Part shown: one piece after another, positions 1 to 64,000 of the stretch
Layout: the number at the start of each line of letters is the position of its first letter
Position numbering within the stretch: position 1 is the first letter of the stretch
Assembly (NCBI GenBank): GCA_012510495.1
Contig: JAAZHX010000034.1
Span: 1 to 64,000, forward strand
From: Smithella sp.
GTDB taxonomy: Bacteria; Desulfobacterota; Syntrophia; Syntrophales; Smithellaceae
Reading direction: 5' to 3'
Length of the DNA stretch: 64,000 nucleotides
Program-made: the position numbers and the translations under genes
The notes under the pieces: model-generated
Seen by the model: only the letters and a program-made list of their open reading frames with translations
What the model was told of the DNA's origin: nothing
Database searches by the model: none

Positions 1-221
1 CCATCTTCTCTCCCGTAAGTAAATCTTATCTGGATTTCAACACAGGTCGATCTTACGAATGTCTCTAATTTGCTTGCTCTTTTCTATTAGATTCTCTATT
101 GCTACGCAATAGAATTTTTATCCTATTGCGGATTCTGGGTTCAATATATCACGACTGCAGGGGAAGTTCCCGTTTTTAGCCCCGAAAAGGACGGGGAATT
201 TCTTTGCTTCGGAGGAAAATT
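1..221. other. Upstream region with weak hairpins, no supported gene
   Basis: No gene is supported here. Bases 2-4 read CAT; on the minus strand this ATG is preceded by a GGAG about five bases away, so a leftward gene may start right at the edge and leave the window. A perfect 7-bp stem (96-102 with 106-112) followed by AATTTTTA could be a weak terminator. Two short hairpins (within 161-171, and CCCCG 180-184 with CGGGG 192-196) lie just before the epmB translation start and might affect its expression; that is a guess. Confidence 0.35.
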
Positions 222-251
222 ATGATACGCAACCGCCGTAAAGAGTGTTGA
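222..251 (+). CDS. Possible 9-codon leader ORF overlapping the epmB start
   Basis: ATG at 222 has the best ribosome binding site of the region (GGAGGAAA at 211-218) and opens a 9-codon frame MIRNRRKEC that ends in TGA at 249-251. Its end overlaps the GTG/TTG/ATG start candidates of epmB (245, 248, 257) in another frame. epmB itself has no better Shine-Dalgarno sequence, so translation of epmB may be coupled to this mini-ORF. An alternative is that the true epmB N-terminus begins here and a base is missing. Seen: the ORF and its RBS. Inferred: any function. Confidence 0.3.
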   Translation: MIRNRRKEC

Positions 252-1345
252 AAATCATGCGAAATAATTTTGTTTCCCGGTTTCCCGATGGAACTTCACG
301 CAACTGGCGGGATTGGCGCTGGCAGCTGCGTCATCGCGTAACCTCCCTCTCGGCGCTGGCCGGAATTCTGGAAAGACCGGTGGGCGACGGAGCAGAATTG
401 CGCCGCCTGATGTCGCTCTACCCCATGGCCATTACGCCCTACTATCTGTCCCTGATCAAGCCGGATGATGACCAAGACCCTCTGGCTCTTCAGTGCGTTC
501 CGGATACCAGAGAAGTGGAATGCTCCGCAGACCTTGCAGACGACCCCCTTGGCGAAGACCGCTCCATGCCGGTTCCTAATCTGGTTCAACGCTATCCCGA
601 TCGCGTTCTGGCCATCGTCACACACCGCTGCGCGACCTACTGCCGGCATTGTAACCGTAAGCGCTTCTGGAAAACCTCCCAGGCCTCTTCTTGGAAAAGC
701 CGCCTGACCGCCATGGTCCGCTACGTATCGGAAACGCCGAAGATTCGTGAAGTCATCCTCTCCGGAGGCGACCCGCTGATGCTTGACGATGCCTCTCTGG
801 AATGGATCCTGTCCGCATTTGCGTCCATACCGCATGTGGAGGTCTTGCGTATTGGCAGCCGCGTCCCCGCAGTCCTGCCGATGAGAATCACGGGAAACCT
901 CTGCCGGATCCTGAAGCGGTACCGGCCGCTGTGGTTCAATACCCAATTCAACCACCCTGCAGAAATCACCCCGGACGCCGCGCGGGCCTGCAACCGGATC
1001 CAGGAAGCGGGAATTCCGGTTTCCAACCAGTCGGTTCTGCTCCAGGGCGTAAATGACTCGCCGGATGCCATGCAAGACCTGCTGAACGGACTGCAGAAGA
1101 TGTCGGTTCGTCCTTATTATCTTTTTCACTGCGAACCCGCGCGGGGTTGCAATCATTTCCGCACGGACGTCAGGACGGGGCTGAAACTGATGGAAAAGCT
1201 GCATCAACGCTGCTCTGGTCTGGCGCTGCCGCAATACGTGGCCGATCTGCCCGGGCGGGAGGGGAAAGTCCCCCTCTGGCCCCTGTCGCAGCCGATCAAA
1301 AATGCTTTGCGAAAACATCAAGATTTTTTTGACAATTTTGAATAA
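245..1345 (+). CDS. epmB: EF-P beta-lysylation protein EpmB / lysine 2,3-aminomutase family
   Basis: Radical SAM, PLP-dependent aminomutase of the KamA/EpmB family, 366 residues from GTG 245 (ATG 257 is also possible). The radical SAM motif is at Cys129-x3-Cys133-x2-Cys136 (CATYCRHC), followed by NRKR typical of this family; SGGDPL at about 176-181 is the family's glycine-rich SAM-binding stretch. EpmB converts (S)-alpha-lysine to (R)-beta-lysine, which EpmA then attaches to elongation factor P. It is called EpmB rather than a catabolic KamA because efp and epmA follow directly and the protein is shorter than typical KamA (about 410 residues). A strict biochemical distinction cannot be made from sequence alone. 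Confidence 0.9.
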   Translation: MLKIMRNNFVSRFPDGTSRNWRDWRWQLRHRVTSLSALAGILERPVGDGAELRRLMSLYPMAITPYYLSLIKPDDDQDPLALQCVPDTREVECSADLADDPLGEDRSMPVPNLVQRYPDRVLAIVTHRCATYCRHCNRKRFWKTSQASSWKSRLTAMVRYVSETPKIREVILSGGDPLMLDDASLEWILSAFASIPHVEVLRIGSRVPAVLPMRITGNLCRILKRYRPLWFNTQFNHPAEITPDAARACNRIQEAGIPVSNQSVLLQGVNDSPDAMQDLLNGLQKMSVRPYYLFHCEPARGCNHFRTDVRTGLKLMEKLHQRCSGLALPQYVADLPGREGKVPLWPLSQPIKNALRKHQDFFDNFE

Positions 1346-1357
1346 TTGGATTAGGAA
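1329..1357 (+). promoter_or_regulatory. Possible sigma-70 promoter for efp
   Basis: TTGACA (1329-1334), a 17-base spacer and TAGGAA (1352-1357) overlap the end of epmB and lie about 50 bases before the efp start. The -35 is perfect but the -10 is weak (3 of 6), so efp may have a promoter of its own besides read-through from epmB. Confidence 0.35.
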
Positions 1358-1408
1358 GAGCACGAATGCCGTTCATTCACGGTCTTCAATGAAGGAGAAA
1401 AAAATTTT

Positions 1409-1972
1409 ATGTACACAGCCAGTGATTTGAGAAAAGGCCTGCGTTTGAAAATCGACAACGATCCCTACGTGATTACCGAATTTAACTTTGTAAAACCCGG
1501 AAAGGGGCAGGCGCTTTACCGATGCAAATTAAAAAACATGCTCACCGGAAGCCAGTTTGAGCGGACCTTCCGTTCCGTCGACATTTTTGAGCCGGCCGAT
1601 CTGCGCGAAAAGAAAATGCAGTACCTGTACAAAGAGGGGGACAAATTCTGCTTCATGGACAATGAGACCTTCGAACAGGTCTATCTGACCCAGGAACAGG
1701 TCGGAGACGCCGTAAACTTTCTGCTCGACAATATTGAGGCTGAAATCCTGCTCTTTGAAGACCGTCCCATCGGCATCAGTCTGCCCAATTTTGTCGAACT
1801 GGTCGTAACCGAAGCAGAGCCGTGGGCCAAGGGAGATACGGTGTCCGGCGCGACCAAACCCGTCAAAGTGCAGACCGGGTACACCATTCTGGTGCCGACC
1901 TTCATCAGCGAAGGCGAAAAAATCCGCATTGACACGCGAACGGGAGAATATTTAACGCGGGTCAAGGGCTAA
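1409..1972 (+). CDS. efp: Elongation factor P
   Basis: EF-P binds between the ribosomal P and E sites and relieves stalling at polyproline stretches. The 187-residue length and three-domain layout fit: KOW-like N-terminal domain, then two OB-fold domains ending in the RIDTRTGEYLTRV signature. The loop with the modification site reads KPGKGQ, with Lys32 equivalent to E. coli Lys34, the residue that receives beta-lysine. AAGGAG sits about ten bases before ATG 1409. Flanking epmB and epmA make beta-lysylation of Lys32 very likely in this organism. Five bases separate its stop from epmA. Confidence 0.97.
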   Translation: MYTASDLRKGLRLKIDNDPYVITEFNFVKPGKGQALYRCKLKNMLTGSQFERTFRSVDIFEPADLREKKMQYLYKEGDKFCFMDNETFEQVYLTQEQVGDAVNFLLDNIEAEILLFEDRPIGISLPNFVELVVTEAEPWAKGDTVSGATKPVKVQTGYTILVPTFISEGEKIRIDTRTGEYLTRVKG

Positions 1973-1977
1973 CCGCT

Positions 1978-2916
1978 TTGAGCACGTTCAGGCAGGATGA
2001 TTCCTTTCACCTGGCGCGCAAGTCGCAGGCCCTGCAACTGCGCGCCAAATTTACCGAATGTCTTCGCCGCTTCTTTATTCAACAAGATTTTCTGGAAGTC
2101 GAAACCCCTCTGCGCGTTCCCTCGCCCGCGCCGGAAGAGCATATTGAGGCCATTCCATCGGGAAACTGGTTTTTGCAAACCTCTCCCGAGATTTGCATGA
2201 AAAGACTTCTGGCAGCCGGCTATCCACGGATATTCCAGTTTTGCAAATGCTTTCGCGCCGATGAAAGAGGCAACCGACATCTGCCGGAATTTTCGATGCT
2301 GGAGTGGTATGTCCTTCATTGTGACTACCGCCAACTAATGGATCAATGTGAAGCTCTTCTCCAATTTGCTTTTCGGGAAATGGGCCATGCCGGGAAGATC
2401 GTCTGGCGGAATAAAGCCATTTCTCTGTCGTTGCCGTGGGAAAAAATCACCGTGGCGGACGCTTTTTCCCGCTTCGCTCCTGTCCGTCTGACGGATGCCC
2501 TGACCGCCGGCCGGTTTGACGAAGTCCTGGTTGAATATATCGAACCAAACCTCGGCAACCGGCATCCGGTGTTTCTTTGTGATTATCCGGCACAAATGGC
2601 GTCTCTGGCGAAAGTGAAAAAGGACGATCCAGCCGTGGCGGAGCGATTTGAACTCTACATCGGCGGGATGGAGATCGCCAACGGATTTTCGGAATTGACC
2701 GACGCCCGGGAGCAAAGACAGCGCTTCGAAGAAGCGTTGAAGGCGCAGTCTACCGGACATCGGGCCCGTTATGCCATGCCGGAGCCGTTTCTGGCAGCCC
2801 TGGAAAGTCTGCCGCCCTGCGCCGGTATCGCGCTGGGCATGGACCGGATGATCATGATTCTGGCCGATACGGCAACCATTGACGATGTCATCGCCTTCCC
2901 CCCCGAAACACTGTAA
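1978..2916 (+). CDS. epmA: EF-P--(R)-beta-lysine ligase EpmA (GenX/PoxA)
   Basis: A class II lysyl-tRNA synthetase catalytic domain without the N-terminal anticodon-binding domain, 312 residues, as expected for EpmA/PoxA. Seen: motif 1 region (FLEVETPLRV), motif 2 with FRADERGNRHLPEF, and motif 3 GIALGMDRM near the C-terminus. EpmA activates beta-lysine with ATP and transfers it to the EF-P lysine. The only in-frame start near the efp stop is TTG 1978, with a weak AAGGG upstream, suggesting translational coupling to efp. No epmC (hydroxylase) is seen nearby. Confidence 0.95.
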   Translation: MSTFRQDDSFHLARKSQALQLRAKFTECLRRFFIQQDFLEVETPLRVPSPAPEEHIEAIPSGNWFLQTSPEICMKRLLAAGYPRIFQFCKCFRADERGNRHLPEFSMLEWYVLHCDYRQLMDQCEALLQFAFREMGHAGKIVWRNKAISLSLPWEKITVADAFSRFAPVRLTDALTAGRFDEVLVEYIEPNLGNRHPVFLCDYPAQMASLAKVKKDDPAVAERFELYIGGMEIANGFSELTDAREQRQRFEEALKAQSTGHRARYAMPEPFLAALESLPPCAGIALGMDRMIMILADTATIDDVIAFPPETL

Positions 2917-2935
2917 CCGCCAAAAAAAAGATATA

Positions 2936-2964
2936 TTGACAAGCCTTTTTTTTTCCTTTAGGTT
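2936..2964 (+). promoter_or_regulatory. Promoter for the tol operon
   Basis: A perfect TTGACA at 2936-2941, a 17-base T-rich spacer and TAGGTT at 2959-2964, about 60 bases ahead of tolQ. It is the only convincing sigma-70-like promoter in the gap between epmA and tolQ. The T-run in the spacer could also act as part of a weak stop for epmA transcripts. Confidence 0.5.
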
Positions 2965-3023
2965 ACTTGCGAACACAAACCGGACGACACTGATAAATAG
3001 TAAATGATTCTGGAGATTTAGAC

Positions 3024-3719
3024 ATGGAAAGCCATTTTCACGATTCTTTGCTGGGCATGATTTTAGACGCAGGTTTGATGGTTAAATTTGTGTTGCTGAT
3101 CCTGCTGGTTTTCTCCATCGTTTCCTGGACGATTATCTTCATAAAATTAAGAACCTATCGCAGGATTCGTCTGGAGAACGAGGCCTTCGACACCGATTAT
3201 CAGGAAAGCACGAAACTGTCCGACCTTCTCCCGGCCGCCAATAAGTATTCCTCTTCCACGACGGCTGAAGTTTTCCGCGCCGGCTACACGGAAATGACCA
3301 AAGCAAACCGGATGTCCCGGGATACGGCGAAGCCCGAGGAAATCAGTCTTTCCTCTCTGGACAACGTTGAGCGCGCGCTCAACCGCTCCGCCAGCACGGA
3401 AATGACCAAGCTGGAATCCACGCTGGGATTTCTGGCCACAACCGGTTCGGCCAGCCCCTTCATCGGATTGTTCGGAACGGTCTGGGGAATCATGGAAACC
3501 TTCAAGTCCATCGGCGCGAGAGGGTCGGCGACGCTGGCCGTTGTAGCCCCCGGCATCTCGGAAGCTCTGATCGCGACCGCTGCGGGACTGGCCGCCGCTA
3601 TTCCCGCCGTCATTTTCTACAACTACTTCCTGAATAAATCCAGAGTGATGGTACAGGAAATGGATAATTTCGCGGACGAGTTTTTAAATATTGTCGAACG
3701 TTATCTGATCCGAAAATAA
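3024..3719 (+). CDS. tolQ: TolQ, proton-channel subunit of the Tol-Pal system
   Basis: MotA/TolQ/ExbB family inner-membrane protein, 231 residues. Three membrane segments are visible (about 18-38, 135-158 and 170-192), with a large cytoplasmic loop between the first two, as in TolQ. The second and third segments carry the family's small-residue pattern (TTGSASPFIGLFGTVWGI and GISEALIATAAGLAAAIPA). With TolR it uses the proton motive force to energise TolA during outer-membrane constriction. The order tolQ-tolR-tolA-tolB-pal-cpoB separates it from the exbB paralogue. Confidence 0.95.
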   Translation: MESHFHDSLLGMILDAGLMVKFVLLILLVFSIVSWTIIFIKLRTYRRIRLENEAFDTDYQESTKLSDLLPAANKYSSSTTAEVFRAGYTEMTKANRMSRDTAKPEEISLSSLDNVERALNRSASTEMTKLESTLGFLATTGSASPFIGLFGTVWGIMETFKSIGARGSATLAVVAPGISEALIATAAGLAAAIPAVIFYNYFLNKSRVMVQEMDNFADEFLNIVERYLIRK

Positions 3720-3739
3720 CCGATATCGGGTGAAACAGG

Positions 3740-4162
3740 ATGCGGCAGGCGCGCAGAAGAGAATCTGAAAAGAAATCCATGGCAGAAATCAACGTCACAC
3801 CGCTCGTTGACGTGATGCTGGTGCTGCTGATCATCTTCATGGTGACCGCGCCGATGCTTTCCATGGGCATTGATGTCAATTTGCCCCGCGTCAAATCAAA
3901 AAGCCTCGACCTTGCCGAAGAAAAGCTGATTTTGAGCATCAACGAAAACAGGGAAATTTTTCTCAACAAAACCAGGCTGCCGGCTCAGGATCTGAACGCA
4001 AAGCTGGCGGCCATTTTCGCCGAACGCGTTGACAGGGAAGTCTTTCTGCGCGCCGACAAAAATGTTCCCTATGGCTTCGTGGTGGAAGTCATGTCTGAAA
4101 TACGCAAAGCCGGCGTCGATAAACTCGGCATGATCACCGAGCCTCCCGGGGATACAAAATGA
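3740..4162 (+). CDS. tolR: TolR, biopolymer transport protein
   Basis: ExbD/TolR family, 140 residues: short basic cytoplasmic N-terminus, one membrane helix (about 22-42) and a periplasmic domain. Asp24 in the motif TPLVDVMLVLLIIFM is the conserved proton-path aspartate. It partners TolQ in the stator that drives TolA. The stop overlaps the ATG of the next gene (ATGA at 4159-4162), so translation is probably coupled. Confidence 0.95.
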   Translation: MRQARRRESEKKSMAEINVTPLVDVMLVLLIIFMVTAPMLSMGIDVNLPRVKSKSLDLAEEKLILSINENREIFLNKTRLPAQDLNAKLAAIFAERVDREVFLRADKNVPYGFVVEVMSEIRKAGVDKLGMITEPPGDTK

Positions 4163-4872
4163 TGTCCCGGCTGCACGGCAAAAGGGTTTTCGGCAAAAAC
4201 GGCAATTCCGGCAATATGTTTTTGGCCTCGGTGTTTCTTCACCTGGTTGCCCTGGCCGCCTTGTTCGCAACCGTGTCCGGCCCGTCGAAGCAGTTGACTT
4301 TCGGAGCGCCTTATTCCGTGGCGCTTGTCGGACCCGACATCCTTCAATCCAGTGATCATGAGTCTCCGGAGCCAAAGAGTCTTCTTCACGCAGGCACGTC
4401 GGCCGGCCCTGTCATTCTGAAGCGCGATATCGGAGTCTCGCCGTCTTCGTTTGTCATGAAAAAAGACGACAGCGGCAAACCGGACATAGAAAAAGCGATT
4501 CGCGCCCTTCAACAGAAGGAAGCGGCCGCAGGGCAAAACAAAGATTCACCGGCAGCCTTTGCCGCCCCGCCGGAACATTCATCACAACTGAACGAATACA
4601 GCCGTCTGGTCTGGTCCAAAGTGAAAAGAAACTGGTCGCTTCCCGCAGCCCTGATGCCCAAAAACAACGTGGAGGCAATCATCGAGGCGCGCATTGCCAA
4701 AAGTGGCGCGGTGGAATACATCGGCTTTGAAAAGCGTTCCGGCAACAGCTATTTTGATGAATCCGCTCTCCGCGCGGTTAGAAAATCAACCCCCTTCCCG
4801 CCGCTCGGGGGATGGGCGTCCGGCCGAGCGGTGGAAATCGGCATCCGGTTTCATTCCGCGGAGCTGCGCTGA
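4159..4872 (+). CDS. tolA: TolA/TonB-like periplasmic-spanning protein
   Basis: 237 residues with one N-terminal membrane helix (about 15-37), a linker, and a C-terminal TonB-type domain (about 145-237; YSRLVWSKVKRNWSLP near its start and FDESALRAVRKSTPFPPL). Energy from TolQR is passed through this protein to TolB/Pal. It is much shorter than E. coli TolA (421) because the long Ala/Lys helical domain II is nearly absent and replaced by a short linker. Position inside the operon supports TolA; the domain alone would also fit TonB. Confidence 0.85.
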   Translation: MMSRLHGKRVFGKNGNSGNMFLASVFLHLVALAALFATVSGPSKQLTFGAPYSVALVGPDILQSSDHESPEPKSLLHAGTSAGPVILKRDIGVSPSSFVMKKDDSGKPDIEKAIRALQQKEAAAGQNKDSPAAFAAPPEHSSQLNEYSRLVWSKVKRNWSLPAALMPKNNVEAIIEARIAKSGAVEYIGFEKRSGNSYFDESALRAVRKSTPFPPLGGWASGRAVEIGIRFHSAELR

Positions 4873-4898
4873 CGCATCCGTCGTAAAGGATTCTTCTC

Positions 4899-6215
4899 AT
4901 GGATAGAAAATATCGTATGGCTGTAGGAGCGCTTCTTGTTTTGACATGGATTTTCAACGCCGCCGGCGCGGCAGCGGACAAGGTCTATATCGACATCGAC
5001 GCGCCTGGTTTTCAGCAATTTCCCATCGCGATTTGCGATTTCCAGATCAAAACGGGCGCCCCCCCGGATGACGCCGCCGGGATCGCCGACAGCGTCCGGC
5101 GCTATCTTGACCTGACGGGAATCTTTCGCGTTCTTAATAAAAAAAGCTTTCTGGAAGGCATTGAGCCGGGATCGCCGGAAATCATTCGCTTTTCCGACTG
5201 GTCGGTCGTCGGCGCCGATTTTTTGCTGCGGGGCGACCTGACGGTCAGGGGAGAGGACCTGTTCGCGGAAAGCCGGCTGTATGACGTCACGCGCGGTCAG
5301 ATACTTTTCGAAAAGAAATATGCAGGCAAAACCGGCGACCGGCAAGCTGTAGCGCTCCGGATTGCCTCGGACATCCTTCTGACTTTGACCGGCGATGAGG
5401 GGGACTTTCACACCAAAATCGCTTTTGTGATCAAAAAAAAATCGATCTCCGACATTTTCACCATGAACTATGACGCATCCGATTTGAAAAATCTGACGAA
5501 CGACCACAGCATTGTTGCGGCACCCCGCTGGTCTCCGGATGGCCGGTATTTTGCTTATACATCTTACAGGAACGGCCGGCCCATGGTTTTTCTGCGCCAC
5601 CTGAAAACCGGAAAGGAAAAAATTCTTGCTTCTTTTTCAGGCCTCAATCTGTGCGGTTCCTTCTCACCGGACAGCAAAAAAATATTGCTGACGCTGAGCA
5701 AGGACGGCAATGAGGAAATTTACCTCCTCGACATTGAAACGATGAATCTCAAGCGTCTGACCAACAACTTCGCCATTGATGTTTCTCCCGTCTGGTCGCC
5801 TTCCGGAAAGAAAATCGTTTTTGTATCCAACCGCTCCGGCTCACCGCAAATCTTCGTTATGGACGCGGACGGAAACAACGTGAAGCGGATCACCTTCGAA
5901 GGCAACTACAACACCTCTCCCTCCTGGTCTCCCCGCGGGGGAAGAATCGCCTATGAAGGACTGATCAACCGGAAGTATCAAATCTTCTCCGTGGATGAAG
6001 AAGGCAACAATCTGATTCAGCTGACCTTCGATGATGCAGACAACGAGTATCCTTCCTGGTCTCCTTCCGGCCGGCAAATTGTTTTTCATTCCCGTCAAAA
6101 CGCCGCAAGCCGGATTTGCATCATGAACGCCAACGGACTGAATCTCCGTGTTTTAAAGGAAAGCAGGGACTTCCTGGTCATGCCGGCATGGTCCCCCAGA
6201 TCCCGGCCGCAATAA
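4899..6215 (+). CDS. tolB: TolB, periplasmic beta-propeller
   Basis: 438 residues with a signal peptide (hydrophobic 8-20, cleavage near AAGAAA), the N-terminal TolB domain (about 28-170) and a propeller of PD40/WD40-like repeats marked by recurrent SPDGR, WSPSGK and SPSWSPRG segments. TolB sits in the periplasm, binds Pal and TolA, and takes part in outer-membrane invagination. The start ATG 4899 follows AAAGGA. It is 26 bases after tolA, and pal follows after 93 bases with its own likely promoter. Confidence 0.95.
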   Translation: MDRKYRMAVGALLVLTWIFNAAGAAADKVYIDIDAPGFQQFPIAICDFQIKTGAPPDDAAGIADSVRRYLDLTGIFRVLNKKSFLEGIEPGSPEIIRFSDWSVVGADFLLRGDLTVRGEDLFAESRLYDVTRGQILFEKKYAGKTGDRQAVALRIASDILLTLTGDEGDFHTKIAFVIKKKSISDIFTMNYDASDLKNLTNDHSIVAAPRWSPDGRYFAYTSYRNGRPMVFLRHLKTGKEKILASFSGLNLCGSFSPDSKKILLTLSKDGNEEIYLLDIETMNLKRLTNNFAIDVSPVWSPSGKKIVFVSNRSGSPQIFVMDADGNNVKRITFEGNYNTSPSWSPRGGRIAYEGLINRKYQIFSVDEEGNNLIQLTFDDADNEYPSWSPSGRQIVFHSRQNAASRICIMNANGLNLRVLKESRDFLVMPAWSPRSRPQ

Positions 6216-6231
6216 AACACCATAATTTGTA

Positions 6232-6261
6232 TTGACGTAAGAGTGCAAGTTATGTTTTAAT
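6232..6261 (+). promoter_or_regulatory. Promoter for pal-cpoB
   Basis: TTGACG (6232-6237), an 18-base spacer and TTTAAT (6256-6261) in the 93-base gap between tolB and pal. Both boxes match five of six consensus bases. This would allow pal, an abundant lipoprotein, to be transcribed above the level of the upstream tol genes. Confidence 0.5.
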
Positions 6262-6308
6262 CCACAGAAGTCGAAAAGACATCATAAAATCAACGAAAGG
6301 AGAATATC

Positions 6309-6893
6309 ATGAAGAAGCATTGGACTGTGATTGGATTATTTCTGATTTTTGCCTTCAGTTTCACCATATTCAGCGGTTGCGCGGAAAATAAGGCGGTCGT
6401 TCAGGATGAAGCGATTCAGGAGCAGAGGGTAGCGGCCGCGCAGGAAGGGGCTCCGGCGGCCGTAACGGTCGATGACGAAGCGGCCAGAAAAGCGAAAGAA
6501 GCAGCGGACAGGGAAGCCGCCCGTGCGGCCTGGGCCAAAAAGAACGCGGAAGCGCTGATCGATTTGAATCTGCAGAATATTTACTTTGACTACAACACAT
6601 CCGCCATTCGCGCCGACGCGCGCGAGATATTAAAAGCCAACGCTGAAATCTTCACCAAAAACAGCTCCTCGAAAATCGTTGTGGAAGGGCATTGCGACGA
6701 AAGAGGGACGGCCGAATACAACATGGCCCTTGGCGAAAGACGCGCTCAGGAGGCCAAGCAGTACCTGGTTAATCTGGGTATTGACGCTTCCCGGATTGAA
6801 ACCATCAGCTACGGCAAAGAACGCCCGCTGGACAATCGCAGCATTGAAAAAGCTTGGGCGCAGAACAGACGGGCGCAGTTTCTTTTAAAATAG
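6309..6893 (+). CDS. pal: Pal, peptidoglycan-associated lipoprotein
   Basis: 194 residues. A lipoprotein signal peptide ends in the lipobox FSGC, so it should be acylated and placed in the outer membrane. An Ala/Glu/Lys-rich linker (about 30-85) leads to an OmpA-like peptidoglycan-binding domain with GHCDERGTAEYNMALGERRA, which contains the conserved diaminopimelate-binding Asp and Arg. It tethers the outer membrane to the cell wall and is the target of TolB. AAAGGAG precedes ATG 6309. Confidence 0.97.
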   Translation: MKKHWTVIGLFLIFAFSFTIFSGCAENKAVVQDEAIQEQRVAAAQEGAPAAVTVDDEAARKAKEAADREAARAAWAKKNAEALIDLNLQNIYFDYNTSAIRADAREILKANAEIFTKNSSSKIVVEGHCDERGTAEYNMALGERRAQEAKQYLVNLGIDASRIETISYGKERPLDNRSIEKAWAQNRRAQFLLK

Positions 6894-6918
6894 CCGATAT
6901 CTGCCACAGGAGACTTTT

Positions 6919-7743
6919 TTGAAACGCTTTTGGCGCATCATACTGCCGGCAATGGCCTTCACCCTTGCCGCGTGCGCGACGTCCTCGGATTTAAAGGCCC
7001 TCCGCACGGAGCTGAACCGGCAGACAGAAGAAAAATTCGCGGCGGCGGACACCCGATTGGATGAGCGGGTGTCCGCCCTGCAAAAAGCGCAGGCAAAAAA
7101 CACCGAAGATTTAGCCTCCCTGCGCAAGACATACGCCAACACCAGCGCCAACTTCTCGGATTTGCGCGACCAGGTGCAGCAACTGCGCGGTCAGATTGAG
7201 ACACTGAAGAAGGAAACCACCCGGGACGTTAAGAAGGACGCTGAAATTCAGGAAAAGATCGACCACCTGCTGGTGAAGATCAACTTCATTGAAAACTTTC
7301 TCGAAATCGGGAAAAAAGAAGAGGCAGGGGGAGCCGACGGCGCTGCTTCAGTCAAGGATCAGGGAAAGCAGGGCAAAGCCGCGGCCTATGCGGTGGCTTA
7401 CCAGACCTTTAAGAACGGCCATTACACGAAGGCCAGAGAGTTATTCCAGGACTTCCTGACGGCGTATCCGACCGGCGAGTATTCCGACAACGCCCAGTTC
7501 TGGATTGGTGAGTGCTATTTTTTTGAAAAGAACTACGATAAAGCAATTCTGGAATATGAAAAAGTAACCAAAAAATTCCCCAGCAGCAACAAAATGCCCT
7601 ATGCGCTTTTAAAGCAGGGCATCTGCTTTCAAAACCTGGGCGACAAGATCAGCGCCAAACTTCTTTTGCAGCAGGTCATCCGGGACTATCCCAACACAAG
7701 CCAGGCAAGAATTGCCCGCACCAAACTGCAGGAAATCCAATAG
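6919..7743 (+). CDS. cpoB: CpoB/YbgF, Tol-Pal cell-division coordinator
   Basis: 274 residues: N-terminal signal with a possible lipobox (LAAC), a coiled coil (about 24-110), a short flexible linker, and C-terminal TPR repeats (about 145-274). This order is that of YbgF/CpoB, which links peptidoglycan synthesis to Tol-driven outer-membrane constriction. Many CpoB proteins are soluble and periplasmic; the Cys here suggests a lipoprotein version. Start is TTG 6919 with CAGGAGA upstream. Last gene of the tol-pal block; the next genes converge on it. Confidence 0.9.
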   Translation: MKRFWRIILPAMAFTLAACATSSDLKALRTELNRQTEEKFAAADTRLDERVSALQKAQAKNTEDLASLRKTYANTSANFSDLRDQVQQLRGQIETLKKETTRDVKKDAEIQEKIDHLLVKINFIENFLEIGKKEEAGGADGAASVKDQGKQGKAAAYAVAYQTFKNGHYTKARELFQDFLTAYPTGEYSDNAQFWIGECYFFEKNYDKAILEYEKVTKKFPSSNKMPYALLKQGICFQNLGDKISAKLLLQQVIRDYPNTSQARIARTKLQEIQ

Positions 7744-7802
7744 AGCAAATTCTTCCCCGCTCTTTGTTTCTTGTTCTGCCCGTTTGGCGCGCCACCGCGG
7801 CT

Positions 7803-8591
7803 TCAATCCAAACGAATGATCTTCGCGCCCTCCGGGGCCTGCAGCGTAAACACGGACAGATCCGCTGTTGTTTCAATTTTCACATCGGAATATTCCACGC
7901 AGACGGACATTGCGTTTTCCGCCCATTGAATGAAGATCTTCCCGGCCAGAGCCAGCCCCGGCGTGTAATCTTCAAATCGGACACAATACACTTCCTTCCC
8001 GTCCGAATCATACCGGGCAAGCCTTGTCAATCTTCCGCTGTCCTCCATCCAGATCGTTTGCGAAGGTCCCGCCGCCGTTTTCATGTCCACGCGCAAGCCC
8101 CCTTTTTCCGTGGAATGCCCGTAAGACAGACCAGCCCCGTCGAGACGGGGAAAGGAGCCGGAAAGAATCATGACCAGGTCTTCAAGGCACAGTGTCCAGG
8201 GTAAAAAACGGGCCACATTTTCAGCGGAGGGCTGCCCGACATAAAATTCACCCTGCGACGGGATCCATATTCTCATCTCCCGGGGCGTTGCGCTCAGGAA
8301 AAAATCAGGCGTGCCGATTACCGGCAGCATCTCCAGGCGAAGATAGGAGGGCCTCTGCAAAATCAGAGCAGCCCGGAGGGGGTAATGGCCCTGAGCCGTG
8401 GACAGATCCATCCGCACCGTAGCGACGATCCTGTCCGTTTCCCGGGAGGCAAGGCGGATCATCGCCGCGGGATCGGGGTGGCCTGCGGATTCCATAACAG
8501 CCCCGCCGGCGCATCCGCAGGCCAGAAGCGACAGGAACAAAATTCCCATCATCCTTTTACCGGAAGCATATGGATGAAACATGCAAAACAT
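7803..8591 (-). CDS. LolB-like/DUF4292 outer-membrane lipoprotein
   Basis: 262 residues or a little shorter: three in-frame ATGs lie near the start and a better-spaced AGGA precedes the one at codon 4. A lipobox region (LLACGC) follows a hydrophobic segment. The body resembles the LolB/LolA beta-half-barrel proteins that carry lipoproteins: RVDMKTAAG and ALIL-PSYLRLEM strands and a hydrophobic pocket pattern. Its place 33 bases after a TPR lipoprotein gene, as in many Desulfobacterota, suggests an outer-membrane role. The LolB assignment rests on pattern similarity only; it could be a general DUF4292 lipoprotein. Confidence 0.65.
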   Translation of the reverse strand: MFCMFHPYASGKRMMGILFLSLLACGCAGGAVMESAGHPDPAAMIRLASRETDRIVATVRMDLSTAQGHYPLRAALILQRPSYLRLEMLPVIGTPDFFLSATPREMRIWIPSQGEFYVGQPSAENVARFLPWTLCLEDLVMILSGSFPRLDGAGLSYGHSTEKGGLRVDMKTAAGPSQTIWMEDSGRLTRLARYDSDGKEVYCVRFEDYTPGLALAGKIFIQWAENAMSVCVEYSDVKIETTADLSVFTLQAPEGAKIIRLD

Positions 8592-8624
8592 CCTGAGCGT
8601 ATTTGATGCGGAAAGCAGCGCTTT

Positions 8625-10325
8625 TCAGGGATTCAGAAGGTCTATTTTGTTCTTCAGCCGGCTGTTGCCCGGATCAGTTTTGAGGGCCTTCCGGAACCAT
8701 TCCAGCGCCTCTTCCCGGCGGCCGGTTTTGAGATACGTATCTCCCAGGTGTTCCATAACGCTGGGGTCATCCGGCAGGAACTCCAGGGCTTTCTTCAAAT
8801 ATCTCAAGGCGCTTTCGTAGTTGTTTTTTTTGAAATACACCCAGCCCAGCGAGTCCAGAATGTAGCCGTTGTCCGGCTTGATCTTCAAAGCTTCAACGAT
8901 CATTTGTTCGGCCTCGTCCAGGCGCATCCCCCGGTCGGCATAACTGTAACCGATAAAGTTGAGAGCGTCCGCGTTTCCCGGATCAAGCGCCAGCACCTGT
9001 TTCATGGATTGAATGCTCTCCGGAAAGCGGCCCGTTTTTTCCAGCAGCGCCCCCAGAAGATAATGCAGGTCGGGGTTGTCGGGGAAGAGCCTGATGCCTT
9101 CCCGAACCGTCTTTTCCGCCTCGTTCATGTCTTTTTGTTCTTCATACAACGAGGATAAATACAGATAGAGCACAACCTGATCTTTTCTGAAGCCCATGGC
9201 CTGGCGGATGATCCCGATTGCGTCCGCAGGATATCCTTCCTGCTTGATCAGCTTGGCCGCCTGGATCTGGGCATTGGCGTACAATTCAAATTTCGGGGAG
9301 ATTTTCTGATATTCAGCCAGAGCTTTTTGCCGATCTCCTTTTTGCTCCAGAACGTTGGCCAAAAGATACCGCAATTTGTCGTCGGCGGGCGTTGTCTCCA
9401 AAAGCTGCGCAAACCGAGCGGCCGCCTGGTCATACCGGCGCATATCGTAATATAAAAGCCCCAGGGCCATATGGACTTCCCTGTCTTCGGGGCTGATTTT
9501 CAGCACTTCCTGCAGCTCTTTTTCCGCCGTTTCTTCCCGACCGGCTTTCATCAGCAGTTCTGCGATCTTCACACGAATGCCGATTCGGGCGGGGGTCGTC
9601 TCCAGATAACGCCGGTAAACACCAATGGCTTCTTCGTACTTGTTTTGATTTTCATAAAGGGCGGCAAGGCCTGTCCACGCTGCCTCAAAGGCCGGTCGCT
9701 GCGCAATGATTTTCTGATAGAGCTTTTCCGCATCCGCCACCCGATTCATCGAAGCCAGTATTTTTGCGTAATAAAACATCCCGATGATATGATCGGGATC
9801 CAGTGCAAGCAATTTTTGATAAGCCTTCTCGGCCTGGGCATATTTCTTTTCCTGGCTGTAAATCGTCGCCAGATAAAGATAGGCAACCGCATTTTCCGGA
9901 TCCATTTCCGTAACGGTCTGATATTCCCGGACGGCTTTGTCATATTCGCGCAGATTGAAATACAGGCCGCCCAGAATGGAGCGAAGTTCGGTGTTGCCGG
10001 GATATTTCTCCAGAGCGGACTCTCCGAGAGACAGCGCCGGATCAACATCATTGTTTTCGACGTAGAGCGAAACCAGCTCGGTAGTCAAATAAGGCGAATC
10101 GGGAGAAAAGGCAAGCGCCCGCTTCATGTGATCGATCGATAGGGCCAGATCCCCGTCCAACCTTGACAGAACCGCCAGCGAATAGTGGTAGGCGGCCTCT
10201 TTGGAATACGGATCCTCTGCAGGAGCGAGCGCCTGCGTCCGGCTTGCGGGAAAAGACGCGCAGCCGGCAAGCATCGCAGAAAACAGAAATCCGCAGATCA
10301 GGAAAGAAATGTGCTTTTTTTGCAT
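8625..10325 (-). CDS. TPR-repeat lipoprotein
   Basis: 566 residues. Signal peptide with lipobox LAGC (Cys22), then tandem tetratricopeptide repeats over nearly the whole length; repeated 34-residue units with A-Y--LA-----A and DPDNADALN-type turns are plain, at least a dozen of them. Such proteins are scaffolds for protein complexes, here most likely on the inner face of the outer membrane. No catalytic motif is visible. It comes after the deacetylase gene and before the LolB-like gene on the same strand, with short gaps (45 and 33 bases), so the three may be co-transcribed. Confidence 0.85.
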   Translation of the reverse strand: MQKKHISFLICGFLFSAMLAGCASFPASRTQALAPAEDPYSKEAAYHYSLAVLSRLDGDLALSIDHMKRALAFSPDSPYLTTELVSLYVENNDVDPALSLGESALEKYPGNTELRSILGGLYFNLREYDKAVREYQTVTEMDPENAVAYLYLATIYSQEKKYAQAEKAYQKLLALDPDHIIGMFYYAKILASMNRVADAEKLYQKIIAQRPAFEAAWTGLAALYENQNKYEEAIGVYRRYLETTPARIGIRVKIAELLMKAGREETAEKELQEVLKISPEDREVHMALGLLYYDMRRYDQAAARFAQLLETTPADDKLRYLLANVLEQKGDRQKALAEYQKISPKFELYANAQIQAAKLIKQEGYPADAIGIIRQAMGFRKDQVVLYLYLSSLYEEQKDMNEAEKTVREGIRLFPDNPDLHYLLGALLEKTGRFPESIQSMKQVLALDPGNADALNFIGYSYADRGMRLDEAEQMIVEALKIKPDNGYILDSLGWVYFKKNNYESALRYLKKALEFLPDDPSVMEHLGDTYLKTGRREEALEWFRKALKTDPGNSRLKNKIDLLNP

Positions 10326-10370
10326 AGGAGACGTTTGCTTTCGCTTCCCGCTTAAGGGAAAACAAGTTTT

Positions 10371-11291
10371 TCAGGATGCCCCTTCCGGCCTTTGCTTCCC
10401 AAGCAATGCCGACGCCGGAACGATCGCAATCCCTTTTTTCCGGTACACCTTACTGGCTTCCCGGACGGCCCGAATGGTTTCAGGATAGGGATGGCCAATC
10501 ACGATCAGCGGCGAGTTTCCGTCCGATGCCCGGGCAGCCTCCATGAGCGCCTGATAAATCTTGGAATAGTCTCGTTCATTGTCCAGAAAGATTTTTCTGG
10601 ACATCACCTTCAGATGGGCCTTGTGCGCCGCCGTTTCCGTCTTGGAGTCCCGGGTGGTCCTGGAATCAATGAAAAACAAATTTTTCTTTTTCAGTTCACG
10701 AAAAACCAGCGTCAGCTTTTCCTCATCCGCCATGAATTTGGACCCCATATGGTTGTTGACGCCGGAGGCATTCGGCACGGACTCCATGTTTCTCTGCAGC
10801 TGAAAGAGAATCTCTTCATCGTTCATATCAGTAAAAAGAGCGCCGCTGCCCGGTTTTTCCTTCGGATAGGAAAGAGGCTCCATGGGCAAATGGAGGAGGA
10901 TTTCACGATTGGCCTGATGGAGCACTTCGGCTGCTTCGCGCGAATGGGCAAGGAGCGGCAGAATGGCAAACGTGATGTTTTCATCAATGGCCAGCAGTTC
11001 GCGCACCGGCCTCATGTCGTAACCGATGTCGTCGATAATGATTACCACCTGTCTTATCGCCGTCCGGGGCGGCTCGATCCGGGCAACGAGTGCATCGTCT
11101 TTTGTCTTGCGTCGCTGCGCCTTCGCCTTATCTTGCAATTGTTCCACCTGTTTTTCCTGCAAATGCGGCGGCTTTACTCCCGCCGTCTCCTCGCGGTCCA
11201 TCAGGACAATGACGCCAATTGCGGCAACAGCAATGACGATCAGCGCAATCAGAACTGTTGTTGCATTCTTGATCTTTTTCTTCTTTTTCAT
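10371..11291 (-). CDS. Divergent polysaccharide deacetylase (YibQ family)
   Basis: 306 residues: basic N-terminus (MKKKKK), one membrane anchor (about 10-31), then a NodB-like fold of the 'divergent polysaccharide deacetylase' family. Seen: IIIDDIGYD with the metal-site Asp pair, LLHLPMEP, NNHMGSKF and FIDSRTTRDS, all family landmarks. It should face the periplasm; a role in cell-wall or surface glycan trimming is inferred from the family. It follows ctpA by 34 bases, and the pair yibQ-ctpA (with envC) is common, tying it to peptidoglycan remodelling. Confidence 0.88.
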   Translation of the reverse strand: MKKKKKIKNATTVLIALIVIAVAAIGVIVLMDREETAGVKPPHLQEKQVEQLQDKAKAQRRKTKDDALVARIEPPRTAIRQVVIIIDDIGYDMRPVRELLAIDENITFAILPLLAHSREAAEVLHQANREILLHLPMEPLSYPKEKPGSGALFTDMNDEEILFQLQRNMESVPNASGVNNHMGSKFMADEEKLTLVFRELKKKNLFFIDSRTTRDSKTETAAHKAHLKVMSRKIFLDNERDYSKIYQALMEAARASDGNSPLIVIGHPYPETIRAVREASKVYRKKGIAIVPASALLGKQRPEGAS

Positions 11292-11325
11292 GGCCGTCAG
11301 TATTCGACCCCCGGAAGCGGCAATC

Positions 11326-12645
11326 TCATTGGCCCAGATTTTTCTTCATGATATCCCAGCTTTTTAAAATATCAATTGCCGTCCTGATCTGATTATCCCT
11401 GGCCAGGTCGGCCGTTTCTTTAGAGTCTCCGTTATTGTTTTCATCAGGATGCGTCCCCTCTTCTTTGAGCGGCTTGATGTGTCCCTTGAGATCCTTTTCC
11501 CGAAGTCTTTCCGCCATAAAAGCCTCCGGCTCTTCCGAAGGCCGCACTAATTTGACGACAATGTCGGGTTTGATGCCCTCGGCCTGTATGGAGCGGCCGT
11601 TGGGCGTATAGTACCGGGCCGTCGTCAATTTCAGGGCGGAGCCGTCCTCCAGGGGAATCACGGTCTGCACGGACGCTTTTCCGAAGGTTTGCGTCCCCAC
11701 GATCAGCGCCCGGCCATTATCCTGCAGAGCCCCCGCCACAATCTCCGCCGCGCTGGCCGTGCCTTCATTTACCAGAACGACGATGGGCACGATGATTTCC
11801 TCGTCGCCGCTGTCGCGCGCCGTGACTTTGCTTTCCATCTTTTTCGTCCGGCCGCGGGTGGACACAATCACACCCGACTTCAGAAACATGTCGGACACCT
11901 CGATGGCCTGGGTCAGCAGTCCGCCCGGATCATTGCGTAAATCCAGAACCAGGCCTTTCATGGGTTTCGTTTTTTCGGCAACGTCGATCAGCGCCTTACG
12001 CAGGTCATGGGCGGTCCGCTCATGGAAGGAAGCAATCCGGATATAGCCGATATGGTCATCAAAGGTCCTCGCCCTGACGCTTTTTACCTGGATCACGGCG
12101 CGGGTCAGCGTGATATCCTTCGGCTGGACCATATTCTCGCGCAGAATCGTTATGGTCACCTTGGTATCCTTCGGGCCGCGCAGTTTCTTCACGGCCTCCA
12201 TGATCGTAATGTCTTTTGTGGATTTACCGTCAATTTTGACGATCGAATCGCCGGACTTCACGCCTGCCTTGAACGCCGGCGTGTCCTCAATGGGAGACAC
12301 CACCGTCAGTATGTCCTTCAGGATGGTAATTTCAATGCCGATCCCGCCGAAACGCCCCTGCGTCTCCACTTCCAGCTCCTTATAAAGCTCGGGCGTCATA
12401 AACGAGCTGTGCGGGTCGAGAGACTTGATCATGCCGTTGATCGCGCCCTGTATCAGAACAGAGGAATCGATGTCTTCCACATAGTTTTTCTGCACCATAT
12501 CCAGAACTTCATTGAAGGTTTTAATCTCCTTGTAAATATTTTTGTCCCGTGCGGAAACCTTGCTGTCTGAATACGGCCCGAAAACGACAAAAAGCCCGAA
12601 GATCAAAACGACAAAAACTGGCCACTTCCCCGAAATATTTTTCAT
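11326..12645 (-). CDS. ctpA: Carboxy-terminal processing protease CtpA (S41)
   Basis: 439 residues with an N-terminal membrane anchor/signal (about 9-25), a PDZ domain (about 95-175; GRFGGIGIEI) and the S41 tail-specific protease domain. The catalytic pair is visible: Ser298 in GTASAAEI and Lys323 in FGKASVQT. These periplasmic enzymes cut exposed hydrophobic C-termini, often regulating peptidoglycan hydrolases. The protein ends with an acidic, polar tail beyond the protease domain. Upstream, TATACT lies in the 170-base gap to cysS, without a clear -35. Confidence 0.95.
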   Translation of the reverse strand: MKNISGKWPVFVVLIFGLFVVFGPYSDSKVSARDKNIYKEIKTFNEVLDMVQKNYVEDIDSSVLIQGAINGMIKSLDPHSSFMTPELYKELEVETQGRFGGIGIEITILKDILTVVSPIEDTPAFKAGVKSGDSIVKIDGKSTKDITIMEAVKKLRGPKDTKVTITILRENMVQPKDITLTRAVIQVKSVRARTFDDHIGYIRIASFHERTAHDLRKALIDVAEKTKPMKGLVLDLRNDPGGLLTQAIEVSDMFLKSGVIVSTRGRTKKMESKVTARDSGDEEIIVPIVVLVNEGTASAAEIVAGALQDNGRALIVGTQTFGKASVQTVIPLEDGSALKLTTARYYTPNGRSIQAEGIKPDIVVKLVRPSEEPEAFMAERLREKDLKGHIKPLKEEGTHPDENNNGDSKETADLARDNQIRTAIDILKSWDIMKKNLGQ

Positions 12646-12815
12646 GCTCTGCCTCGCTGTCCGCCGATGATTTTATCTACGCCAATAGGAATGACTCTTG
12701 CTGCCGTCAGTATATACCAATCTTTTTTTTCTTTTCCATCTATTTCGGCAAGCGGTAAAAGAAAATATCAGAAAATCTTCAGAAATCTTACAAAAGCGCG
12801 CCGGTAAGCAGGCTT

Positions 12816-14288
12816 CTAGTCGATGATCCAGCTGGTCCGGCCGGCTTCATCCTTCAGGGCAATGCCCTGCGAGGCCAGCTCCCGGCGAATCTCATCCGCG
12901 CGATGCCAATCTTTATTCTCGCGGGCTTTTTGCCGATCGGCAATCAACGCCTCTACTCGATGAATATCAATTCCGCGCTTTTCAGCTTCGATGTCGCGGT
13001 CCGTCGAGAAAAACAGATCCGGGTCGGACTGAAATATCCCCAGTACGTCGCCAAAATGACGGAAGGCCTCCCGGGCAGTCTCCAAAATAGCCTGTCTGGC
13101 GTCTGGGGGCATCTTTTTTTCCACCATCATGACTTGGTTGACCAGTCTGGCCGCGTCAAACACAAAGCCCAGCGCCTGCGCCGTATTAAAATCGTCGTCC
13201 AGAGCGGCGTCAAATTTTTCCACAAATTCTCTTAATTTGGCCGCGAACTTGCCGCCCGCAGGCTCGGTTTTGGACCTGCCCCGATGAGCGTCAACCCCCC
13301 GTGCATCTTTCATCAAACGCAGGGCGGTGTAACAGCGGATCAGCGCTGTCCGGGCTTCCCGTAAAGAGACATCCGAATAATCCACCGGGCTTCGGTAGTG
13401 GCTCTGCAGCATGAACAGGCGCAGAACTTCCGGATGGAATTGCCGGACGATTTCCCGGATCGGAAAGATGTTTCCCAGGGATTTGGACATTTTTTCCGCG
13501 TTGATCTTCACGAAGCCGTTGTGCATCCAGTAAAGGGCCGGAGGCGTTCCGGTCGCTGCCTGGGACTGGGCGATTTCATTTTCGTGATGCGGAAAGATCA
13601 GGTCTTCGCCGCCTCCGTGAATATCAAAGGGCTCACCCAGATAGCGCCGGCTCATCGCCGAACATTCGATATGCCATCCCGGCCTGCCCATTCCCCACGG
13701 ACTTTCCCATGAAGGCTCGCTTTCCTTGCTTTTCTTCCAGAGGACGAAATCCAGCGGGTTTTTTTTCTTGTCGTTTACGTCCACGCGGGCGCCGGCCATC
13801 ATTTCATCCGGGTTTCGTCCGGACAATCCGCCGTAGGCGGAAAATCTGGCAACCGCAAAAAACACGTCTCCGTCCACTGCGTAGGCGATCCCTTTTTTCT
13901 CGAGGGCCCGGATCAGAGCGATCATGCCCTCCATGTGTTCCGTGGCTCTCGGGGTGAACGTCGGTGTCAGGACGTTGAGAGCGGCCATATCTTCATCGTG
14001 CAGCGCGATATAGCGTTCGGCGATTTCGGTAATGCCGACGCCTTCCTGATTCGCCCGATCAATGATTTTATCGTCGATATCGGTAAAATTTTTCACATAC
14101 GTCACGTCGTAGCCGCGCGCCTTCAGGTGGCGGAAGACGACATCAAACACAATCGCCGCGCGGGCGTGGCCGATATGGCAGACATCATAAGCCGTAATGC
14201 CGCAAACGTACATTCCGACCGCGCCTTCCCTGACCGGCTGAAAGATTTCTTTTTTTCTGGTCTTCGTATTATAAATTTTCTGGGCCAT
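12816..14288 (-). CDS. cysS: Cysteinyl-tRNA synthetase
   Basis: Class I aminoacyl-tRNA synthetase, 490 residues. HIGH motif as HIGH at 38-41, KMSKS as KMSKS near residue 267, the zinc-site Cys29 in YVCG and the later CSAM and HHENE residues are present, and the DALR/anticodon domain fills the C-terminus. It charges tRNA-Cys. It follows argC by 14 bases and is probably transcribed with it. It is the usual length for the family (about 460-500). Confidence 0.97.
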   Translation of the reverse strand: MAQKIYNTKTRKKEIFQPVREGAVGMYVCGITAYDVCHIGHARAAIVFDVVFRHLKARGYDVTYVKNFTDIDDKIIDRANQEGVGITEIAERYIALHDEDMAALNVLTPTFTPRATEHMEGMIALIRALEKKGIAYAVDGDVFFAVARFSAYGGLSGRNPDEMMAGARVDVNDKKKNPLDFVLWKKSKESEPSWESPWGMGRPGWHIECSAMSRRYLGEPFDIHGGGEDLIFPHHENEIAQSQAATGTPPALYWMHNGFVKINAEKMSKSLGNIFPIREIVRQFHPEVLRLFMLQSHYRSPVDYSDVSLREARTALIRCYTALRLMKDARGVDAHRGRSKTEPAGGKFAAKLREFVEKFDAALDDDFNTAQALGFVFDAARLVNQVMMVEKKMPPDARQAILETAREAFRHFGDVLGIFQSDPDLFFSTDRDIEAEKRGIDIHRVEALIADRQKARENKDWHRADEIRRELASQGIALKDEAGRTSWIID

Positions 14289-14302
14289 TATCTTACCTTT
14301 TG

Positions 14303-15343
14303 TCAGGGATACAGCGGGGGCATCCCGAGACCGCTGTCTTCGGGCAGTCCGCAGACCAGATTCATATTCTGCACGGCCTGGCCGGCGGCGCCCTTGATGA
14401 GATTGTCGATGGCGGAAATAATGATCACCCGGCCCGTCCGCGGATCAACGGTCAGACCGATATCGCAGAAATTGGACCCGCAAACGGAGGAAATGTTGGG
14501 ATGGGCGCCCGCGGGACAAATCCGGACGAATTTTTCACCGGCGTAGAAGGAGGCATACTGGGCCTGCAGATCCTCCTCCGTCACCTCTTTTTTCAGCGTG
14601 GCATATATCGTGCTCAAAATGCCCCTTTTGACCGGCAGCAGATGCGGCGTGAAGGAAATGACCAATTTTTCACCGGCCAGCCGACCGAGCTCCTGTTCGA
14701 TTTCCGGGGTATGCCTGTGCTTTCCGACTTTATACGCTTTATATCCGCCGTCCGCTTCGCAAAAAAGTGATCCGACAACAGGATCCCTTCCCGCTCCGCT
14801 TACGCCGGAGGCCGAATCGGCGATGATCGAGGAGACTTCCAGAACCTTGCTTTGAAGCGCGGGCGCGAGCCCCAGAATAATGCTGGTCGGATAACAGCCG
14901 GGATTGGCAATCAACGGCGATGTTTTAACAGCCTCCCGGTAAAGTTCCGGAAGCCCGTAAACCGCCTGACCGAACAGACCGACGCTGGAGTGTTTGGCGT
15001 ACCATTGTTCATAAATTGCCTGATCCCGCAGGCGGTAGTCGGCGGACAGATCAATCACCTTTTTCCCCGCATTGATAAAAACGGGGGCGATAGCCATGGA
15101 CACGCCATGCGGGAGCGCCAGAAAAACGACATCGCAAAACCCTGCGATTTCCCGGGGCGAAGCGTTTGTGTAGGCCAGAGCCGTCCAGCCGGATAAAGAC
15201 GGAAAAACATCCGAAACCTTCATACCGGCATAGCGCCTCGAGGTGACGGCAACCAGTTCCACCCGGGGATGTGCGGACAAAATCCGGATGAGTTCCTGCC
15301 CCGTATAGCCGCTGGCGCCGAATATCGCTACTTTCGTTTTCAT
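14303..15343 (-). CDS. argC: N-acetyl-gamma-glutamyl-phosphate reductase
   Basis: Arginine biosynthesis enzyme that reduces N-acetylglutamyl phosphate to the semialdehyde with NADPH; 346 residues from ATG 15343. The frame is open further upstream, but that part overlaps rpsI on the same strand and has no homology-like character. Seen: Rossmann start [15 protein letters not shown] and the catalytic Cys in IANPGCYPT, plus the His motif [12 protein letters not shown]. It follows rpsI, separated by an intrinsic terminator, so its expression may be partly uncoupled from the ribosomal-protein genes. Confidence 0.96.
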
Positions 15344-15353
15344 GTAAAACTCC

Positions 15354-15380
15354 AAAAAAAAGGGGAGCCGGAAGCCCCCC
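15354..15380 (-). terminator. Intrinsic terminator between rpsI and argC
   Basis: Reading on the minus strand, a GC-rich hairpin (GGGG...CCCC arms around 15362-15380) is followed by eight T residues (15354-15361). It lies a few bases after the rpsI stop and just before the argC ribosome-binding region, so it would lower transcription into argC. Confidence 0.65.
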
Positions 15381-15387
15381 TGAAGAA

Positions 15388-15780
15388 TTAACGTTTGGAG
15401 AATTGGAATCTCTTGCGGGCGCCCGGCTGGCCGTACTTCTTTCTTTCCTTGACACGGGCGTCTCTCGTCAGAAAACCCGCTTTTTTCAGGATGGGGCGCA
15501 ACTCGGGGTCGCATTCCAGAAGAACTTTGGAAATCCCGTGCTTCACCGCTCCGGCCTGACCCGCCACGCCTCCGCCACTGACATTGACGTAAAAGTCGAA
15601 CTGGTCCTTTTTACCCGTAATCTCCAGGGGCTGGCTAATGATCATTTTCAGGCTGGGACGCGTAAAATATTCTTCATAGTTTCTTTTGTTCACCGTAATG
15701 CTGCCGCTGCCCGATTTCATATAAACGCGTGCAATGGCGCTTTTTCTTTTTCCGGTTGCATAATAACGTTGTATTGTCAT
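15388..15780 (-). CDS. rpsI: 30S ribosomal protein S9
   Basis: 130 residues from ATG 15780, which has GGGAGAGG directly upstream; an in-frame TTG four codons earlier lacks such a site. The start [14 protein letters not shown], the internal GGG stretch and the basic end [10 protein letters not shown] (tail that reaches the P-site tRNA) are those of S9. It follows rplM in the usual rplM-rpsI pair. Confidence 0.97.
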
Positions 15781-15822
15781 GACCTCTCCCAAAAGTAATT
15801 AATCCATTAACAGCCCGGGCCA

Positions 15823-16254
15823 TCAGATCGTCAGGGCTTGCGGGCACTGGGCTTCGTGCGGATGCGCATTTCCACTGTAAATCTTCAGTTTCTTTAGCAT
15901 TTTTCTGCCAAGATGATTCTTTGGCAGCATCCCGGCCACAGCAATTCGAATCAGATTCTCCGGTTTGGAAGCCAGCATCTTCCCGGCTGCCGTTTCTTTG
16001 AGCCCCCCCGGGTAACCGGAGTAGGAATAATAAATCTTATCCGTAAGCTTCTTGCCTGTCAGCGTGATCTTTTCGGCATTGACCACCACAATAAAATCGC
16101 CGGTATCGACATGCGGCGTATAAATCGCTTTGTGCTTGCCCCGAAGGCGCAGGGCGATTTCACTGGCCAGCCTTCCCAACACTTTGCCGGAAGCGTCAAC
16201 CACGCACCAATCCTGCCTGACCTCGCGGGCTTTTGCTGAAAATGTTTTATTCAT
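15823..16254 (-). CDS. rplM: 50S ribosomal protein L13
   Basis: 143 residues, the family's normal length. Landmarks: [16 protein letters not shown] at the N-terminus, [20 protein letters not shown] and [19 protein letters not shown] near the C-terminus. It is an early-assembly 23S rRNA-binding protein. It is the first gene of the rplM-rpsI unit, with a well-formed promoter about 30 bases upstream. Confidence 0.98.
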
Positions 16255-16285
16255 AAACCGCCACCTAGTAAAAATTTAAAGATGG

Positions 16286-16314
16286 AAGCTATGCAATTCC
16301 ACGCTCTTTGTCAA
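16286..16314 (-). promoter_or_regulatory. Promoter for rplM-rpsI
   Basis: On the minus strand: TTGACA (16309-16314), 17-base spacer, TAGCTT (16286-16291). It stands in the 170-base gap between lptD and rplM, which otherwise holds no gene. Confidence 0.55.
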
Positions 16315-16425
16315 GGAAAATGTTTGGAAAACAGTTGAATTCCTCTGCCGTGACCTGAAACACGGGCAAACCGCCTTCCAAAGCCCCGCAGGGAAAGGCC
16401 TTGCCGGACAAACAGAGCGTCACAT

Positions 16426-18663
16426 TTAAAAAATACCCAGTCCGGCCAGGGAGAATTTCAGCAGAATTCTTGCGTCATCGTGGGTCTTGGTGTAGTCCAC
16501 CCCCACGCCCCAGCATTGCGCCCGATAGACCAGGCCGACCGTATTTTCCACCGTCCGGTCATTGAATTGATCCCTTCGAAGAATCAGATTTCCGCTGAAC
16601 CCCCGGGTGAGATTGAGTTTTAGGGTCATATTAATTTCCTCAAGAGAATCAAGCGTATAGCGATACCCCAACGTCAGATTGTCGCCGCGTCCATCACGGA
16701 GTCCCAGATCATAGTTCATCTCCTTCCAGCCGACATAAGGGTTGTATTTATTGCGCGCGGCAAAGGAAACATAGGGATGTGGCTTCAGATCAAATTCAAT
16801 CCCCAGATCCGAGACCGGCCGGCGTTCCGCAATGGAACCGGCCATGTCTTTTTTGGCTTCGTTGATGTCGTACACCTGAAACAGCTTAAAACGCAATAAT
16901 TCAAAGTAGCTTCTCGATCCGGATTTACCCTGCACCCTTGCGGTCACTGTATTGGTCAGCGCCCAAGCCACCGCATTTTGTTCCGTTAAAACATCGGTTT
17001 GCCCTATATTGGAAGAAAGGGAATTGGCCATGAAGGAGTTCACCCTGGGGATGAAATCGGGAAGATTGTCCCGGTCCACGCCGGGAATGTACGAATAGAA
17101 AATTTCAGGCTTGATTTCATGTTTGATTTTGTCCCAGTTTTGAATTTTGACCGCAAACACGCGCGAGATCCGGCTGCTGAAGCTCAAGCCGGCATTATAC
17201 ACGGTGCGGTTGCCGCTTTTGTTGTCCGAAGTGGCCTGTGCATCGTCGCGGTTCCAGTAAACCTCCCGCAAAGTGATTTGAGGGGTAATCTTCGCGTAAT
17301 GGGAAATATTAATCGGCAGAGAAATCGTCGGCGCGATATCCAGATAATGTCCCTTCTGCCCCTCGCCCCGGTAAAAATAATCATAGTTGCCCGTAAATTC
17401 GTAATACAGGGGAGTTGAAAGAAACTGCTGCTTGATGCCCGTGAACACGATCTCCGGATACTGCTGAAGAGTTCGGTCGTTATTGACGGCTGAAAAGTCG
17501 TCCGTGGAGCTGACGCGGGCCATCAGGCTGAAATTGTTCCATCCCTTATATACTCTGGCGGACGATTCCAGAGACGGCAGAGACTCGTTGCCTTGAAAAG
17601 GGACCTTCCGGAACGGGTCCAGCTCCGTCGTGGAGTAATTGGACAGATAATAGTTGTGGGCATTGAAATCCCGAAAATACCAGGAATCGGAAACTCGCCG
17701 TAAGTCCGTCCGGATATAAAACTGCGAATCAAAATTCGTTTGATGATTCAGATAATAAGACCAGCGTCTGTGCATCCCCTGCCAGTCGCGGCTCTGGTTG
17801 CCGACCGCGGCGGTTTCCGTGACGTGCCTGTTGTCCTCCATAAAGTCGCCGTAAAGGGTACCGAAGGACTTGCTGCCGGCGAAATACCGGAATTCAACGC
17901 CTTCCTTAAACCCTCTTTTTTCCATGTAGCGGGAAAAAAACGTCGCATCCATCTGAGGGGTAATCGCCCAGAAAAAGGGGATTTCGATGTCGATTCCGTC
18001 TTTATCCTTCGAATAGCCGAGGTAGGGGAAAAGAAGTCCCGACTGTCGCTTGGTTTTAGCGGGAAACGCGACCAGCGGCGTATAGAAGACCGGCAAACGC
18101 CTCGCCCTCAACCGGGCGTCTCTCATCCATCCATACCCTTCCAGCGTCACTTTCATCGAACGCCCGGCAATTTCCCAGTCCGGCCGGTCCCCGTCGCAGG
18201 TCGTCGCCACCGGCTCCTCGATAGAATAGGTATTCTCTCCCGTTTTTTCGATTCTGCTGCCCCGGATGTAAAAATGATTGCGTGCGTAAAAAGCTTTGGA
18301 ATCGTAGGCCACACCGGTTTTATCTTCTACGTTGACGACAATGGTATCTCCCTGCAGCCAATCCCCGGCCATCCGGAGCAGCGCATTGCCCCGGGCGGTC
18401 GCCAGGTTGGTTTTACGGTGATACTCAACACTGGCGGCGGTCAGAATTCCATCGCCGTAAAAAACTACAACATTGCCATCGGCCTCGTAAAGGTCCCTTT
18501 CCTGATCATAGGACAGCGTATCGGCTTCGATTTTCACCGGCGCGTCGTCGGGCACTTTCACGTCCTGGGCCCAGACACCGCTCCGGGCAACCCCCAGGAC
18601 GAAGATCACTCCCAGAATCATGACCGTATGTCGTTTCAGAGAAATCGGCAAAATCTTCATCAT
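16426..18663 (-). CDS. lptD: LPS-assembly protein LptD
   Basis: 745 residues: signal peptide (about 12-32), a periplasmic OstA/LptA-like beta-jellyroll domain (about 38-150; PVKIEADTLSYDQ) and a large C-terminal outer-membrane beta-barrel with alternating strands ending in a terminal Phe. LptD with LptE inserts lipopolysaccharide in the outer leaflet. Only two Cys are evident in the mature part (in TTCDGD and AQCWG), so the disulfide set of E. coli LptD (four Cys) is reduced. The partner lptE is not in the window. It follows folC by 37 bases. Confidence 0.93.
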   Translation of the reverse strand: MMKILPISLKRHTVMILGVIFVLGVARSGVWAQDVKVPDDAPVKIEADTLSYDQERDLYEADGNVVVFYGDGILTAASVEYHRKTNLATARGNALLRMAGDWLQGDTIVVNVEDKTGVAYDSKAFYARNHFYIRGSRIEKTGENTYSIEEPVATTCDGDRPDWEIAGRSMKVTLEGYGWMRDARLRARRLPVFYTPLVAFPAKTKRQSGLLFPYLGYSKDKDGIDIEIPFFWAITPQMDATFFSRYMEKRGFKEGVEFRYFAGSKSFGTLYGDFMEDNRHVTETAAVGNQSRDWQGMHRRWSYYLNHQTNFDSQFYIRTDLRRVSDSWYFRDFNAHNYYLSNYSTTELDPFRKVPFQGNESLPSLESSARVYKGWNNFSLMARVSSTDDFSAVNNDRTLQQYPEIVFTGIKQQFLSTPLYYEFTGNYDYFYRGEGQKGHYLDIAPTISLPINISHYAKITPQITLREVYWNRDDAQATSDNKSGNRTVYNAGLSFSSRISRVFAVKIQNWDKIKHEIKPEIFYSYIPGVDRDNLPDFIPRVNSFMANSLSSNIGQTDVLTEQNAVAWALTNTVTARVQGKSGSRSYFELLRFKLFQVYDINEAKKDMAGSIAERRPVSDLGIEFDLKPHPYVSFAARNKYNPYVGWKEMNYDLGLRDGRGDNLTLGYRYTLDSLEEINMTLKLNLTRGFSGNLILRRDQFNDRTVENTVGLVYRAQCWGVGVDYTKTHDDARILLKFSLAGLGIF

Positions 18664-18700
18664 CCCGTCTTATGACATGCAAGCAACAAAAACACTCTCA

Positions 18701-20002
18701 TCACTTTTCACTTTTTGTAGCGCGACTGGCTTTACCACAAGAATTCATTTGATGAAACGACTGTTTTACCTCTCCCGCAAGATACAGGGAGCCCAGAGCG
18801 CAGATCATATCTTCTTCTTCCGCCATTCCCAGCGCCAAAGAAACCGCCTCATCGACCGTCCCCGCCACTACCGCTTTAAAGCCCGTTTCTTTCAACAGGC
18901 AGGCGAGACGCTCCGGAGGCACGGCTCGCCCGGTCGGAAGCGGCGGCAAAATCGTGACCGCAGCCAGGGGCGCGATCTTTTGCAGCATGCTGCGGTAATC
19001 CTTATCCGACAAAACGGCAAAAATCAGAATCAAACGCCGGCAAAAAAAAATCTCCTGCAGCGCGCGGCACAATGCCCGAACGCCGGAAGGATTATGGGCG
19101 CCGTCCAGCAGGAAAACCGGCCGGGCGCAAAGAATTTCCATGCGGGCCTCCCAGCGTGTTTTTCTTAAACCGGCGCGGATCGCCTCATCTGTTATTTTTA
19201 AACCGTTTCTTTCTACGATCTCCAGAGCGGCCAGCGCCAGCGCCGCATTGGCCAATTGATGCCTGCCGGCGAGCGCAATGCGAAGAGAGCTGATTCTCCG
19301 GTTAAGCCCGTAATAGTCAAGCGTACCGTCTTTTTGCCGGATCATTTCAAAGTCCTTCCCCAGACGGTATAATCGGGCTTTTTCCCGGCGGCAGACAGAG
19401 GCCAGATGATCCGCCACCTTCCGCTGCGTGACGCCGGTAATGCAGACGCCTTTCTGCTTGATGATCCCGGCCTTTTCACCCGCCACCGCCGTCAAGGCAT
19501 GGCCCAGATAAGCCGTGTGCTCGAGTCCGATATTGGTGATTATGGAAACCAGCGGACGGCAGACATTGGTTGCATCGAGCCTGCCGCCAAGCCCGACTTC
19601 CATCACCGCAATGTCCGCCCGCGCCCTTTGAAAATAAATAAACGCCGCCGCGGTCAGCGCTTCAAAGTAAGATACGGGCTCAGCTGCTTTGGCCTGAATT
19701 TCCGACAGAATACGGCCAAGATCGCGCCCGGGAATTTTTTTCCCGTCCAGCACAATCCGTTCCCGGACATCCGTCAGATGAGGCGAGGTATAAAGTCCGG
19801 TCCTGAAGCCCGCCTCCCTGAGGATGGAAGCCGTCATCGCGGCCGTTGATCCTTTGCCGTTGGTACCCCCGATCAGCAGGGTGAAATAATCGTTCTGGGG
19901 AGAGCCAAACCGCTCCAGCAGCCCGGTGATTGCCTCCAGGCCGAAACGCATGACGTCGATATTCAGGCGGGAAAGATATGCGCCGGGATTCAAGGAATTC
20001 AT
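18701..20002 (-). CDS. folC: Folylpolyglutamate / dihydrofolate synthase
   Basis: Mur-ligase-family enzyme that adds glutamate to folates, 433 residues. The ATP-binding loop GTNGKGSTAAM is at about 46-56, ITNIGLEHTAYLG follows at the magnesium/folate region, and FLLDGAHNPSGVRAL marks the C-terminal glutamate-ligase domain. It lies between the beta-lactamase-fold gene (15 bases upstream) and lptD, probably one transcript. Whether it also has dihydrofolate synthase activity cannot be read from sequence. Confidence 0.95.
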   Translation of the reverse strand: MNSLNPGAYLSRLNIDVMRFGLEAITGLLERFGSPQNDYFTLLIGGTNGKGSTAAMTASILREAGFRTGLYTSPHLTDVRERIVLDGKKIPGRDLGRILSEIQAKAAEPVSYFEALTAAAFIYFQRARADIAVMEVGLGGRLDATNVCRPLVSIITNIGLEHTAYLGHALTAVAGEKAGIIKQKGVCITGVTQRKVADHLASVCRREKARLYRLGKDFEMIRQKDGTLDYYGLNRRISSLRIALAGRHQLANAALALAALEIVERNGLKITDEAIRAGLRKTRWEARMEILCARPVFLLDGAHNPSGVRALCRALQEIFFCRRLILIFAVLSDKDYRSMLQKIAPLAAVTILPPLPTGRAVPPERLACLLKETGFKAVVAGTVDEAVSLALGMAEEEDMICALGSLYLAGEVKQSFHQMNSCGKASRATKSEK

Positions 20003-20017
20003 GGGATTGCCGGTAAA

Positions 20018-20785
20018 TTAAAGACGAATAACCTGACCGTCTTGAACGATGTTAATTTTGCTTTCCGGAATCGAAGCGACCTGACGGTGGATAATTCCCG
20101 CATACCTCGGTTTCATATGGTAGAGGTAAATATCGGGTATGGCGCCATTCAATTTCTTCAGTTCCGCCGCAAGCGTCCGGGGAGTGAGATGGCCTGTTTT
20201 GTCCGCAAGGCTTTGCATTTCGGAAGGCAAAGACGTTTCCACAAAAATCGCCCGGAGGCCTTTTGCGGCCCCGGCAACTTTCCACACCTCTTCGGTAGGC
20301 CCCGTATCACCGAGGAAAAGGACCGCTTTTCCCTGCGACTCCATCAGAAATCCCATGGTTTCCACGGTATGATGAACAGGAATGGCCCGCACCCGCCAAT
20401 CGCCCAGGATTTTTTGACGGCCGGCTGTGAGAATCTCAAATTTGACCAGAGGGTTTTTAGCGCTGGGGATTCTGGAAAAATCAGGCCAGATTTCGTTGTT
20501 GAAAAGATGACGGTGGAGACTTTCAATAACCCCCCGGCTGCCGCAGATTCTCAGCGGAGTCTTTCGCTTCGCGTAGCTGATATTGTCCGCAAGAAACATA
20601 ATGTCGTGCACATGGTCCAGGTGGGCGTGCGTGACCAGTATGTAATCGATGAGAAGCTGCTGTCGAAGCGTCAGGACCTGCGTGATAGCGCCTGCATCAA
20701 TCAGGATGTTTTTCCCCAGCAAAAAACTGGTCGTATTGTGATTCGGCAACTGTGAGCCGTGACAGCCCAGAACCCGTATCCTCAT
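20018..20785 (-). CDS. Metallo-beta-lactamase-fold, class II cyclic-nucleotide phosphodiesterase-like
   Basis: 255 residues from ATG 20785, which has GGGAG six bases upstream; an open frame 14 codons longer lacks a better site. The metal motif THAHLDHVHD and the downstream HHTVETMGF and FLGDTGPTEEVW correspond to the metallo-hydrolase fold and most closely to class II 3',5'-cyclic-AMP phosphodiesterases (PDE1/CpdP type). The family hydrolyses cAMP/cGMP; here the substrate is unproven. It heads the folC-lptD unit, which gives no direct functional hint. Confidence 0.78.
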   Translation of the reverse strand: MRIRVLGCHGSQLPNHNTTSFLLGKNILIDAGAITQVLTLRQQLLIDYILVTHAHLDHVHDIMFLADNISYAKRKTPLRICGSRGVIESLHRHLFNNEIWPDFSRIPSAKNPLVKFEILTAGRQKILGDWRVRAIPVHHTVETMGFLMESQGKAVLFLGDTGPTEEVWKVAGAAKGLRAIFVETSLPSEMQSLADKTGHLTPRTLAAELKKLNGAIPDIYLYHMKPRYAGIIHRQVASIPESKINIVQDGQVIRL

Positions 20786-20823
20786 GTCATGCTCCCGCCG
20801 TCCGTGATCGTAAACGGCATACG

Positions 20824-20856
20824 GCAAGGGAGAGAAACCTCCCTTCTCTCCCTTGC
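20824..20856. terminator. 13-bp perfect stem-loop between acyl-CoA dehydrogenase and phosphodiesterase genes
   Basis: A perfect 13-bp stem (20824-20836 with 20844-20856) and a 7-base loop, followed by TTTTT on the plus strand. It lies 34 bases after the stop of the minus-strand acyl-CoA dehydrogenase gene. A canonical U-tract would be formed only by plus-strand transcription, where no gene is close; on the minus strand it would act as a 3' stabilising or U-less stop structure. Confidence 0.5.
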
Positions 20857-20890
20857 TTTTTCAAAACGCGGTGTTGATTCTGCCCCCCAC

Positions 20891-22606
20891 TTATTCATTC
20901 ATCGCATATTCGCCGTTCAGAACATAAACATATTCCTTCCAGACTCGCTCATATTGGGCGTCATCTCCCTGGGCCCTGATCAGCATGATTTCTTTGCAGT
21001 AGGCTCGCTGTTCGTCTTTCGTGTTGTGCATGCCGTAGATTTGCAGGGCGAACCGGGCAAAATCGCGCACCATGAAATCAAAAATCTGATTGAGCACGTC
21101 GGGATCGGTGTTGTCAAATTTGGCCTGTTCCAGAATCAGTTGACCATAGACCACGATGGAGAACATCTCCCCCAGCGGCAGAGAAAACAGCGGATCCATA
21201 TCCTGAGCCTTGTCCGGACCGGCTTTCTCCAGCAATTCCCTGAACAGCTCAATCTGTTTGATGAAAGTGGCCACATTGGGAAGCTGCTTATTCGCTTCGA
21301 AAACCGGTTTGTAGTCATGGAACTGAACAGATCCCAGACCTTTGGTCGGTCCCTGATCGAAGAGAAACATATCATCCTTCAGGGAGAAATCGGGCGCAAT
21401 CGGAGGATAAGCGGCGGCATTGAAAAAATAGTTTTTCATGAACTTGCGGATCAGTTGAACATTGACGTGAACCGTCCCCTCCAGCTTGGAAGGCCCCCGA
21501 ATATCGCTGGCGCCGAGGGAAAAATAGGTGTCCTTTTCAAACCCCTTGGCGGCAATGACTTCCCACAGAAGGTTAATCACGTCCTCGGCCTGAAGCGTCA
21601 CCTTCATTTTGCTGGTGGGATTGTACAGCAAGTAGCGGCGGTCCTGCGCGTTGGCGTTGCGGAAATAGTCGGTGGCGCGGCGCTGGTAGAGCTTCATGCC
21701 CACAATCCTCAGCCAGGCGTCCATGAAATTCTTCTTCACATGCGGCATGGCGGTCACGGGAATGCCGTAAAGAATCCGGTTTGCGGCATGGGTGATGGCT
21801 TCATAAAAGCAGTGTTCGGCGACACCGAGGGAAGCCGGACCGATGTTGAATTTGCCGATATTCACGGTGTTCAGCGCGGAATCCCAGGCGTGCGGTCCGC
21901 GCGACAGAATATCGTCTTCGGTAATGGGATAATCATGAAGCGCAAAGTTGGATACGTATTCCTGGTGAGAAATGACGTTCTTCTTCAGCTCATAGGCCTT
22001 GTGGCGGTAATTGGTGACAAAAAAAGTATAATCGTCCGTGCCGTCCTTCACCTTGCCCAGCGTGGAAACCATTTCCGCCTCGTTGCCGTTGCCGATGTAG
22101 TATTTTTCCCCGTTGGCCACCCAGGTTCCGTCCGGTTTGGGCGTCAGGCTGGTTTCAGTAGAATAAATATCCGCGCCGTGCGTTTTTTCGGACAGACCGA
22201 AGGCGAAGATCGCCCCTTTTTTGAGCAGGTCGGCCGCTTTTTGCTTGGCTTTTTCATTGGGGCTCATCCAGATGGGGCCAAGTCCCAGGATACTGACTTG
22301 GAAGCAATACCAATAGCCCAACCCGTAAAAGGCCAGAAGTTCACTATATTCGCTGTTGCGGGCAGTATCCCAACGGCAATCCGGATCGCCTCCCCCATAC
22401 CGGCTGGGGGTGAGAAGTTTGGCAAAGATCTGTTCCTTGCCGATAAAATCAATAAATTCGCGATACCAGACTTTCTTGTTGTAATCTTCCGTGATGCGAG
22501 TTTTGCCCATCTTCTCGAAGAAGGCAATGGTTTTGTCCATGATGGCCTTTGATCCTTTATCGGACATCAGGGACTGGTACTTTTTCGGCTGCAACAGATA
22601 ATTCAT
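20891..22606 (-). CDS. Acyl-CoA dehydrogenase (large form)
   Basis: 571-residue FAD enzyme of the acyl-CoA dehydrogenase family. Seen: FAFGLSEKTHGAD and NGEKYYIGNGNEAEM for the flavin/substrate region of the middle domain, and a C-terminal helical domain with an extension that makes it longer than the usual 380-400 residues. It should oxidise an acyl-CoA to the enoyl-CoA in fatty-acid or aromatic-acid breakdown; the substrate is not predictable. AAAGGAGCG lies before the start. No electron-transfer flavoprotein genes are adjacent. Confidence 0.88.
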   Translation of the reverse strand: MNYLLQPKKYQSLMSDKGSKAIMDKTIAFFEKMGKTRITEDYNKKVWYREFIDFIGKEQIFAKLLTPSRYGGGDPDCRWDTARNSEYSELLAFYGLGYWYCFQVSILGLGPIWMSPNEKAKQKAADLLKKGAIFAFGLSEKTHGADIYSTETSLTPKPDGTWVANGEKYYIGNGNEAEMVSTLGKVKDGTDDYTFFVTNYRHKAYELKKNVISHQEYVSNFALHDYPITEDDILSRGPHAWDSALNTVNIGKFNIGPASLGVAEHCFYEAITHAANRILYGIPVTAMPHVKKNFMDAWLRIVGMKLYQRRATDYFRNANAQDRRYLLYNPTSKMKVTLQAEDVINLLWEVIAAKGFEKDTYFSLGASDIRGPSKLEGTVHVNVQLIRKFMKNYFFNAAAYPPIAPDFSLKDDMFLFDQGPTKGLGSVQFHDYKPVFEANKQLPNVATFIKQIELFRELLEKAGPDKAQDMDPLFSLPLGEMFSIVVYGQLILEQAKFDNTDPDVLNQIFDFMVRDFARFALQIYGMHNTKDEQRAYCKEIMLIRAQGDDAQYERVWKEYVYVLNGEYAMNE

Positions 22607-22694
22607 ATGGCGCTCCTTTCGTCCCGGGAAAATGAGTTTTATGCCGTGAAATCTACGCTATTTTAAAGAAAGAATCTACTTCAAAATTATTCCT

Positions 22695-23519
22695 TTACGG
22701 CGCCTTCGGAAGCAGGCTCAGCCAGGTGTGCCGCTCCAGAAACGAACCGGGGACATTGTGCTCCATTTCTTCAAACAGGGCAAAGGGGGCGGCAAAGGTC
22801 ATGAAGTTGCCGTCGCCCAACTGCTTGCGCACATAAACGCGGGCCGAAAGATCGGTCAGCCCCACCACCGCTCGGGGTCTGTCCGACCGTGCCTCCCGGT
22901 AAGGGTAAATGCCGATATTCTGGCAGCCGGCCGCATACGGCATGATCACATTTTCATTGCCGCCGCGGGCGTAATTGGCCAGCACCGTCAGCGCGGAAAG
23001 CTGGTCGGGATTGACAAAAAACAGAATCGTCCGCGGTTTTTCCTTTGCCGGATCGATCGAAGACAAAGGCTTGAACACCACATAAGCAGCCGGCACATCC
23101 ATCATCGGCAGGGCCTCGACAAATTTTTCCGTCAGCTCCGGATTTTTGATATAGCGCTCGCCGTTCAAAAAATTTTCATGACTCTCGCTGGTCATAAAAG
23201 CCTTGATTTTTTCGGCAATCTCCGGCCCGCCTGGGCGTCCGGCATTCCCCGACGACAGAAAATGGCAGAATCCCTCCATACCGCCGGGAAAATTCAGATA
23301 CTGATTGCCGAAACCCAGCCCCACCCCGCCGCCGAAACAGCCGAACGTTTTTCGATCCGCCACGGCGGTCCTGCCCTTGGCCGCGGAAACGGCCAGCCAC
23401 ATCACACAGCCCCACTTGCCCTCGGTAAACTGCATCGCGCCTTCCGGCTTTTCATCCGACCACAAAATCGCCACCGGCTCATATTGAAGTTGAATCGCTT
23501 GGGCTATTTGACTTTTCAT
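22695..23519 (-). CDS. DUF169 family protein
   Basis: 274 residues from ATG 23519, which has AGGAGG eight bases upstream; the longer open frame upstream of this lacks protein-like character. The features of the DUF169 family are present: early VAILWSDEKPEGAMQF, GCVMWL, a Gly-rich FGCFGGGVGLGFGN, and MMDVPAAYVVFKPL. Function of the family is unknown; it is common in anaerobes and methanogens, often near redox or C1 genes. Several conserved Cys (in KWGCVMW, FGCFGG, AAGCQN) could bind a metal or cofactor; that is speculation. Confidence 0.85.
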   Translation of the reverse strand: MKSQIAQAIQLQYEPVAILWSDEKPEGAMQFTEGKWGCVMWLAVSAAKGRTAVADRKTFGCFGGGVGLGFGNQYLNFPGGMEGFCHFLSSGNAGRPGGPEIAEKIKAFMTSESHENFLNGERYIKNPELTEKFVEALPMMDVPAAYVVFKPLSSIDPAKEKPRTILFFVNPDQLSALTVLANYARGGNENVIMPYAAGCQNIGIYPYREARSDRPRAVVGLTDLSARVYVRKQLGDGNFMTFAAPFALFEEMEHNVPGSFLERHTWLSLLPKAP

Positions 23520-23546
23520 GTTGAATCCTCCTGAACATTTGACCGG

Positions 23547-23575
23547 ATTATACTTTTCGATTTGAGAAAAATAAA
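23547..23575 (-). promoter_or_regulatory. Promoter for the DUF169 gene
   Basis: A perfect TATAAT on the minus strand (23547-23552), 17 bases from a weak TTTATT (23570-23575), about 28 bases ahead of the DUF169 start codon. From there to the MITE at 23815 no gene is supported. Confidence 0.45.
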
Positions 23576-23814
23576 GATTCTTTTTCACCCCTATTGTCTC
23601 ATCAATAAATATTACCGAGAGAAGCGAATGTTTGGTGGCCCGGTCCGGCAATCCCGCCGTCCATGCCAGCGCCGTTTTTCGGAAGGTCCCGGACGCGAGC
23701 CCGGCACAAATCTTTTTCAAAAAATAATCTATTTGACAGAACGCACGGGGATAGCCAGCACGCTGGTATCGTCCGACTGGGGATACCATGAACGGTTACC
23801 ATAGCCAAAAGTGA

Positions 23815-23944
23815 CGTCCTCGTAAAAAATCAATTTCGCACTCTTTTCGTCTTACCGGCGAAAGCCGGTATCCAGTAATTACAGTTGGTTATGGACCCCG
23901 GCCTTCGCCGGGGTGACGGTTTGGGTTACTTTTTACGAGTTCAT
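23815..23944. repeat. MITE-like palindromic element
   Basis: About 130 bases. Ten-base terminal inverted repeats CTCGTAAAAA (23819-23828) and TTTTTACGAG (23930-23939) enclose two inner hairpins: one with CCGGCGAAAGCCGG and one with CCCCGGCCTTCGCCGGGG. The two inner arms are imperfect mirror images of each other, so the whole unit can fold on itself. A 9-base direct repeat CAAAAGTGA stands on each side (23806-23814 and 23945-23953) and may be a target-site duplication. There is no coding capacity. Units of this build, with CCGGCGAAAGCCGG cores, are common in Desulfobacterota genomes as far as I know. Confidence 0.75.
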
Positions 23945-24019
23945 CAAAAGTGAAGTAGGCAGCCTCGGAACCACGCGTTTCGAATGACCATACATACCAA
24001 TTTGGTATATCGGGTACTG

Positions 24020-24307
24020 TCAACTTTTTTGTGTAAAATTTTCATAGGCCAATTTTTTGAAGAAAGGCAGATTCTTACGCACTTTTCCAACAGGGTTTGA
24101 CCGCCAATGTAATTCCATTTTCAAACTTATAAAAGCCAGAATCCGATAGCAGGCCGCTTCACCAGCCAGTATCTCTATCGGCCTGGTTCTTCTTCTGAAT
24201 TCTTTGTTGAGCCGTTCAATAGCATTGGTGGTGCGTAAAAAGATACATTCCTCTTCGGGAAAGTTGAAAAAGGTTAAACAGGAATGAATGGATCTTTCCA
24301 GACAGCT
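24020..24307 (-). pseudogene. IS256-family transposase, C-terminal fragment
   Basis: On the minus strand this encodes about 95 residues ending at TGA 24020-24022. It reads LRTTNAIERLNKEFRRRT, then GEAACYRILAFISLKMELHW and RSNPVGKVRKNLPFF, which is the classic C-terminus of IS256/Mutator-type transposases, including the last catalytic-domain part with the conserved Glu region. The N-terminal three quarters are missing. Just beyond its stop, GGGTACTGTCAA at about 24012 looks like the terminal repeat of such an element. Non-functional remnant. Confidence 0.85.
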
Positions 24308-24312
24308 CGCCG

Positions 24313-24540
24313 CTGAACCTCATAATCCAGATACACTCTCTTCGATCCGATCGGAACCATCCGGAATCGCCGGGAAAGTGTCCCTCGAAGGATAACGTCC
24401 CGACATCGACAGTCCGAACACCGAAACTTTCCCCGCTTGCGCTTGACCGAGAAGATAATGGCACCATCCTGGTATCGGCTGTGAACATACTCATCGCCAA
24501 CCAAACCAAAACCGTGATACAAAAGACTCGTGGACATGCC
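24313..24540 (-). pseudogene. ISL3-family transposase, N-terminal fragment
   Basis: About 76 residues from ATG 24540: STSLLYHGFGLVGDEYVHSR, a zinc-finger pair (CSDC), and RRFRMVPIGSKRVYLDYEVQ, which match the N-terminal zinc-binding domain of ISL3 transposases. The similarity stops after Arg at about 24313, where the frame runs into the IS256 fragment in a different frame and ends at a stop. The helix-turn-helix and DDE parts are gone. Two unrelated IS families are therefore joined end to end. Confidence 0.75.
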
Positions 24541-24632
24541 CCCCTTTTGTAATTGGAAATCTTCGGCAAATTCCCTTTTGGGGGTATGTCCATTTTCCCA
24601 ACTGCTAAAAGTACGCATCAACCGGATGAACC

Positions 24633-24664
24633 AAAAAAAGAGTTACGGCAATAAACCGTAACTC
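24633..24664 (-). terminator. Intrinsic terminator of the Lys-rich protein gene
   Basis: Minus strand: perfect 9-bp stem GAGTTACGG/CCGTAACTC (24640-24648 and 24656-24664), 7-base loop, then seven T (24633-24639). It lies 47 bases after the stop of the gene ending at 24712. Confidence 0.85.
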
Positions 24665-24711
24665 TCTGTCCCGTTCTTCACGGGGAAACGTTTGCGATTT
24701 TTTCGGAGGCG

Positions 24712-25104
24712 CTATTCCGCCGGGGCGTCTTCTTTCTTTTTCTTTGGCTTCTTCGGGGCCCCTCCTTCAGCCGAAGCAGCCTTCTTTTTGGGCTCTTTTT
24801 CAGCCGCTGCCGCCTTCTTCTTTGGTTTGGCTTCTTTTTCCGGCGCGGCCGGGGCTTCCTTGGGCGCATCCTTTTCCGCCAGTTTTTTGGCTTTGGCCTG
24901 TTTCAATGCTTCGATTTTTGCAATGTTTTTATCAAAAGCAGCAATGCGGATGTCCGTTTCACGAATTTGCGATCGCAGTTTCTTTACCATGGGGTCTTTT
25001 TCTTTGGCGTCCCCAAGCGATTCCAGTTTCTGTAGCCGGAGTTCCAGCTTCTTTTCCAGTACCCGGCGTTGCTCCATTCTGACTTCCCTGCTTTTTGATG
25101 CCAT
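24712..25104 (-). CDS. Small coiled-coil protein with Lys/Ala-rich tail
   Basis: 130 residues of no recognised family. Residues 1-75 are a charged helix with heptad-like spacing (EQRRVLEKKLELRLQKLESL and more), so a coiled coil is likely. Residues 76-130 are a low-complexity tail of Lys, Ala, Pro and Glu with repeated PKKK units. No signal peptide or membrane segment. The tail recalls histone-H1-like or ribosome-associated bacterial tails and may bind nucleic acid; this is inference. A strong terminator follows. The gene borders the transposase scrap zone. Its codon use does not look odd. Confidence 0.7.
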   Translation of the reverse strand: MASKSREVRMEQRRVLEKKLELRLQKLESLGDAKEKDPMVKKLRSQIRETDIRIAAFDKNIAKIEALKQAKAKKLAEKDAPKEAPAAPEKEAKPKKKAAAAEKEPKKKAASAEGGAPKKPKKKKEDAPAE

Positions 25105-25187
25105 CTTATCCTCCCTCGAAAATTGACAAAATACCTTGAATTGCCGGGGAAAGTAGCAATATTTTCATCAGAAAGCCACCTTTTTTT

Positions 25188-25213
25188 AAGGAACGGTTGC
25201 GACCGTTCCTTAC
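25188..25213. repeat. Dispersed palindromic repeat, copy 1
   Basis: AAGGAACGG and CCGTTCCTT pair around TTGCGA to form a 9-bp stem. The segment GGAACGGTTGCGACCGTTCC plus TTAC recurs at 57985-58010 with two internal changes. Both copies lie at the 3' end of a minus-strand gene, here 12 bases past the stop of the RNA methyltransferase gene, so it may serve as a terminator-like or REP element. Confidence 0.6.
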
Positions 25214-25225
25214 TATCCACCCCGG

Positions 25226-26383
25226 TCATTTACGCCGTAGCAGGCCGACAGTTTCGATATGCTCGGTTTGCGAAAACATATCAAGGGGTTGCAAGCTCTC
25301 TAGAACATATCCGCACTCGTTTAAATATTTTACATCGCGCGCCTGCGTTGCCGGATTGCAGGAAACATAAATGAGTTCGGGGCATTTCATCCTGGAGATA
25401 GCGGCAAGCGTCTTAGGATCAAGACCGGCGCGCGGGGGATCCAGAAGGATAAGGTCAACCGCATCCTGCCTTTCGGCCATGCCGCTTAAGACATCCCCGA
25501 TGTCGGCGCAAATAAACTCCGCATTTTGTATCCCGTTTCGCTCGGCATTTTCCCGCGCGTACTGAACGGACTTTTCATGAATTTCAACGCCGGTCAGCCG
25601 TTCGGCACTTTGCGCCAGAAAGATGGAAAAAAGCCCCGACCCGCAGCAGGCATCGAGGACGGATGCCCTTTTTCCCAGACCGGCCAGGCGGCATACTTTA
25701 TCCACCATGGCGTCCGTCAGATATAAATTGGTCTGAAAAAATCCCGAGCGCGGAACAAGAAATTCCCGCCCTTGCACGGTTCTCACAACAGCATCGCCCA
25801 CGCGGCCGTGCGGATTCGACCAGAAGATCAGATCGCTGCCGTCTTGTTCAAAGCGCTCCCGCGATCTTGCCTCGATGATCTGCTGATTGATCGATTCATC
25901 CATAATCTCGCAGCGTTCAATATCCACAAGTCTGCTGCCGGAGGCGTCCATGAATCCCAGATGAAAGCCCTTGCGCGTTTTGGCTGTGTGCAGTTCGGCC
26001 TTTCCCCGGTAGCCATAAACGCGCGGCGACGCCATGACTTCTTCAACCGGCGGGTCCGGTAATTTGCCGATTTTTAAAAAAGCCTCTTTTACCTGGGCCT
26101 GCTTGATGTTCAACTGATGATGGTAAGCGATGTGCTGATAGGAACAGCCTCCGCACCGGCCGTAATACCGGCAAAGCGGCGTCGTTCTCTGCGGGGAAGG
26201 CTCTACAATGCTCAGCAGACGCCCCCGCGCGAATTTTTTCCTGCGCTCAACGATTTCAATGTCCGCAACGTCTCCCGCGGCGGTGAACGGCACAAAAATC
26301 ACCAGACCGTCGGCCCGCCCGACGCCTGCGCCGCCAAAGGCAACCGATTGAATGTTCAAGCGGCAGTATTCTCCGATTCTCAT
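25226..26383 (-). CDS. rlmD: RNA m5U methyltransferase (RlmD/TrmA family)
   Basis: 385 residues from ATG 26383 (AGGAGG is close upstream). N-terminal TRAM domain (RLNIQSVAFGGAGVGR), a 4Fe-4S cluster motif CRYYGRCGGC with a further Cys in DIERCEI, and a SAM methyltransferase domain with LDACCGSGLFS, LDPPRAGLD and the catalytic Cys in YVSCNPATQARD. These enzymes methylate C5 of uridine in 23S rRNA (U1939 or U747) or tRNA (U54). The iron-sulfur motif favours rRNA type RlmC/RlmD; the exact target is not certain. Confidence 0.9.
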   Translation of the reverse strand: MRIGEYCRLNIQSVAFGGAGVGRADGLVIFVPFTAAGDVADIEIVERRKKFARGRLLSIVEPSPQRTTPLCRYYGRCGGCSYQHIAYHHQLNIKQAQVKEAFLKIGKLPDPPVEEVMASPRVYGYRGKAELHTAKTRKGFHLGFMDASGSRLVDIERCEIMDESINQQIIEARSRERFEQDGSDLIFWSNPHGRVGDAVVRTVQGREFLVPRSGFFQTNLYLTDAMVDKVCRLAGLGKRASVLDACCGSGLFSIFLAQSAERLTGVEIHEKSVQYARENAERNGIQNAEFICADIGDVLSGMAERQDAVDLILLDPPRAGLDPKTLAAISRMKCPELIYVSCNPATQARDVKYLNECGYVLESLQPLDMFSQTEHIETVGLLRRK

Positions 26384-26402
26384 GATCCTCCTGACGCGGG
26401 GC

Positions 26403-26431
26403 ACTATCCTATATTGCGGGAAGGGAGTCAA
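26403..26431 (-). promoter_or_regulatory. Promoter for the RNA methyltransferase gene
   Basis: Minus strand: TTGACT (26426-26431), 17-base spacer, GATAGT (26403-26408), about 20 bases ahead of the start codon. It leaves room for a divergent promoter toward the rhomboid gene (TTTACA about 26451, TATTGA about 26474). Confidence 0.45.
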
Positions 26432-26510
26432 CCGGGCGGACGCATTTTTCTTTACAACTCTTTTTTTTGTTGTTATTGATACGCTCTACGAAAACGACAA
26501 GGAATCCATA

Positions 26511-27350
26511 ATGTCCGCTCAAAGAAATTCCATTCTCTGCCCGAACTGCCGCAAGCTGATCAGCCTCGATGAGCCGGCCTGCCCCTACTGCGGACTGGTG
26601 CGCCCCGGCCTGCATGAGACGGCCGGAAAACTGCAAAACATTTTTTTCGCGTTTGAGCCGGTGCAGACGATTCTGTACGTCAACATCGCTTTTTTTGTGC
26701 TGGCGCTGCTCCTGGACCTGCAGGGCATTTTCACGGGAGGCAGCCCCCTGGCGTTTCTTTCCCCTTCCAACCAAAGTCTGCTCGCGCTCGGGGCAAGCGG
26801 AGCCATCCCCGTCATGCATTACCACAACTTCTGGAGCGTTGTTTCCGCCTCGTTCCTGCACGGGGGCATCCTGCACATTGTGTTCAACATGATGGCGCTC
26901 TATCAGCTCGGCCCTTTCGTGCTGCGTGAATTCGGGCTCCACCGTTTCGTGAGCATTTACATCCTGTCCGGTATCGTCGGCTTTGCCGTTTCGGTGCTGG
27001 CGGGCGTTTCGCTTACTATCGGCGCGTCCGCTTCCATCTGCGGGCTGATCGGCGCGATTATTTATTTCGGGAGAAGCCGCGGAGGCTCTTACGGAGAAGC
27101 CATTTTCAAGCAGTCGCTGGGCTGGGTCGTGGGACTGATCATCTTCGGGTTCCTCTTCAGCGGCATCAATAACTGGGCGCACGGCGGCGGACTTCTTTCG
27201 GGCCTGCTGCTGTCCTATGCGATGGGCTACAACGACCGGAAGCCGGAGAGCGCCTGGAGCAAAATTCTGGCGTACGCCTGTGTGATCATAACCGCAGCCG
27301 TTTTGCTCTGGGCGGTTGGATCTTCGGTATATTACAAATTTTTAACGTGA
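26511..27350 (+). CDS. Rhomboid intramembrane serine protease with zinc ribbon
   Basis: 279 residues from ATG 26511 with AAGGA upstream. Cytoplasmic N-terminal zinc ribbon (Cys10, Cys13, Cys24, Cys27), then at least six membrane segments. The rhomboid catalytic dyad is visible: Ser173 in GASAS (consensus GxSG/A) and His224 in NWAHGGG. The HGG...HIVFNMMALYQLGP segment is the family's conserved loop/TM2. Such enzymes cut single-pass membrane proteins within the bilayer. Zinc-ribbon rhomboids of this form occur in Desulfobacterota; the substrate is unknown. Confidence 0.9.
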   Translation: MSAQRNSILCPNCRKLISLDEPACPYCGLVRPGLHETAGKLQNIFFAFEPVQTILYVNIAFFVLALLLDLQGIFTGGSPLAFLSPSNQSLLALGASGAIPVMHYHNFWSVVSASFLHGGILHIVFNMMALYQLGPFVLREFGLHRFVSIYILSGIVGFAVSVLAGVSLTIGASASICGLIGAIIYFGRSRGGSYGEAIFKQSLGWVVGLIIFGFLFSGINNWAHGGGLLSGLLLSYAMGYNDRKPESAWSKILAYACVIITAAVLLWAVGSSVYYKFLT

Positions 27351-27414
27351 GTCGAGCGCGCCATGCCTCTTGTTTCATCGGGCAGACATGGGCCAATCGC
27401 CAGCAGTGGATTTC

Positions 27415-27810
27415 ATGAAGACAAAGATGTATATCCTGATCGTTGCGGTTTTTCTGTTGTCCGGCTGCGACGCCACAATGACCATGGGTGGGAAAGTTCT
27501 GGGCGTCAGCTCCGGAAAATTCATCTACCAGGACGGTTATCTGTCCACGCAGTACAAAGCCAACGTCGATCAGGTATGGCAGGCCGGTGAAAAAACCGTG
27601 ACGGAACTGAAAGGCAACAAGATCGAAAAGGACCGCAAAATCACCGGCGGATCCCTCAAGACCGTCATCGCGGACGAAAAAGTGACCATCCTGATCCAAT
27701 ATGTTGAAAAAGATATGACCGATGTTTCCGTGATGCGCGGCGTCGGCGGCAGCAATATTGCTTCACGGTTGATCCTGGACAAAATCGCCGCCAATATCGT
27801 CAGACCCTGA
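27415..27810 (+). CDS. DUF3568 lipoprotein
   Basis: 131 residues from ATG 27415. A short signal peptide ends in the lipobox LSGC (Cys18). The region GKFIYQDGYLSTQYKANVDQ with VWQAGEKTVTEL fits DUF3568, a small family of lipoproteins with an alternating strand/helix domain that has a related fold in heat-shock/envelope proteins. Function unknown; periplasmic side of a membrane. The rhomboid gene ends 64 bases upstream. Between this gene and the next (27811-27948) are a short GACGGCG/CGCCGTC hairpin near 27809-27829 and no gene. Confidence 0.75.
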   Translation: MKTKMYILIVAVFLLSGCDATMTMGGKVLGVSSGKFIYQDGYLSTQYKANVDQVWQAGEKTVTELKGNKIEKDRKITGGSLKTVIADEKVTILIQYVEKDMTDVSVMRGVGGSNIASRLILDKIAANIVRP

Positions 27811-27948
27811 CGGCGCGGCTCGCCGTCCCGGCTGACCCTCGAAAAGAGAGTTCCGTACGGCTGTTGAATAACCCCCGGGCCTGTCCGCCCACGTCCCCTG
27901 CCGGGACGATCTCACCACCGGATGGGGTGAGCGACAAAGGAGAATGCC

Positions 27949-29025
27949 ATGCACGCAGTCATTATGGCCGGAGGAAAAGGAACAAGGTTCTGGCCGCGCA
28001 GCCGGGAGAAAAAACCAAAGCACCTGCTGGACATTATCAGCGACCGGACAATGATTCAGGAAACTGTTGACCGGATCAGGCCGCTCATCAAACCCCGGAA
28101 TATTCTGATCGTGACGGGGAAAAAACATGCGCGGGAATTGATCAGGCAACTGCCGGAAGTTCCCGCGAAAAACATCATCATTGAACCGGTCGGGCGCAAC
28201 ACGGCGGCCTGCATCGGGCTGGCCGCCATCCACATTCAGAAAAAAGTCAAAGACGATGTTATGGTCGTCCTGCCGTCCGACCACGGCATTGCCGACCCTG
28301 ACCGGTACCGCAGCGTCATCGCCGCGGCGGTCCTGGCCGCCGAAAGAGAAAGCGCCCTGGTCACCATCGGTCTCACCCCCACCAGCCCGCATACCGGTTT
28401 CGGCTACATGGAGGGCGGCGCGTCCGCGGGAAAGGCGGCAGGGGAAAAGCTGCTGCGGGTGAAGGCGTTTCGCGAAAAGCCTGACCTGGAGCAGGCCCGG
28501 CTTTTTCTGCAAAGCGGCAATTTTTTCTGGAACAGCGGCATGTTCGTCTGGAAAGCTTCGGCCATCCTGAGAGAAATTGAAAAGTTCCTGCCGGATTTGC
28601 ACTCGGGACTGATGGCAATCCGCCCTTCCCTGGGAACTTCCTCCGAAGCCCGCACGGTGTCGAACATTTACAAAAACCTTGCGTCAGTTTCCATTGACCA
28701 CGGCGTGATGGAAAAAGCCAAAGACGTCTTCATGATTCCGGCCAGTTTCGGCTGGAGCGACGCGGGCAGCTGGGACACGCTGTGGGAAATCTCCCCGAAG
28801 GATCAAAAAGGCAACGCGCTTGCGGGAGGCTCGCAGGCCATTTTTGAGCAGGCCGAAAACACGTTCGTTTACAGCCCGGACAAGCTGGTGGCGCTAATCG
28901 GAATCAAGGATGTTCTGGTGGTTGAAACGAAAGACGCCCTGCTCGTCTGTAAAAGGGAGCGATCGCAGGACGTCAAGAAAATCGTGGACGCGCTGGAAGC
29001 GGAAGGAAAGCATCAGTTGCTTTGA
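27949..29025 (+). CDS. manC: Mannose-1-phosphate guanylyltransferase
   Basis: 358 residues. Nucleotidyltransferase signature HAVIMAGGKGTRFWPRS at the N-terminus, catalytic/metal stretch VVLPSDHGIAD, and FREKPDLEQA, NSGMFVWK and SIDHGVMEKA of the mannose-1-phosphate guanylyltransferase family. It makes GDP-mannose from GTP and mannose-1-phosphate for surface polysaccharides. The isomerase (cupin) domain of bifunctional ManC/AlgA proteins is absent, so it is the single-function form. AAAGGAG precedes the start. Its stop codon overlaps the 3' end of the convergent HMA gene by 13 bases. Confidence 0.92.
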   Translation: MHAVIMAGGKGTRFWPRSREKKPKHLLDIISDRTMIQETVDRIRPLIKPRNILIVTGKKHARELIRQLPEVPAKNIIIEPVGRNTAACIGLAAIHIQKKVKDDVMVVLPSDHGIADPDRYRSVIAAAVLAAERESALVTIGLTPTSPHTGFGYMEGGASAGKAAGEKLLRVKAFREKPDLEQARLFLQSGNFFWNSGMFVWKASAILREIEKFLPDLHSGLMAIRPSLGTSSEARTVSNIYKNLASVSIDHGVMEKAKDVFMIPASFGWSDAGSWDTLWEISPKDQKGNALAGGSQAIFEQAENTFVYSPDKLVALIGIKDVLVVETKDALLVCKRERSQDVKKIVDALEAEGKHQLL

Positions 29026-29336
29026 GTCTCGGCGGGAAAGGCCTTCAGATAAACCGGCCGTCCCTGCACAAAAAAATTGCCCGCCCGCAGCGCCTTGATG
29101 ATCGCGTCAGGGTCCGTCCTTTCGTCGTCATAGGCAATCACCAGTTTGTTCGGTCTTTGCGTCTGATGCTTTTGAACCCCGTCAATTTTCTTCAGGATAG
29201 TCCCTATCCTTCGGTTGGCGCCTCACGAAAAACACCCGGGCAACGTCAACTGCGCAAATCTCTCCGCCGCACCGGCCGTCCCGGCCGACAAGATCAGAAA
29301 TAAAAATATCGCAACCAGTCTCTTAATTTTTCTCAT
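29013..29336 (-). CDS. Exported heavy-metal-associated (HMA) domain protein, probable selenoprotein (CxxU)
   Basis: From ATG 29336 (AGGAAG upstream) to TGA 29013-29015 this frame has one internal TGA at codon 38 (29223-29225). Read as selenocysteine it gives 107 residues: a signal peptide (about 1-24, ending AGAA) and an HMA fold. The metal motif, normally GMxCxxC, is LPGCFSU, and what follows is HMA-like: ILKKIDGVQ, KLVIAYDDE, AIIKALRAG, then FVQGRP. The homology runs straight across the TGA, so it is not a chance stop. A hairpin of SECIS type begins 12 bases after the TGA. HMA proteins bind soft metals such as Hg, Cu or Cd; selenium in place of the second thiol would alter metal affinity or give redox activity. 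It is also possible that this is a pseudogene with a nonsense change. Confidence 0.8.
29194..29223 (-). promoter_or_regulatory. Candidate bacterial SECIS element
   Basis: On the minus strand the UGA (29225-29223) is followed by 12 bases and then a perfect 6-bp stem AGGATA/TATCCT with loop GGGAC (29194-29210). The loop begins 18 bases past the UGA and has G in its first two positions, in line with the general bacterial SECIS pattern (short stem, 16-37 bases downstream, G at the loop start). SelB would bind it to insert selenocysteine. Confidence 0.65.
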
Positions 29337-29420
29337 TTTGCGTCTTCCTGTCACCCATCGCTCATTGCTTCTTGCCATCTACTATTCCACGGCCTCAAAA
29401 AACGCAACGGCAATTTACAA

Positions 29421-29449
29421 TTGACAGGCCCTGATTATTCTGGAATAAA
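29421..29449 (+). promoter_or_regulatory. Promoter for maf
   Basis: Perfect TTGACA (29421-29426), 17-base spacer and AATAAA (29444-29449), about 30 bases before the maf start. The gap 29337-29479 separates maf from the divergent HMA gene. Confidence 0.5.
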
Positions 29450-29479
29450 AAACCCGACCTTGAAAAGAAAGAAATAATT

Positions 29480-30073
29480 ATGGTTCTGTCGCTATCGTAT
29501 CCCCTGATTCTGGCCTCCGCTTCGCCGCGCCGGAAAGAACTGCTCAACGCCGTCGGTTTGACATTCAAAATCCGTCCGACCGACGTGGATGAAACCGGTC
29601 TTCCCGATGAAAGCCCGCGAGCTCACGTCCGGCGGTTGTCCGGCGAAAAGGCGGCCGTCATCGCCAGCCGCTATCCGAAGGCCCTGGTCCTGGGTGCGGA
29701 CACCATTGTCGTGATCGACGGCCAAATCCTGGGCAAGCCCCGCAATCAAAAGCAGGCGCGCGTCATGCTGCGGCAATTGAGCAACCGAAAACACACGGTC
29801 TTTACGGGTTTTACGATTGTCTGCAAGCAAACGGGAGCCGCCAAAACGGGCGTCGTGCAGTCCGCCGTACACTTCAAGGAAATCAGTCCGGAAGAAATGG
29901 ACTGGTACGTCAACAGCCGGGAGCCGTATGACAAAGCCGGGGGCTATGCCGCCCAGGGCATGGGCGCGTCTTTCATCCGGTCCATCCGCGGCTCCTACAC
30001 CAACGTCATCGGGCTTCCCCTTTGCGAAATCGTGGAAGCGCTGAGATCCATGAACACCCTTCATTTCAGGTAA
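29480..30073 (+). CDS. maf: Maf family nucleotide pyrophosphatase
   Basis: 197 residues. Maf/HAM1-like fold with the N-terminal ILASASPRRKELL, the metal/phosphate motif VLGADTIVV and the SREPYDKAGGYAAQG signature. Members hydrolyse dTTP/UTP or modified NTPs (house-cleaning) and some affect division. The typical dTTP/UTPase (YhdE type) motif set is present. Four genes follow closely on the same strand; its 3' end is six bases from yggS. Confidence 0.95.
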   Translation: MVLSLSYPLILASASPRRKELLNAVGLTFKIRPTDVDETGLPDESPRAHVRRLSGEKAAVIASRYPKALVLGADTIVVIDGQILGKPRNQKQARVMLRQLSNRKHTVFTGFTIVCKQTGAAKTGVVQSAVHFKEISPEEMDWYVNSREPYDKAGGYAAQGMGASFIRSIRGSYTNVIGLPLCEIVEALRSMNTLHFR

Positions 30074-30078
30074 GACGC

Positions 30079-30783
30079 ATGAGACAGGAAATCGAAACCA
30101 ACATTCAGAAGATCCGCAAAAGAATCGCTGCGGCCGCAGCCCGCGCGAATCGTGACCCGTCAGGCATCCGGCTGATGGCGGTCAGCAAAACCGTGGAGCC
30201 CGGGCGAATCCTGAAGGCGCTGGACGCGGGGATTTCGCTGCTGGGAGAAAATTACGTCCAGGAAGCCCGCGAGAAAATCCCCATCGTCGGCAGCGGCGCC
30301 GAATGGCACATGATCGGCCATCTGCAAACCAACAAAGTAAAATATGTCGTCCGGCTTTTCGACTGGATTCATTCCGTGGACCGTCTGGAGCTGGCGCGGG
30401 AACTGGACAAACGGGCCTCTCAGCACAACCGCCGTCTGAACGTGTTTGTCGAGGTCAATGTCAGCGGTGAAGCCTCGAAAAACGGCGCCCCGCCGGACGG
30501 CGTCCCGGAACTGGTCCGTCAGATTTCCACGCTTCCCAACCTGACCATCCGGGGGTTGATGACCATGCCGCCTTATTCCGACAACCCGGAAAATTCCCGT
30601 CCGTACTTCCAGGCGCTGCGCAGACTGCGGGATGAAATCCATGCCGCGGCCATCCCGAATGTTCGGATGGATGAACTCTCCATGGGAATGACTGATGATT
30701 TTGAAGTGGCCATCGAGGAAGGCGCGACCATTGTCCGTGTCGGCCGCGCCATCTTCGGGGAAAGACCCTATCCCCCTCAGTAG
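30079..30783 (+). CDS. yggS: YggS/PLP homeostasis protein
   Basis: 234 residues from ATG 30079. Single-domain alanine-racemase-fold PLP protein of the YggS/PLPBP family: [13 protein letters not shown] carries the PLP-binding Lys, [12 protein letters not shown] and [11 protein letters not shown] follow, and RGLMTMPPY and [20 protein letters not shown] close it. It keeps free PLP in balance and is not an enzyme by itself. The open frame extends upstream into maf, but the Shine-Dalgarno-like AGGTAAG supports ATG 30079. Confidence 0.95.
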
Positions 30784-30852
30784 CGGCCAGCAAGAATGAT
30801 AATCGTTGGGGCGGCGCTTTCAGACGGCAGTCCTGATTGCAGAGGATAAACG

Positions 30853-31704
30853 ATGACGATCCGGGAAATCATTTTTGAGGCAACGCAAAAGCTGGAGGAG
30901 GCGGGAATTCCTTCGGCGCGCCTGGACGTGGAAGTTCTGCTGGCCTTTCTTTTGCGATGCGACAGGCTGGCGCTCATCAAAAACCCGGATAATACGCTCA
31001 GCGAAAAACAATCGGCCGATTTTGGACGGTTGATCGCCAGACGGGCGGGCGGAGAACCGGCTGCCTACATTACGGGCCGGAAGGCTTTCTGGTCCTTTGC
31101 TCTGGATGTTGACCCCGGCGTGCTGATTCCCCGCCCCGACACGGAAGTTATTGTCGAAGAGGCGCTGGCCGTTTTGCGGCAGGAATCCTGGAGCCATCCG
31201 CGCATTCTGGATGTCGGCACGGGAAGCGGCGCGATCGCGCTGGCGCTGGCCTGCGAGACTCCCGGCGCGTCCATCACCGCCACGGACATCTCGGAGGCGG
31301 CCCTTGAAACGGCAAAAAAAAATGCCGCGGCCCTGAAGGCGGAACAGATCGTGTTTCTCCGGGGCAATCTCTTCGAGCCGGTTGACGGCCGGTTTGACCT
31401 GATTGTTTCCAACCCTCCTTACATCGGGGCGGATGAATACCAATCCCTGCCCCCGGGCGTTAAAAATTTTGAGCCGGAGGAAGCGCTGCGGGCGGGCCAA
31501 ACAGGTCTGGAATTTTACAAAAAACTGATCGATCAGTCCTATGGCCACCTTGCAGAAAATGGCTGGCTTTTGCTCGAAATCGGCGCTAGACAAAAACAGG
31601 AGGTTTGCGCCATCTTCGAAGCCCATAAGAATTTTTACGAACACATCGCTGTGCGCGCAGACTATGCGGGGTTTCCGCGCGTCATCAAAGGAAGGAGAAG
31701 GTAA
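30853..31704 (+). CDS. prmC: Release factor glutamine methyltransferase PrmC
   Basis: 283 residues: N-terminal helical domain, then a SAM methyltransferase with the HemK/PrmC hallmarks FWSFALDVDPGVLIPRPDTE and NPPY at 187-190. It methylates the GGQ glutamine of release factors RF1/RF2. prfA, its usual partner, is not here. murA follows without a gap (GTG directly after the stop at 31704). Confidence 0.93.
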   Translation: MTIREIIFEATQKLEEAGIPSARLDVEVLLAFLLRCDRLALIKNPDNTLSEKQSADFGRLIARRAGGEPAAYITGRKAFWSFALDVDPGVLIPRPDTEVIVEEALAVLRQESWSHPRILDVGTGSGAIALALACETPGASITATDISEAALETAKKNAAALKAEQIVFLRGNLFEPVDGRFDLIVSNPPYIGADEYQSLPPGVKNFEPEEALRAGQTGLEFYKKLIDQSYGHLAENGWLLLEIGARQKQEVCAIFEAHKNFYEHIAVRADYAGFPRVIKGRRR

Positions 31705-32952
31705 GTGGATAAAATTGTTATTTCCGGCGGCAGGCCGCTCCACGGGGATGTTCAAATCAGCGGCGCGAAAAACGCCGCCCTGCCGGTGCTGACGGCCGCG
31801 CTTCTGACCGGAGAGCCCTGCACGTTTTCCAATATTCCCGATCTGGCCGATATTAAAACCGCCTGCAAGCTCTTGAGCAATATGGGCGTGGAAATCGAAG
31901 GCGCGGGCACGGTAAAAATCAGCGCTGAAAAAATTACCAACAGCATCGCCCCCTACGATCTGGTTAAGACGATGCGCGCGTCCATCCTGGTTCTCGGGCC
32001 GCTGGTGGCCCGCACGGGCCGGGCCCGCGTCTCTATGCCCGGCGGCTGCGCCATCGGAGCGCGCCCCGTCAATCTGCACATCAAGGCGCTTCAGGACATG
32101 GGCGCGACGGTGGATTTACAGGGAGGCTATATCGAAGCCAGGGCCGACAGGCTCAAGGGCGCCGATATTTATTTTGATCTGCCCACGGTGACCGGCACGG
32201 AAAACATCATGATGGCGGCAACCCTGGCGGAGGGCACCACCGTGCTCAACAACGCCGCGCGGGAGCCGGAAATCGTCAATCTGGCGGAAGTGCTCGCGGG
32301 TATGGGCGCCAAAATCAGCGGCGCGGGAACGGACGTGATCACCGTCACCGGCGTGCCCGAGCTGTCCGGAACCGAGGCGGCCATCATCCCCGACCGGATC
32401 GAAGCCGGCACCTTCATGATCGCTGCCGGAATCACCGGCGGGGAAATCAACGTGTTGGGGTGCATCCCCCAGCACCTGGAAGCGCTGATCAACAAACTGC
32501 GGGACGCCGGCATGAACATCCAGCCCATTGAAGAGGGGCTGCGCGTCGCCGCCGGAAGTAAAATCACCAGCGTGGATGTCACAACCCTTCCCCACCCCGG
32601 CTTTCCGACGGATTTGCAGGCACAGATCATGGCCTATTTGTGCGTCGGCAGCGGCCTTTCCGTTATCACGGAGACGGTTTTTGAAAACCGCTTCATGCAC
32701 GTGAGCGAACTGAGGCGTATGGGCGCGGACATTACGATTCAAGGCAGCAGTGCCGTGGTGCGCGGCGTTCCCGAGTTGAACGGCGCGCAGACCATGGCCA
32801 CGGATCTGAGGGCCTCCGCCTCACTGATTCTGGCGGCGCTGGTCGCCCGGGGCGAAACCGAGATTTCGAGGGTCTATCACATCGACCGGGGTTACGAGAA
32901 CATCGAAAAGAAATTCTCCGCGCTGGGCGCGGACATCAAAAGGGTGAAATAA
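31705..32952 (+). CDS. murA: UDP-N-acetylglucosamine 1-carboxyvinyltransferase
   Basis: First committed step of peptidoglycan synthesis, transferring enolpyruvate from PEP. 415 residues from GTG 31705. Seen: [16 protein letters not shown] near the start and the catalytic loop [15 protein letters not shown] with Cys115, the same number as in E. coli, so the fosfomycin target Cys is present. It sits between prmC and hisD on one strand with almost no gaps (0 and 1 base), pointing to one transcript. Confidence 0.97.
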
Positions 32953-32953
32953 G

Positions 32954-34258
32954 ATGAAAATTCTTCGAGCCGACGCGGAAGAATTCCGTGATTTTTTCGG
33001 GGTCCTGCGGACCAGGGGCGGCGCGTTTTCGCCCAGACTGCTGGCGGATGTGGCCCGGATCGTCCGGGAAGTGTCGTCGCGGGGGGATGAGGCCCTGTTT
33101 TCCTACACCCGGAAATTCGACGGCCACGACCTGACGCCGGCCACCGTCGAGGCAACGGACGCGGAAAAAGAAGAAGCGCTGGCCGGTGTAAAACCGGAGG
33201 ACCGGGACGTGATCCGGCTTGCGGCTGCGCGCATTGAAAAGTATCACCGCCGGCAGATCGCCCAGGGATGGTCCATGAAAGAGGAAGACGGCGCCGAACT
33301 GGGGCAGCGGATCCTGCCGCTGGCACGGGTGGGCGTTTACGCGCCGGGCGGCAAAGCTTTTTATCCTTCCACTATTTTGATGGCGGCTATCCCCGCGCAT
33401 CTCGCGGGAGTCAAAGAAATTATTCTGGCAAGCCCCGTGAAGGACGGCCGGCTTTCCCCGATCATGGCCGCGGCGGCCGAAGCCGCCCGAGTGGATCGCA
33501 TCTTCAAAATAGGCGGCGCGCAGGCCGTTGCCGCCCTGGCGTACGGGACCGAAAGCGTGCCGCGCGTAGACAAAATCGTGGGGCCAGGCAACGCCTATGT
33601 CGCCGCGGCCAAGAAACTGGTATTCGGACAGGCGGCCATCGACATGATCGCCGGCCCCAGCGAGGTGGCCATCATCGCCGATTCAACCGCCAACCCCGTC
33701 TTTGCGGCGGCGGACATGCTGGCGCAGGCCGAACACGATGAAAAGGCGGCGGCCGTGCTGTTCACGCCCGATTCCGATCTGGCTCGTGAAGTCGCCCGGG
33801 AAATCAAACGGCAAATGAAAACTTTGCCCCGGGAAAAAATCATCCAAAAATCCCTTTCTTCCTTCGGCGCGATCATCATCACGGCCGATATCGACGAAGC
33901 GACGGCGCTGGCCAATCGCTTCGCGCCGGAGCATCTGGAATTGATGGTGGAAAATCCGACGAACGTTCTGAGGCACATCCACAACGCCGGTTCGGTGTTT
34001 CTGGGGTCGTATACGCCGGAAGCCCTCGGCGATTACATTGCCGGCGCCAACCATATTCTGCCCACGGAAGGCACGGCGCGGTTCTCTTCGCCTCTGGGCG
34101 TTTATGATTTTTACAAACGGATGAGCGTTTTATCTTTTTCCCGGGCGGCGTTCGAAAATCTTTCGGAGCCTGCGCAGCGTTTCGCCCGGATGGAAGGGCT
34201 GGACGCGCACGCCCATTCGGTGCGCGTCCGTTGTGCCACCGGCAGGGATCAAACGTAA
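32954..34258 (+). CDS. hisD: Histidinol dehydrogenase
   Basis: Last two steps of histidine synthesis, NAD and zinc dependent. 434 residues. Landmarks: RVGVYAPGGKAFYPST, VDKIVGPGNAYVAAAKK, IDMIAGPSEV and APEHLELMVENP, which include the substrate and zinc residues (Gln/His/Asp/His). The murA-hisD neighbourhood is known in several Proteobacteria. Its 3' end overlaps the convergent enoyl-CoA hydratase gene by 10 bases. Confidence 0.97.
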   Translation: MKILRADAEEFRDFFGVLRTRGGAFSPRLLADVARIVREVSSRGDEALFSYTRKFDGHDLTPATVEATDAEKEEALAGVKPEDRDVIRLAAARIEKYHRRQIAQGWSMKEEDGAELGQRILPLARVGVYAPGGKAFYPSTILMAAIPAHLAGVKEIILASPVKDGRLSPIMAAAAEAARVDRIFKIGGAQAVAALAYGTESVPRVDKIVGPGNAYVAAAKKLVFGQAAIDMIAGPSEVAIIADSTANPVFAAADMLAQAEHDEKAAAVLFTPDSDLAREVAREIKRQMKTLPREKIIQKSLSSFGAIIITADIDEATALANRFAPEHLELMVENPTNVLRHIHNAGSVFLGSYTPEALGDYIAGANHILPTEGTARFSSPLGVYDFYKRMSVLSFSRAAFENLSEPAQRFARMEGLDAHAHSVRVRCATGRDQT

Positions 34259-34959
34259 AATCGTCCGGACGCGATAATCGGCGGGTCCTCATGATCGATC
34301 GCGTAAACGATGTTCTTGTTCATTTCCGCCTTGATCAGCTCAACGACCGGGCGTCTCTTGTTCTGAAGGTTGGCGAATTTCATCACCTCGTCCATTAACT
34401 GATCGATGTGGCAGGCCTTGGTAATGATGTGATGCTCCTCGCACTCCTGCGCGGTGCAGCGCTTTCCGGTCATGATCATCTCGTCAAGCTTGTAACGGGG
34501 AATGGCTTTTTCCATCGCCGTCATCATGCCCGGCAAAAACGGAATGCCCAGATCGACTTCGGGAAAGCACATGAAGCCTCGGTCCGACCGCATGAAGCGA
34601 AAATCAAAGTAACAGCACAGGATGGCGCCGCCGGCAAAGGCGTGCCCGGTGATGGCGGCGATGGTGGTCAGCGGATAGAGGGTTATTTTCCGGAACAACT
34701 CCATCATGGTTTCGATAAATTTCTTGGCGGTGGCGGTGTCGTTTTTCTGCAGGATCGGCATCAGCCATTCCAGATCGATGCCGTTGCTGAAAATTTTGGC
34801 ATCCGCTCCCCGAACAACCAGCGCGGTAGCCTGCGTTTCTTTTTCCACATGATCCAGAGCGTCAATAAATTTCTGCAGGAAATCCTGATTCAGCCGGTTT
34901 TCCCCCTCATTCAGCGTCACGACGGCCACATGGCCTTCCAGCTTGACTTCAATCGACAT
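34249..34959 (-). CDS. Enoyl-CoA hydratase/isomerase family protein
   Basis: 236 residues with the crotonase fold: RGADAKIFSNGIDLEW and GHAFAGGAILCCYFDFRFM (oxyanion-hole glycines) and a single acidic candidate in FPEVDLGIPF. The one catalytic Glu and the overall pattern recall delta3,delta2-enoyl-CoA isomerases rather than hydratases with two Glu; this is a guess. It ends a short acyl-CoA gene group with the truncated CoA-transferase and a short-chain dehydrogenase. The gap 34960-35120 holds no gene. Confidence 0.85.
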   Translation of the reverse strand: MSIEVKLEGHVAVVTLNEGENRLNQDFLQKFIDALDHVEKETQATALVVRGADAKIFSNGIDLEWLMPILQKNDTATAKKFIETMMELFRKITLYPLTTIAAITGHAFAGGAILCCYFDFRFMRSDRGFMCFPEVDLGIPFLPGMMTAMEKAIPRYKLDEMIMTGKRCTAQECEEHHIITKACHIDQLMDEVMKFANLQNKRRPVVELIKAEMNKNIVYAIDHEDPPIIASGRFYV

Positions 34960-35120
34960 AGTTCTTCTTCCTTCAATGTTTTTTAACTGTTCAGAACAGT
35001 TTGTGCGTCTCTTTTTCCGGTACCTCGATGACCCTTATCCCTTTGCGGAAATATTTTCAACCCCAATTTCAATTCGTGCCCGACCTTCAGCCCCGCAGCC
35101 TTCGGCCTTTGAAGCCTTTC

Positions 35121-35849
35121 TTATTCCAGCGCCTGCCCGGCCTCTTCCTTGGATTGGAAAATATGCGCCGCCAGATTCCGCTTTTTCAGCTCGTCGCCCA
35201 GCTTCATGCGCAAAAACGCGCTGGTGGTGTAACGGGTGACATCGCTGTAGTATTCGGACACCACATATTTGACCATTTTGACGTACTCGTCTTCCAGATC
35301 CGGCGCGATCGAGAAGTTGTCGTAGTTGACAATCGTTTTGACGCGCCGGCCCAGCGGGGCGCAGACTTCCGTCACGCGCGAACGGATCGCTTCGATATCC
35401 TCCCCGTTGCGGACATGGAGGCCCTCAAAATTAACATAAAAGATGTTGGTCGCCGGATCGTAGGTGAGGCGCTCGGGGATCGGAATGCTCAGGAGATCGT
35501 CCTTGAGCCCCATCGGCGGAAGTTTGAAAATCCGCTCGTCCATCCGGCGGACGTTCTTCATGATGGGTTTGAATTCCACGTGCGCCAGCCGGTTGACATC
35601 TTTTTCCTTGCCGTCGCCGATGCCGGCCGCAACAATGAGAGTAAGGTTTTTCGGTTCACCCGTTTTCAGAAAACGATCTTCCAGCCCCCGCAGCAACTCT
35701 TCGGGGGAATAACCGACAAAACCATTGACGGAGACGGTGTCCCCGTCCCGAATCACCCGCATGGCATTCTCCAGGGACACCACTTTCCCCCGCTTCATGC
35801 CGGAGTGGATATCCGCAATCACCGGACTGACGACGCTTTTACTGTCCAT
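35121..35849 (-). CDS. CoA-transferase with large internal deletion (family I, YdiF/COG4670-like)
   Basis: 242 residues, in frame, with GGAAGG before the ATG. Residues 1-100 match the start of long family I CoA-transferases (MRVIRDGDTVSVNGFVGYSP, TLIVAAGIGDGKEKDVNRLA). Residues from about 101 match their extreme C-terminus (RMDERIFKLPPMGL, LTYDPATNIFYVNFEGLHVR and YTTSAFLRMKLG). Full-length proteins have about 520-600 residues, so some 300-350 residues in the middle, including the catalytic Glu, are missing with the frame kept. It is therefore unlikely to be an active transferase: an in-frame deletion, a pseudogene in progress or an assembly collapse. Confidence 0.8.
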   Translation of the reverse strand: MDSKSVVSPVIADIHSGMKRGKVVSLENAMRVIRDGDTVSVNGFVGYSPEELLRGLEDRFLKTGEPKNLTLIVAAGIGDGKEKDVNRLAHVEFKPIMKNVRRMDERIFKLPPMGLKDDLLSIPIPERLTYDPATNIFYVNFEGLHVRNGEDIEAIRSRVTEVCAPLGRRVKTIVNYDNFSIAPDLEDEYVKMVKYVVSEYYSDVTRYTTSAFLRMKLGDELKKRNLAAHIFQSKEEAGQALE

Positions 35850-35870
35850 GGGGCACCTTCCGTGCGGTTG

Positions 35871-36632
35871 TTACGCGGTCATGGTTCCGCCATCCACATA
35901 GATGGTTTCTCCGGTAATGTAATCCGCGGCGCCGGAAGCCAGAAAAAGCACCGCTCCGACAACATCTTCCGGTTCGCCGATTTTTCCCTTGGGAATGGCT
36001 CTGGCAATCAGCGCCTCCATCTCCGGATTCGACCAGATGGGCCTGCTGAAGTCGGTGCGGGTGAATCCCGGCGCAACCGCGTTCACGTTGATGCCGAGCT
36101 GCGCCCATTCCTTCGCCATGCAGCGGGTCAGGTGCTTGAGCGCCGCTTTGCTGCATCCGTAGGCGGCCATGCCCACTTCGGCCTTGTCCGCGCCGACTGT
36201 GGTGATATTGATGATCTTGCCGCCTTTCTGCCCGATCATCCGGCGGGCCACCAGGCGGCTCAAAAGCCAGACGGCCCGAACGTTGGTGTTAAAGCACTTG
36301 TCCCAGCCGTCTTCGCGCAAGTCCAGAAGGGTTCTCAGAAAACTGCGGGCGGCGTTGTTGACCAGAATATCAATCCGGCCAAATTCCTGAATCGTCGCAT
36401 CGACAAGATTCTCCAGCTGATCATGAATCGTCAGATCGGCGGCTACCGCCAGAGCTTTGCCGCCGCTGCCGGAGATTTCGCCCGCCACGGCGTCGATCTC
36501 CGCTTTCGTCCTGCTGCACAATACCACATTCGCGCCGGCCTGAGCCAGGCTTTGAGCAATGACGCGGCCAATGCCTCTGCCGCTGCCGGTTACCACCGCC
36601 GTCTTGCCGGAAAAGTTAAAAACAGGTTTCAT
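35871..36632 (-). CDS. Short-chain dehydrogenase/reductase (FabG-like)
   Basis: 253 residues. Rossmann start VVTGSGRGIGRVIAQSL, NNAA near 88, and the catalytic YGCSK. The usual catalytic Ser 13 residues before the Tyr is Thr here (INITTVGADK), an unusual but tolerated change. C-terminal GETIYVDGGTMTA is typical of NAD(P)-dependent 3-oxoacyl or hydroxyacyl reductases. It heads the group with the CoA-transferase and enoyl-CoA hydratase genes, so oxidation of a 3-hydroxyacyl-CoA is plausible. No start problem is apparent. Confidence 0.88.
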   Translation of the reverse strand: MKPVFNFSGKTAVVTGSGRGIGRVIAQSLAQAGANVVLCSRTKAEIDAVAGEISGSGGKALAVAADLTIHDQLENLVDATIQEFGRIDILVNNAARSFLRTLLDLREDGWDKCFNTNVRAVWLLSRLVARRMIGQKGGKIINITTVGADKAEVGMAAYGCSKAALKHLTRCMAKEWAQLGINVNAVAPGFTRTDFSRPIWSNPEMEALIARAIPKGKIGEPEDVVGAVLFLASGAADYITGETIYVDGGTMTA

Positions 36633-37062
36633 GAGTTTCGCCTCCTTCTATTGATGTCCTGTGGAAAACCGCCGCGGATGTTTTGCAAACCATACTTCCC
36701 GCGCCCGATCCCCTTGTTTCTACATCTTTGTTCCGTCGTCACAAAAGATCATTTTCGCGCCTTCTTCGGCAAACCGCGTTCCGATTCCGTCACAATAGCC
36801 ATTTTGTTTTTCAGTCCTATACATCCCTGCCTGTTTTTTTAATTGGTAAACCGCGACGGCCTCGGCTCAGTCTGTCGGATCGATAGCGTTGAGTTTGCGG
36901 ACAAAGTCGCCGATCATGCCGGTCGACTTTTCGTCATATACCTGAAAAAGGCCTTCTTGAAAACTCAGAGAAAGCAGCGGCTTTCTTTTCCGCAAAGCGC
37001 GCACGCCACACGCTTTTACGCCCGGCGGCCTCAAACGACGGAGAGTTTCGCGGGCTTCTCCA
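36633..37062. other. Gap without a supported gene
   Basis: About 430 bases between the short-chain dehydrogenase and the PII-like gene. A minus-strand frame of 69 codons (36867-37076) ends in a protein-like stretch FQVYDEKSTGMIGDFVRKLN and then stops; it overlaps the PII-like gene start region of the 3' end and lacks a good start. It may be a leftover C-terminus of a lost gene. No clear promoter or terminator was found. Confidence 0.4.
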
Positions 37063-37734
37063 TCAGCGCAGACCATAGGCTTTGCTTACATCCTGAACAA
37101 AAATAATTCCCTTTCCCGGCTCATCGATATCAAGTTTTTGCCTGATGGAAGAAACGATGGAATCTACAGAATCTTTTTCAGACAGAACCATTACCATTTC
37201 TTTTTCCGGCTCTATTTCCATGGAGAAAAGCTTGTTGGTCTCATGAATTCCCGAACCTCTTGCATTGATGATCGTCCCCCCCTTTGCGCCGGCCTGCGTT
37301 GCCGCCTCCATGACGTATTCCGCCCTGCCTCTGTCCACAATCGTAAATATGGCTCTATACATCGTCTCCTCCATACCCCTTCCTTTTTCGTTTTCTTCCA
37401 GATTGCCTTCATAGCACCTGGCTCCGAAAACATTGGCGATTGGAATGCAGAAAGCTATCCCGCGCCCGGGTTTATCAAGATGATATTTACCCCTCAGTAT
37501 TTCAAGAGCATCGTAAGCAATGGCCTGTTCAGTGACCATTAAGACCATTTCTTTTTTGACCGTGCACAGCCCGAGAATGTCCAGCAGACGGTTTTCAATG
37601 GTCCCTTTTTCTAAAAAAACAGTGGCCCCTAAAACGCCGTTTTGCTTGGCTGTCTTAATAATTTTACCCCCCAGCCCGCAATCGACGATGACATAAAGCG
37701 CTTCAAAGTTTTTGTTTTCGCAAATATCGTTCAT
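37063..37734 (-). CDS. Tandem PII-like signalling protein
   Basis: 223 residues made of two copies of the PII/GlnK-like fold (about 10-105 and 120-223), each with the beta-alpha-beta pattern, for example EALYVIVDCGLGGKIIKTA and MYRAIFTIVDRGRAEYVMEA, and GKGIIFVQDV at the end. The T-loop Tyr of classic GlnB is not present. It is one base from the upstream DUF1538 gene (TGAAATGA), so the two are translated together. DUF1538 membrane proteins with PII-like partners are a known pair, and the PII protein likely senses a small ligand and controls the transporter; the ligand is unknown. Confidence 0.85.
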   Translation of the reverse strand: MNDICENKNFEALYVIVDCGLGGKIIKTAKQNGVLGATVFLEKGTIENRLLDILGLCTVKKEMVLMVTEQAIAYDALEILRGKYHLDKPGRGIAFCIPIANVFGARCYEGNLEENEKGRGMEETMYRAIFTIVDRGRAEYVMEAATQAGAKGGTIINARGSGIHETNKLFSMEIEPEKEMVMVLSEKDSVDSIVSSIRQKLDIDEPGKGIIFVQDVSKAYGLR

Positions 37735-37735
37735 T

Positions 37736-39223
37736 TCATCCCGCTTCTTTCTTCCGAGATTTTATTTTAAAAATCATGCCCAAGACCTGCAAAGTGAGGA
37801 CCGGGGTCAGCGTTACCATCGCGACAGCGCCAAATCCGTCAATGAAGACATTGACGCCTTCAATAGCTTCGGCTATTCCTTGTGTAAATGCCAGTATAAA
37901 AGTTGCGGTCATCGGACCCGATGAAGCCGTGCCTGAATCAAAGGCCATGCCCACAAACAACCTTGGAACAAAATAAGACAGAATAATGGAGATTGCATAT
38001 CCCAAAAACAGATAATGCCACAGCTTGATTCCGGGCACGAGAAGTTTTAAGATGAACAGCACAACCGCAATGCCAACCCCTATACAGATCGCAGCCAATA
38101 CCACCTTTCTTGGTATGTACCCGCTTGTGACATCTTCGATCTGGTGTGTAAGAATATGCACGGAGGGCTCGGCCAGCATCGCGACGAATCCTACCACAAA
38201 TCCCAAAACAATCACAATCGACTTGTTGTTTAAGGACGCGAGCTGGTACCCGACCACGGATCCAATCTCCATAAAACCGGCATTGGCGCCGACGAGAAAA
38301 AGAACCAGCCCGATAAAGGTGTATAAAAGGCCTTTTAATATCGTGTTAAACGCTCTCCTGGATAATTGAAACGTTATTTTTTTAAAAATAAAAAGCAGGA
38401 TGACCAAGGGAACCAGCGCAATCAAAGCCTCACCCGCGATAACCGGAGCTGCCTTAATAAACGGTCTGATGATGTGATCCGAATGTATCAAATCCAAACT
38501 GCCGTCAATCGTGCCGGAGATCTTGCCTGCTTTTGATACGATGCTCATTATCATGACCATGATAACCGTGCCGGTCGCGGTGATGCCCAGTAAACCAAAA
38601 CTGTCCGCTTCGGACGCTCTACTATCCTTCCTTAACGCCGAAATTCCTCTAGCCAGAGCCAAAATAAACGGCACGACCAATACCCCTGTCACAGCGCCTG
38701 CCGAGTCAAAAGAGATGGCTAAAAATTCGGACGACAAAAACAGCCCCAGAATAAATGTGATCGCGTATATGACCGTCATGGTGATGTGTATCGGGATTCC
38801 ATACGCGATTCTGACGAACCCAAAAGAGAGCAACAACCCGACGCCGATGGATACCGCCAGAACAAGGTTCAACTTGGGCACCAAGCCGGCCGTCACGGAA
38901 TTCACCTGACCAGCGAGAATGTGCAAGTCCGGTTCGGCAATCGCGACAATAAACCCCAGCACGATTCCTCCGACCACGACGATGGTTAATCTATTGGTTT
39001 TAATTAAGTATGCCCCCAGAAGATTCCCGATGGGGATAATACCTATGTCGATACCGAACAAAAAGATGGACAATCCTATAACGATCAGCAGCGCGCCCAG
39101 AACAAACCTTAAAATTTGAGCGGTTTCCATGGACACAAGCGTAAAGCTCAATATCAATACAATCGCCGAAACCGGAAGCACCGACAGCAGAATCTCTTTA
39201 AATCTGTCAAGAAGTATATTCAA
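37736..39223 (-). CDS. DUF1538 multi-pass membrane protein
   Basis: 495 residues, TTG start with AAAGG nearby. Hydrophobic throughout, at least ten membrane segments. It contains two related halves: each has ...GGIVLGFIVAIAEPDLHIL (first) and GFVVGFVAMLAEPSVHILTH (second), with the AEP-x-x-HIL signature, so it is an internal duplication typical of DUF1538. An ion or small-molecule transporter is likely but not shown. Its tandem PII-like partner follows directly. Confidence 0.9.
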   Translation of the reverse strand: MNILLDRFKEILLSVLPVSAIVLILSFTLVSMETAQILRFVLGALLIVIGLSIFLFGIDIGIIPIGNLLGAYLIKTNRLTIVVVGGIVLGFIVAIAEPDLHILAGQVNSVTAGLVPKLNLVLAVSIGVGLLLSFGFVRIAYGIPIHITMTVIYAITFILGLFLSSEFLAISFDSAGAVTGVLVVPFILALARGISALRKDSRASEADSFGLLGITATGTVIMVMIMSIVSKAGKISGTIDGSLDLIHSDHIIRPFIKAAPVIAGEALIALVPLVILLFIFKKITFQLSRRAFNTILKGLLYTFIGLVLFLVGANAGFMEIGSVVGYQLASLNNKSIVIVLGFVVGFVAMLAEPSVHILTHQIEDVTSGYIPRKVVLAAICIGVGIAVVLFILKLLVPGIKLWHYLFLGYAISIILSYFVPRLFVGMAFDSGTASSGPMTATFILAFTQGIAEAIEGVNVFIDGFGAVAMVTLTPVLTLQVLGMIFKIKSRKKEAG

Positions 39224-39375
39224 ATATCAACCTTTCTTACACATTGCGCCGCAGGGGAAAATGTGCCTGTTGAACGCCGGAAAACAACTTGCGCAAAAGT
39301 GAAAAACCAGCGGAGGATCCATCTGTGCGGGAGTATGTTTTTTTATCCTGGCCTTCCCCGCCTCATCCGCGCGGA

Positions 39376-40143
39376 TCACAGGGCCGGCCGTTTACGGAGG
39401 ATTTCACGGCAAAGCGCAAAGTAGTCCTCTGCCCCGTGGCTTTTGGGGGCATATTCAAAAATGGACAGGCCGAAACTGGGCGCTTCGGCCACGGCAATGT
39501 TTTCGCGAATGACGGCCTTGAAGACGCGGTCGCCGAAGCGCTCGCGCACTTTGTCCATGATGGCGTTGTTGAGCCTCTTTCTCGCGTCATATCGGGTCGG
39601 AATAATCCGGTATGTCGGCGCGTTGTGGTTGTATTGCTTTTTAACGTCTTCGATCAGCGTCAGAAGCCGGCCCATGCCCTTGAGCGCCAGAAATTCCATC
39701 TGGAGCGGGATAAAAACCTCCCGACAGGCCGTCAAGGCGTTGACCGTCAGCAGGCCGGAAGCCGGGGGGCAGTCAATGATGATGTATTGAACATCGGAAA
39801 CCTCCGTGAGCCGTTTTTTCAGAATGCTTTCCTTTTCGGGAAGTCCGGCCATTTCCGTTTCCAGGCGCGCCAGCTCGAGGTTGGCGGGAAGAACTTTCAT
39901 GCCCTTGAGCGCCAGAATCGCCGGGGCCAAAGGCACGGTTCCCTTTATTACCGAGTAGATCGTTCCTTTCAAATCATGCGCATCGAGACCCAGCGAGTAC
40001 GTCAGGTGCGCCTGCGGGTCCAAATCGATGACCAGCACCTTTTTTTTCAGCAGACTGAGCCCCACGGCAATGTTCAGCGCGCAGGTTGTCTTTCCCACGC
40101 CTCCCTTCTGGTTGCAAAAAGCGATGATGTAAGGACCGGACAT
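39376..40143 (-). CDS. ParA/Soj-type ATPase (orphan)
   Basis: 255 residues. Deviant Walker A CNQKGGVGKTT at 10-20, Walker A' and A'' LVIDLDPQAHLTYSLG and YIIIDCPPASG. This is the ParA/MinD family with the plasmid/chromosome-partition type; no parB or parS-like site lies beside it. It follows an alpha/beta hydrolase by 53 bases. Orphan ParAs can position cargo other than DNA. The gap 39224-39375 carries no gene. Confidence 0.88.
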   Translation of the reverse strand: MSGPYIIAFCNQKGGVGKTTCALNIAVGLSLLKKKVLVIDLDPQAHLTYSLGLDAHDLKGTIYSVIKGTVPLAPAILALKGMKVLPANLELARLETEMAGLPEKESILKKRLTEVSDVQYIIIDCPPASGLLTVNALTACREVFIPLQMEFLALKGMGRLLTLIEDVKKQYNHNAPTYRIIPTRYDARKRLNNAIMDKVRERFGDRVFKAVIRENIAVAEAPSFGLSIFEYAPKSHGAEDYFALCREILRKRPAL

Positions 40144-40196
40144 GATTCAAGTTCCTTTTGCGTCATTTTGGGGTCTTGGGTTTCCACCTCCGGATT

Positions 40197-41063
40197 TCAG
40201 ACCAGTTTTACCATGAAGTCTTTGATCAGCGATGTAATCAGCGCGGGTTTTTCCATCGGAATCAGGTGGCCGGCATCGGCCACCGACCCGAACTCCCCGC
40301 GCGGCAGGAGCGAGACGGCCCGGCGCAGGTCCACGAAAGCGATATTGGGGCTCTTCTCCCCTTCGATCAACAGCGCGGGACAGTTGACCTTTTTCAGGAG
40401 CGGCCATGGGTTGCAGCACCAGCCGCCCATGAACATGGCCGCTTCGCTCTCCGGCGCGCAGGCCAGCCGGATGTCGCCTTCCGGCATTTTTTCCATGCCA
40501 AAGCGTTTGTACAGATGCAGGATTTCTTTGTCCCAACTCGTAAAAAAGGAGCGGGATTCCAAATAAGCGTGAGCGTCCTCCTCGCTTGACCAGTAGTTAA
40601 GGCGCCTGATCGACTTGGATGCAAGCGGATGATCCTCCACGCTGGGTGTCAGGCTGTAGAATTCTTCCGGCAGAAAAATCGGCTCGATCAGGACCATGCC
40701 CTGCGCACGAACGCCGAAAAGGGAAGCGGCAATCGTCGAAACCGTGGCACCCATGGAATGGCCGACCTGCACGTGATTTTCAATGTTTTGCGCGCGACAG
40801 AATGCGGCCAGGTCCTCGGCGATCACGTTCCACTTCAGACCGCCTGCATGCGGGTCACACGACCGGTAATTGCAGATATAAGGCGCCCAAATGGAGTATT
40901 CAGGGCCGAATTCTTCAATAATCGGGTGCCAGAGCCAAGGCAGGAAGCCGGTGGCATGGCAGAAGAGCATCTGCTTTTCGCCTCCCGGATAATACAGGTA
41001 GGGCAATTCGGCGCCGCCCACATCCTGATGATTCAATTCGGGAATATCTCTCTTCGTCGGCAA
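40197..41063 (-). CDS. Alpha/beta hydrolase
   Basis: 288 residues from TTG 41063, which has GAGGG five bases upstream; the frame opens 13 codons earlier at a TTG without such a site. The fold is marked by FCHATGFLPWLWHPI (oxyanion loop), the nucleophile elbow VQVGHSMGATVST with Ser, and an end-of-protein ADAGHLIPMEKP with the catalytic His. Substrate unknown. Genes on the same strand: pdaD upstream, ParA downstream. Confidence 0.85.
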   Translation of the reverse strand: MPTKRDIPELNHQDVGGAELPYLYYPGGEKQMLFCHATGFLPWLWHPIIEEFGPEYSIWAPYICNYRSCDPHAGGLKWNVIAEDLAAFCRAQNIENHVQVGHSMGATVSTIAASLFGVRAQGMVLIEPIFLPEEFYSLTPSVEDHPLASKSIRRLNYWSSEEDAHAYLESRSFFTSWDKEILHLYKRFGMEKMPEGDIRLACAPESEAAMFMGGWCCNPWPLLKKVNCPALLIEGEKSPNIAFVDLRRAVSLLPRGEFGSVADAGHLIPMEKPALITSLIKDFMVKLV

Positions 41064-41117
41064 ATCAACCCTCTTCCGGTGAATTTTCCCCTGCCGGGGC
41101 AAGGCAAAGGCAGGTTT

Positions 41118-41666
41118 TCAAAAAACGAAAACGGCGGCGGCAATCACCGTCGTGAACTTATTATCCATACAGATTTTTGACTGGGTCACGTTCAGCGTCC
41201 GGACGATCTTGCCGCTGATTTTAAATATTTCCTTCTTTTCATCCCAGCTCTCATCCACATTGAAATCAATCCCCAGCGTGGAAGCCAGCATGGCCGCGGC
41301 CAGATCCTCGGCGTGGTCGCCGGTCTGTTTTTCTGTCATACCGAAGGCATGGTGTTCACTGATATACCCATAGGAGGTTTTATCGGCGGGGATCGCGCAG
41401 CCGACCGACGCGGCCAGAAGCCTCTTGGGTTCGTTTGAGCAGCAGCGGCTCATCACACAATAGGTGATGGCGCCCGGCGTCAGCGACTTGAGCCCCTGCG
41501 ACTTGGGAATCATTTTGCAGCCGGGAGGAAAAATGCTGGACACCTGAACGATATTGCATTTTTCAATGCCGGCGTTGCGCAGAGCGCGCTCAAAGGAATG
41601 CAACTCATCCTTGTGCGTGCCTACGCCCTTGGTGAAAAAAATTTTTTTGGGAACGAAATTCTGCAT
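41118..41666 (-). CDS. pdaD: Pyruvoyl-dependent arginine decarboxylase
   Basis: 182 residues, the family's length. VSSIFPPGC (Ser43-Ser44) is the self-cleavage site; the second Ser becomes the pyruvoyl group of the alpha subunit, as in the Methanocaldococcus enzyme. ASVGCAIPADKTSYGYISEH follows. It converts arginine to agmatine, the first step of polyamine synthesis, or gives acid resistance. No agmatinase gene is next to it. Confidence 0.93.
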   Translation of the reverse strand: MQNFVPKKIFFTKGVGTHKDELHSFERALRNAGIEKCNIVQVSSIFPPGCKMIPKSQGLKSLTPGAITYCVMSRCCSNEPKRLLAASVGCAIPADKTSYGYISEHHAFGMTEKQTGDHAEDLAAAMLASTLGIDFNVDESWDEKKEIFKISGKIVRTLNVTQSKICMDNKFTTVIAAAVFVF

Positions 41667-41843
41667 CGATCTCTCCTTTTGAATGGGATGTGGTGCTTCC
41701 GGGACATGGACTAAACACCCATGAAAAGCATGGCCGTAATTTACACAAAATTTTCAAGAATGCAAAGAAAAATGACGGGGGCGACCGGAAGGCGTTTATC
41801 TTGCGGAAAACGTAAAAAGAGATTATAGGAAACAGCATCTTCC

Positions 41844-43211
41844 GTGAAGGATGTCCCCATGAGCAAAATGTGCCGACTGGCAGTGATTTTCTTTTTTATT
41901 ATATCCGGTTGCGTTTCCGCGCCCGACATCATCCGGGACGTCCGGGAGCTGCGCCAGGACCATGCTGCCTATCTGACGGACATTGACGGAGGGGCAGATC
42001 CGCTCCCCGCGGTCCTGCAGACGCGGATGGACGAGGATTACAACGCCATTTTCTTCTCCGTCTGGCACCAGAGCCATCCTTTTCACGCCCGGGAGGAAAG
42101 AGTCCGCCATGATTTTAAAAGATACAGCTTCAGGCCCGGCTACGGCGAAAATAAAAAACCGCATCCCTCCTCATGGCTGAAAAAACTGCAGCGCAACGCC
42201 GCCCTAGAGGGCTACCCCAACGGGCTCACCCGCGGAATCACGACCCGGAACACAAATTTGCGGGAGCTGCCCACGAATGCCCCCCACTTCACGAGCGCCA
42301 ACGGGGACAGCTCCGCCTGGCCTTTCGACAATCTGCAGCGATCGTCCGTGCCCGCAGGCACGCCGGTTTTTATTTGCCACGTCAGCGCGGACAAAGCCTG
42401 GGCGCTGGTGGAAACTTCCTTCACCTACGGCTGGATGCCGGTTGAAGACGTTGCCCGGGTCAACGAAGATTTTGTAAAAACCTGGGAATCGGGGCGCTAC
42501 GCGGTCATTTTACGCGACTCCACTTCCGTTCTGGATCCGGACGGACGGTTCCTGGTGAAGGCGTCCGTGGGTAATCTCTTCCCTTTCACCGCAACACAGG
42601 ACGGAAAGATTCAAATCTGTGTCGCGACGGCGGATCAAAACCGGCAAGCGGTGATCCGGCAGGGTTTTGTCCCGGCGGAAGCTGCGGCGCCTAAGCCACT
42701 GCGGTTCACCCCGGCCAACACGGCAAGAATCGCCAACGAAATGATCGGCGAACCTTACGGCTGGGGCGGTCTTTACGGCAGGCGCGACTGCTCGGCCATG
42801 ACCCGTGATTTTTTTTCCGTCTTCGGCATCTGGCTGCCGCGACACTCGGAAGACCAGGTGAAGGAAGCGGGAGCATTGATCGACCTGCGGGGCCTGTCGC
42901 CTGAAGAAAAGGAAAGAATCATCATAGAAAAAGGCGTCCCGTACCTGAGCCTGCTGTGGCGCAAAGGGCATGTCATGCTGTATATGGGCGCTCCGCAAGG
43001 CCGGGCGCTCATTTTCCACAATATCTGGGGGATCCGGACAAAGGATTTGCAGGGGCGTGAAGGACGAAAAATCATCGGGCAGGCGGTGATTACCGGCCTG
43101 AAACCGGGCCAGGAACTCGCCGATGTGGATTCATCCGCCGGTTCCCTGCTGGACAATATCGCCGCCATGAACATTTTGTCCGCGGACGTCCGAGAGACGC
43201 CTGCGCCATGA
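41844..43211 (+). CDS. NlpC/P60 lipoprotein with SH3-type domains
   Basis: 455 residues (ATG 41859 is an alternative start). Lipobox IISGC (Cys23), an N-terminal domain, SH3-like region (about 165-255; VSADKAWALVETSFTYGWMP) and a C-terminal NlpC/P60 cysteine-peptidase domain with Cys316 in GRRDCSAMT and the catalytic His in KGHVMLYMG. Such enzymes cut peptide bonds in peptidoglycan, here probably from the outer membrane inward. Its 3' end overlaps truA by 4 bases. Confidence 0.9.
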   Translation: MKDVPMSKMCRLAVIFFFIISGCVSAPDIIRDVRELRQDHAAYLTDIDGGADPLPAVLQTRMDEDYNAIFFSVWHQSHPFHAREERVRHDFKRYSFRPGYGENKKPHPSSWLKKLQRNAALEGYPNGLTRGITTRNTNLRELPTNAPHFTSANGDSSAWPFDNLQRSSVPAGTPVFICHVSADKAWALVETSFTYGWMPVEDVARVNEDFVKTWESGRYAVILRDSTSVLDPDGRFLVKASVGNLFPFTATQDGKIQICVATADQNRQAVIRQGFVPAEAAAPKPLRFTPANTARIANEMIGEPYGWGGLYGRRDCSAMTRDFFSVFGIWLPRHSEDQVKEAGALIDLRGLSPEEKERIIIEKGVPYLSLLWRKGHVMLYMGAPQGRALIFHNIWGIRTKDLQGREGRKIIGQAVITGLKPGQELADVDSSAGSLLDNIAAMNILSADVRETPAP

Positions 43212-43984
43212 ACAAATACAAAATCGTTCTTGAGTACGACGGCGCCAACTACAGCGGCTGGCAGACACAGAAAAATGCCAGGAGCATCCAGGAAACGCTG
43301 ATCGGAGCGGCCCGGAAATTTCTGGACGCACCGGTGGAATTGCAGGGAGCAGGACGCACCGACGCCGGCGTCCACGCGCTGGGCCAGGTCGCCCACATGG
43401 AATGCGTCCGCAAGATGAACGGTGACGCCCTGCGGATGGGACTGAACGATCTGCTGCCGGCAAACATCAACGTCCTGAGCGTGGAAAACGCCCATCCGCG
43501 GTTTCACGCCCGTCATTCGGCCGTAAGCCGCAGCTACCTGTATCTGATCGCAACCCGGCGCACCGCCTTCGGCAAAAAATATGTGTGGTGGGTCAAAGAC
43601 AGTCTGCACAGCGGCAAAATGCGGCAGGCGCTGAAGGTTTTTGAAGGGTTTCATGACTTTTCTTCCTTTGCCGACAAAAGGATGGAAAAGGGCGCTTCCA
43701 CCACCGTGCACCTGGAATCAGCACAGCTGATGGAATTCGGACAAATCATCGCGGTGCGCCTGGTCGGATCTCACTTTCTGTGGAAAATGGCGCGGCGCAT
43801 CGTCGGCATGATCGTTGAGATTGGACGCGGCCGTCAGACTAAGGAAGACCTTGTCGGGATGCTTCGGGTTTTTTCTGACGTTCCCGCCCGTTATACAGCC
43901 CCTCCTTCCGGGCTTTTTCTGGAAAAAGTTTTGTATGAAGGCGACCGGCTGGCGGATATCCGGCTGCCGCTTCATCTACTGTAA
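43208..43984 (+). CDS. truA: tRNA pseudouridine(38-40) synthase TruA
   Basis: 258 residues. Catalytic GRTDAGVHALGQ with Asp52, N-terminal LEYDGANYSGWQTQ, and SHFLWKMARRIVGMIVEIG. It makes pseudouridine at positions 38-40 of the anticodon stem. It starts inside the last codons of the NlpC/P60 gene. A short CCGGACGGTCCGG hairpin follows at 43989-44001. Confidence 0.96.
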   Translation: MNKYKIVLEYDGANYSGWQTQKNARSIQETLIGAARKFLDAPVELQGAGRTDAGVHALGQVAHMECVRKMNGDALRMGLNDLLPANINVLSVENAHPRFHARHSAVSRSYLYLIATRRTAFGKKYVWWVKDSLHSGKMRQALKVFEGFHDFSSFADKRMEKGASTTVHLESAQLMEFGQIIAVRLVGSHFLWKMARRIVGMIVEIGRGRQTKEDLVGMLRVFSDVPARYTAPPSGLFLEKVLYEGDRLADIRLPLHLL

Positions 43985-44034
43985 CGCCCCGGACGGTCCG
44001 GACGCCCCCGAGTCCATATTTTCAAAGAAAAACA

Positions 44035-44063
44035 TTGACATACTGGTGGAACTTTCCTATATT
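44035..44063 (+). promoter_or_regulatory. Strong promoter for mgtE
   Basis: Perfect TTGACA (44035-44040), 17-base spacer and TATATT (44058-44063, five of six). It gives an unusually long leader of about 240 bases before mgtE. Confidence 0.65.
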
Positions 44064-44307
44064 CCCGTTGCCGGGAAGAAGCTGTCGACCACGTCACGAG
44101 CTTTAAAAAAAGAGTCCCTGGCCCGGCGGATGGACATCAGGATTGTTTCCTTTCCTGCTGAATCGAATCAAACACCTCGCGGCAAGCGGTCGAGATATGA
44201 AATGAACGTCATTATATCGCAGCAAGCTGTGAAGAATGAACGCTCGTCCCGCTTAAGCGGGATTCAACACCAGACACCATTCAACCCAAGATAAGTCGGA
44301 CAGCCCT
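44064..44307 (+). promoter_or_regulatory. Long untranslated leader of mgtE
   Basis: About 240 bases without a supported gene. It contains a hairpin CCCGCTTAAGCGGG (44249-44262) close to the mgtE start and A-rich patches. MgtE genes are often controlled by magnesium riboswitches (M-box, ykkC-type and others); I do not recognise the M-box consensus here, so a new or diverged leader RNA is only a possibility. Confidence 0.35.
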
Positions 44308-45669
44308 ATGCAAGAGGTTAAGAAAAAAAAGCAGACATCCCTGGCAACCCTCAAAGACCTCATCAGCCGCAATCGCGAGTTCGACATCATCGATCTCTTT
44401 TCCGACATGCATCCGGCCGACATCGCCGATTTGATCGACGAGCTCAACGAAGAAGACCGCCTGCATCTCTTTAACCTGCTGGATGTTGACAAAGCCTCAG
44501 ATGTTATTCTGGAGTTGTCAGACAACTCCAGAGAACAGCTCATCGAAGACCTGTCCAATGAACAGCTCACCGACATCATCGAAGAAATGGAGTCGGACGA
44601 CAAGGCGGACATCATCGCCGAACTATCGGAAGATCAGGCCAGGGCCGTTCTCGATGCCATCGAGCCGGAAGAATCCCAGGAGGTTAAGGAGCTTCTCCGG
44701 CATCCCGAGGACACGGCCGGCGGCATCATGCAGTCGGAGCTGGTCTCCGTCGGCATACAGGCCACCATCAATGACGCTTTCCAGGCCGTTGTGGACGCCA
44801 AGGACGACATGGAAAATATCCACAATATCTTTGTCGTGGACAATGAAAACAGACTGGTCGGGACGGTCCCCCTGCAGAGCCTCATCACCATGAAGCGCTT
44901 TACGCCGATCGTTGACGTCATCGACGATGACATTCCCAGCGTCAGCGCGGACATGGACCAGGAAGAGGTGGCGCGCCTTTTTAAAAAATACGACCTGGTC
45001 TCGGCGGGTGTGGTGGACGCCGACAATCGCCTGCTGGGCCGCATCACCATCGACGACGTCGTGGACGCCATTCAGGAGGAGACCTCGGAGGACATCTACC
45101 GCATCGCCGGTTTGGGATATAACGACACCATTTTCAACAAAACTATCGATTCCGTTAAAAAACGCCTTCCCTGGCTTTACCTCAATCTGATGACGGCGCT
45201 GACGTCGGTCCTGGTTATTGGCTTTTTTGAAGACACCATCAAGATCATGGTCGCCCTGGTCTTTTTTATGCCCGTTATCGCCGGACTCGGCGGCAACGCG
45301 GGAGGCCAGACGCTGGCGCTGATCATCCGCAGCATCGCTCTGGGGGAAATCACCTTTGAAAACGCCAAACGCGTATTGGCCCGGCAGATTGCCGTGGGAG
45401 CGACCAACGGCGTCGCCGTGGGGCTGGTGATCGCGCTTATCGCCTATTTCTGGAAAGGCATTCCCATCCTCGGTCTGGTGATCGGTCTGGCCATGATCAT
45501 CAGCGTATTCGCCGGCACGATGGTGGGCGTCCTGATTCCGCTGGCCCTCAAGCGTTTAAATTTTGATCCGGCGCTGGGTTCCAATATTCTGCTGACGGCT
45601 TTTACGGACGCTTTTGGATTTTTCTCGTATCTGACACTGGCAACCATTTTTCTCAAACTCTTGATGTGA
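44308..45669 (+). CDS. mgtE: Magnesium transporter MgtE
   Basis: 453 residues: N-terminal helical MgtE domain (about 10-130; HPADIADLIDELNEED), two CBS domains (about 135-260; DTAGGIMQSELVSV), and a C-terminal membrane domain of about five helices (IAGLGGNAGGQTLALIIRSI is the ion-pore signature). Mg2+ enters through a pore gated by the cytoplasmic domain. Canonical family length and order. Confidence 0.96.
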   Translation: MQEVKKKKQTSLATLKDLISRNREFDIIDLFSDMHPADIADLIDELNEEDRLHLFNLLDVDKASDVILELSDNSREQLIEDLSNEQLTDIIEEMESDDKADIIAELSEDQARAVLDAIEPEESQEVKELLRHPEDTAGGIMQSELVSVGIQATINDAFQAVVDAKDDMENIHNIFVVDNENRLVGTVPLQSLITMKRFTPIVDVIDDDIPSVSADMDQEEVARLFKKYDLVSAGVVDADNRLLGRITIDDVVDAIQEETSEDIYRIAGLGYNDTIFNKTIDSVKKRLPWLYLNLMTALTSVLVIGFFEDTIKIMVALVFFMPVIAGLGGNAGGQTLALIIRSIALGEITFENAKRVLARQIAVGATNGVAVGLVIALIAYFWKGIPILGLVIGLAMIISVFAGTMVGVLIPLALKRLNFDPALGSNILLTAFTDAFGFFSYLTLATIFLKLLM

Positions 45670-45744
45670 GGTCCGGCCGTTCCGTTTGACCCATGACCGG
45701 ATTAACGTCTGCCCAATCGGGGAGCGGCGATTGCCGGTATTCAG

Positions 45745-45774
45745 TTGACATCCGCAAGCGGCATTGCTTACAAT
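45745..45774 (+). promoter_or_regulatory. Promoter for the patatin-like gene
   Basis: TTGACA (45745-45750), 18-base spacer, TACAAT (45769-45774, five of six), 45 bases ahead of the start codon. Confidence 0.6.
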
Positions 45775-45818
45775 ACAGCCATAGGCGTATCCGTCGTGGA
45801 GATGGAGCGGAACACACC

Positions 45819-46778
45819 ATGAAATGGACCGGAAAAAAAGTTGGGCTTGCCCTGGGCGGCGGCGGTGTCCGCGGCCTGGCACACATCGGCGTGATCCAGA
45901 TTCTGGAAAAGGAAGGCGTTGAAATCGATCTGATCGCCGGAACCAGCGCCGGCGCGCTGATCGGGGGCGCTTACGCAACAGGCATGACCACCCGCGAGAT
46001 AACGGCGAAAGTGGACGCCTATCTGAAGAGTTCGGAATTCGAGGAATCTGCCATCAAATCGATGGGCCTGTCGTTTTCCACGGGACCAAAGAGCTTTTTT
46101 CAGAAAGCGCAAATCTTTACCCGGAATCAATATTACCTGATCAAGGCCCTCTTCAGTCCATCCATCCTGCCCGTCGAAGACTTTCAGTCCCTCATCAATT
46201 ACCTGATCCCGGATGTGGACATCCGCGCAACGCACATTCCCTTTTATGCCGTGTCCACGGATTTGATCACCGGCAAACAGGTCGTCTTGAGCGAAGGGTC
46301 CCTGCGTCAGGCGGTGCTGGCCAGCAGTTCCGTTCCCGGAGCGGTTGAACCCACCCGCCTGGGAGAGTGGCTTCTGGCGGACGGCGGCGTGACCAGCCTG
46401 GTCCCCGTCCACGCGGTGCGCGCGGCCGGGGCGGATATTGTCATCGCCGTGGTGGTGGACCGCGATCTGCCGCGGGGAACGGACATCGAAACGGCCAAAG
46501 ACGTCTTGTACCGGGCCGGCGAGATCACCGCCAACACACTGGAGGCCGCCGAACTTCAAAACGCGGACGTCGTTATCCGCCCCGCCGTGGGGGACCTGCA
46601 CTGGGCTGATTTCAGCCGGTCGCACACCCTCATCCGGATCGGAGAAGAAGCCGCCCGCGAATCGCTGGAAAAGATTCACGCTTCTCTTCCGCTCACCCGA
46701 CGCTTTGCCCGGCACTTCCTGAACCGGGCGCAGAATCGCGGCCTCCGGCACACCGGCTCAGATCCGGGTCCGTCATAA
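45819..46778 (+). CDS. Patatin-like phospholipase (RssA/YchK type)
   Basis: 319 residues from ATG 45819 with GGAG upstream. Patatin dyad: LALGGGGVRGLAHIG (oxyanion hole), Ser43 in GTSAG, and Asp188 in LLADGG. It should be a serine acyl hydrolase on phospholipids or a related lipid; RssA-type cytosolic members are of unknown biological role. Predicted soluble with no signal peptide. Confidence 0.93.
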   Translation: MKWTGKKVGLALGGGGVRGLAHIGVIQILEKEGVEIDLIAGTSAGALIGGAYATGMTTREITAKVDAYLKSSEFEESAIKSMGLSFSTGPKSFFQKAQIFTRNQYYLIKALFSPSILPVEDFQSLINYLIPDVDIRATHIPFYAVSTDLITGKQVVLSEGSLRQAVLASSSVPGAVEPTRLGEWLLADGGVTSLVPVHAVRAAGADIVIAVVVDRDLPRGTDIETAKDVLYRAGEITANTLEAAELQNADVVIRPAVGDLHWADFSRSHTLIRIGEEAARESLEKIHASLPLTRRFARHFLNRAQNRGLRHTGSDPGPS

Positions 46779-47427
46779 AATTACCCGGTCCAATCACTTC
46801 CTGCTTCCTGGCGCGTCTCGCCTTCGCTTTGCTTTTCACACCGATGTCCGGCGCGGCGTCAGCCGCAGGGATATCTTCCTGGCCGGGGTCGAAAGACTTC
46901 AATGACGGCGATTACTTCGTCAAGGAAATTTTAGAAAAGATGATAAGGATTATTTACCCCTGTTTTGCTCTTGATTCAGAGTGGGGGAAAGAAGCACCAG
47001 CTATTACGTTGTCGCAGCTTAGACCGCTCATTAGCGCCGTGCTGCCGATGAAAAAGTTCGATCCCGTTGATCTCATTGATCTTGTCTCATGGATACAGAT
47101 GAAGAACCATCGCGCTTATCTCTCTCATCGGAAACGGAAACTGGCCGCGTTGACGGTATTGTCATATGTATCGCTGTAAGGGTAAACCTGCCATTCCATT
47201 TCTTTAAGAATGGGGTTTGGTTCACCATCACGAAAGTCTCTTGCTTTTGCCAATGCGATCTCTCTTTTTTTCTTCTGTCATGACTTCGTTTGTCATTTAT
47301 TTTCTCTACGCTAACGAAAAGCTCACCGGGAGCAGCGCCGCAGGTGAGACAATCCGGGTAGGCAGAGGGAAATCTCCGTTTTCCTCTTGACATTTCTTAT
47401 CATGGCTGTCCCTCGAATTCCTTCTAT
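46779..47427. other. AT-richer stretch with remnants, one weak gene candidate
   Basis: The stretch after the patatin-like gene is less GC-rich than its surroundings and has no clear gene. It holds an open frame from TTG 46829 to 47179 (see that entry) and a convergent one on the minus strand (47073-47393) of low protein character. A repetitive-looking GCTCACCGGGAGCAGCGCC segment lies at about 47322-47340. It may be a small imported or decayed region. Confidence 0.35.
46829..47179 (+). CDS. Hypothetical protein, possible remnant
   Basis: 116 residues from TTG 46829, with no good ribosome binding site. The frame also runs upstream through a hydrophobic stretch (FLARLAFALLFTP) and an AASAAG that looks like a signal-peptide cleavage site, but it has no proper start there. 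The centre (AITLSQLRPLISAVLPM and LIDLVSWIQMKNHRAYLSHR) looks protein-like. No family recognised. It could be a truncated secreted protein. Confidence 0.3.
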   Translation: MLFTPMSGAASAAGISSWPGSKDFNDGDYFVKEILEKMIRIIYPCFALDSEWGKEAPAITLSQLRPLISAVLPMKKFDPVDLIDLVSWIQMKNHRAYLSHRKRKLAALTVLSYVSL

Positions 47428-47964
47428 CTACAGAGCCTTTTGCAATTTGGGGAACTTTGCATCCAGTGTCTTGTCCCATTGACCCAGGACCTTCCGGATG
47501 CTTTCCATCAGCTCCGTTGTATCGCCTTCGATAGTGACGGAGTGAATGGCATCGCCCTGCGCGATGGCATTGACGACTTTCTGATCATCGCCGCTTTCCA
47601 CTTCGCCAAACACCGTGTGCTTACCGTCCAGCCAAGGCGTCGGCACATGCGTGATAAAGAACTGGCTGCCGTTGGTCCCGGGACCGGCGTTGGCCATGGA
47701 CAAAATGCCGGGCTTGCTGTGGCGCAGCCCCGCTACAAACTCATCGGGAAATGTGTAGCCGGGACCGCCGCGGCCGTCTCCGTTGGGGCAGCCGCCCTGA
47801 ATCATAAAATCGGAAATGACGCGGTGGAAGTTCAGCCGGTTGTAGTATCCGCGCCGCGCCAGGTTAACAAAATTGCCGACTGTCAGCGGGGTTTGATCGG
47901 CAAACAACTTCAGCCGGATGGCGCCTTTGCCGGTTTCAACAACTGCCGTTAAACTGTTTTTCAT
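47428..47964 (-). CDS. ppiB: Peptidyl-prolyl cis-trans isomerase (cyclophilin)
   Basis: 178 residues without a signal peptide, so cytoplasmic PpiB-like. Active-site features [30 protein letters not shown] and [12 protein letters not shown] are present. It speeds proline isomerisation in protein folding. A promoter is upstream (47994-48022, minus). Confidence 0.95.
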
Positions 47965-47993
47965 GTCTGTCTCCTTTTAATCAGCGTTGCGGA

Positions 47994-48022
47994 ACTCTAA
48001 AGATCATCTCAAGATATGTCAA
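47994..48022 (-). promoter_or_regulatory. Promoter for the cyclophilin gene
   Basis: Minus strand: perfect TTGACA (48017-48022), 17-base spacer, TAGAGT (47994-47999). It lies in the 146-base gap between the divergent cyclophilin and purE genes. Confidence 0.55.
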
Positions 48023-48110
48023 GATAAAAACCATCTTGCAAAAGGGTCGGAAGTGCGTTAAGGATGCTTAAAATTATTCACTTATTTCATATCGTTACAG
48101 AGGAGTCCGC

Positions 48111-48626
48111 ATGAAAGCCAAAAGCGCCGGAAAGAAGATACTGGTCAGTGTGGTCATGGGCAGCGATTCGGACCTGCCGGTCATGACCGAGACGGCAAAA
48201 ATTCTGGATGAATTCGGCATCGGCTATGAGCTGGTGCTGACGTCGGCGCACCGCACGCCGGAACGAACAACCCGATTCGCCAAAACAGCCGCCGGGCGGG
48301 GCGTGAAAATCATTCTTGTCGGCGCGGGCGGCGCGGCGCACCTGGCCGGTGTCATTGCTTCACAAACCCTGCTTCCCGTCATCGGCGTTCCCATTGACGC
48401 CACATCTCTCCGGGGTCTGGATGCGCTGCTCTCCACCGTGCAAATGCCCGGCGGCATTCCCGTGGCCACCATGGCCATCGGCAAGGCCGGCGCAAAGAAC
48501 GCCGCTCTTTTTGCGGCGCGCGTTCTGGCATTGGAAGACAAATCCCTGAACGCAAAGCTTACCGCTTACGTAAAAAGGATGGCGAGAGATGTGGAAAAAA
48601 ATCAGCAGAACCTGAAGGTTCTGTAA
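48111..48626 (+). CDS. purE: 5-(carboxyamino)imidazole ribonucleotide mutase (class I PurE)
   Basis: 171 residues with AGAGGAG before ATG. VVMGSDSDLPVM, TSAHRTPERTT, GAGGAAHLAGVIA and PVIGVPIDATSLRGLDALLS define PurE. It moves the carboxyl group of N5-CAIR in purine synthesis. purK is not adjacent. The next gene starts 28 bases later. Confidence 0.96.
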   Translation: MKAKSAGKKILVSVVMGSDSDLPVMTETAKILDEFGIGYELVLTSAHRTPERTTRFAKTAAGRGVKIILVGAGGAAHLAGVIASQTLLPVIGVPIDATSLRGLDALLSTVQMPGGIPVATMAIGKAGAKNAALFAARVLALEDKSLNAKLTAYVKRMARDVEKNQQNLKVL

Positions 48627-48654
48627 AAACCTTGCCAAATCCGGGAAACCCCTG

Positions 48655-49299
48655 ATGCCCCAGATCCTGAAAATCAACACCGGTCATTCAGAAGAAGATG
48701 TCATCTTTAATGCCGCCGCGATCATTTCCCGCGGCTGCGTTATTGCCTATCCTACCGAAACCATCTACGGCCTCGGCGCGGACGCGACCGACGAACAGGC
48801 CATCCGCAAAATTTTCGAAATCAAAGGACGGAATTTTTCAAATCCCGTCTCCCTAATCATCGGCCGGCGCGAAGACGCGCATCCGCTGGTGCGCGCCATT
48901 CCGGAGTCCGCTCAAAAACTGATGGACGCTTTCTGGCCGGGACCGCTGACGATTGTCTTTGAGGCGGCAGGCTGTGTTTCTCCTCTTCTGACGGCAAAGA
49001 CCGGGAAGATCGGCATCCGTCTGCCCGGCCACGACGGCGCCAGACGAATCGCCCTGGCGGCGGGAAAACCATTGACGGCAACCAGCGCGAATTTATCCGG
49101 TTTGCCCCAATGTGCAACGGCAGATGAGGTGATCGCGCAGCTCGGCGATCGGCTTGACGCCGTCATCGATCTGGGAAAAACGGGGGGAATGACCGCTTCG
49201 ACGGTGATTGACGCCTCCGGAATCCGCCCCGCGCTTCTGAGGGAAGGAGGCATCACCAGGGAAGAAATCGTGAGCAGGACTGGTATTGAAATCGTCTAA
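48655..49299 (+). CDS. tsaC: L-threonylcarbamoyladenylate synthase (Sua5/YrdC/YwlC type)
   Basis: 214 residues. YrdC fold: IAYPTETIYGLGADAT, KIRG-type KGRNFSNPVSLII, FWPGPLTIVFEA and TATSANLSGLP. It makes threonylcarbamoyl-AMP for t6A modification of tRNA. Lacks the extra C-terminal Sua5 domain. The naming as tsaC is by family, not by proven role. Confidence 0.92.
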   Translation: MPQILKINTGHSEEDVIFNAAAIISRGCVIAYPTETIYGLGADATDEQAIRKIFEIKGRNFSNPVSLIIGRREDAHPLVRAIPESAQKLMDAFWPGPLTIVFEAAGCVSPLLTAKTGKIGIRLPGHDGARRIALAAGKPLTATSANLSGLPQCATADEVIAQLGDRLDAVIDLGKTGGMTASTVIDASGIRPALLREGGITREEIVSRTGIEIV

Positions 49300-49310
49300 A
49301 AAGGTTTCAT

Positions 49311-49327
49311 CCCGGTCAGCGACCGGG
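49311..49327. terminator. Short 7-bp hairpin between convergent genes
   Basis: Stem CCCGGTC/GACCGGG with loop AGC, between the 3' ends of the tsaC-like gene (49299) and the radical SAM gene (49336). No U-tract is present, so a terminator role in both directions is only possible. Confidence 0.35.
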
Positions 49328-49335
49328 CCGATGTT

Positions 49336-50214
49336 TCAAAGCCCACGCAGGTGATCCGGCCGAAGCAGCCGTCCATCCCGGCCGGTCAGAACCGAATCCA
49401 CCAGGGCAATCATTTTGGATTTGTCTTTCTGAAGCGTGCCGGTGATCGGCAGATAATTGGATGCATGTGTGCCGACAAATTTCAGCGGGTCCAGGGTGAT
49501 GTTTTCAAAAATTGTTTTCATCTCCGCCAGGGTTTCAAAAGGATCCAAAAGCTGAAATTCACCTTTCTGCACCTGGCGGTAGAGCACGGTTCCCGGAACA
49601 GGAGTGACCGTCAGAGCTGCAAGGTACCGGGGCTTCATTTCATCGCAAATCCGCGCGGTGGCAAGCGCATGGCGTCTGGAGGCCTCTCCCGGACCGGCAA
49701 GTCCCAGAAGAACCATTGCCGATAAATTGATCCCGGCCCCGACCAGTCTCCGCCCGGCCTCCAGCATCTCGTCGCGCCCGACTCCCTTATGAACCTTTTT
49801 CAGCAGCTCGTCGTCGCCCGTTTCGACGCCGATATAGGCTTTGGTCAGGCCGGCGGACCGCAGCGCCCGCAATTCGGCCGGAGATTTTGTCAGCGTGCTT
49901 TGCGGCCCGACATAACTGCCGACATGCCGCAGGGAAGGAAAGGCCGCATAAAGCGCCCGGATAATTTTCAGCAGGGTGTCCGTTTCGATGGCAATGGCGT
50001 CGCCGTCGCACAGGAACACCTTTTCCACGTCGCCGTAATAATCTTCGGCCAGGCGGATGTCCTCCAGTATCTCCTGCAGCTGCCGCACACGGTATTTTTT
50101 GTCTTTATACATGCCGCAAAAAGTGCATTGATTATGGGAACAGCCGACCGTGCACTGCAGGAGGTAGCTTGAGGCCTCGCTGAAAGGCCGGAATATATTT
50201 CCTTCGTATCTCAA
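49336..50214 (-). CDS. Radical SAM protein
   Basis: 292 residues. The cluster region reads CTVGCSHNQCTFCGMYKDK, giving Cys-x4-Cys-x2-Cys, and the SAM-binding region follows with VFLCDGDAIAIETD and AYIGVETGDDELLKK. It belongs to a HemN/Elp3-like group of unassigned radical SAM enzymes. Function unknown. It is the last gene of a minus-strand row with hpt and a zinc-ribbon protein. Confidence 0.85.
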   Translation of the reverse strand: MRYEGNIFRPFSEASSYLLQCTVGCSHNQCTFCGMYKDKKYRVRQLQEILEDIRLAEDYYGDVEKVFLCDGDAIAIETDTLLKIIRALYAAFPSLRHVGSYVGPQSTLTKSPAELRALRSAGLTKAYIGVETGDDELLKKVHKGVGRDEMLEAGRRLVGAGINLSAMVLLGLAGPGEASRRHALATARICDEMKPRYLAALTVTPVPGTVLYRQVQKGEFQLLDPFETLAEMKTIFENITLDPLKFVGTHASNYLPITGTLQKDKSKMIALVDSVLTGRDGRLLRPDHLRGL

Positions 50215-50236
50215 AACACTCTCCCCGATAAAACCG

Positions 50237-51235
50237 TTAAAGTAAACGCTCCGCGCCGATAATTTTCACAACCGTTTTCATCATGCCCGGCGGATCCACG
50301 GTGAAAACCATCATAAAAGAAATTCTCCCGTTGGGCTCCACGCGATCATTCGCGCTGTTTTGACCATCCGGCAGCGAAAGCCGGATGGTCATTTCTTCTT
50401 CGGTCATGGTCGCCAGCTCATCATCATTCAAAACATTTCCCGCGTAGCTCACCCGTTCGCCCAAAACCACCCCATAGGCGTCCAGCAGTTCCGCTTTGAC
50501 TTGCACGCGGGCAATGGGAAACCCGGCCTGATTGACCGCTTTGCCTTCCACAATGCGGATGGGCCCCAGAATGTAATTTTCGATGATCCGCTGCCGGACA
50601 TCCTGAAATCCGACTTGCGAGGTCACGGGCACACTAACCGCCGGCCGCGAAAGGCCGACCGCGGAAAGAATGTTTTCCCATCCCTGTCCGCCCGCCTTCA
50701 GAAGACGTTCGCCCGGCGCGGGGAAAAAGACGAAATAAACCAACGCCGGGATAACGGCAACAACGAGAAGCGTCCACAGCGCGAACATCCATGTCCCGTT
50801 TTTCCTGCGCCGGGGAAAAGTAAACGCACCACGGGGCGCACCCCCGCGTGAAAATTCCCCGGAGATTTCAGCATCCGCCGCATCCCCGTTTTCCCGGTCC
50901 GCGGATGGAATATCTTGTTGCGCTTCATCGTCCGCCATTGTTCCCGTTTCCATCACGTCTTGGAGAAAGCCGATCAAATCCTCATCCCGGGATCTTTTGC
51001 CGGCGGGCAAACCTGCCGGCTCAAATGCCAGCCGTCTCCCTGTGCTCTCTGCAACGGCTTCCTGCGGGAAAGGATGGCGACTCTCCGGCGCAGCTCCGGC
51101 CGAATGAATTTTTTTGGGAGGCTCCTGAAAAAAAACGTGCAGGCAGCGGTTGCAGCGCACCCAGATGCCCTCTTGTGCGATCTTGGCGTCGTCAAAACGA
51201 AATTTGGTGCGGCACTGTTTACACTGGACAATCAT
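50237..51235 (-). CDS. Zinc-ribbon / DUF3426 membrane protein
   Basis: 332 residues: N-terminal MJ0042-type zinc ribbon (CKQCRTKFRFDD ... CNRCLHVF), an acidic linker, one membrane helix (about 170-188), then a C-terminal DUF3426 domain (about 205-330). Such proteins are common in Desulfobacterota, of unknown function. The start overlaps the hpt stop by 4 bases. Confidence 0.85.
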   Translation of the reverse strand: MIVQCKQCRTKFRFDDAKIAQEGIWVRCNRCLHVFFQEPPKKIHSAGAAPESRHPFPQEAVAESTGRRLAFEPAGLPAGKRSRDEDLIGFLQDVMETGTMADDEAQQDIPSADRENGDAADAEISGEFSRGGAPRGAFTFPRRRKNGTWMFALWTLLVVAVIPALVYFVFFPAPGERLLKAGGQGWENILSAVGLSRPAVSVPVTSQVGFQDVRQRIIENYILGPIRIVEGKAVNQAGFPIARVQVKAELLDAYGVVLGERVSYAGNVLNDDELATMTEEEMTIRLSLPDGQNSANDRVEPNGRISFMMVFTVDPPGMMKTVVKIIGAERLL

Positions 51236-51786
51236 CCGTTTTCCTCTTGAGCGCAGGCCGACGCGGGCTCCAGTACATACACGGCCGGCAAAAAGCGATA
51301 CTGTTCATTGAAATCCAGGCCGTATCCGACGATAAAGCCGTCATCCATCGTAAACCCGACGTAATCCGCTTCAAAATGAACCTTTCGTCTTTTCCGCTTA
51401 TCCAGAAAAGTGCAGACTTTGATGGATCGGGGATTTCTGCTTTTCAACGTATCCATAATATGAAGCAGCGTCAGGCCGCTGTCCACAATGTCCTCGACAA
51501 TCAGAACGTCCCGGCCCTCAACCGGCAGTTCAACGTCCTTGGTAATCACAATTGCACCAGAGCTTTCCGTCCCGGCACCGTAGCTTGCCGCCCGGATGAA
51601 ATCCGTCCGGCAGGGAACGGAAAGCGCGCGGATCAAATCCGCCATAAAAACAAAAGCGCCCTTGAGGACTCCGATCACCAGAATTTCCCGACCGGCGTAA
51701 TCCCGGGATATTTCATCGGCCATTTCCCGGACGCGGCCGGATATTTCAGGCGGCGTCAGAAATACTTTTTTTAAAACATCGACCAT
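51232..51786 (-). CDS. hpt: Hypoxanthine phosphoribosyltransferase
   Basis: 184 residues. PRPP motif VLIVEDIVDSGLTL, N-terminal EILVIGVLKGAFVFMADLI, and DYVGFTMDDGFIVGYGLDFN. Purine salvage enzyme that makes IMP/GMP from base and PRPP. The gap to the upstream gene (51859) holds nothing else. Confidence 0.95.
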   Translation of the reverse strand: MVDVLKKVFLTPPEISGRVREMADEISRDYAGREILVIGVLKGAFVFMADLIRALSVPCRTDFIRAASYGAGTESSGAIVITKDVELPVEGRDVLIVEDIVDSGLTLLHIMDTLKSRNPRSIKVCTFLDKRKRRKVHFEADYVGFTMDDGFIVGYGLDFNEQYRFLPAVYVLEPASACAQEENG

Positions 51787-51858
51787 GTTCGCACGTCTCC
51801 ACGCTGATGAAATTGCCCGTTGAGGTTACTCAATGTTCTTCTTGTCTGTCAATCAAAA

Positions 51859-52671
51859 TCAAACCCGCCCGCGATAAAGCGACGCCGCGGTTTCGATGTT
51901 GGACCAAATCATTGCCTCCGCTTGGGCAAGATCCTCCGCCGCGTGAAATTCAGAGGACAAACTGAGCAGAATGGCATTGAGCGGTGAAATCTCCCGGCCA
52001 AATTTTTCATAGTCGATATGGCTGATCATGTATTGCGATCCGTCAAAATAATATTTGCCCAGACGGTTGGCCTCCTCACTGCGGAAAGGCCAGGTCGTCT
52101 TCCAGCGGAAGTATTCCAACGCTGCATCCTTCAACGCCCGCCGGTCGAAGGCCTCCGGCCGGAGCTCCTCTCCGGTCCGGTCGGCAATCAAACGGAAATA
52201 CGCGACCACCAGGTCGATATCCGTCAGGCACAGACCATACAGATACCAGTCATCGATGATTTTCAACAAAATTTCCTGCTGGGACCGGGGAATGAAATGA
52301 TGGCTGGGGCACAGATGACCGGCGCAAACGTCCCGCCCGTAAAAGGAAACGACGCGCATATCGACGCCGTTGTTCTGCAGGGGATGCACGAGGCACCCGA
52401 CTTTCTTTTCTTCGGCGTCCAGAAAACCGAGATATTCGCAGCAGTAAATTACTTCATAGCGCTTCCGGAAATCTTCCGCGGCAAACGTAGCGGCAGCGTA
52501 GCGGGGCAGATCGTCCGGCGACATAACTATTTCGTGATAGCGTTTTGTGCGGGCGGACAACCTCCTGACCAGCGACTCCCGTGAGCTGTCCACATAGTTG
52601 TAAAGACCGCAGCAGGCGCCGCAGGACTTGCCGGCGTCGGGCTGACACAGTGCCTTTATGGGATCTTCCAT
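51859..52671 (-). CDS. Cys-rich hypothetical protein (YkgJ-like iron-sulfur motif)
   Basis: 270 residues with a KSCGACCG motif at the N-terminus (about 15-21), more Cys in VIYCCEYLG and VGCLVHP, and a Cys/His pair in CAGHLCPSHHF. Spacing resembles CxxCxxxC proteins of the YkgJ (DUF3110/UPF0153) group that bind iron-sulfur or zinc. The remainder is helical with no clear domain. Function unknown. Confidence 0.65.
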   Translation of the reverse strand: MEDPIKALCQPDAGKSCGACCGLYNYVDSSRESLVRRLSARTKRYHEIVMSPDDLPRYAAATFAAEDFRKRYEVIYCCEYLGFLDAEEKKVGCLVHPLQNNGVDMRVVSFYGRDVCAGHLCPSHHFIPRSQQEILLKIIDDWYLYGLCLTDIDLVVAYFRLIADRTGEELRPEAFDRRALKDAALEYFRWKTTWPFRSEEANRLGKYYFDGSQYMISHIDYEKFGREISPLNAILLSLSSEFHAAEDLAQAEAMIWSNIETAASLYRGRV

Positions 52672-52788
52672 GGATTCTTTCCTCGGGTTCGCAAATTACC
52701 GAATGGTTTATAAAAGGATTACCATTGCAGGTCAAGAATAAAAATGATAAGAACTTCTCACCTTGCAAAAGCGCGGGAAAGAAAAACC

Positions 52789-53187
52789 ATGAAGCGAATC
52801 GAGACCCTCCATCTGCCCAACGGCCTTGTTCTGACGGTCAACGATCTGTCGCGCCGCATCGCGGCGGACACGGTGAAAGTCGAGCTCTCCTTTCAGATGA
52901 AAGTCAACGTCGAGCCGTTCTTTTTTGCTTCGCCCGACGACCACCGGCAGCTTACCGGCATCTTCGGCGATGAGCTTATCTATGAGCACAAACTGGAAAG
53001 AACCTTCGTTGCCGAAGCCGAGGAATCGGCCACCCGGGCAGACCTTTTGGAAACCTTTAAAAAAAACTCTCTGGGCTATCTGTCAAAGCCGGATTTCGCA
53101 CAAAAAATGGCTTTGTCTCTGCTGAAGGATATCCGGCGCAATCCCTTCAAGTACAGGAAATACCCTTTCCCCGAACAAGCAGAATAG
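52789..53187 (+). CDS. Hypothetical protein
   Basis: 132 residues from ATG 52789, with GGGAAAG eight bases upstream; an ATG 15 codons earlier (52744) is an alternative. It starts KRIETLHLPNGLVLTVNDLS and has FFFASPDDHRQLTGIFGDEL and ends EQAE. No family recognised. Predicted soluble and cytoplasmic. It lies 37 bases before the radical SAM/DUF2344 gene, so it may be co-transcribed with it. Confidence 0.75.
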   Translation: MKRIETLHLPNGLVLTVNDLSRRIAADTVKVELSFQMKVNVEPFFFASPDDHRQLTGIFGDELIYEHKLERTFVAEAEESATRADLLETFKKNSLGYLSKPDFAQKMALSLLKDIRRNPFKYRKYPFPEQAE

Positions 53188-53224
53188 ACCCGAAACAGCG
53201 CAAATTCCAAACGGACCATAAAGC

Positions 53225-55693
53225 ATGAGTCGGAACATTTTAGATGAGCTGTTGGCCGGCGCGGAAAAGCCCAGCCGTTATATCGGCGCGGAAGTCAACG
53301 CCGTCCGCAAGGGAAACGCCGGTGTGCGCTTTCTGCTGGCCTTTCCCGACACCTATGAAGTGGGCATGTCGCATCTGGGCCTGCAAATTCTGTATGCCAT
53401 TTTAAACGCGCTTCCCGATGCGGCCGCCGAAAGATGCTTTGCCCCCTGGCCGGACCGGGAACGGCAACTGCGCGAGCGCCGCCTTCCCCTGACTTCCCTG
53501 GAAACCCAGAGACCCATCGCCGATTTTGATGTGATCGGTTTTTCGCTGCAGTACGAACTGTCCTATACCAATATCCTGACGATGCTGGACCTGGGCGGCA
53601 TCCCGCTTGCGTCAGCCGAGCGGCGCGACGCCCACCCCCTCATTCTCGCGGGCGGCCCCTGCGCGTTCAATCCCGCGCCCCTGGCCGCCCACATCGACGC
53701 CTTTGTCATCGGAGAAGGCGAAGAAGCGGTGGTGGAAATCGCCGACATGCTGGCCGGGAGCAAAAAACAAAAATCCGGAAGGGCCGCCATGCTCGAAGCG
53801 CTGGCAAACCTCGACGGCGTTTATGTTCCGGCCCTGCACAAAAACAAAATCATCAAAAAGCGGAAGGTAACGGATATCAACCACTGGCTTCATCCTGTCT
53901 CGCCGGTGGTGCCGCTGATGCAAACCGTCCACGACCGCATCGTTCTGGAAATCGCCCGGGGCTGCACGCGGGGCTGCCGGTTCTGCCAGGCGGGCATGAT
54001 CTGGCGCCCTTACCGGGAGCGAGACGCGCGGTTGATTTCGGACATGGCCAACCGCACGCTTGCGGCAACCGGTCACGATGAAATATCTCTTCTGGCGCTC
54101 AGCGCCGGAGATTACAGCTGCATCGAGCCGCTCATGCAAACCCTGATGCGGAAGCACGCCGCCGGACGCGTGGCCCTGGCCCTGCCTTCGCTGCGGGTCG
54201 AGACGCTGAGCCGGACGCTGATTGAAGAAATCAGGCGCATCCGTAAAACCAGCTTCACCCTCGCGCCGGAGGCCGGAACGGATAAAATGCGCCGGATCAT
54301 CAACAAAGGCAACACGGCGGAAGATCTGCTGGCATCCGTGGACAACGTCTTTGCCGCGGGATGGAAAGCCGTCAAGCTGTACTTCATGATCGGTCTGCCG
54401 CTCGAAGAAGAAAGCGATCTGAACGGCATTGTAGATCTCGCCTATCAGGCGCTGCGTGCGGCCCGACGCCGGGGCCAGATCACCGTCAGCCTTTCGACAT
54501 TTGTCCCGAAACCGCACACGCCCTTTCAGTGGGAACGGCAACTGTCGATCGACGAAACCTTCACCCGGCAGAATTTCATCCGCCGCCGGATGAACAACCG
54601 CAGCCTGGCCGTCAAGTGGCACGACGCCCGGATGAGCCTGCTGGAAGGCCTGTTTTCCCGGGGCGATGAAAAAATCGCAGCGCTGCTTTTGCGCGCCTGG
54701 CAGAAAGGCTGCCGCTTCGACGGCTGGAGTGAGATGTTCCGCTTCGATCTGTGGCAGGAAGCCCTTGAGGAAACGGAAATCCCGATAAGCGAATACCTGC
54801 GTGAACGCCTTGCAAACGAGTCTCTGCCCTGGGACAATATCGACTGCGGCGTGAGCCGGGATTTTCTGCTGCAGGAAAGGCAAAAGGCCCTTGCGGGAGA
54901 CGCCACGCCGGATTGCCGCTATGAGGCCTGCCAGGATTGCGGCGTCTGCGATTTCAAAGACGTTCAAAATGTTTTTTCAGATGGGGACTTGCCGGCCCCG
55001 ACGGTGGAAACCCTGCCGCCAGCCAAGGCCGTTCCTGAAAAAGTGTATCGCCTGAGCTTTGCCAAAACCGGCCGGGCCCGCTTCCTTTCCCATCTGGAGC
55101 TGGCCGCGTCGCTTGCCCGCGCGCTCAGGCGCAGCTCACTTTCCCTGTGCTACTCGGCAGGCTATCACCCGCATCCCAAAATATCTTTTGCCACCGCCAC
55201 CTCGGTGGGCATGGAAAGCCGGCAGGAATACCTGGACGTCACCGCCCTGGCGTATCCGCAGGATTTGTCGGTCCTGGAAGACGAAATCAACGCGGCCCTG
55301 CCCGACGGCATGGCCATCACGGAACTTCAGGAGCTTTCCTTTGCCGCCCGGGATCTGGCCCGGTCTCTGTGGGGCTTCTCTTATGAACTGATTCTTCCTG
55401 CGGACACGGACGAGGAAAAACTCGGCGTCCTTCTTCAAAGCATCGAAAATTTTCTGGCGGCCGAATCGTTTCCCATTATCAGATTGTCCAAAAGGAAAAC
55501 CGTCACCCGGGACATCCGACCTTTTGTCGAAGCCCTGTTCTTGAACGTCAAAGAAAAAACCGTGACGCTGACCGCGCGACACGCGCAGACCGGCTCCGTC
55601 CGCCCCGTGGATATTTTGAGGCATGTTTTGGGCTTTTCCGAGGAAGAGACGCAGCGGATCGGAGTCGTCAAAATGAAAACGATTCTTGTCTGA
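53225..55693 (+). CDS. Radical SAM / DUF2344 fusion protein (TIGR03960-type)
   Basis: 822 residues: a B12-binding-like N-terminal region (about 1-230), the radical SAM core with CTRGCRFCQAGMIWRP (CxxxCxxC), and a C-terminal DUF2344 domain (about 610-820) as found in TIGR03960/TIGR03936-type proteins. Often these two parts are next to each other or fused, and in other genomes they lie near ribosome or RNase genes, suggesting an RNA-related role. Function not established. A short hypothetical gene precedes it. Confidence 0.88.
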   Translation: MSRNILDELLAGAEKPSRYIGAEVNAVRKGNAGVRFLLAFPDTYEVGMSHLGLQILYAILNALPDAAAERCFAPWPDRERQLRERRLPLTSLETQRPIADFDVIGFSLQYELSYTNILTMLDLGGIPLASAERRDAHPLILAGGPCAFNPAPLAAHIDAFVIGEGEEAVVEIADMLAGSKKQKSGRAAMLEALANLDGVYVPALHKNKIIKKRKVTDINHWLHPVSPVVPLMQTVHDRIVLEIARGCTRGCRFCQAGMIWRPYRERDARLISDMANRTLAATGHDEISLLALSAGDYSCIEPLMQTLMRKHAAGRVALALPSLRVETLSRTLIEEIRRIRKTSFTLAPEAGTDKMRRIINKGNTAEDLLASVDNVFAAGWKAVKLYFMIGLPLEEESDLNGIVDLAYQALRAARRRGQITVSLSTFVPKPHTPFQWERQLSIDETFTRQNFIRRRMNNRSLAVKWHDARMSLLEGLFSRGDEKIAALLLRAWQKGCRFDGWSEMFRFDLWQEALEETEIPISEYLRERLANESLPWDNIDCGVSRDFLLQERQKALAGDATPDCRYEACQDCGVCDFKDVQNVFSDGDLPAPTVETLPPAKAVPEKVYRLSFAKTGRARFLSHLELAASLARALRRSSLSLCYSAGYHPHPKISFATATSVGMESRQEYLDVTALAYPQDLSVLEDEINAALPDGMAITELQELSFAARDLARSLWGFSYELILPADTDEEKLGVLLQSIENFLAAESFPIIRLSKRKTVTRDIRPFVEALFLNVKEKTVTLTARHAQTGSVRPVDILRHVLGFSEEETQRIGVVKMKTILV

Positions 55694-55734
55694 AGACCGC
55701 CCGGCAGTCTGAATATCCGAAAGGAGAAAACAAG

Positions 55735-55860
55735 ATGAAAAATTTCATCAGGATCGGTTTCTGGCTGATGTTGTTCGTCAGCCTTCGGGATGCACAGACG
55801 CGGCCCAAAGCGTATGAAAACGCCATGATGGAGGAGCTTACGGTCATCAGTTTCGAGTAA
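55735..55860 (+). CDS. Small (41-residue) protein with hydrophobic N-terminus
   Basis: ATG 55735 has AAAGGAG at an ideal distance and 41 codons follow: a hydrophobic segment (IGFWLMLFVSL) then a short charged part ending EELTVISFE and TAA. In another frame, between 55782 and 55814, the same bases read PSGCTDAAQSV, which looks like a lipobox plus the start of a mature lipoprotein. Thus the present frame may differ from the ancestral one by two compensating shifts. Probably a small exported or membrane peptide, or a decayed lipoprotein. Confidence 0.5.
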   Translation: MKNFIRIGFWLMLFVSLRDAQTRPKAYENAMMEELTVISFE

Positions 55861-55866
55861 GAACCG

Positions 55867-57864
55867 TTAACCCATCTCCAGCAGGATTTGATTCAGCTCT
55901 TTGATTTCGTCGCGCAGTTCGGCGGCTTTTTCAAATTCCATGTTTTTGGCCGCCAGTTTCATTTCCGCCGTGAGTTTCCTGATTAACGCCGGCAGGTCTT
56001 CTTCCTTCACGGGCAGTTTTCTGGTCTTATCCTCCACCGCAACCGTAACGTAGTCCGCTTCGTAAATGGATCCCAGGATGTTGCTGATCGACTTTTTAAT
56101 GGTTTCGGGAGTGATGTTGTTTTCTTCGTTGTATTTTTGCTGAATGGTCCGGCGGCGGCGGGTCTCGGTAAGACAGGCCTGAATGGATCGCGTGATCTTG
56201 TCGGCATACATGATCACCTTGCCGCCGACATTGCGCGCGGCCCGGCCGCTGGTCTGGATGAGCGAGCGCTCGGAGCGCAGGAATCCTTCCTTGTCGGCAT
56301 CCAGAATCGCCACCAGAGATACTTCGGGGATGTCCAGCCCCTCGCGCAGCAGGTTCACACCTACCAGCACGTCGAATTCTCCCAGCCGGAGATCCCGGAT
56401 AATGCCGACGCGCTCCAGCGTATGAATGTCGGAATGGAGGTAGCGCACACGGACGCCCAGGCCGCTGTAATAGTCCGTCAGGTTTTCCGCCATGCGCTTG
56501 GTCAGCGTCGTCACCAGAACCCTTTCGCCTCTTTCGGCGCGGATGCGGATTTCCCCAAGCAGATCGTCCACCTGCGCGGCCGCGGGCTTGATTTCGATTT
56601 CCGGGTCCATCAGGCCTGTCGGACGAATGATCTGTTCCACGCGGACACTCTGCGCTTTAGTTATTTCATACTGAGCCGGCGTCGCCGAAATATAAATCCG
56701 CTGATTGGGCAGCGCCTCATATTCTTCAAACGTGAGCGGCCGGTTGTCGAGCGCGGAGGGCAGGCGGAAACCGTATTTCACCAGCGTTTCCTTGCGGGAC
56801 CGGTCTCCCCGGTACATGCCCGCGAGCTGCGGCAGCGTGGCGTGGCTTTCGTCAATAATCACCAGCGCGTCTTTCGGCAGATACTCCATGAGGGTCGGCG
56901 GCGGCTCCCCGGGCTTGCGGCCGGTGAGATGGCGGGAATAATTTTCAATGCCCTGGCAGTAGCCCATCTCTTCCATCATCTCCAGATCGAAATGGGTTCG
57001 CTGCTCCAGGCGCTGCGCTTCCAGCAACATGTTTTGTTCCTTATACCGGGCCAGTGTTTCCGCAAGTTCCGTGCGAATGTCGGCCGTCGCCCGTTGGAGA
57101 TTCTGCTGCGTCGTTACATAATGGCTGCCGGGGTAAACGGCGGTTTGCTCCAGCGACCCGATTTTCTTTCCGCGCAGCGGATCAATGACAAAAATCGCCT
57201 CTATGGTATCGCCGAAGAATTCCACGCGCAACGCCTGCTCATCTTCATAGGGAGGAAATATCTCCACGATATCGCCCCGGACGCGGAAGGTGCCGCGGTG
57301 AAAATCGATATCATTGCGCTCATACTGGATTTCAACCAGACGCTTCAAAATATCCTCCCGGGGAATTTCCCTGCCCACTTCGAGATGAACGATCATCCCC
57401 AGATAGGCCTCGGGCGAACCCAGACCGTAAATGCACGACACGCTCGCCACGATGATGACATCGCGCCTCGTCAGAAGCGCGTGAGTGGCCGCGTGACGAA
57501 GCTTGTCGATTTCCTCGTTGATGGCGGAATCCTTTTCAATATAGGTGTCCGTCGCCGGCAGATAGGCTTCCGGCTGATAGTAATCGTAATAGCTGACAAA
57601 ATATTCGACGGCGTTGTCGGGAAAAAGGCCCTTGAATTCTTCATACAACTGCGCGGCCAGCGTTTTGTTGTGTGCAATGACAAGCGCCGGACGGCCCGCG
57701 CGCGCAATCACGTTGGCAACGGTAAAGGTTTTGCCGGAGCCGGTCACCCCGAGCAGCACCTGATGCTCTTTCCCGCGAGCCAGCCCTTCGGCCAGTCTGT
57801 CGACCGCTTGTGGCTGATCGCCGGAGGGAATAAAATCAGTTATGAGTGAAAATTTTTCCATCAT
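55867..57864 (-). CDS. uvrB: Excinuclease ABC subunit B
   Basis: 665 residues from ATG 57864 (57882 possible). P-loop [44 protein letters not shown], and a C-terminal UVR domain (about 625-660; [17 protein letters not shown]). Damage recognition helicase of nucleotide-excision repair. uvrA and uvrC are not in the window. Confidence 0.97.
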
Positions 57865-57920
57865 TGAGCCCAAAGATATCATCCGTAGACGGAGGTTGCC
57901 ATCCTCTGGTCAGAGAGCGC

Positions 57921-57939
57921 GGCCGACCGGGTGTCGGCC
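57921..57939. repeat. Short palindrome (REP-like)
   Basis: Perfect 7-bp stem GGCCGAC/GTCGGCC with loop CGGGT, in the gap between the uvrB and helicase genes. It is flanked by AATGACGC, like REP-type repeats. It could serve as the helicase gene's transcript end. Confidence 0.4.
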
Positions 57940-57984
57940 CGCAATGACGCTTTGAATATCTTTTCCTTCATCTTCTTATTCTGC

Positions 57985-58010
57985 AGGGAACAGTTGCGGC
58001 CGTTCCTTAC
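57985..58010. repeat. Dispersed palindromic repeat, copy 2
   Basis: Second copy of the 25188-25213 repeat (GGGAACAGTTGCGGCCGTTCC plus TTAC), with two internal changes and one changed edge base. It overlaps the stop codon of the minus-strand helicase gene (TAA at 58007-58009), matching the 3'-end position of copy 1. Confidence 0.6.
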
Positions 58011-59995
58011 AGAAACAGCACCGGCTCACGGAGAATCGCCTCCCGCGCTTTCACCGCGCAGGCTGCGGTTTCGGGATGCGTGTCCCGAAGCGCGGCGATC
58101 TGGCGCAGGTTGTCCGCCGTGCGCAGCACCAGCGACGCCATGTCCCCTTCAGCTACGCCGCTTAAGTGAAGCACATCGTCCCATTCCCGCCCCTGTGCCC
58201 AGTAATACATGGCCGCCCCGGCTGAAGGATGAAGCTCCGGGACGGCAAAGCCCGCCGTCGCAAGCCTTTGGAAAAGCGGACGAACCGCGATCAGCATTTT
58301 ACGCAAAACAGCCGTCAGGGCGTGCGGAAATCCTCCGGCGGGAAGCTGCATTTCATCGTCGCGGTCATACGCAAAAACTGCAACCACGGCCGTCAGCAGC
58401 TTTTCATCCCCGGGCAGGGCGTTTTTCCGCAGACATTCGGCAACCGGAAGCGGATGGTCCAGTCTCAGGCGCGCCGCCCAGAAGCCGTCTTCCATCAGCT
58501 TTCCCTCCCGATCGACGAAGCGCTCCTTCTTCAAAAAATTCAGATGCCGGGAAAAATCCCTCCACAGCCGATCGGCGGCGGACAAGCCTCCTCCGGCGGT
58601 TTTGCTTTGCTGCCAGGCGGCAAAAGATCTTTCAAATATCTTCTTCACATCGGCTGGTGTCTGCGACAATAAAAGATTCAGAACCATGGCAAAGTCGTTC
58701 TTCAACCTGCTGGCAATATCCTCCGGCGCAGCGGACAGCATTCTTTTAACATGAGCCAATTCCATGAACCGTCCGGGAACCGCCAGCATGAAGCCGATGT
58801 TGTCCTGCCCGCGCCGGCCGGCACGTCCGATCATCTGGCGGAATTCCGTTGCCGACAGGGGCGCGAAGTCGCGGCCGTTGAACTGGTCGGAATTGAACAG
58901 CACGATCGTTCTGGCGGGAAAATTCACGCCGGCGGCCACCGTGGTCGTTGCAAAAATAGCCCGCAGGCGCCCTCTGTTCATCATCTCTTCCACCAGCAGT
59001 TTCCAGGCCGGAAGCTGCCCGCCGTGATGCGCGGCCAGCCCGGACGACCGGAGCGCCTTGATCTGGCGATGGCTGCCGAGCGAGGGAAACTTTTCCAGCA
59101 GGTTATCCAGGTCGTCGGTAAACTCGCCGTGATTTTTCATGGGCGGAAGACCCGCCCGGCAGGTAAGAGCCGTGTCGCATTCCGCGCGCGATTTCAGAAA
59201 GAAGATGGCCGGCAAAAGGTTAAATCTCTCCAGAACCCGGATGATCCCCGCGTAATCCGGCGGGCGGCCCGAACGATGCCGCGATGGGTCTCTTTTAAAA
59301 AATTCGCAAACCGCCGGCGCGGCCTTTTTCCCTTCCAGAAAGGGATGAAGACATCCCGAAGGATGCAGGAACATCGGGTACAGCGGCACGGGACGCTTTT
59401 CCTCGCGGATCACGGCGCAGGGCTTTTTCCGGATGGACTCCAGCCAGGCGGCAATTTCTTCGCCGTTTCCGATGGTGGCGGAAAGTAAAAGCATGTTCAC
59501 GCGCGCCGGCAGATAAATCAGAATTTCTTCCCAGACCACGCCCCGGTCGGCGTCTCCGAGATAGTGCGCCTCATCAAGAATCACCAGATCACAGTTTAAA
59601 TCCTCCCCCCGGTGCATGGCGTCGTAGAGCTGGTTGCGCAGAATTTCGGTTGTGCCGACGATAATCGGGGCCTCGGTATTTTCCTTGGCGTCACCGGTGA
59701 TAATGCCGACGTTTTCGGGATCGAAATGCAGGCCGAACTCCACCCACTTGGAATTGGAAAGCGCCTTGAGCGGCGAGGCATACCAGGCGCGCCCGCCTTT
59801 TTCCATGACCGACAGGATTCCCTCCCTTGCGATCCAGGTCTTCCCGGAGCCGGTCGGCGCCATCACCAGGCAGTCGTTTTGCCGGATGGCAGCGAGCGCC
59901 CGCGTCTGGAACTCATCCGGAACGAAAGGCGTCGGATGCGGTTTGCCGATTTTTGCCAGAACGCTTTTGAGCGGAGAGGCAATCTCCGGCTTCAT
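58007..59995 (-). CDS. Ski2-like DEAD/DEAH-box helicase
   Basis: 662 residues from ATG 59995 with AAGGG five bases upstream; the frame opens 31 codons earlier (60088) with no ribosome site and a basic, non-conserved stretch. Motif I APTGSGKT, motif II DEAH, motif III SAT, a helicase C-terminal domain with IGRAGRRG, and a long C-terminal part with helical repeats. It resembles the Ski2/Mtr4/HelY group of RNA/DNA helicases. Its substrate is not known. The neighbours give no context. Confidence 0.88.
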   Translation of the reverse strand: MKPEIASPLKSVLAKIGKPHPTPFVPDEFQTRALAAIRQNDCLVMAPTGSGKTWIAREGILSVMEKGGRAWYASPLKALSNSKWVEFGLHFDPENVGIITGDAKENTEAPIIVGTTEILRNQLYDAMHRGEDLNCDLVILDEAHYLGDADRGVVWEEILIYLPARVNMLLLSATIGNGEEIAAWLESIRKKPCAVIREEKRPVPLYPMFLHPSGCLHPFLEGKKAAPAVCEFFKRDPSRHRSGRPPDYAGIIRVLERFNLLPAIFFLKSRAECDTALTCRAGLPPMKNHGEFTDDLDNLLEKFPSLGSHRQIKALRSSGLAAHHGGQLPAWKLLVEEMMNRGRLRAIFATTTVAAGVNFPARTIVLFNSDQFNGRDFAPLSATEFRQMIGRAGRRGQDNIGFMLAVPGRFMELAHVKRMLSAAPEDIASRLKNDFAMVLNLLLSQTPADVKKIFERSFAAWQQSKTAGGGLSAADRLWRDFSRHLNFLKKERFVDREGKLMEDGFWAARLRLDHPLPVAECLRKNALPGDEKLLTAVVAVFAYDRDDEMQLPAGGFPHALTAVLRKMLIAVRPLFQRLATAGFAVPELHPSAGAAMYYWAQGREWDDVLHLSGVAEGDMASLVLRTADNLRQIAALRDTHPETAACAVKAREAILREPVLFL

Positions 59996-60088
59996 GAAAA
60001 CCCTTGACTGCGGACGTCCGGTTTTTCGTCCGGAAACCGGATACTTGCACCGGAAGGGAATTTTTTTGCGGGGACTCTTTTCTTCCAT

Positions 60089-60382
60089 GGTGATTTGCTT
60101 TTAGCACAGCCGTCCATAATGGTAAAGCCCGGCCGACGGTCACGGAGGCACTGTCAAAATCGTTCAATGTTTTATTCGCTTTTGAACAGATATTGAACGT
60201 TTCTTTAAAACAGAACGAAATGTTTCATTCTGCCAAAACCGCGCGATTGTTTTATCTGTTTATAATACTCAAATTAAATCATATAGATATAAAATATTTT
60301 CCAGGCATTGTTCCTCTGGCATGCTTATTTCATAATAAAAGGCAGAAAGACGAAGCACCAGTGAAAAAGGAGGAACGGAATC
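60089..60382. promoter_or_regulatory. Regulatory gap upstream of the small membrane protein
   Basis: About 290 AT-rich bases without a gene. Inverted repeats lie at CGTTCAAT (60161-60168) with ATTGAACG (60192-60199), and an imperfect palindrome GAACGAAATGTTTCATTC (60213-60230). They look like operator sites for a DNA-binding regulator. A TATAAT-type box with a poor -35 is at about 60260. The regulator is not known. Confidence 0.4.
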
Positions 60383-60658
60383 ATGAAAAAAATCGTTCAA
60401 ACAGCTCTTTTGTCCGGCTTCATTGTTCTGATCACGGCAACGTTCGGTTTTGCCCAGTTCAGCACCGGAACACATTCCGCATTCCCCTTCTTTCATTTGG
60501 GCTGCCTGATTGTCGGCGGATTGATTATAGTTTCCCTGAAGCGCAAATACGACAAACTCTATTTGAGTGAAGCCATCGGTTCATTTGCCCTTTACGCCAT
60601 TCTGGTCGCTCTTTTTACGGCGCCGGTCGTCGATGCCATTAAGACAATGATCGCATAA
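60383..60658 (+). CDS. Small membrane protein of unknown function
   Basis: 91 residues, with AGGAGG at good distance. A signal-like hydrophobic stretch (about 7-24, ending FAQ), then two more membrane segments (about 37-52 and 65-84), with KRKYDKLY between. The ends and the central loop are conserved-looking, but no family is recognised. The gene has its own regulatory gap and a strong terminator, so it is a single-gene unit. Confidence 0.75.
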   Translation: MKKIVQTALLSGFIVLITATFGFAQFSTGTHSAFPFFHLGCLIVGGLIIVSLKRKYDKLYLSEAIGSFALYAILVALFTAPVVDAIKTMIA

Positions 60659-60683
60659 ACCCTTCCCTCCACATATAGTAGTA

Positions 60684-60717
60684 AAAGCCCCCGCGCTTTC
60701 TTCAGGCGGGGGTTTTT
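60684..60717 (+). terminator. Intrinsic terminator after the small membrane protein gene
   Basis: Perfect 7-bp stem CCCCCGC/GCGGGGG (60688-60694 and 60706-60712), 11-base loop, then TTTTT. It is about 30 bases after the stop. Confidence 0.9.
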
Positions 60718-60738
60718 ACGTCCGGCATGAAAAAACAC

Positions 60739-60767
60739 TTTACAGCCTTGGGAATTTCAATTAATAA
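60739..60767 (+). promoter_or_regulatory. Promoter for ppdK
   Basis: TTTACA (60739-60744, five of six), 17-base spacer, TAATAA (60762-60767). It is about 50 bases before the ppdK start. Confidence 0.5.
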
Positions 60768-60817
60768 GCTTCGCGTTTAGGTTTTCAATTAAGTTCTTTC
60801 TAAAGGAGATAAAAGAT

Positions 60818-63800
60818 ATGGCTAAAAGAGTGTACACTTTCGGGAAAGGCATCAATGAAGGCCGGGCTGACATGAAAAACCTTCTCGGCGGCAAGGGGGC
60901 AAACCTGGCCGAAATGTCAAATCTGGGAATTCCTGTGCCCGCGGGATTCACGATCACCACGGACGTGTGCGTGGACTTTTACAAGAACAACAAACAGATG
61001 TCCGCCGGCCTGGACAGGGAAGTGGAAACGGCTTTAAAGAAAGTCGAGAAAACAATGGGCGCGACCTTCGGCGATCCGGCCAATCCTCTTCTGCTTTCCG
61101 TCCGCTCCGGCGCCCGCGTGTCCATGCCCGGTATGATGGACACCGTTTTGAACCTGGGCCTGAACGATGAGACGGTCGAGGGCATCATCCGCCAGTCCGG
61201 CAACGAACGGTTCGGCTGGGATTCCTACCGCCGTTTCATCCAGATGTACGGCGATGTCGTCATGGGGCTCAAACCGGAAGACAAGGACGCGCACGACCCG
61301 TTTGAGGAAGTCATGGACGCGTTGAAAGACGAAAAAGGCATCAAGGCCGATCTGGACATGACGGTTGACGATCTCAAGGAACTGGTCGCCCGGTTCAAGA
61401 AACTGATTGTGGAAAAGCTGGGCAAGGAATTTCCGACCGATCCCAAAGAGCAGCTCTGGGGCGCCATCGGCGCGGTTTTCATGTCCTGGAACACGCCGCG
61501 CGCCATCCTGTACCGCAAGATGAACGGCTTTGACGACAACTGGGGCACCGCCGTCAATGTCCAGGCCATGGTTTTCGGCAACCGCGGTGAAAGCTGCGCC
61601 ACGGGCGTAGCCTTCACGCGCGACCCGGCTACCGGCGAAAATCTTTTCTACGGCGAATACCTGATCAACGCCCAGGGCGAAGACGTCGTCGCCGGCATTC
61701 GCACCCCACAGCAGGTCACCAAGGAAGGCTCCCTGCGCTGGGCCAAAGACAACAACGTCACCGAAGAGGAACGGGTCGCAAAATATCCTTCGCTGGAAGA
61801 ATATATGCCCGCCGCCTACGCAGAGCTGGTCAAGGTTTACACCAGGCTGGAGAAGCATTACAAAGAAATGCAGGACATCGAGTTCACCATTCAGGACCAG
61901 AAGCTCTGGATGCTTCAGACCCGCACCGGCAAGCGCACCGCCGCCGCCGCGGTGAAAATCGCGGTCGATATGGTCGAGGAAAAGCTCATCGACAGGAAAG
62001 CGGCACTCTTGCGCATCGAGCCCGCATCTCTGGATCAACTGCTCCACCCGACATTTGACCCGGCGGCAACCCGCAACGTCATTACCAAGGGTCTGCCCGC
62101 CTCTCCCGGCGCGGGAACCGGACGCGTGGTATTTAACGCAGACGATGCGGAGGAGTGGAGCCGCCGCAAGGAAAAAATCATCCTGGTGCGCATTGAAACT
62201 TCGCCGGAAGATTTAAAAGGCATGTCGGCGGCGCAGGGTGTGCTGACGCAGCGCGGCGGCATGACCTCGCACGCGGCGGTCGTCGCCCGCGGCATGGGCA
62301 AATGCTGCGTCTCGGGATGCGGCGAACTGGACATCAGCTATTCGCAGAAAACCATCAAGGTCAACGGAAATATCATTAAGGAAGGAGACTACATCTCGTT
62401 GGACGGTTCCACGGGTGAAGTGATGCTGGGCGAAGTGAAAACGATCCCCGCGCAGCTTTCCGGCAACTTCGGCATCATCATGCGGTGGGCCGACGAAGCC
62501 AAGAAGCTGGGCATCCGCACGAACGCCGACACGCCGCACGACGCGGCCGTCGCCCGCGATTTCGGCGCGCAGGGCATCGGCCTTTGTCGCACCGAACACA
62601 TGTTCTTTGAAGGCGAACGCATCAAGGCCGTGCGCGAAATGATTCTGTCCGACAGCCTGGAGGGCCGCAAAAAAGCGTTGGCCAAACTGCTCCCCATGCA
62701 GCGCGAGGACTTCTACGGCATTTTGAAAGCCATGGAAGGCTACGGCGTCACCATCCGTCTGCTCGACCCGCCTCTGCATGAATTCGTTCCGCATGAAGAA
62801 AACGCCCAGATGGAAATGGCCCGCGAACTAGGCATCTCCATCGACGCCGTCAAAGCCAAAATCGTGTCGCTTCACGAATTCAACCCGATGCTGGGCCACC
62901 GCGGCTGCCGCCTGGGCATCACCTTCCCGGAAATCACGGAAATGCAGGCCCGCGCCATCTTTGAAGCCGCCTGCCAGCTCGTCCGCGAAGGCGTGGACGC
63001 CAAGCCCGAAGTCATGGTCCCGCTGGTCGGCGCCGTGAAGGAACTAGCCTCGCAGAAAGCCATCATCGTCGAAACCGCTCAAAAAGTCATGGAAGAAACG
63101 GGCGTAAGCGTCGAATACTCCGTGGGCACGATGATCGAAGTGCCGCGCGCGGCTGTCACAGCCGATGAAATCGCTAAAGAAGCGGCGTTCTTCTCCTTCG
63201 GCACCAACGATCTCACGCAGATGACCTTCGGCTACAGCCGCGACGACGCCGGCAAGTTCCTGCCCGACTATATCGCCCAGAAGATCCTGCCCGTCGATCC
63301 GTTCCGCGTGCTCGACCGTGACGGCGTGGGCCAGTTGGTCCAGATGGCCGTGGCCAAGGGCCGGGGCGTCAATCCGAAGCTGAAAGTCGGCATCTGCGGC
63401 GAACACGGCGGCGAACCGAGCTCCATCGAGTTCTGCCATCTGACCGGCCTCAACTACGTAAGCTGCTCGCCGTTCCGGGTGCCCATCGCGAGGCTCGCCG
63501 CTGCTCAGGCCGCGCTGAAAAATCCGTCCCCCGCGAAAAAAGCGGCGGCCAAAGCAACCGACAAAATCCTGGCCAAGGCCAGGACGCTGATCAGCAGCGC
63601 CAAAGCGGTAAAGAAAGCCGTTGCCGTGGCCGTGAAAACAGCCAAAGCCAAACCGGCAGCGAAGAAACCGGCGGCGAAAAAAGCTGTTGCGGAAAAACCG
63701 ATCGTGAAGAAGGTGGCAGCCAGGAAACCAGTTGCCAGGAAAGTGATTGCTAAAAAAACGATTGTGAAAAAAACAGCGCCGAAGAAAGCCGTCGTAAAGA

Positions 63801-63910
63801 AACCGGCTGCCAAAAAAGCGTCGACAAAGAAAGCCCCCGCGAAAAAAGCGGCGCCCAAAAAGACCGCCGCGAAAAAACCCGCTCTAAAGAAGGTAGCAAA
63901 GAAGAAATAA
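60818..63910 (+). CDS. ppdK: Pyruvate, phosphate dikinase with a Lys/Ala-rich C-terminal tail
   Basis: 1030 residues. Residues 1-900 are a standard dikinase: ATP-grasp start [20 protein letters not shown], phosphohistidine His485 in [20 protein letters not shown]-binding part with [16 protein letters not shown] and catalytic Cys in [13 protein letters not shown]. It interconverts PEP, AMP and PPi with pyruvate, ATP and Pi, useful in anaerobic carbon metabolism and in PPi-dependent glycolysis. Normal proteins end at about residue 880-910. Here 130 more residues follow: see the tail entry. AAAGGAG before ATG 60818. Confidence 0.96.
63518..63907 (+). other. Histone-H1-like tail of PpdK
   Basis: Residues 901-1030 of the dikinase, in frame to the stop. 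By my count 44 of 130 are Lys and almost all others are Ala, Val, Pro or Thr, in short units such as [11 protein letters not shown] and [10 protein letters not shown]. This resembles bacterial histone-like (Hc1/AlgP/HU-tail) and mycobacterial nucleoid tails. Such tails bind nucleic acids. Repeats at the codon level (AAA-GCC rich) suggest expansion by slippage. Confidence 0.85.
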
Positions 63911-63935
63911 GTTCTTCCGCGATTTTTGACTAAAA

Positions 63936-63973
63936 AACAGTCGGGGCCGGCCTGAACCGCCCCGGCTGTTTTA
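63936..63973 (+). terminator. Intrinsic terminator after ppdK
   Basis: A 12-bp stem with one T-G pair (63936-63947 with 63959-63970) and an 11-base loop, followed by TTTATT. It is about 25 bases after the ppdK stop. The last bases of the window after it hold no gene. Confidence 0.8.
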
Positions 63974-64000
63974 TTCCGGCCGCCGCCTCATGAGAGCCCA

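Follow-up and report, generated by a model that had tools for sequence, protein, structure and literature searches.

The gene considered here lies on the minus strand of the window, a stretch of 64,000 nucleotides of DNA from Smithella sp. (Smithellaceae, Syntrophales, Thermodesulfobacteriota), between two genes on the plus strand. Its reading frame starts with an ATG at 29336–29334, contains an in-frame TGA at 29225–29223 and ends with a further TGA at 29015–29013. The features of the locus are as follows.

29013..29336, minus strand: gene for a predicted exported HMA-fold selenoprotein, 107 amino acids with UGA as Sec, stop codon TGA included
29344..29349, minus strand: AGGAAG, probable ribosome-binding site, 7 nt 5' of the ATG
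29268..29336, minus strand: putative signal peptide, about residues 1–23, with a Lys/Arg start, a hydrophobic core and AGA before the likely cut
29046..29264, minus strand: predicted HMA-fold domain, residues 25–97, strand-helix-strand-strand-helix-strand
29223..29234, minus strand: Cys35-Phe-Ser-Sec38 (C-x-x-U) motif
29223..29225, minus strand: in-frame UGA, taken from the family-wide comparison to be read as selenocysteine
29194..29210, minus strand: SECIS hairpin AGGATA-GGGAC-TATCCT, within the coding sequence
27949..29025, plus strand: convergent gene of the mannose-1-phosphate guanylyltransferase type (PF00483, PF22640), overlapping the 3' end of the selenoprotein gene by 13 bp
29480..30073, plus strand: divergent maf-like gene (PF02545)

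A preliminary description of this DNA had proposed that a minus-strand gene is read through one UGA, and its open reading frame is borne out: the residues that it quoted match, and readthrough gives a product of 107 residues. The ribosome-binding site that it reported is likewise present, as AGGAAG at 29349–29344 ahead of the ATG. At 69 of the 81 loci of the family described below, the start that was chosen has an SD-like motif ahead of it, the start codons having been picked by a script with a preference for these motifs. A promoter scan gave a single promoter-like site on the minus strand (29354–29326), which overlaps the start of the gene and plays no part in the interpretation. Residues 1–23 resemble a signal peptide, suggesting that the protein is probably exported, and a strong hydrophobic stretch is found at the N-terminus in all 80 family loci tested (L026 was excluded).

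A translated search of 99 genomes, the window's own among them, gave 84 matches in 73. Three of these (L102–L104, with E values of 4e-5 to 4e-4) contain Cys but by eye do not have the HMA layout, and were dropped. The 81 loci that were kept correspond to about 80 genes, with L026 and L067 looking like the two ends of one gene; they include a shortened member of 60 residues (L098). Matches occur in 14 of the 21 families sampled from the order, and the named relatives are Smithella, Smithellaceae, Syntrophaceae and Deltaproteobacteria MAGs. The column that holds the UGA is TGA at 78 of the 81 loci—70 with CxxU, seven with CxU and one with YxxU—and TGT at the remaining three, in keeping with the earlier proposal that homologues should carry Sec or Cys there. 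By row count, every one of the 73 matching genomes has one or more TGA loci in which conserved protein flanks the codon. The preliminary description had allowed for a sequencing error; the TGA is not such an error, because it recurs in frame across relatives.

Downstream of the UGA lies a hairpin with a stem of 6 bp and a loop of five bases. It begins at a distance of 12 nt where the motif is CxxU and of 15 nt where it is CxU. In the window it is found as it was first described, AGGATA-GGGAC-TATCCT at 29210–29194, with the stem starting at 12 nt. Folding, which had been put forward as a check, is unremarkable for this single sequence (z -0.04 over 48 nt and z -1.8 over 29 nt), so that the window alone is insufficient to prove the hairpin; it is the comparison across the 78 UGA loci that proves it. 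A perfect 6-bp stem is present at 74 of these 78 loci. When each protein was held fixed and its synonymous codons were redrawn by local codon use, 300 such resamplings averaged 4.1 loci with the stem and never exceeded 10. None of the three Cys loci has a perfect hairpin, and none was found after the 28 terminal TGA codons of the family that were checked. In the Cys paralogues (L077, L079 and L100) the corresponding region pairs at three to four of the six positions, as if decaying. A scan of the window with Rfam gave no matches at gathering scores.

The stem also covaries. Across 68 distinct CxxU sequences 99.3% of cells are paired, and five of the six stem pairs show changes on both sides, a level seen in none of 500 shuffles, the cells changed on both sides being few (9 of 408). 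Sliding the strands by one to three columns lowers pairing to 24–56%. The second base of the loop is G in all 69 CxxU sequences aligned as DNA, out of the 70 CxxU loci. Codon use tracks the hairpin rather than the protein: among the 70 CxxU loci, codon +6 is ATA in all 54 cases in which it encodes Ile, whereas for Ile at codon +13, which the hairpin does not cover, the codon is ATT in 29, ATC in 10 and ATA in two. Part of the conserved RIGxIL peptide is thus probably imposed by the hairpin.

All four genes of selenocysteine synthesis and insertion for which a search had been proposed are present in the genome of the window, with scores above the curated cut-offs for selA (595 bits), selB (358 bits), selD (367 bits) and tRNA-Sec (selC, 77 bits), the last with the anticodon tca. 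For this assembly the listed completeness is 100% and the listed contamination 6.56%. The selD match (L106, G000:C139:28656-29582) itself holds an in-frame TGA. Among relatives, selB is found in 91 of 99, and its co-occurrence with the gene is for that reason uninformative; the five gene-positive genomes that gave no selB match at E 1e-60 (G001, G003, G018, G044 and G058) are 67–85% complete. Together the UGA column, the hairpin and the sel genes strongly support the original interpretation, and on these comparative grounds the minus-strand gene at 29336–29013 almost certainly encodes a selenoprotein in which UGA is decoded as Sec.

The mature part of the protein had been described as HMA-like, and profile searches and structure prediction agree. 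At E ≤ 1e-3 the MerP model TIGR02052 hits 48 of the 49 members scanned, and the HMA model PF00403 hits 15 of 49 at E 1e-3; the protein alignment likewise comprises 49 of the 81 loci. For the window protein the scores are 34.3 bits (E 2.6e-8) with TIGR02052, below the curated cut-off of 92.55, and 15.6 bits with PF00403, below the gathering score of 24.8, and the NCBIfam scan gave no model above its cut-off. The AlphaFold2 model (five sequences; pLDDT 80.3) has the HMA order of elements, beta-alpha-beta-beta-alpha-beta, and in it Sec38, modelled as Cys, is the first residue of helix 1. The best match in Foldseek is the solved MerP structure 1osd (E 4.4e-4, TM 0.82 by target), with a probability of 1.00 to MerP and to Cu-ATPase domains. 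The predicted fold is thus of the HMA/MerP type. A plasmid search found three weak places, two annotated as merP and one as hypothetical, none of which spans 80% of the query.

The preliminary description equated the Sec position with the second Cys of the CxxC motif in HMA proteins. This placement was rejected on the basis of ungapped HMMER alignments and an equal spacing between two landmarks, a Gly (G) and a Gly-Val pair (GV). Eight HMA proteins of the Cys type from the phylum have their two Cys residues at G+3 and G+6, and GV follows 19 residues past the Gly. In the selenoprotein family, the Cys is at G+1 and the Sec at G+4, the distance from G to GV is equal to the canonical one, and the canonical CxxC positions are empty. 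The distance from Sec to GV is 15 at 68 of the 81 loci and 16 at five, with no GV found at the other eight. In this part HMMER aligns the family ungapped with the solved Cu-ATPase domains u13074 and u35880; opposite their GMTCxxC, Cys pairs with the Met and Sec with the first x. The CxxU pair therefore appears to sit two residues N-terminal of the canonical CxxC. However, hhalign disagrees, opening two gaps and pairing the Cys columns, and the HMMER alignment to domain 1 of u136227 (3.0 bits) is gapped likewise. Two other UGA-containing HMA candidates of the phylum have the codon at the canonical places: L161 (G121:C122) reads GMIUPAUP, a UxxU motif, and L162 (G129:C281) reads GMTCSGUP, a CxxU motif. 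With Sec at G+4, the family would therefore differ from these two in register, unless the gapped alignment is correct.

A midpoint-rooted tree of 79 of the 81 rows, built from 75 columns and with many forks unresolved, places the Cys forms at two points inside Sec clades: L077 with L079, and L100 joined to the CxU form L088. This nesting implies two changes from Sec to Cys, as read from the sequence tree; the genomes of L077, L079 and L100 each also have a Sec copy. The seven CxU rows group in a single clade (support 97/89), which also takes in one CxxU row and L100, a Cys row. In this clade the UGA is one codon further from the hairpin, and the position of the hairpin in the protein is unmoved. 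CxU is also found outside the order, so that either CxU or CxxU may be the older state.

At the level of the phylum, 75 of 394 genomes match at E 1e-6, many of them through ordinary HMA domains without a stop. Of 30 loci drawn from these matches 18 were read, and the nine of them that carry a UGA were searched for hairpins; UGA-bearing matches also occur at G444:C183, G251:C31 and G211:C2, outside this set. One (L120), from the same order, is CxxU; L119, L121, L122 and L129 are CxU, L123 has GGU and L124–L126 have GVVU. A free search found stems of seven to eight pairs in L119, L120, L123, L126 and L129, and only five pairs, unconvincing alone, in L121, L122, L124 and L125, so that a hairpin is doubtful in four of the nine. 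The UGA is kept without a partner Cys where that position is Tyr (L092), Gly (L123) or Val (L124–L126).

The flanks of the gene are of the maf/manC/yggS type at 62 of the 81 loci, and at 48 the maf-type and manC-type genes occur together; both neighbours in the window belong to this setting. It amounts to a conserved genomic location, not a functional operon. The near genes of the other 19 loci were judged by eye, with a Pfam scan of eight neighbours from seven loci, and no mer operon was recognised beside the gene at any of the 81. In L088 the gene lies 36 nt past a gene of the dihydrolipoyl-dehydrogenase type (flavin disulfide-reductase type), and a SurA-type gene lies 6 nt ahead in L096, where it was scanned, and in L101 of the same cluster. 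A gene or gene piece for an HMA/E1-E2 metal-type ATPase is found 1.1–3.2 kb away at three loci (L095, L078 and, as the hydrolase part, L074). In one family of the order the HMA-Sec domain, of the CxU form, is fused to a Thioredoxin_9 domain (L082:1467-2201 and L094:3590-4324).

The explanation that we prefer, with a probability of roughly 0.6, makes the gene product a periplasmic selenoprotein with the HMA/MerP fold, which has its Sec directed by the hairpin and binds a soft metal. The UGA would be decoded as Sec by SelB and tRNA-Sec under the control of the hairpin 12 nt downstream. The protein would then be exported, leaving the mature HMA/MerP-fold domain in the periplasm, where the Cys-x-x-Sec pair would lie on the loop that leads into helix 1, shifted by two residues towards the N-terminus from the canonical CxxC. 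There the thiol/selenolate pair would bind Hg(II), Cu(I) or a similar soft metal, and the protein may act in sequestration or hand-over in the manner of MerP or CopZ, here outside any mer operon. Metal binding is our first choice for the function, held with a little more belief than doubt. The metal-type ATPase neighbours count weakly towards it, as they are too few (three of 81 loci) and too far away. Against it, the members that have lost the partner Cys (L092, L123 and L124–L126) are a poor fit to binding by two ligands, and the two fusions to a thioredoxin-like domain point to redox. Also counted against the preferred explanation are the maf/manC/yggS-type setting with no recognised mer operon, the empty canonical CxxC positions, the MerP and HMA cut-offs that the window protein misses, and the doubtful hairpin in four of the nine more distant UGA loci.

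The same selenoprotein might instead have a redox function, for which there is a real though clearly smaller chance. Cys and Sec would form a selenenylsulfide at the start of helix 1, and the pair would act as a periplasmic reductase or peroxidase partner. Such a role fits with Sec opening helix 1 in the predicted model and with the Thioredoxin_9 fusions of L082 and L094; in addition, a 2026 review (PMC13188914) states that most uncharacterised selenoproteins probably have redox functions and that CxxU is redox-related. The flavoenzyme gene ahead of L088 also suggests it, but is a single case. The predicted fold, however, is of a metal-binding type and not that of thioredoxin, and the absence of a partner Cys in L092 and L123–L126 tells against a selenenylsulfide as well.

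Readings in which UGA does not encode Sec have next to no probability. An ordinary stop whose downstream part is a leftover or an independent short ORF, or else a sequencing error, would agree with the unexceptional folding of the single hairpin sequence, but not with an in-frame TGA at this column between conserved protein in all 73 matching genomes, nor with a hairpin that covaries and is missing after all 28 terminal TGA codons. Decoding as another residue, through a change of code to TGA=Trp or natural readthrough, is just as implausible: the frame is open whatever TGA means, but the same gene ends in TGA, 28 terminal TGA codons of the family have no hairpin, homologues substitute Cys rather than Trp, the Cys forms have no hairpin, and the genome has the complete Sec apparatus, including a tRNA-Sec whose anticodon is tca. 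Sequencing error, plain stop and TGA=Trp were accordingly rejected on the recurrent TGA, the covarying hairpin, the Cys substitution and the terminal TGA.

The periplasmic selenoprotein favoured here can be compared with several known systems. MerP (TIGR02052; solved as 1osd and 1afi), a periplasmic mercury-binding protein, is the best NCBIfam profile and fold match of the family and likewise has a signal-peptide-like start and one HMA domain. Unlike MerP, the window protein has no CxxC at G+3/G+6, has its Sec at G+4 and has no recognised mer operon. The UxxU_metal_bind (seleno)protein NF041115 also has an HMA-type domain able to carry Sec, but the window protein scores 12.3 bits against a curated cut-off of 95; L161, with two UGAs at the canonical G+3/G+6, reaches 67.1 bits, still below it. 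NF045683, a MerT/CopZ fusion-like heavy metal transport selenoprotein, matches five of 49 members weakly; in those inspected the match falls on the C-terminal portion of the model. In contrast to it, the window protein is single-domain, lacks the MerT part and scores 13.5 bits against 375. No match to NF045683 above its cut-off was found among 197 genomes of the phylum, nor any at E 1e-20 in the genome of the window.

In the literature, Table 2 of the 2008 GOS survey (PMC2398784) includes, under selenoprotein families that had been described before, a row for "Mercuric transport protein MerP" with two sequences, no domain, zero Cys homologues and no motif in the table. Having no domain and no Cys homologues is how the window family might behave, and the two may be the same. 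The HMA-related selenoproteins in the accessible text of the 2026 review are NF041115 (UxxU) and a mercuric transport entry, PF02411, with C/SxxU; a term search of that text gave neither 'MerP' nor 'HMA'. The same two kinds, and no 'MerP', are found in the accessible text of a 2022 review (PMC9312934), and in that of a 2025 prediction paper (PMC12013277) a term search found no MerP, HMA or mercur-. Text searches of the literature returned nothing closer by title. The preliminary description had spoken of a new type of selenoprotein. The selenoprotein part of this claim stands; the type is not wholly new, because HMA-type selenoproteins are already known in NCBIfam (NF041115 and NF045683) and a "MerP" selenoprotein appears in the 2008 table. 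The window family is rather a variant with Sec off the canonical CxxC position.

A bolder suggestion, offered tentatively, is that an HMA family gave up the canonical CxxC and rebuilt a selenium-based reactive site two residues upstream, of which Sec is the part least often lost: the partner Cys may be replaced by Tyr, Val or Gly, and the Sec may lie one codon off while the hairpin stays where it is. This could have produced a soft-metal trap with one selenolate, or given a ferredoxin-like fold a selenol chemistry of a new kind, either of which would be old in this order of syntrophs.

The UGA splits the gene, and the window protein falls under every NCBIfam cut-off. The family forms a natural experiment, with two Sec-to-Cys changes accompanied by loss of the hairpin and a UGA shifted by one codon while the hairpin has not moved, and the spacing rules of SECIS elements and the use of selenium in a metal-binding fold thereby become directly testable. 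Its UGA and RNA hairpin are conserved through much of a bacterial order, and it gives the syntrophic bacteria of anaerobic environments one more selenoprotein, widespread and probably exported. Among the more distant relatives, the N-terminal stretch of L122 (L122:1441-1758) holds LLSC, which is lipoprotein-like, and this protein may therefore be membrane-anchored.
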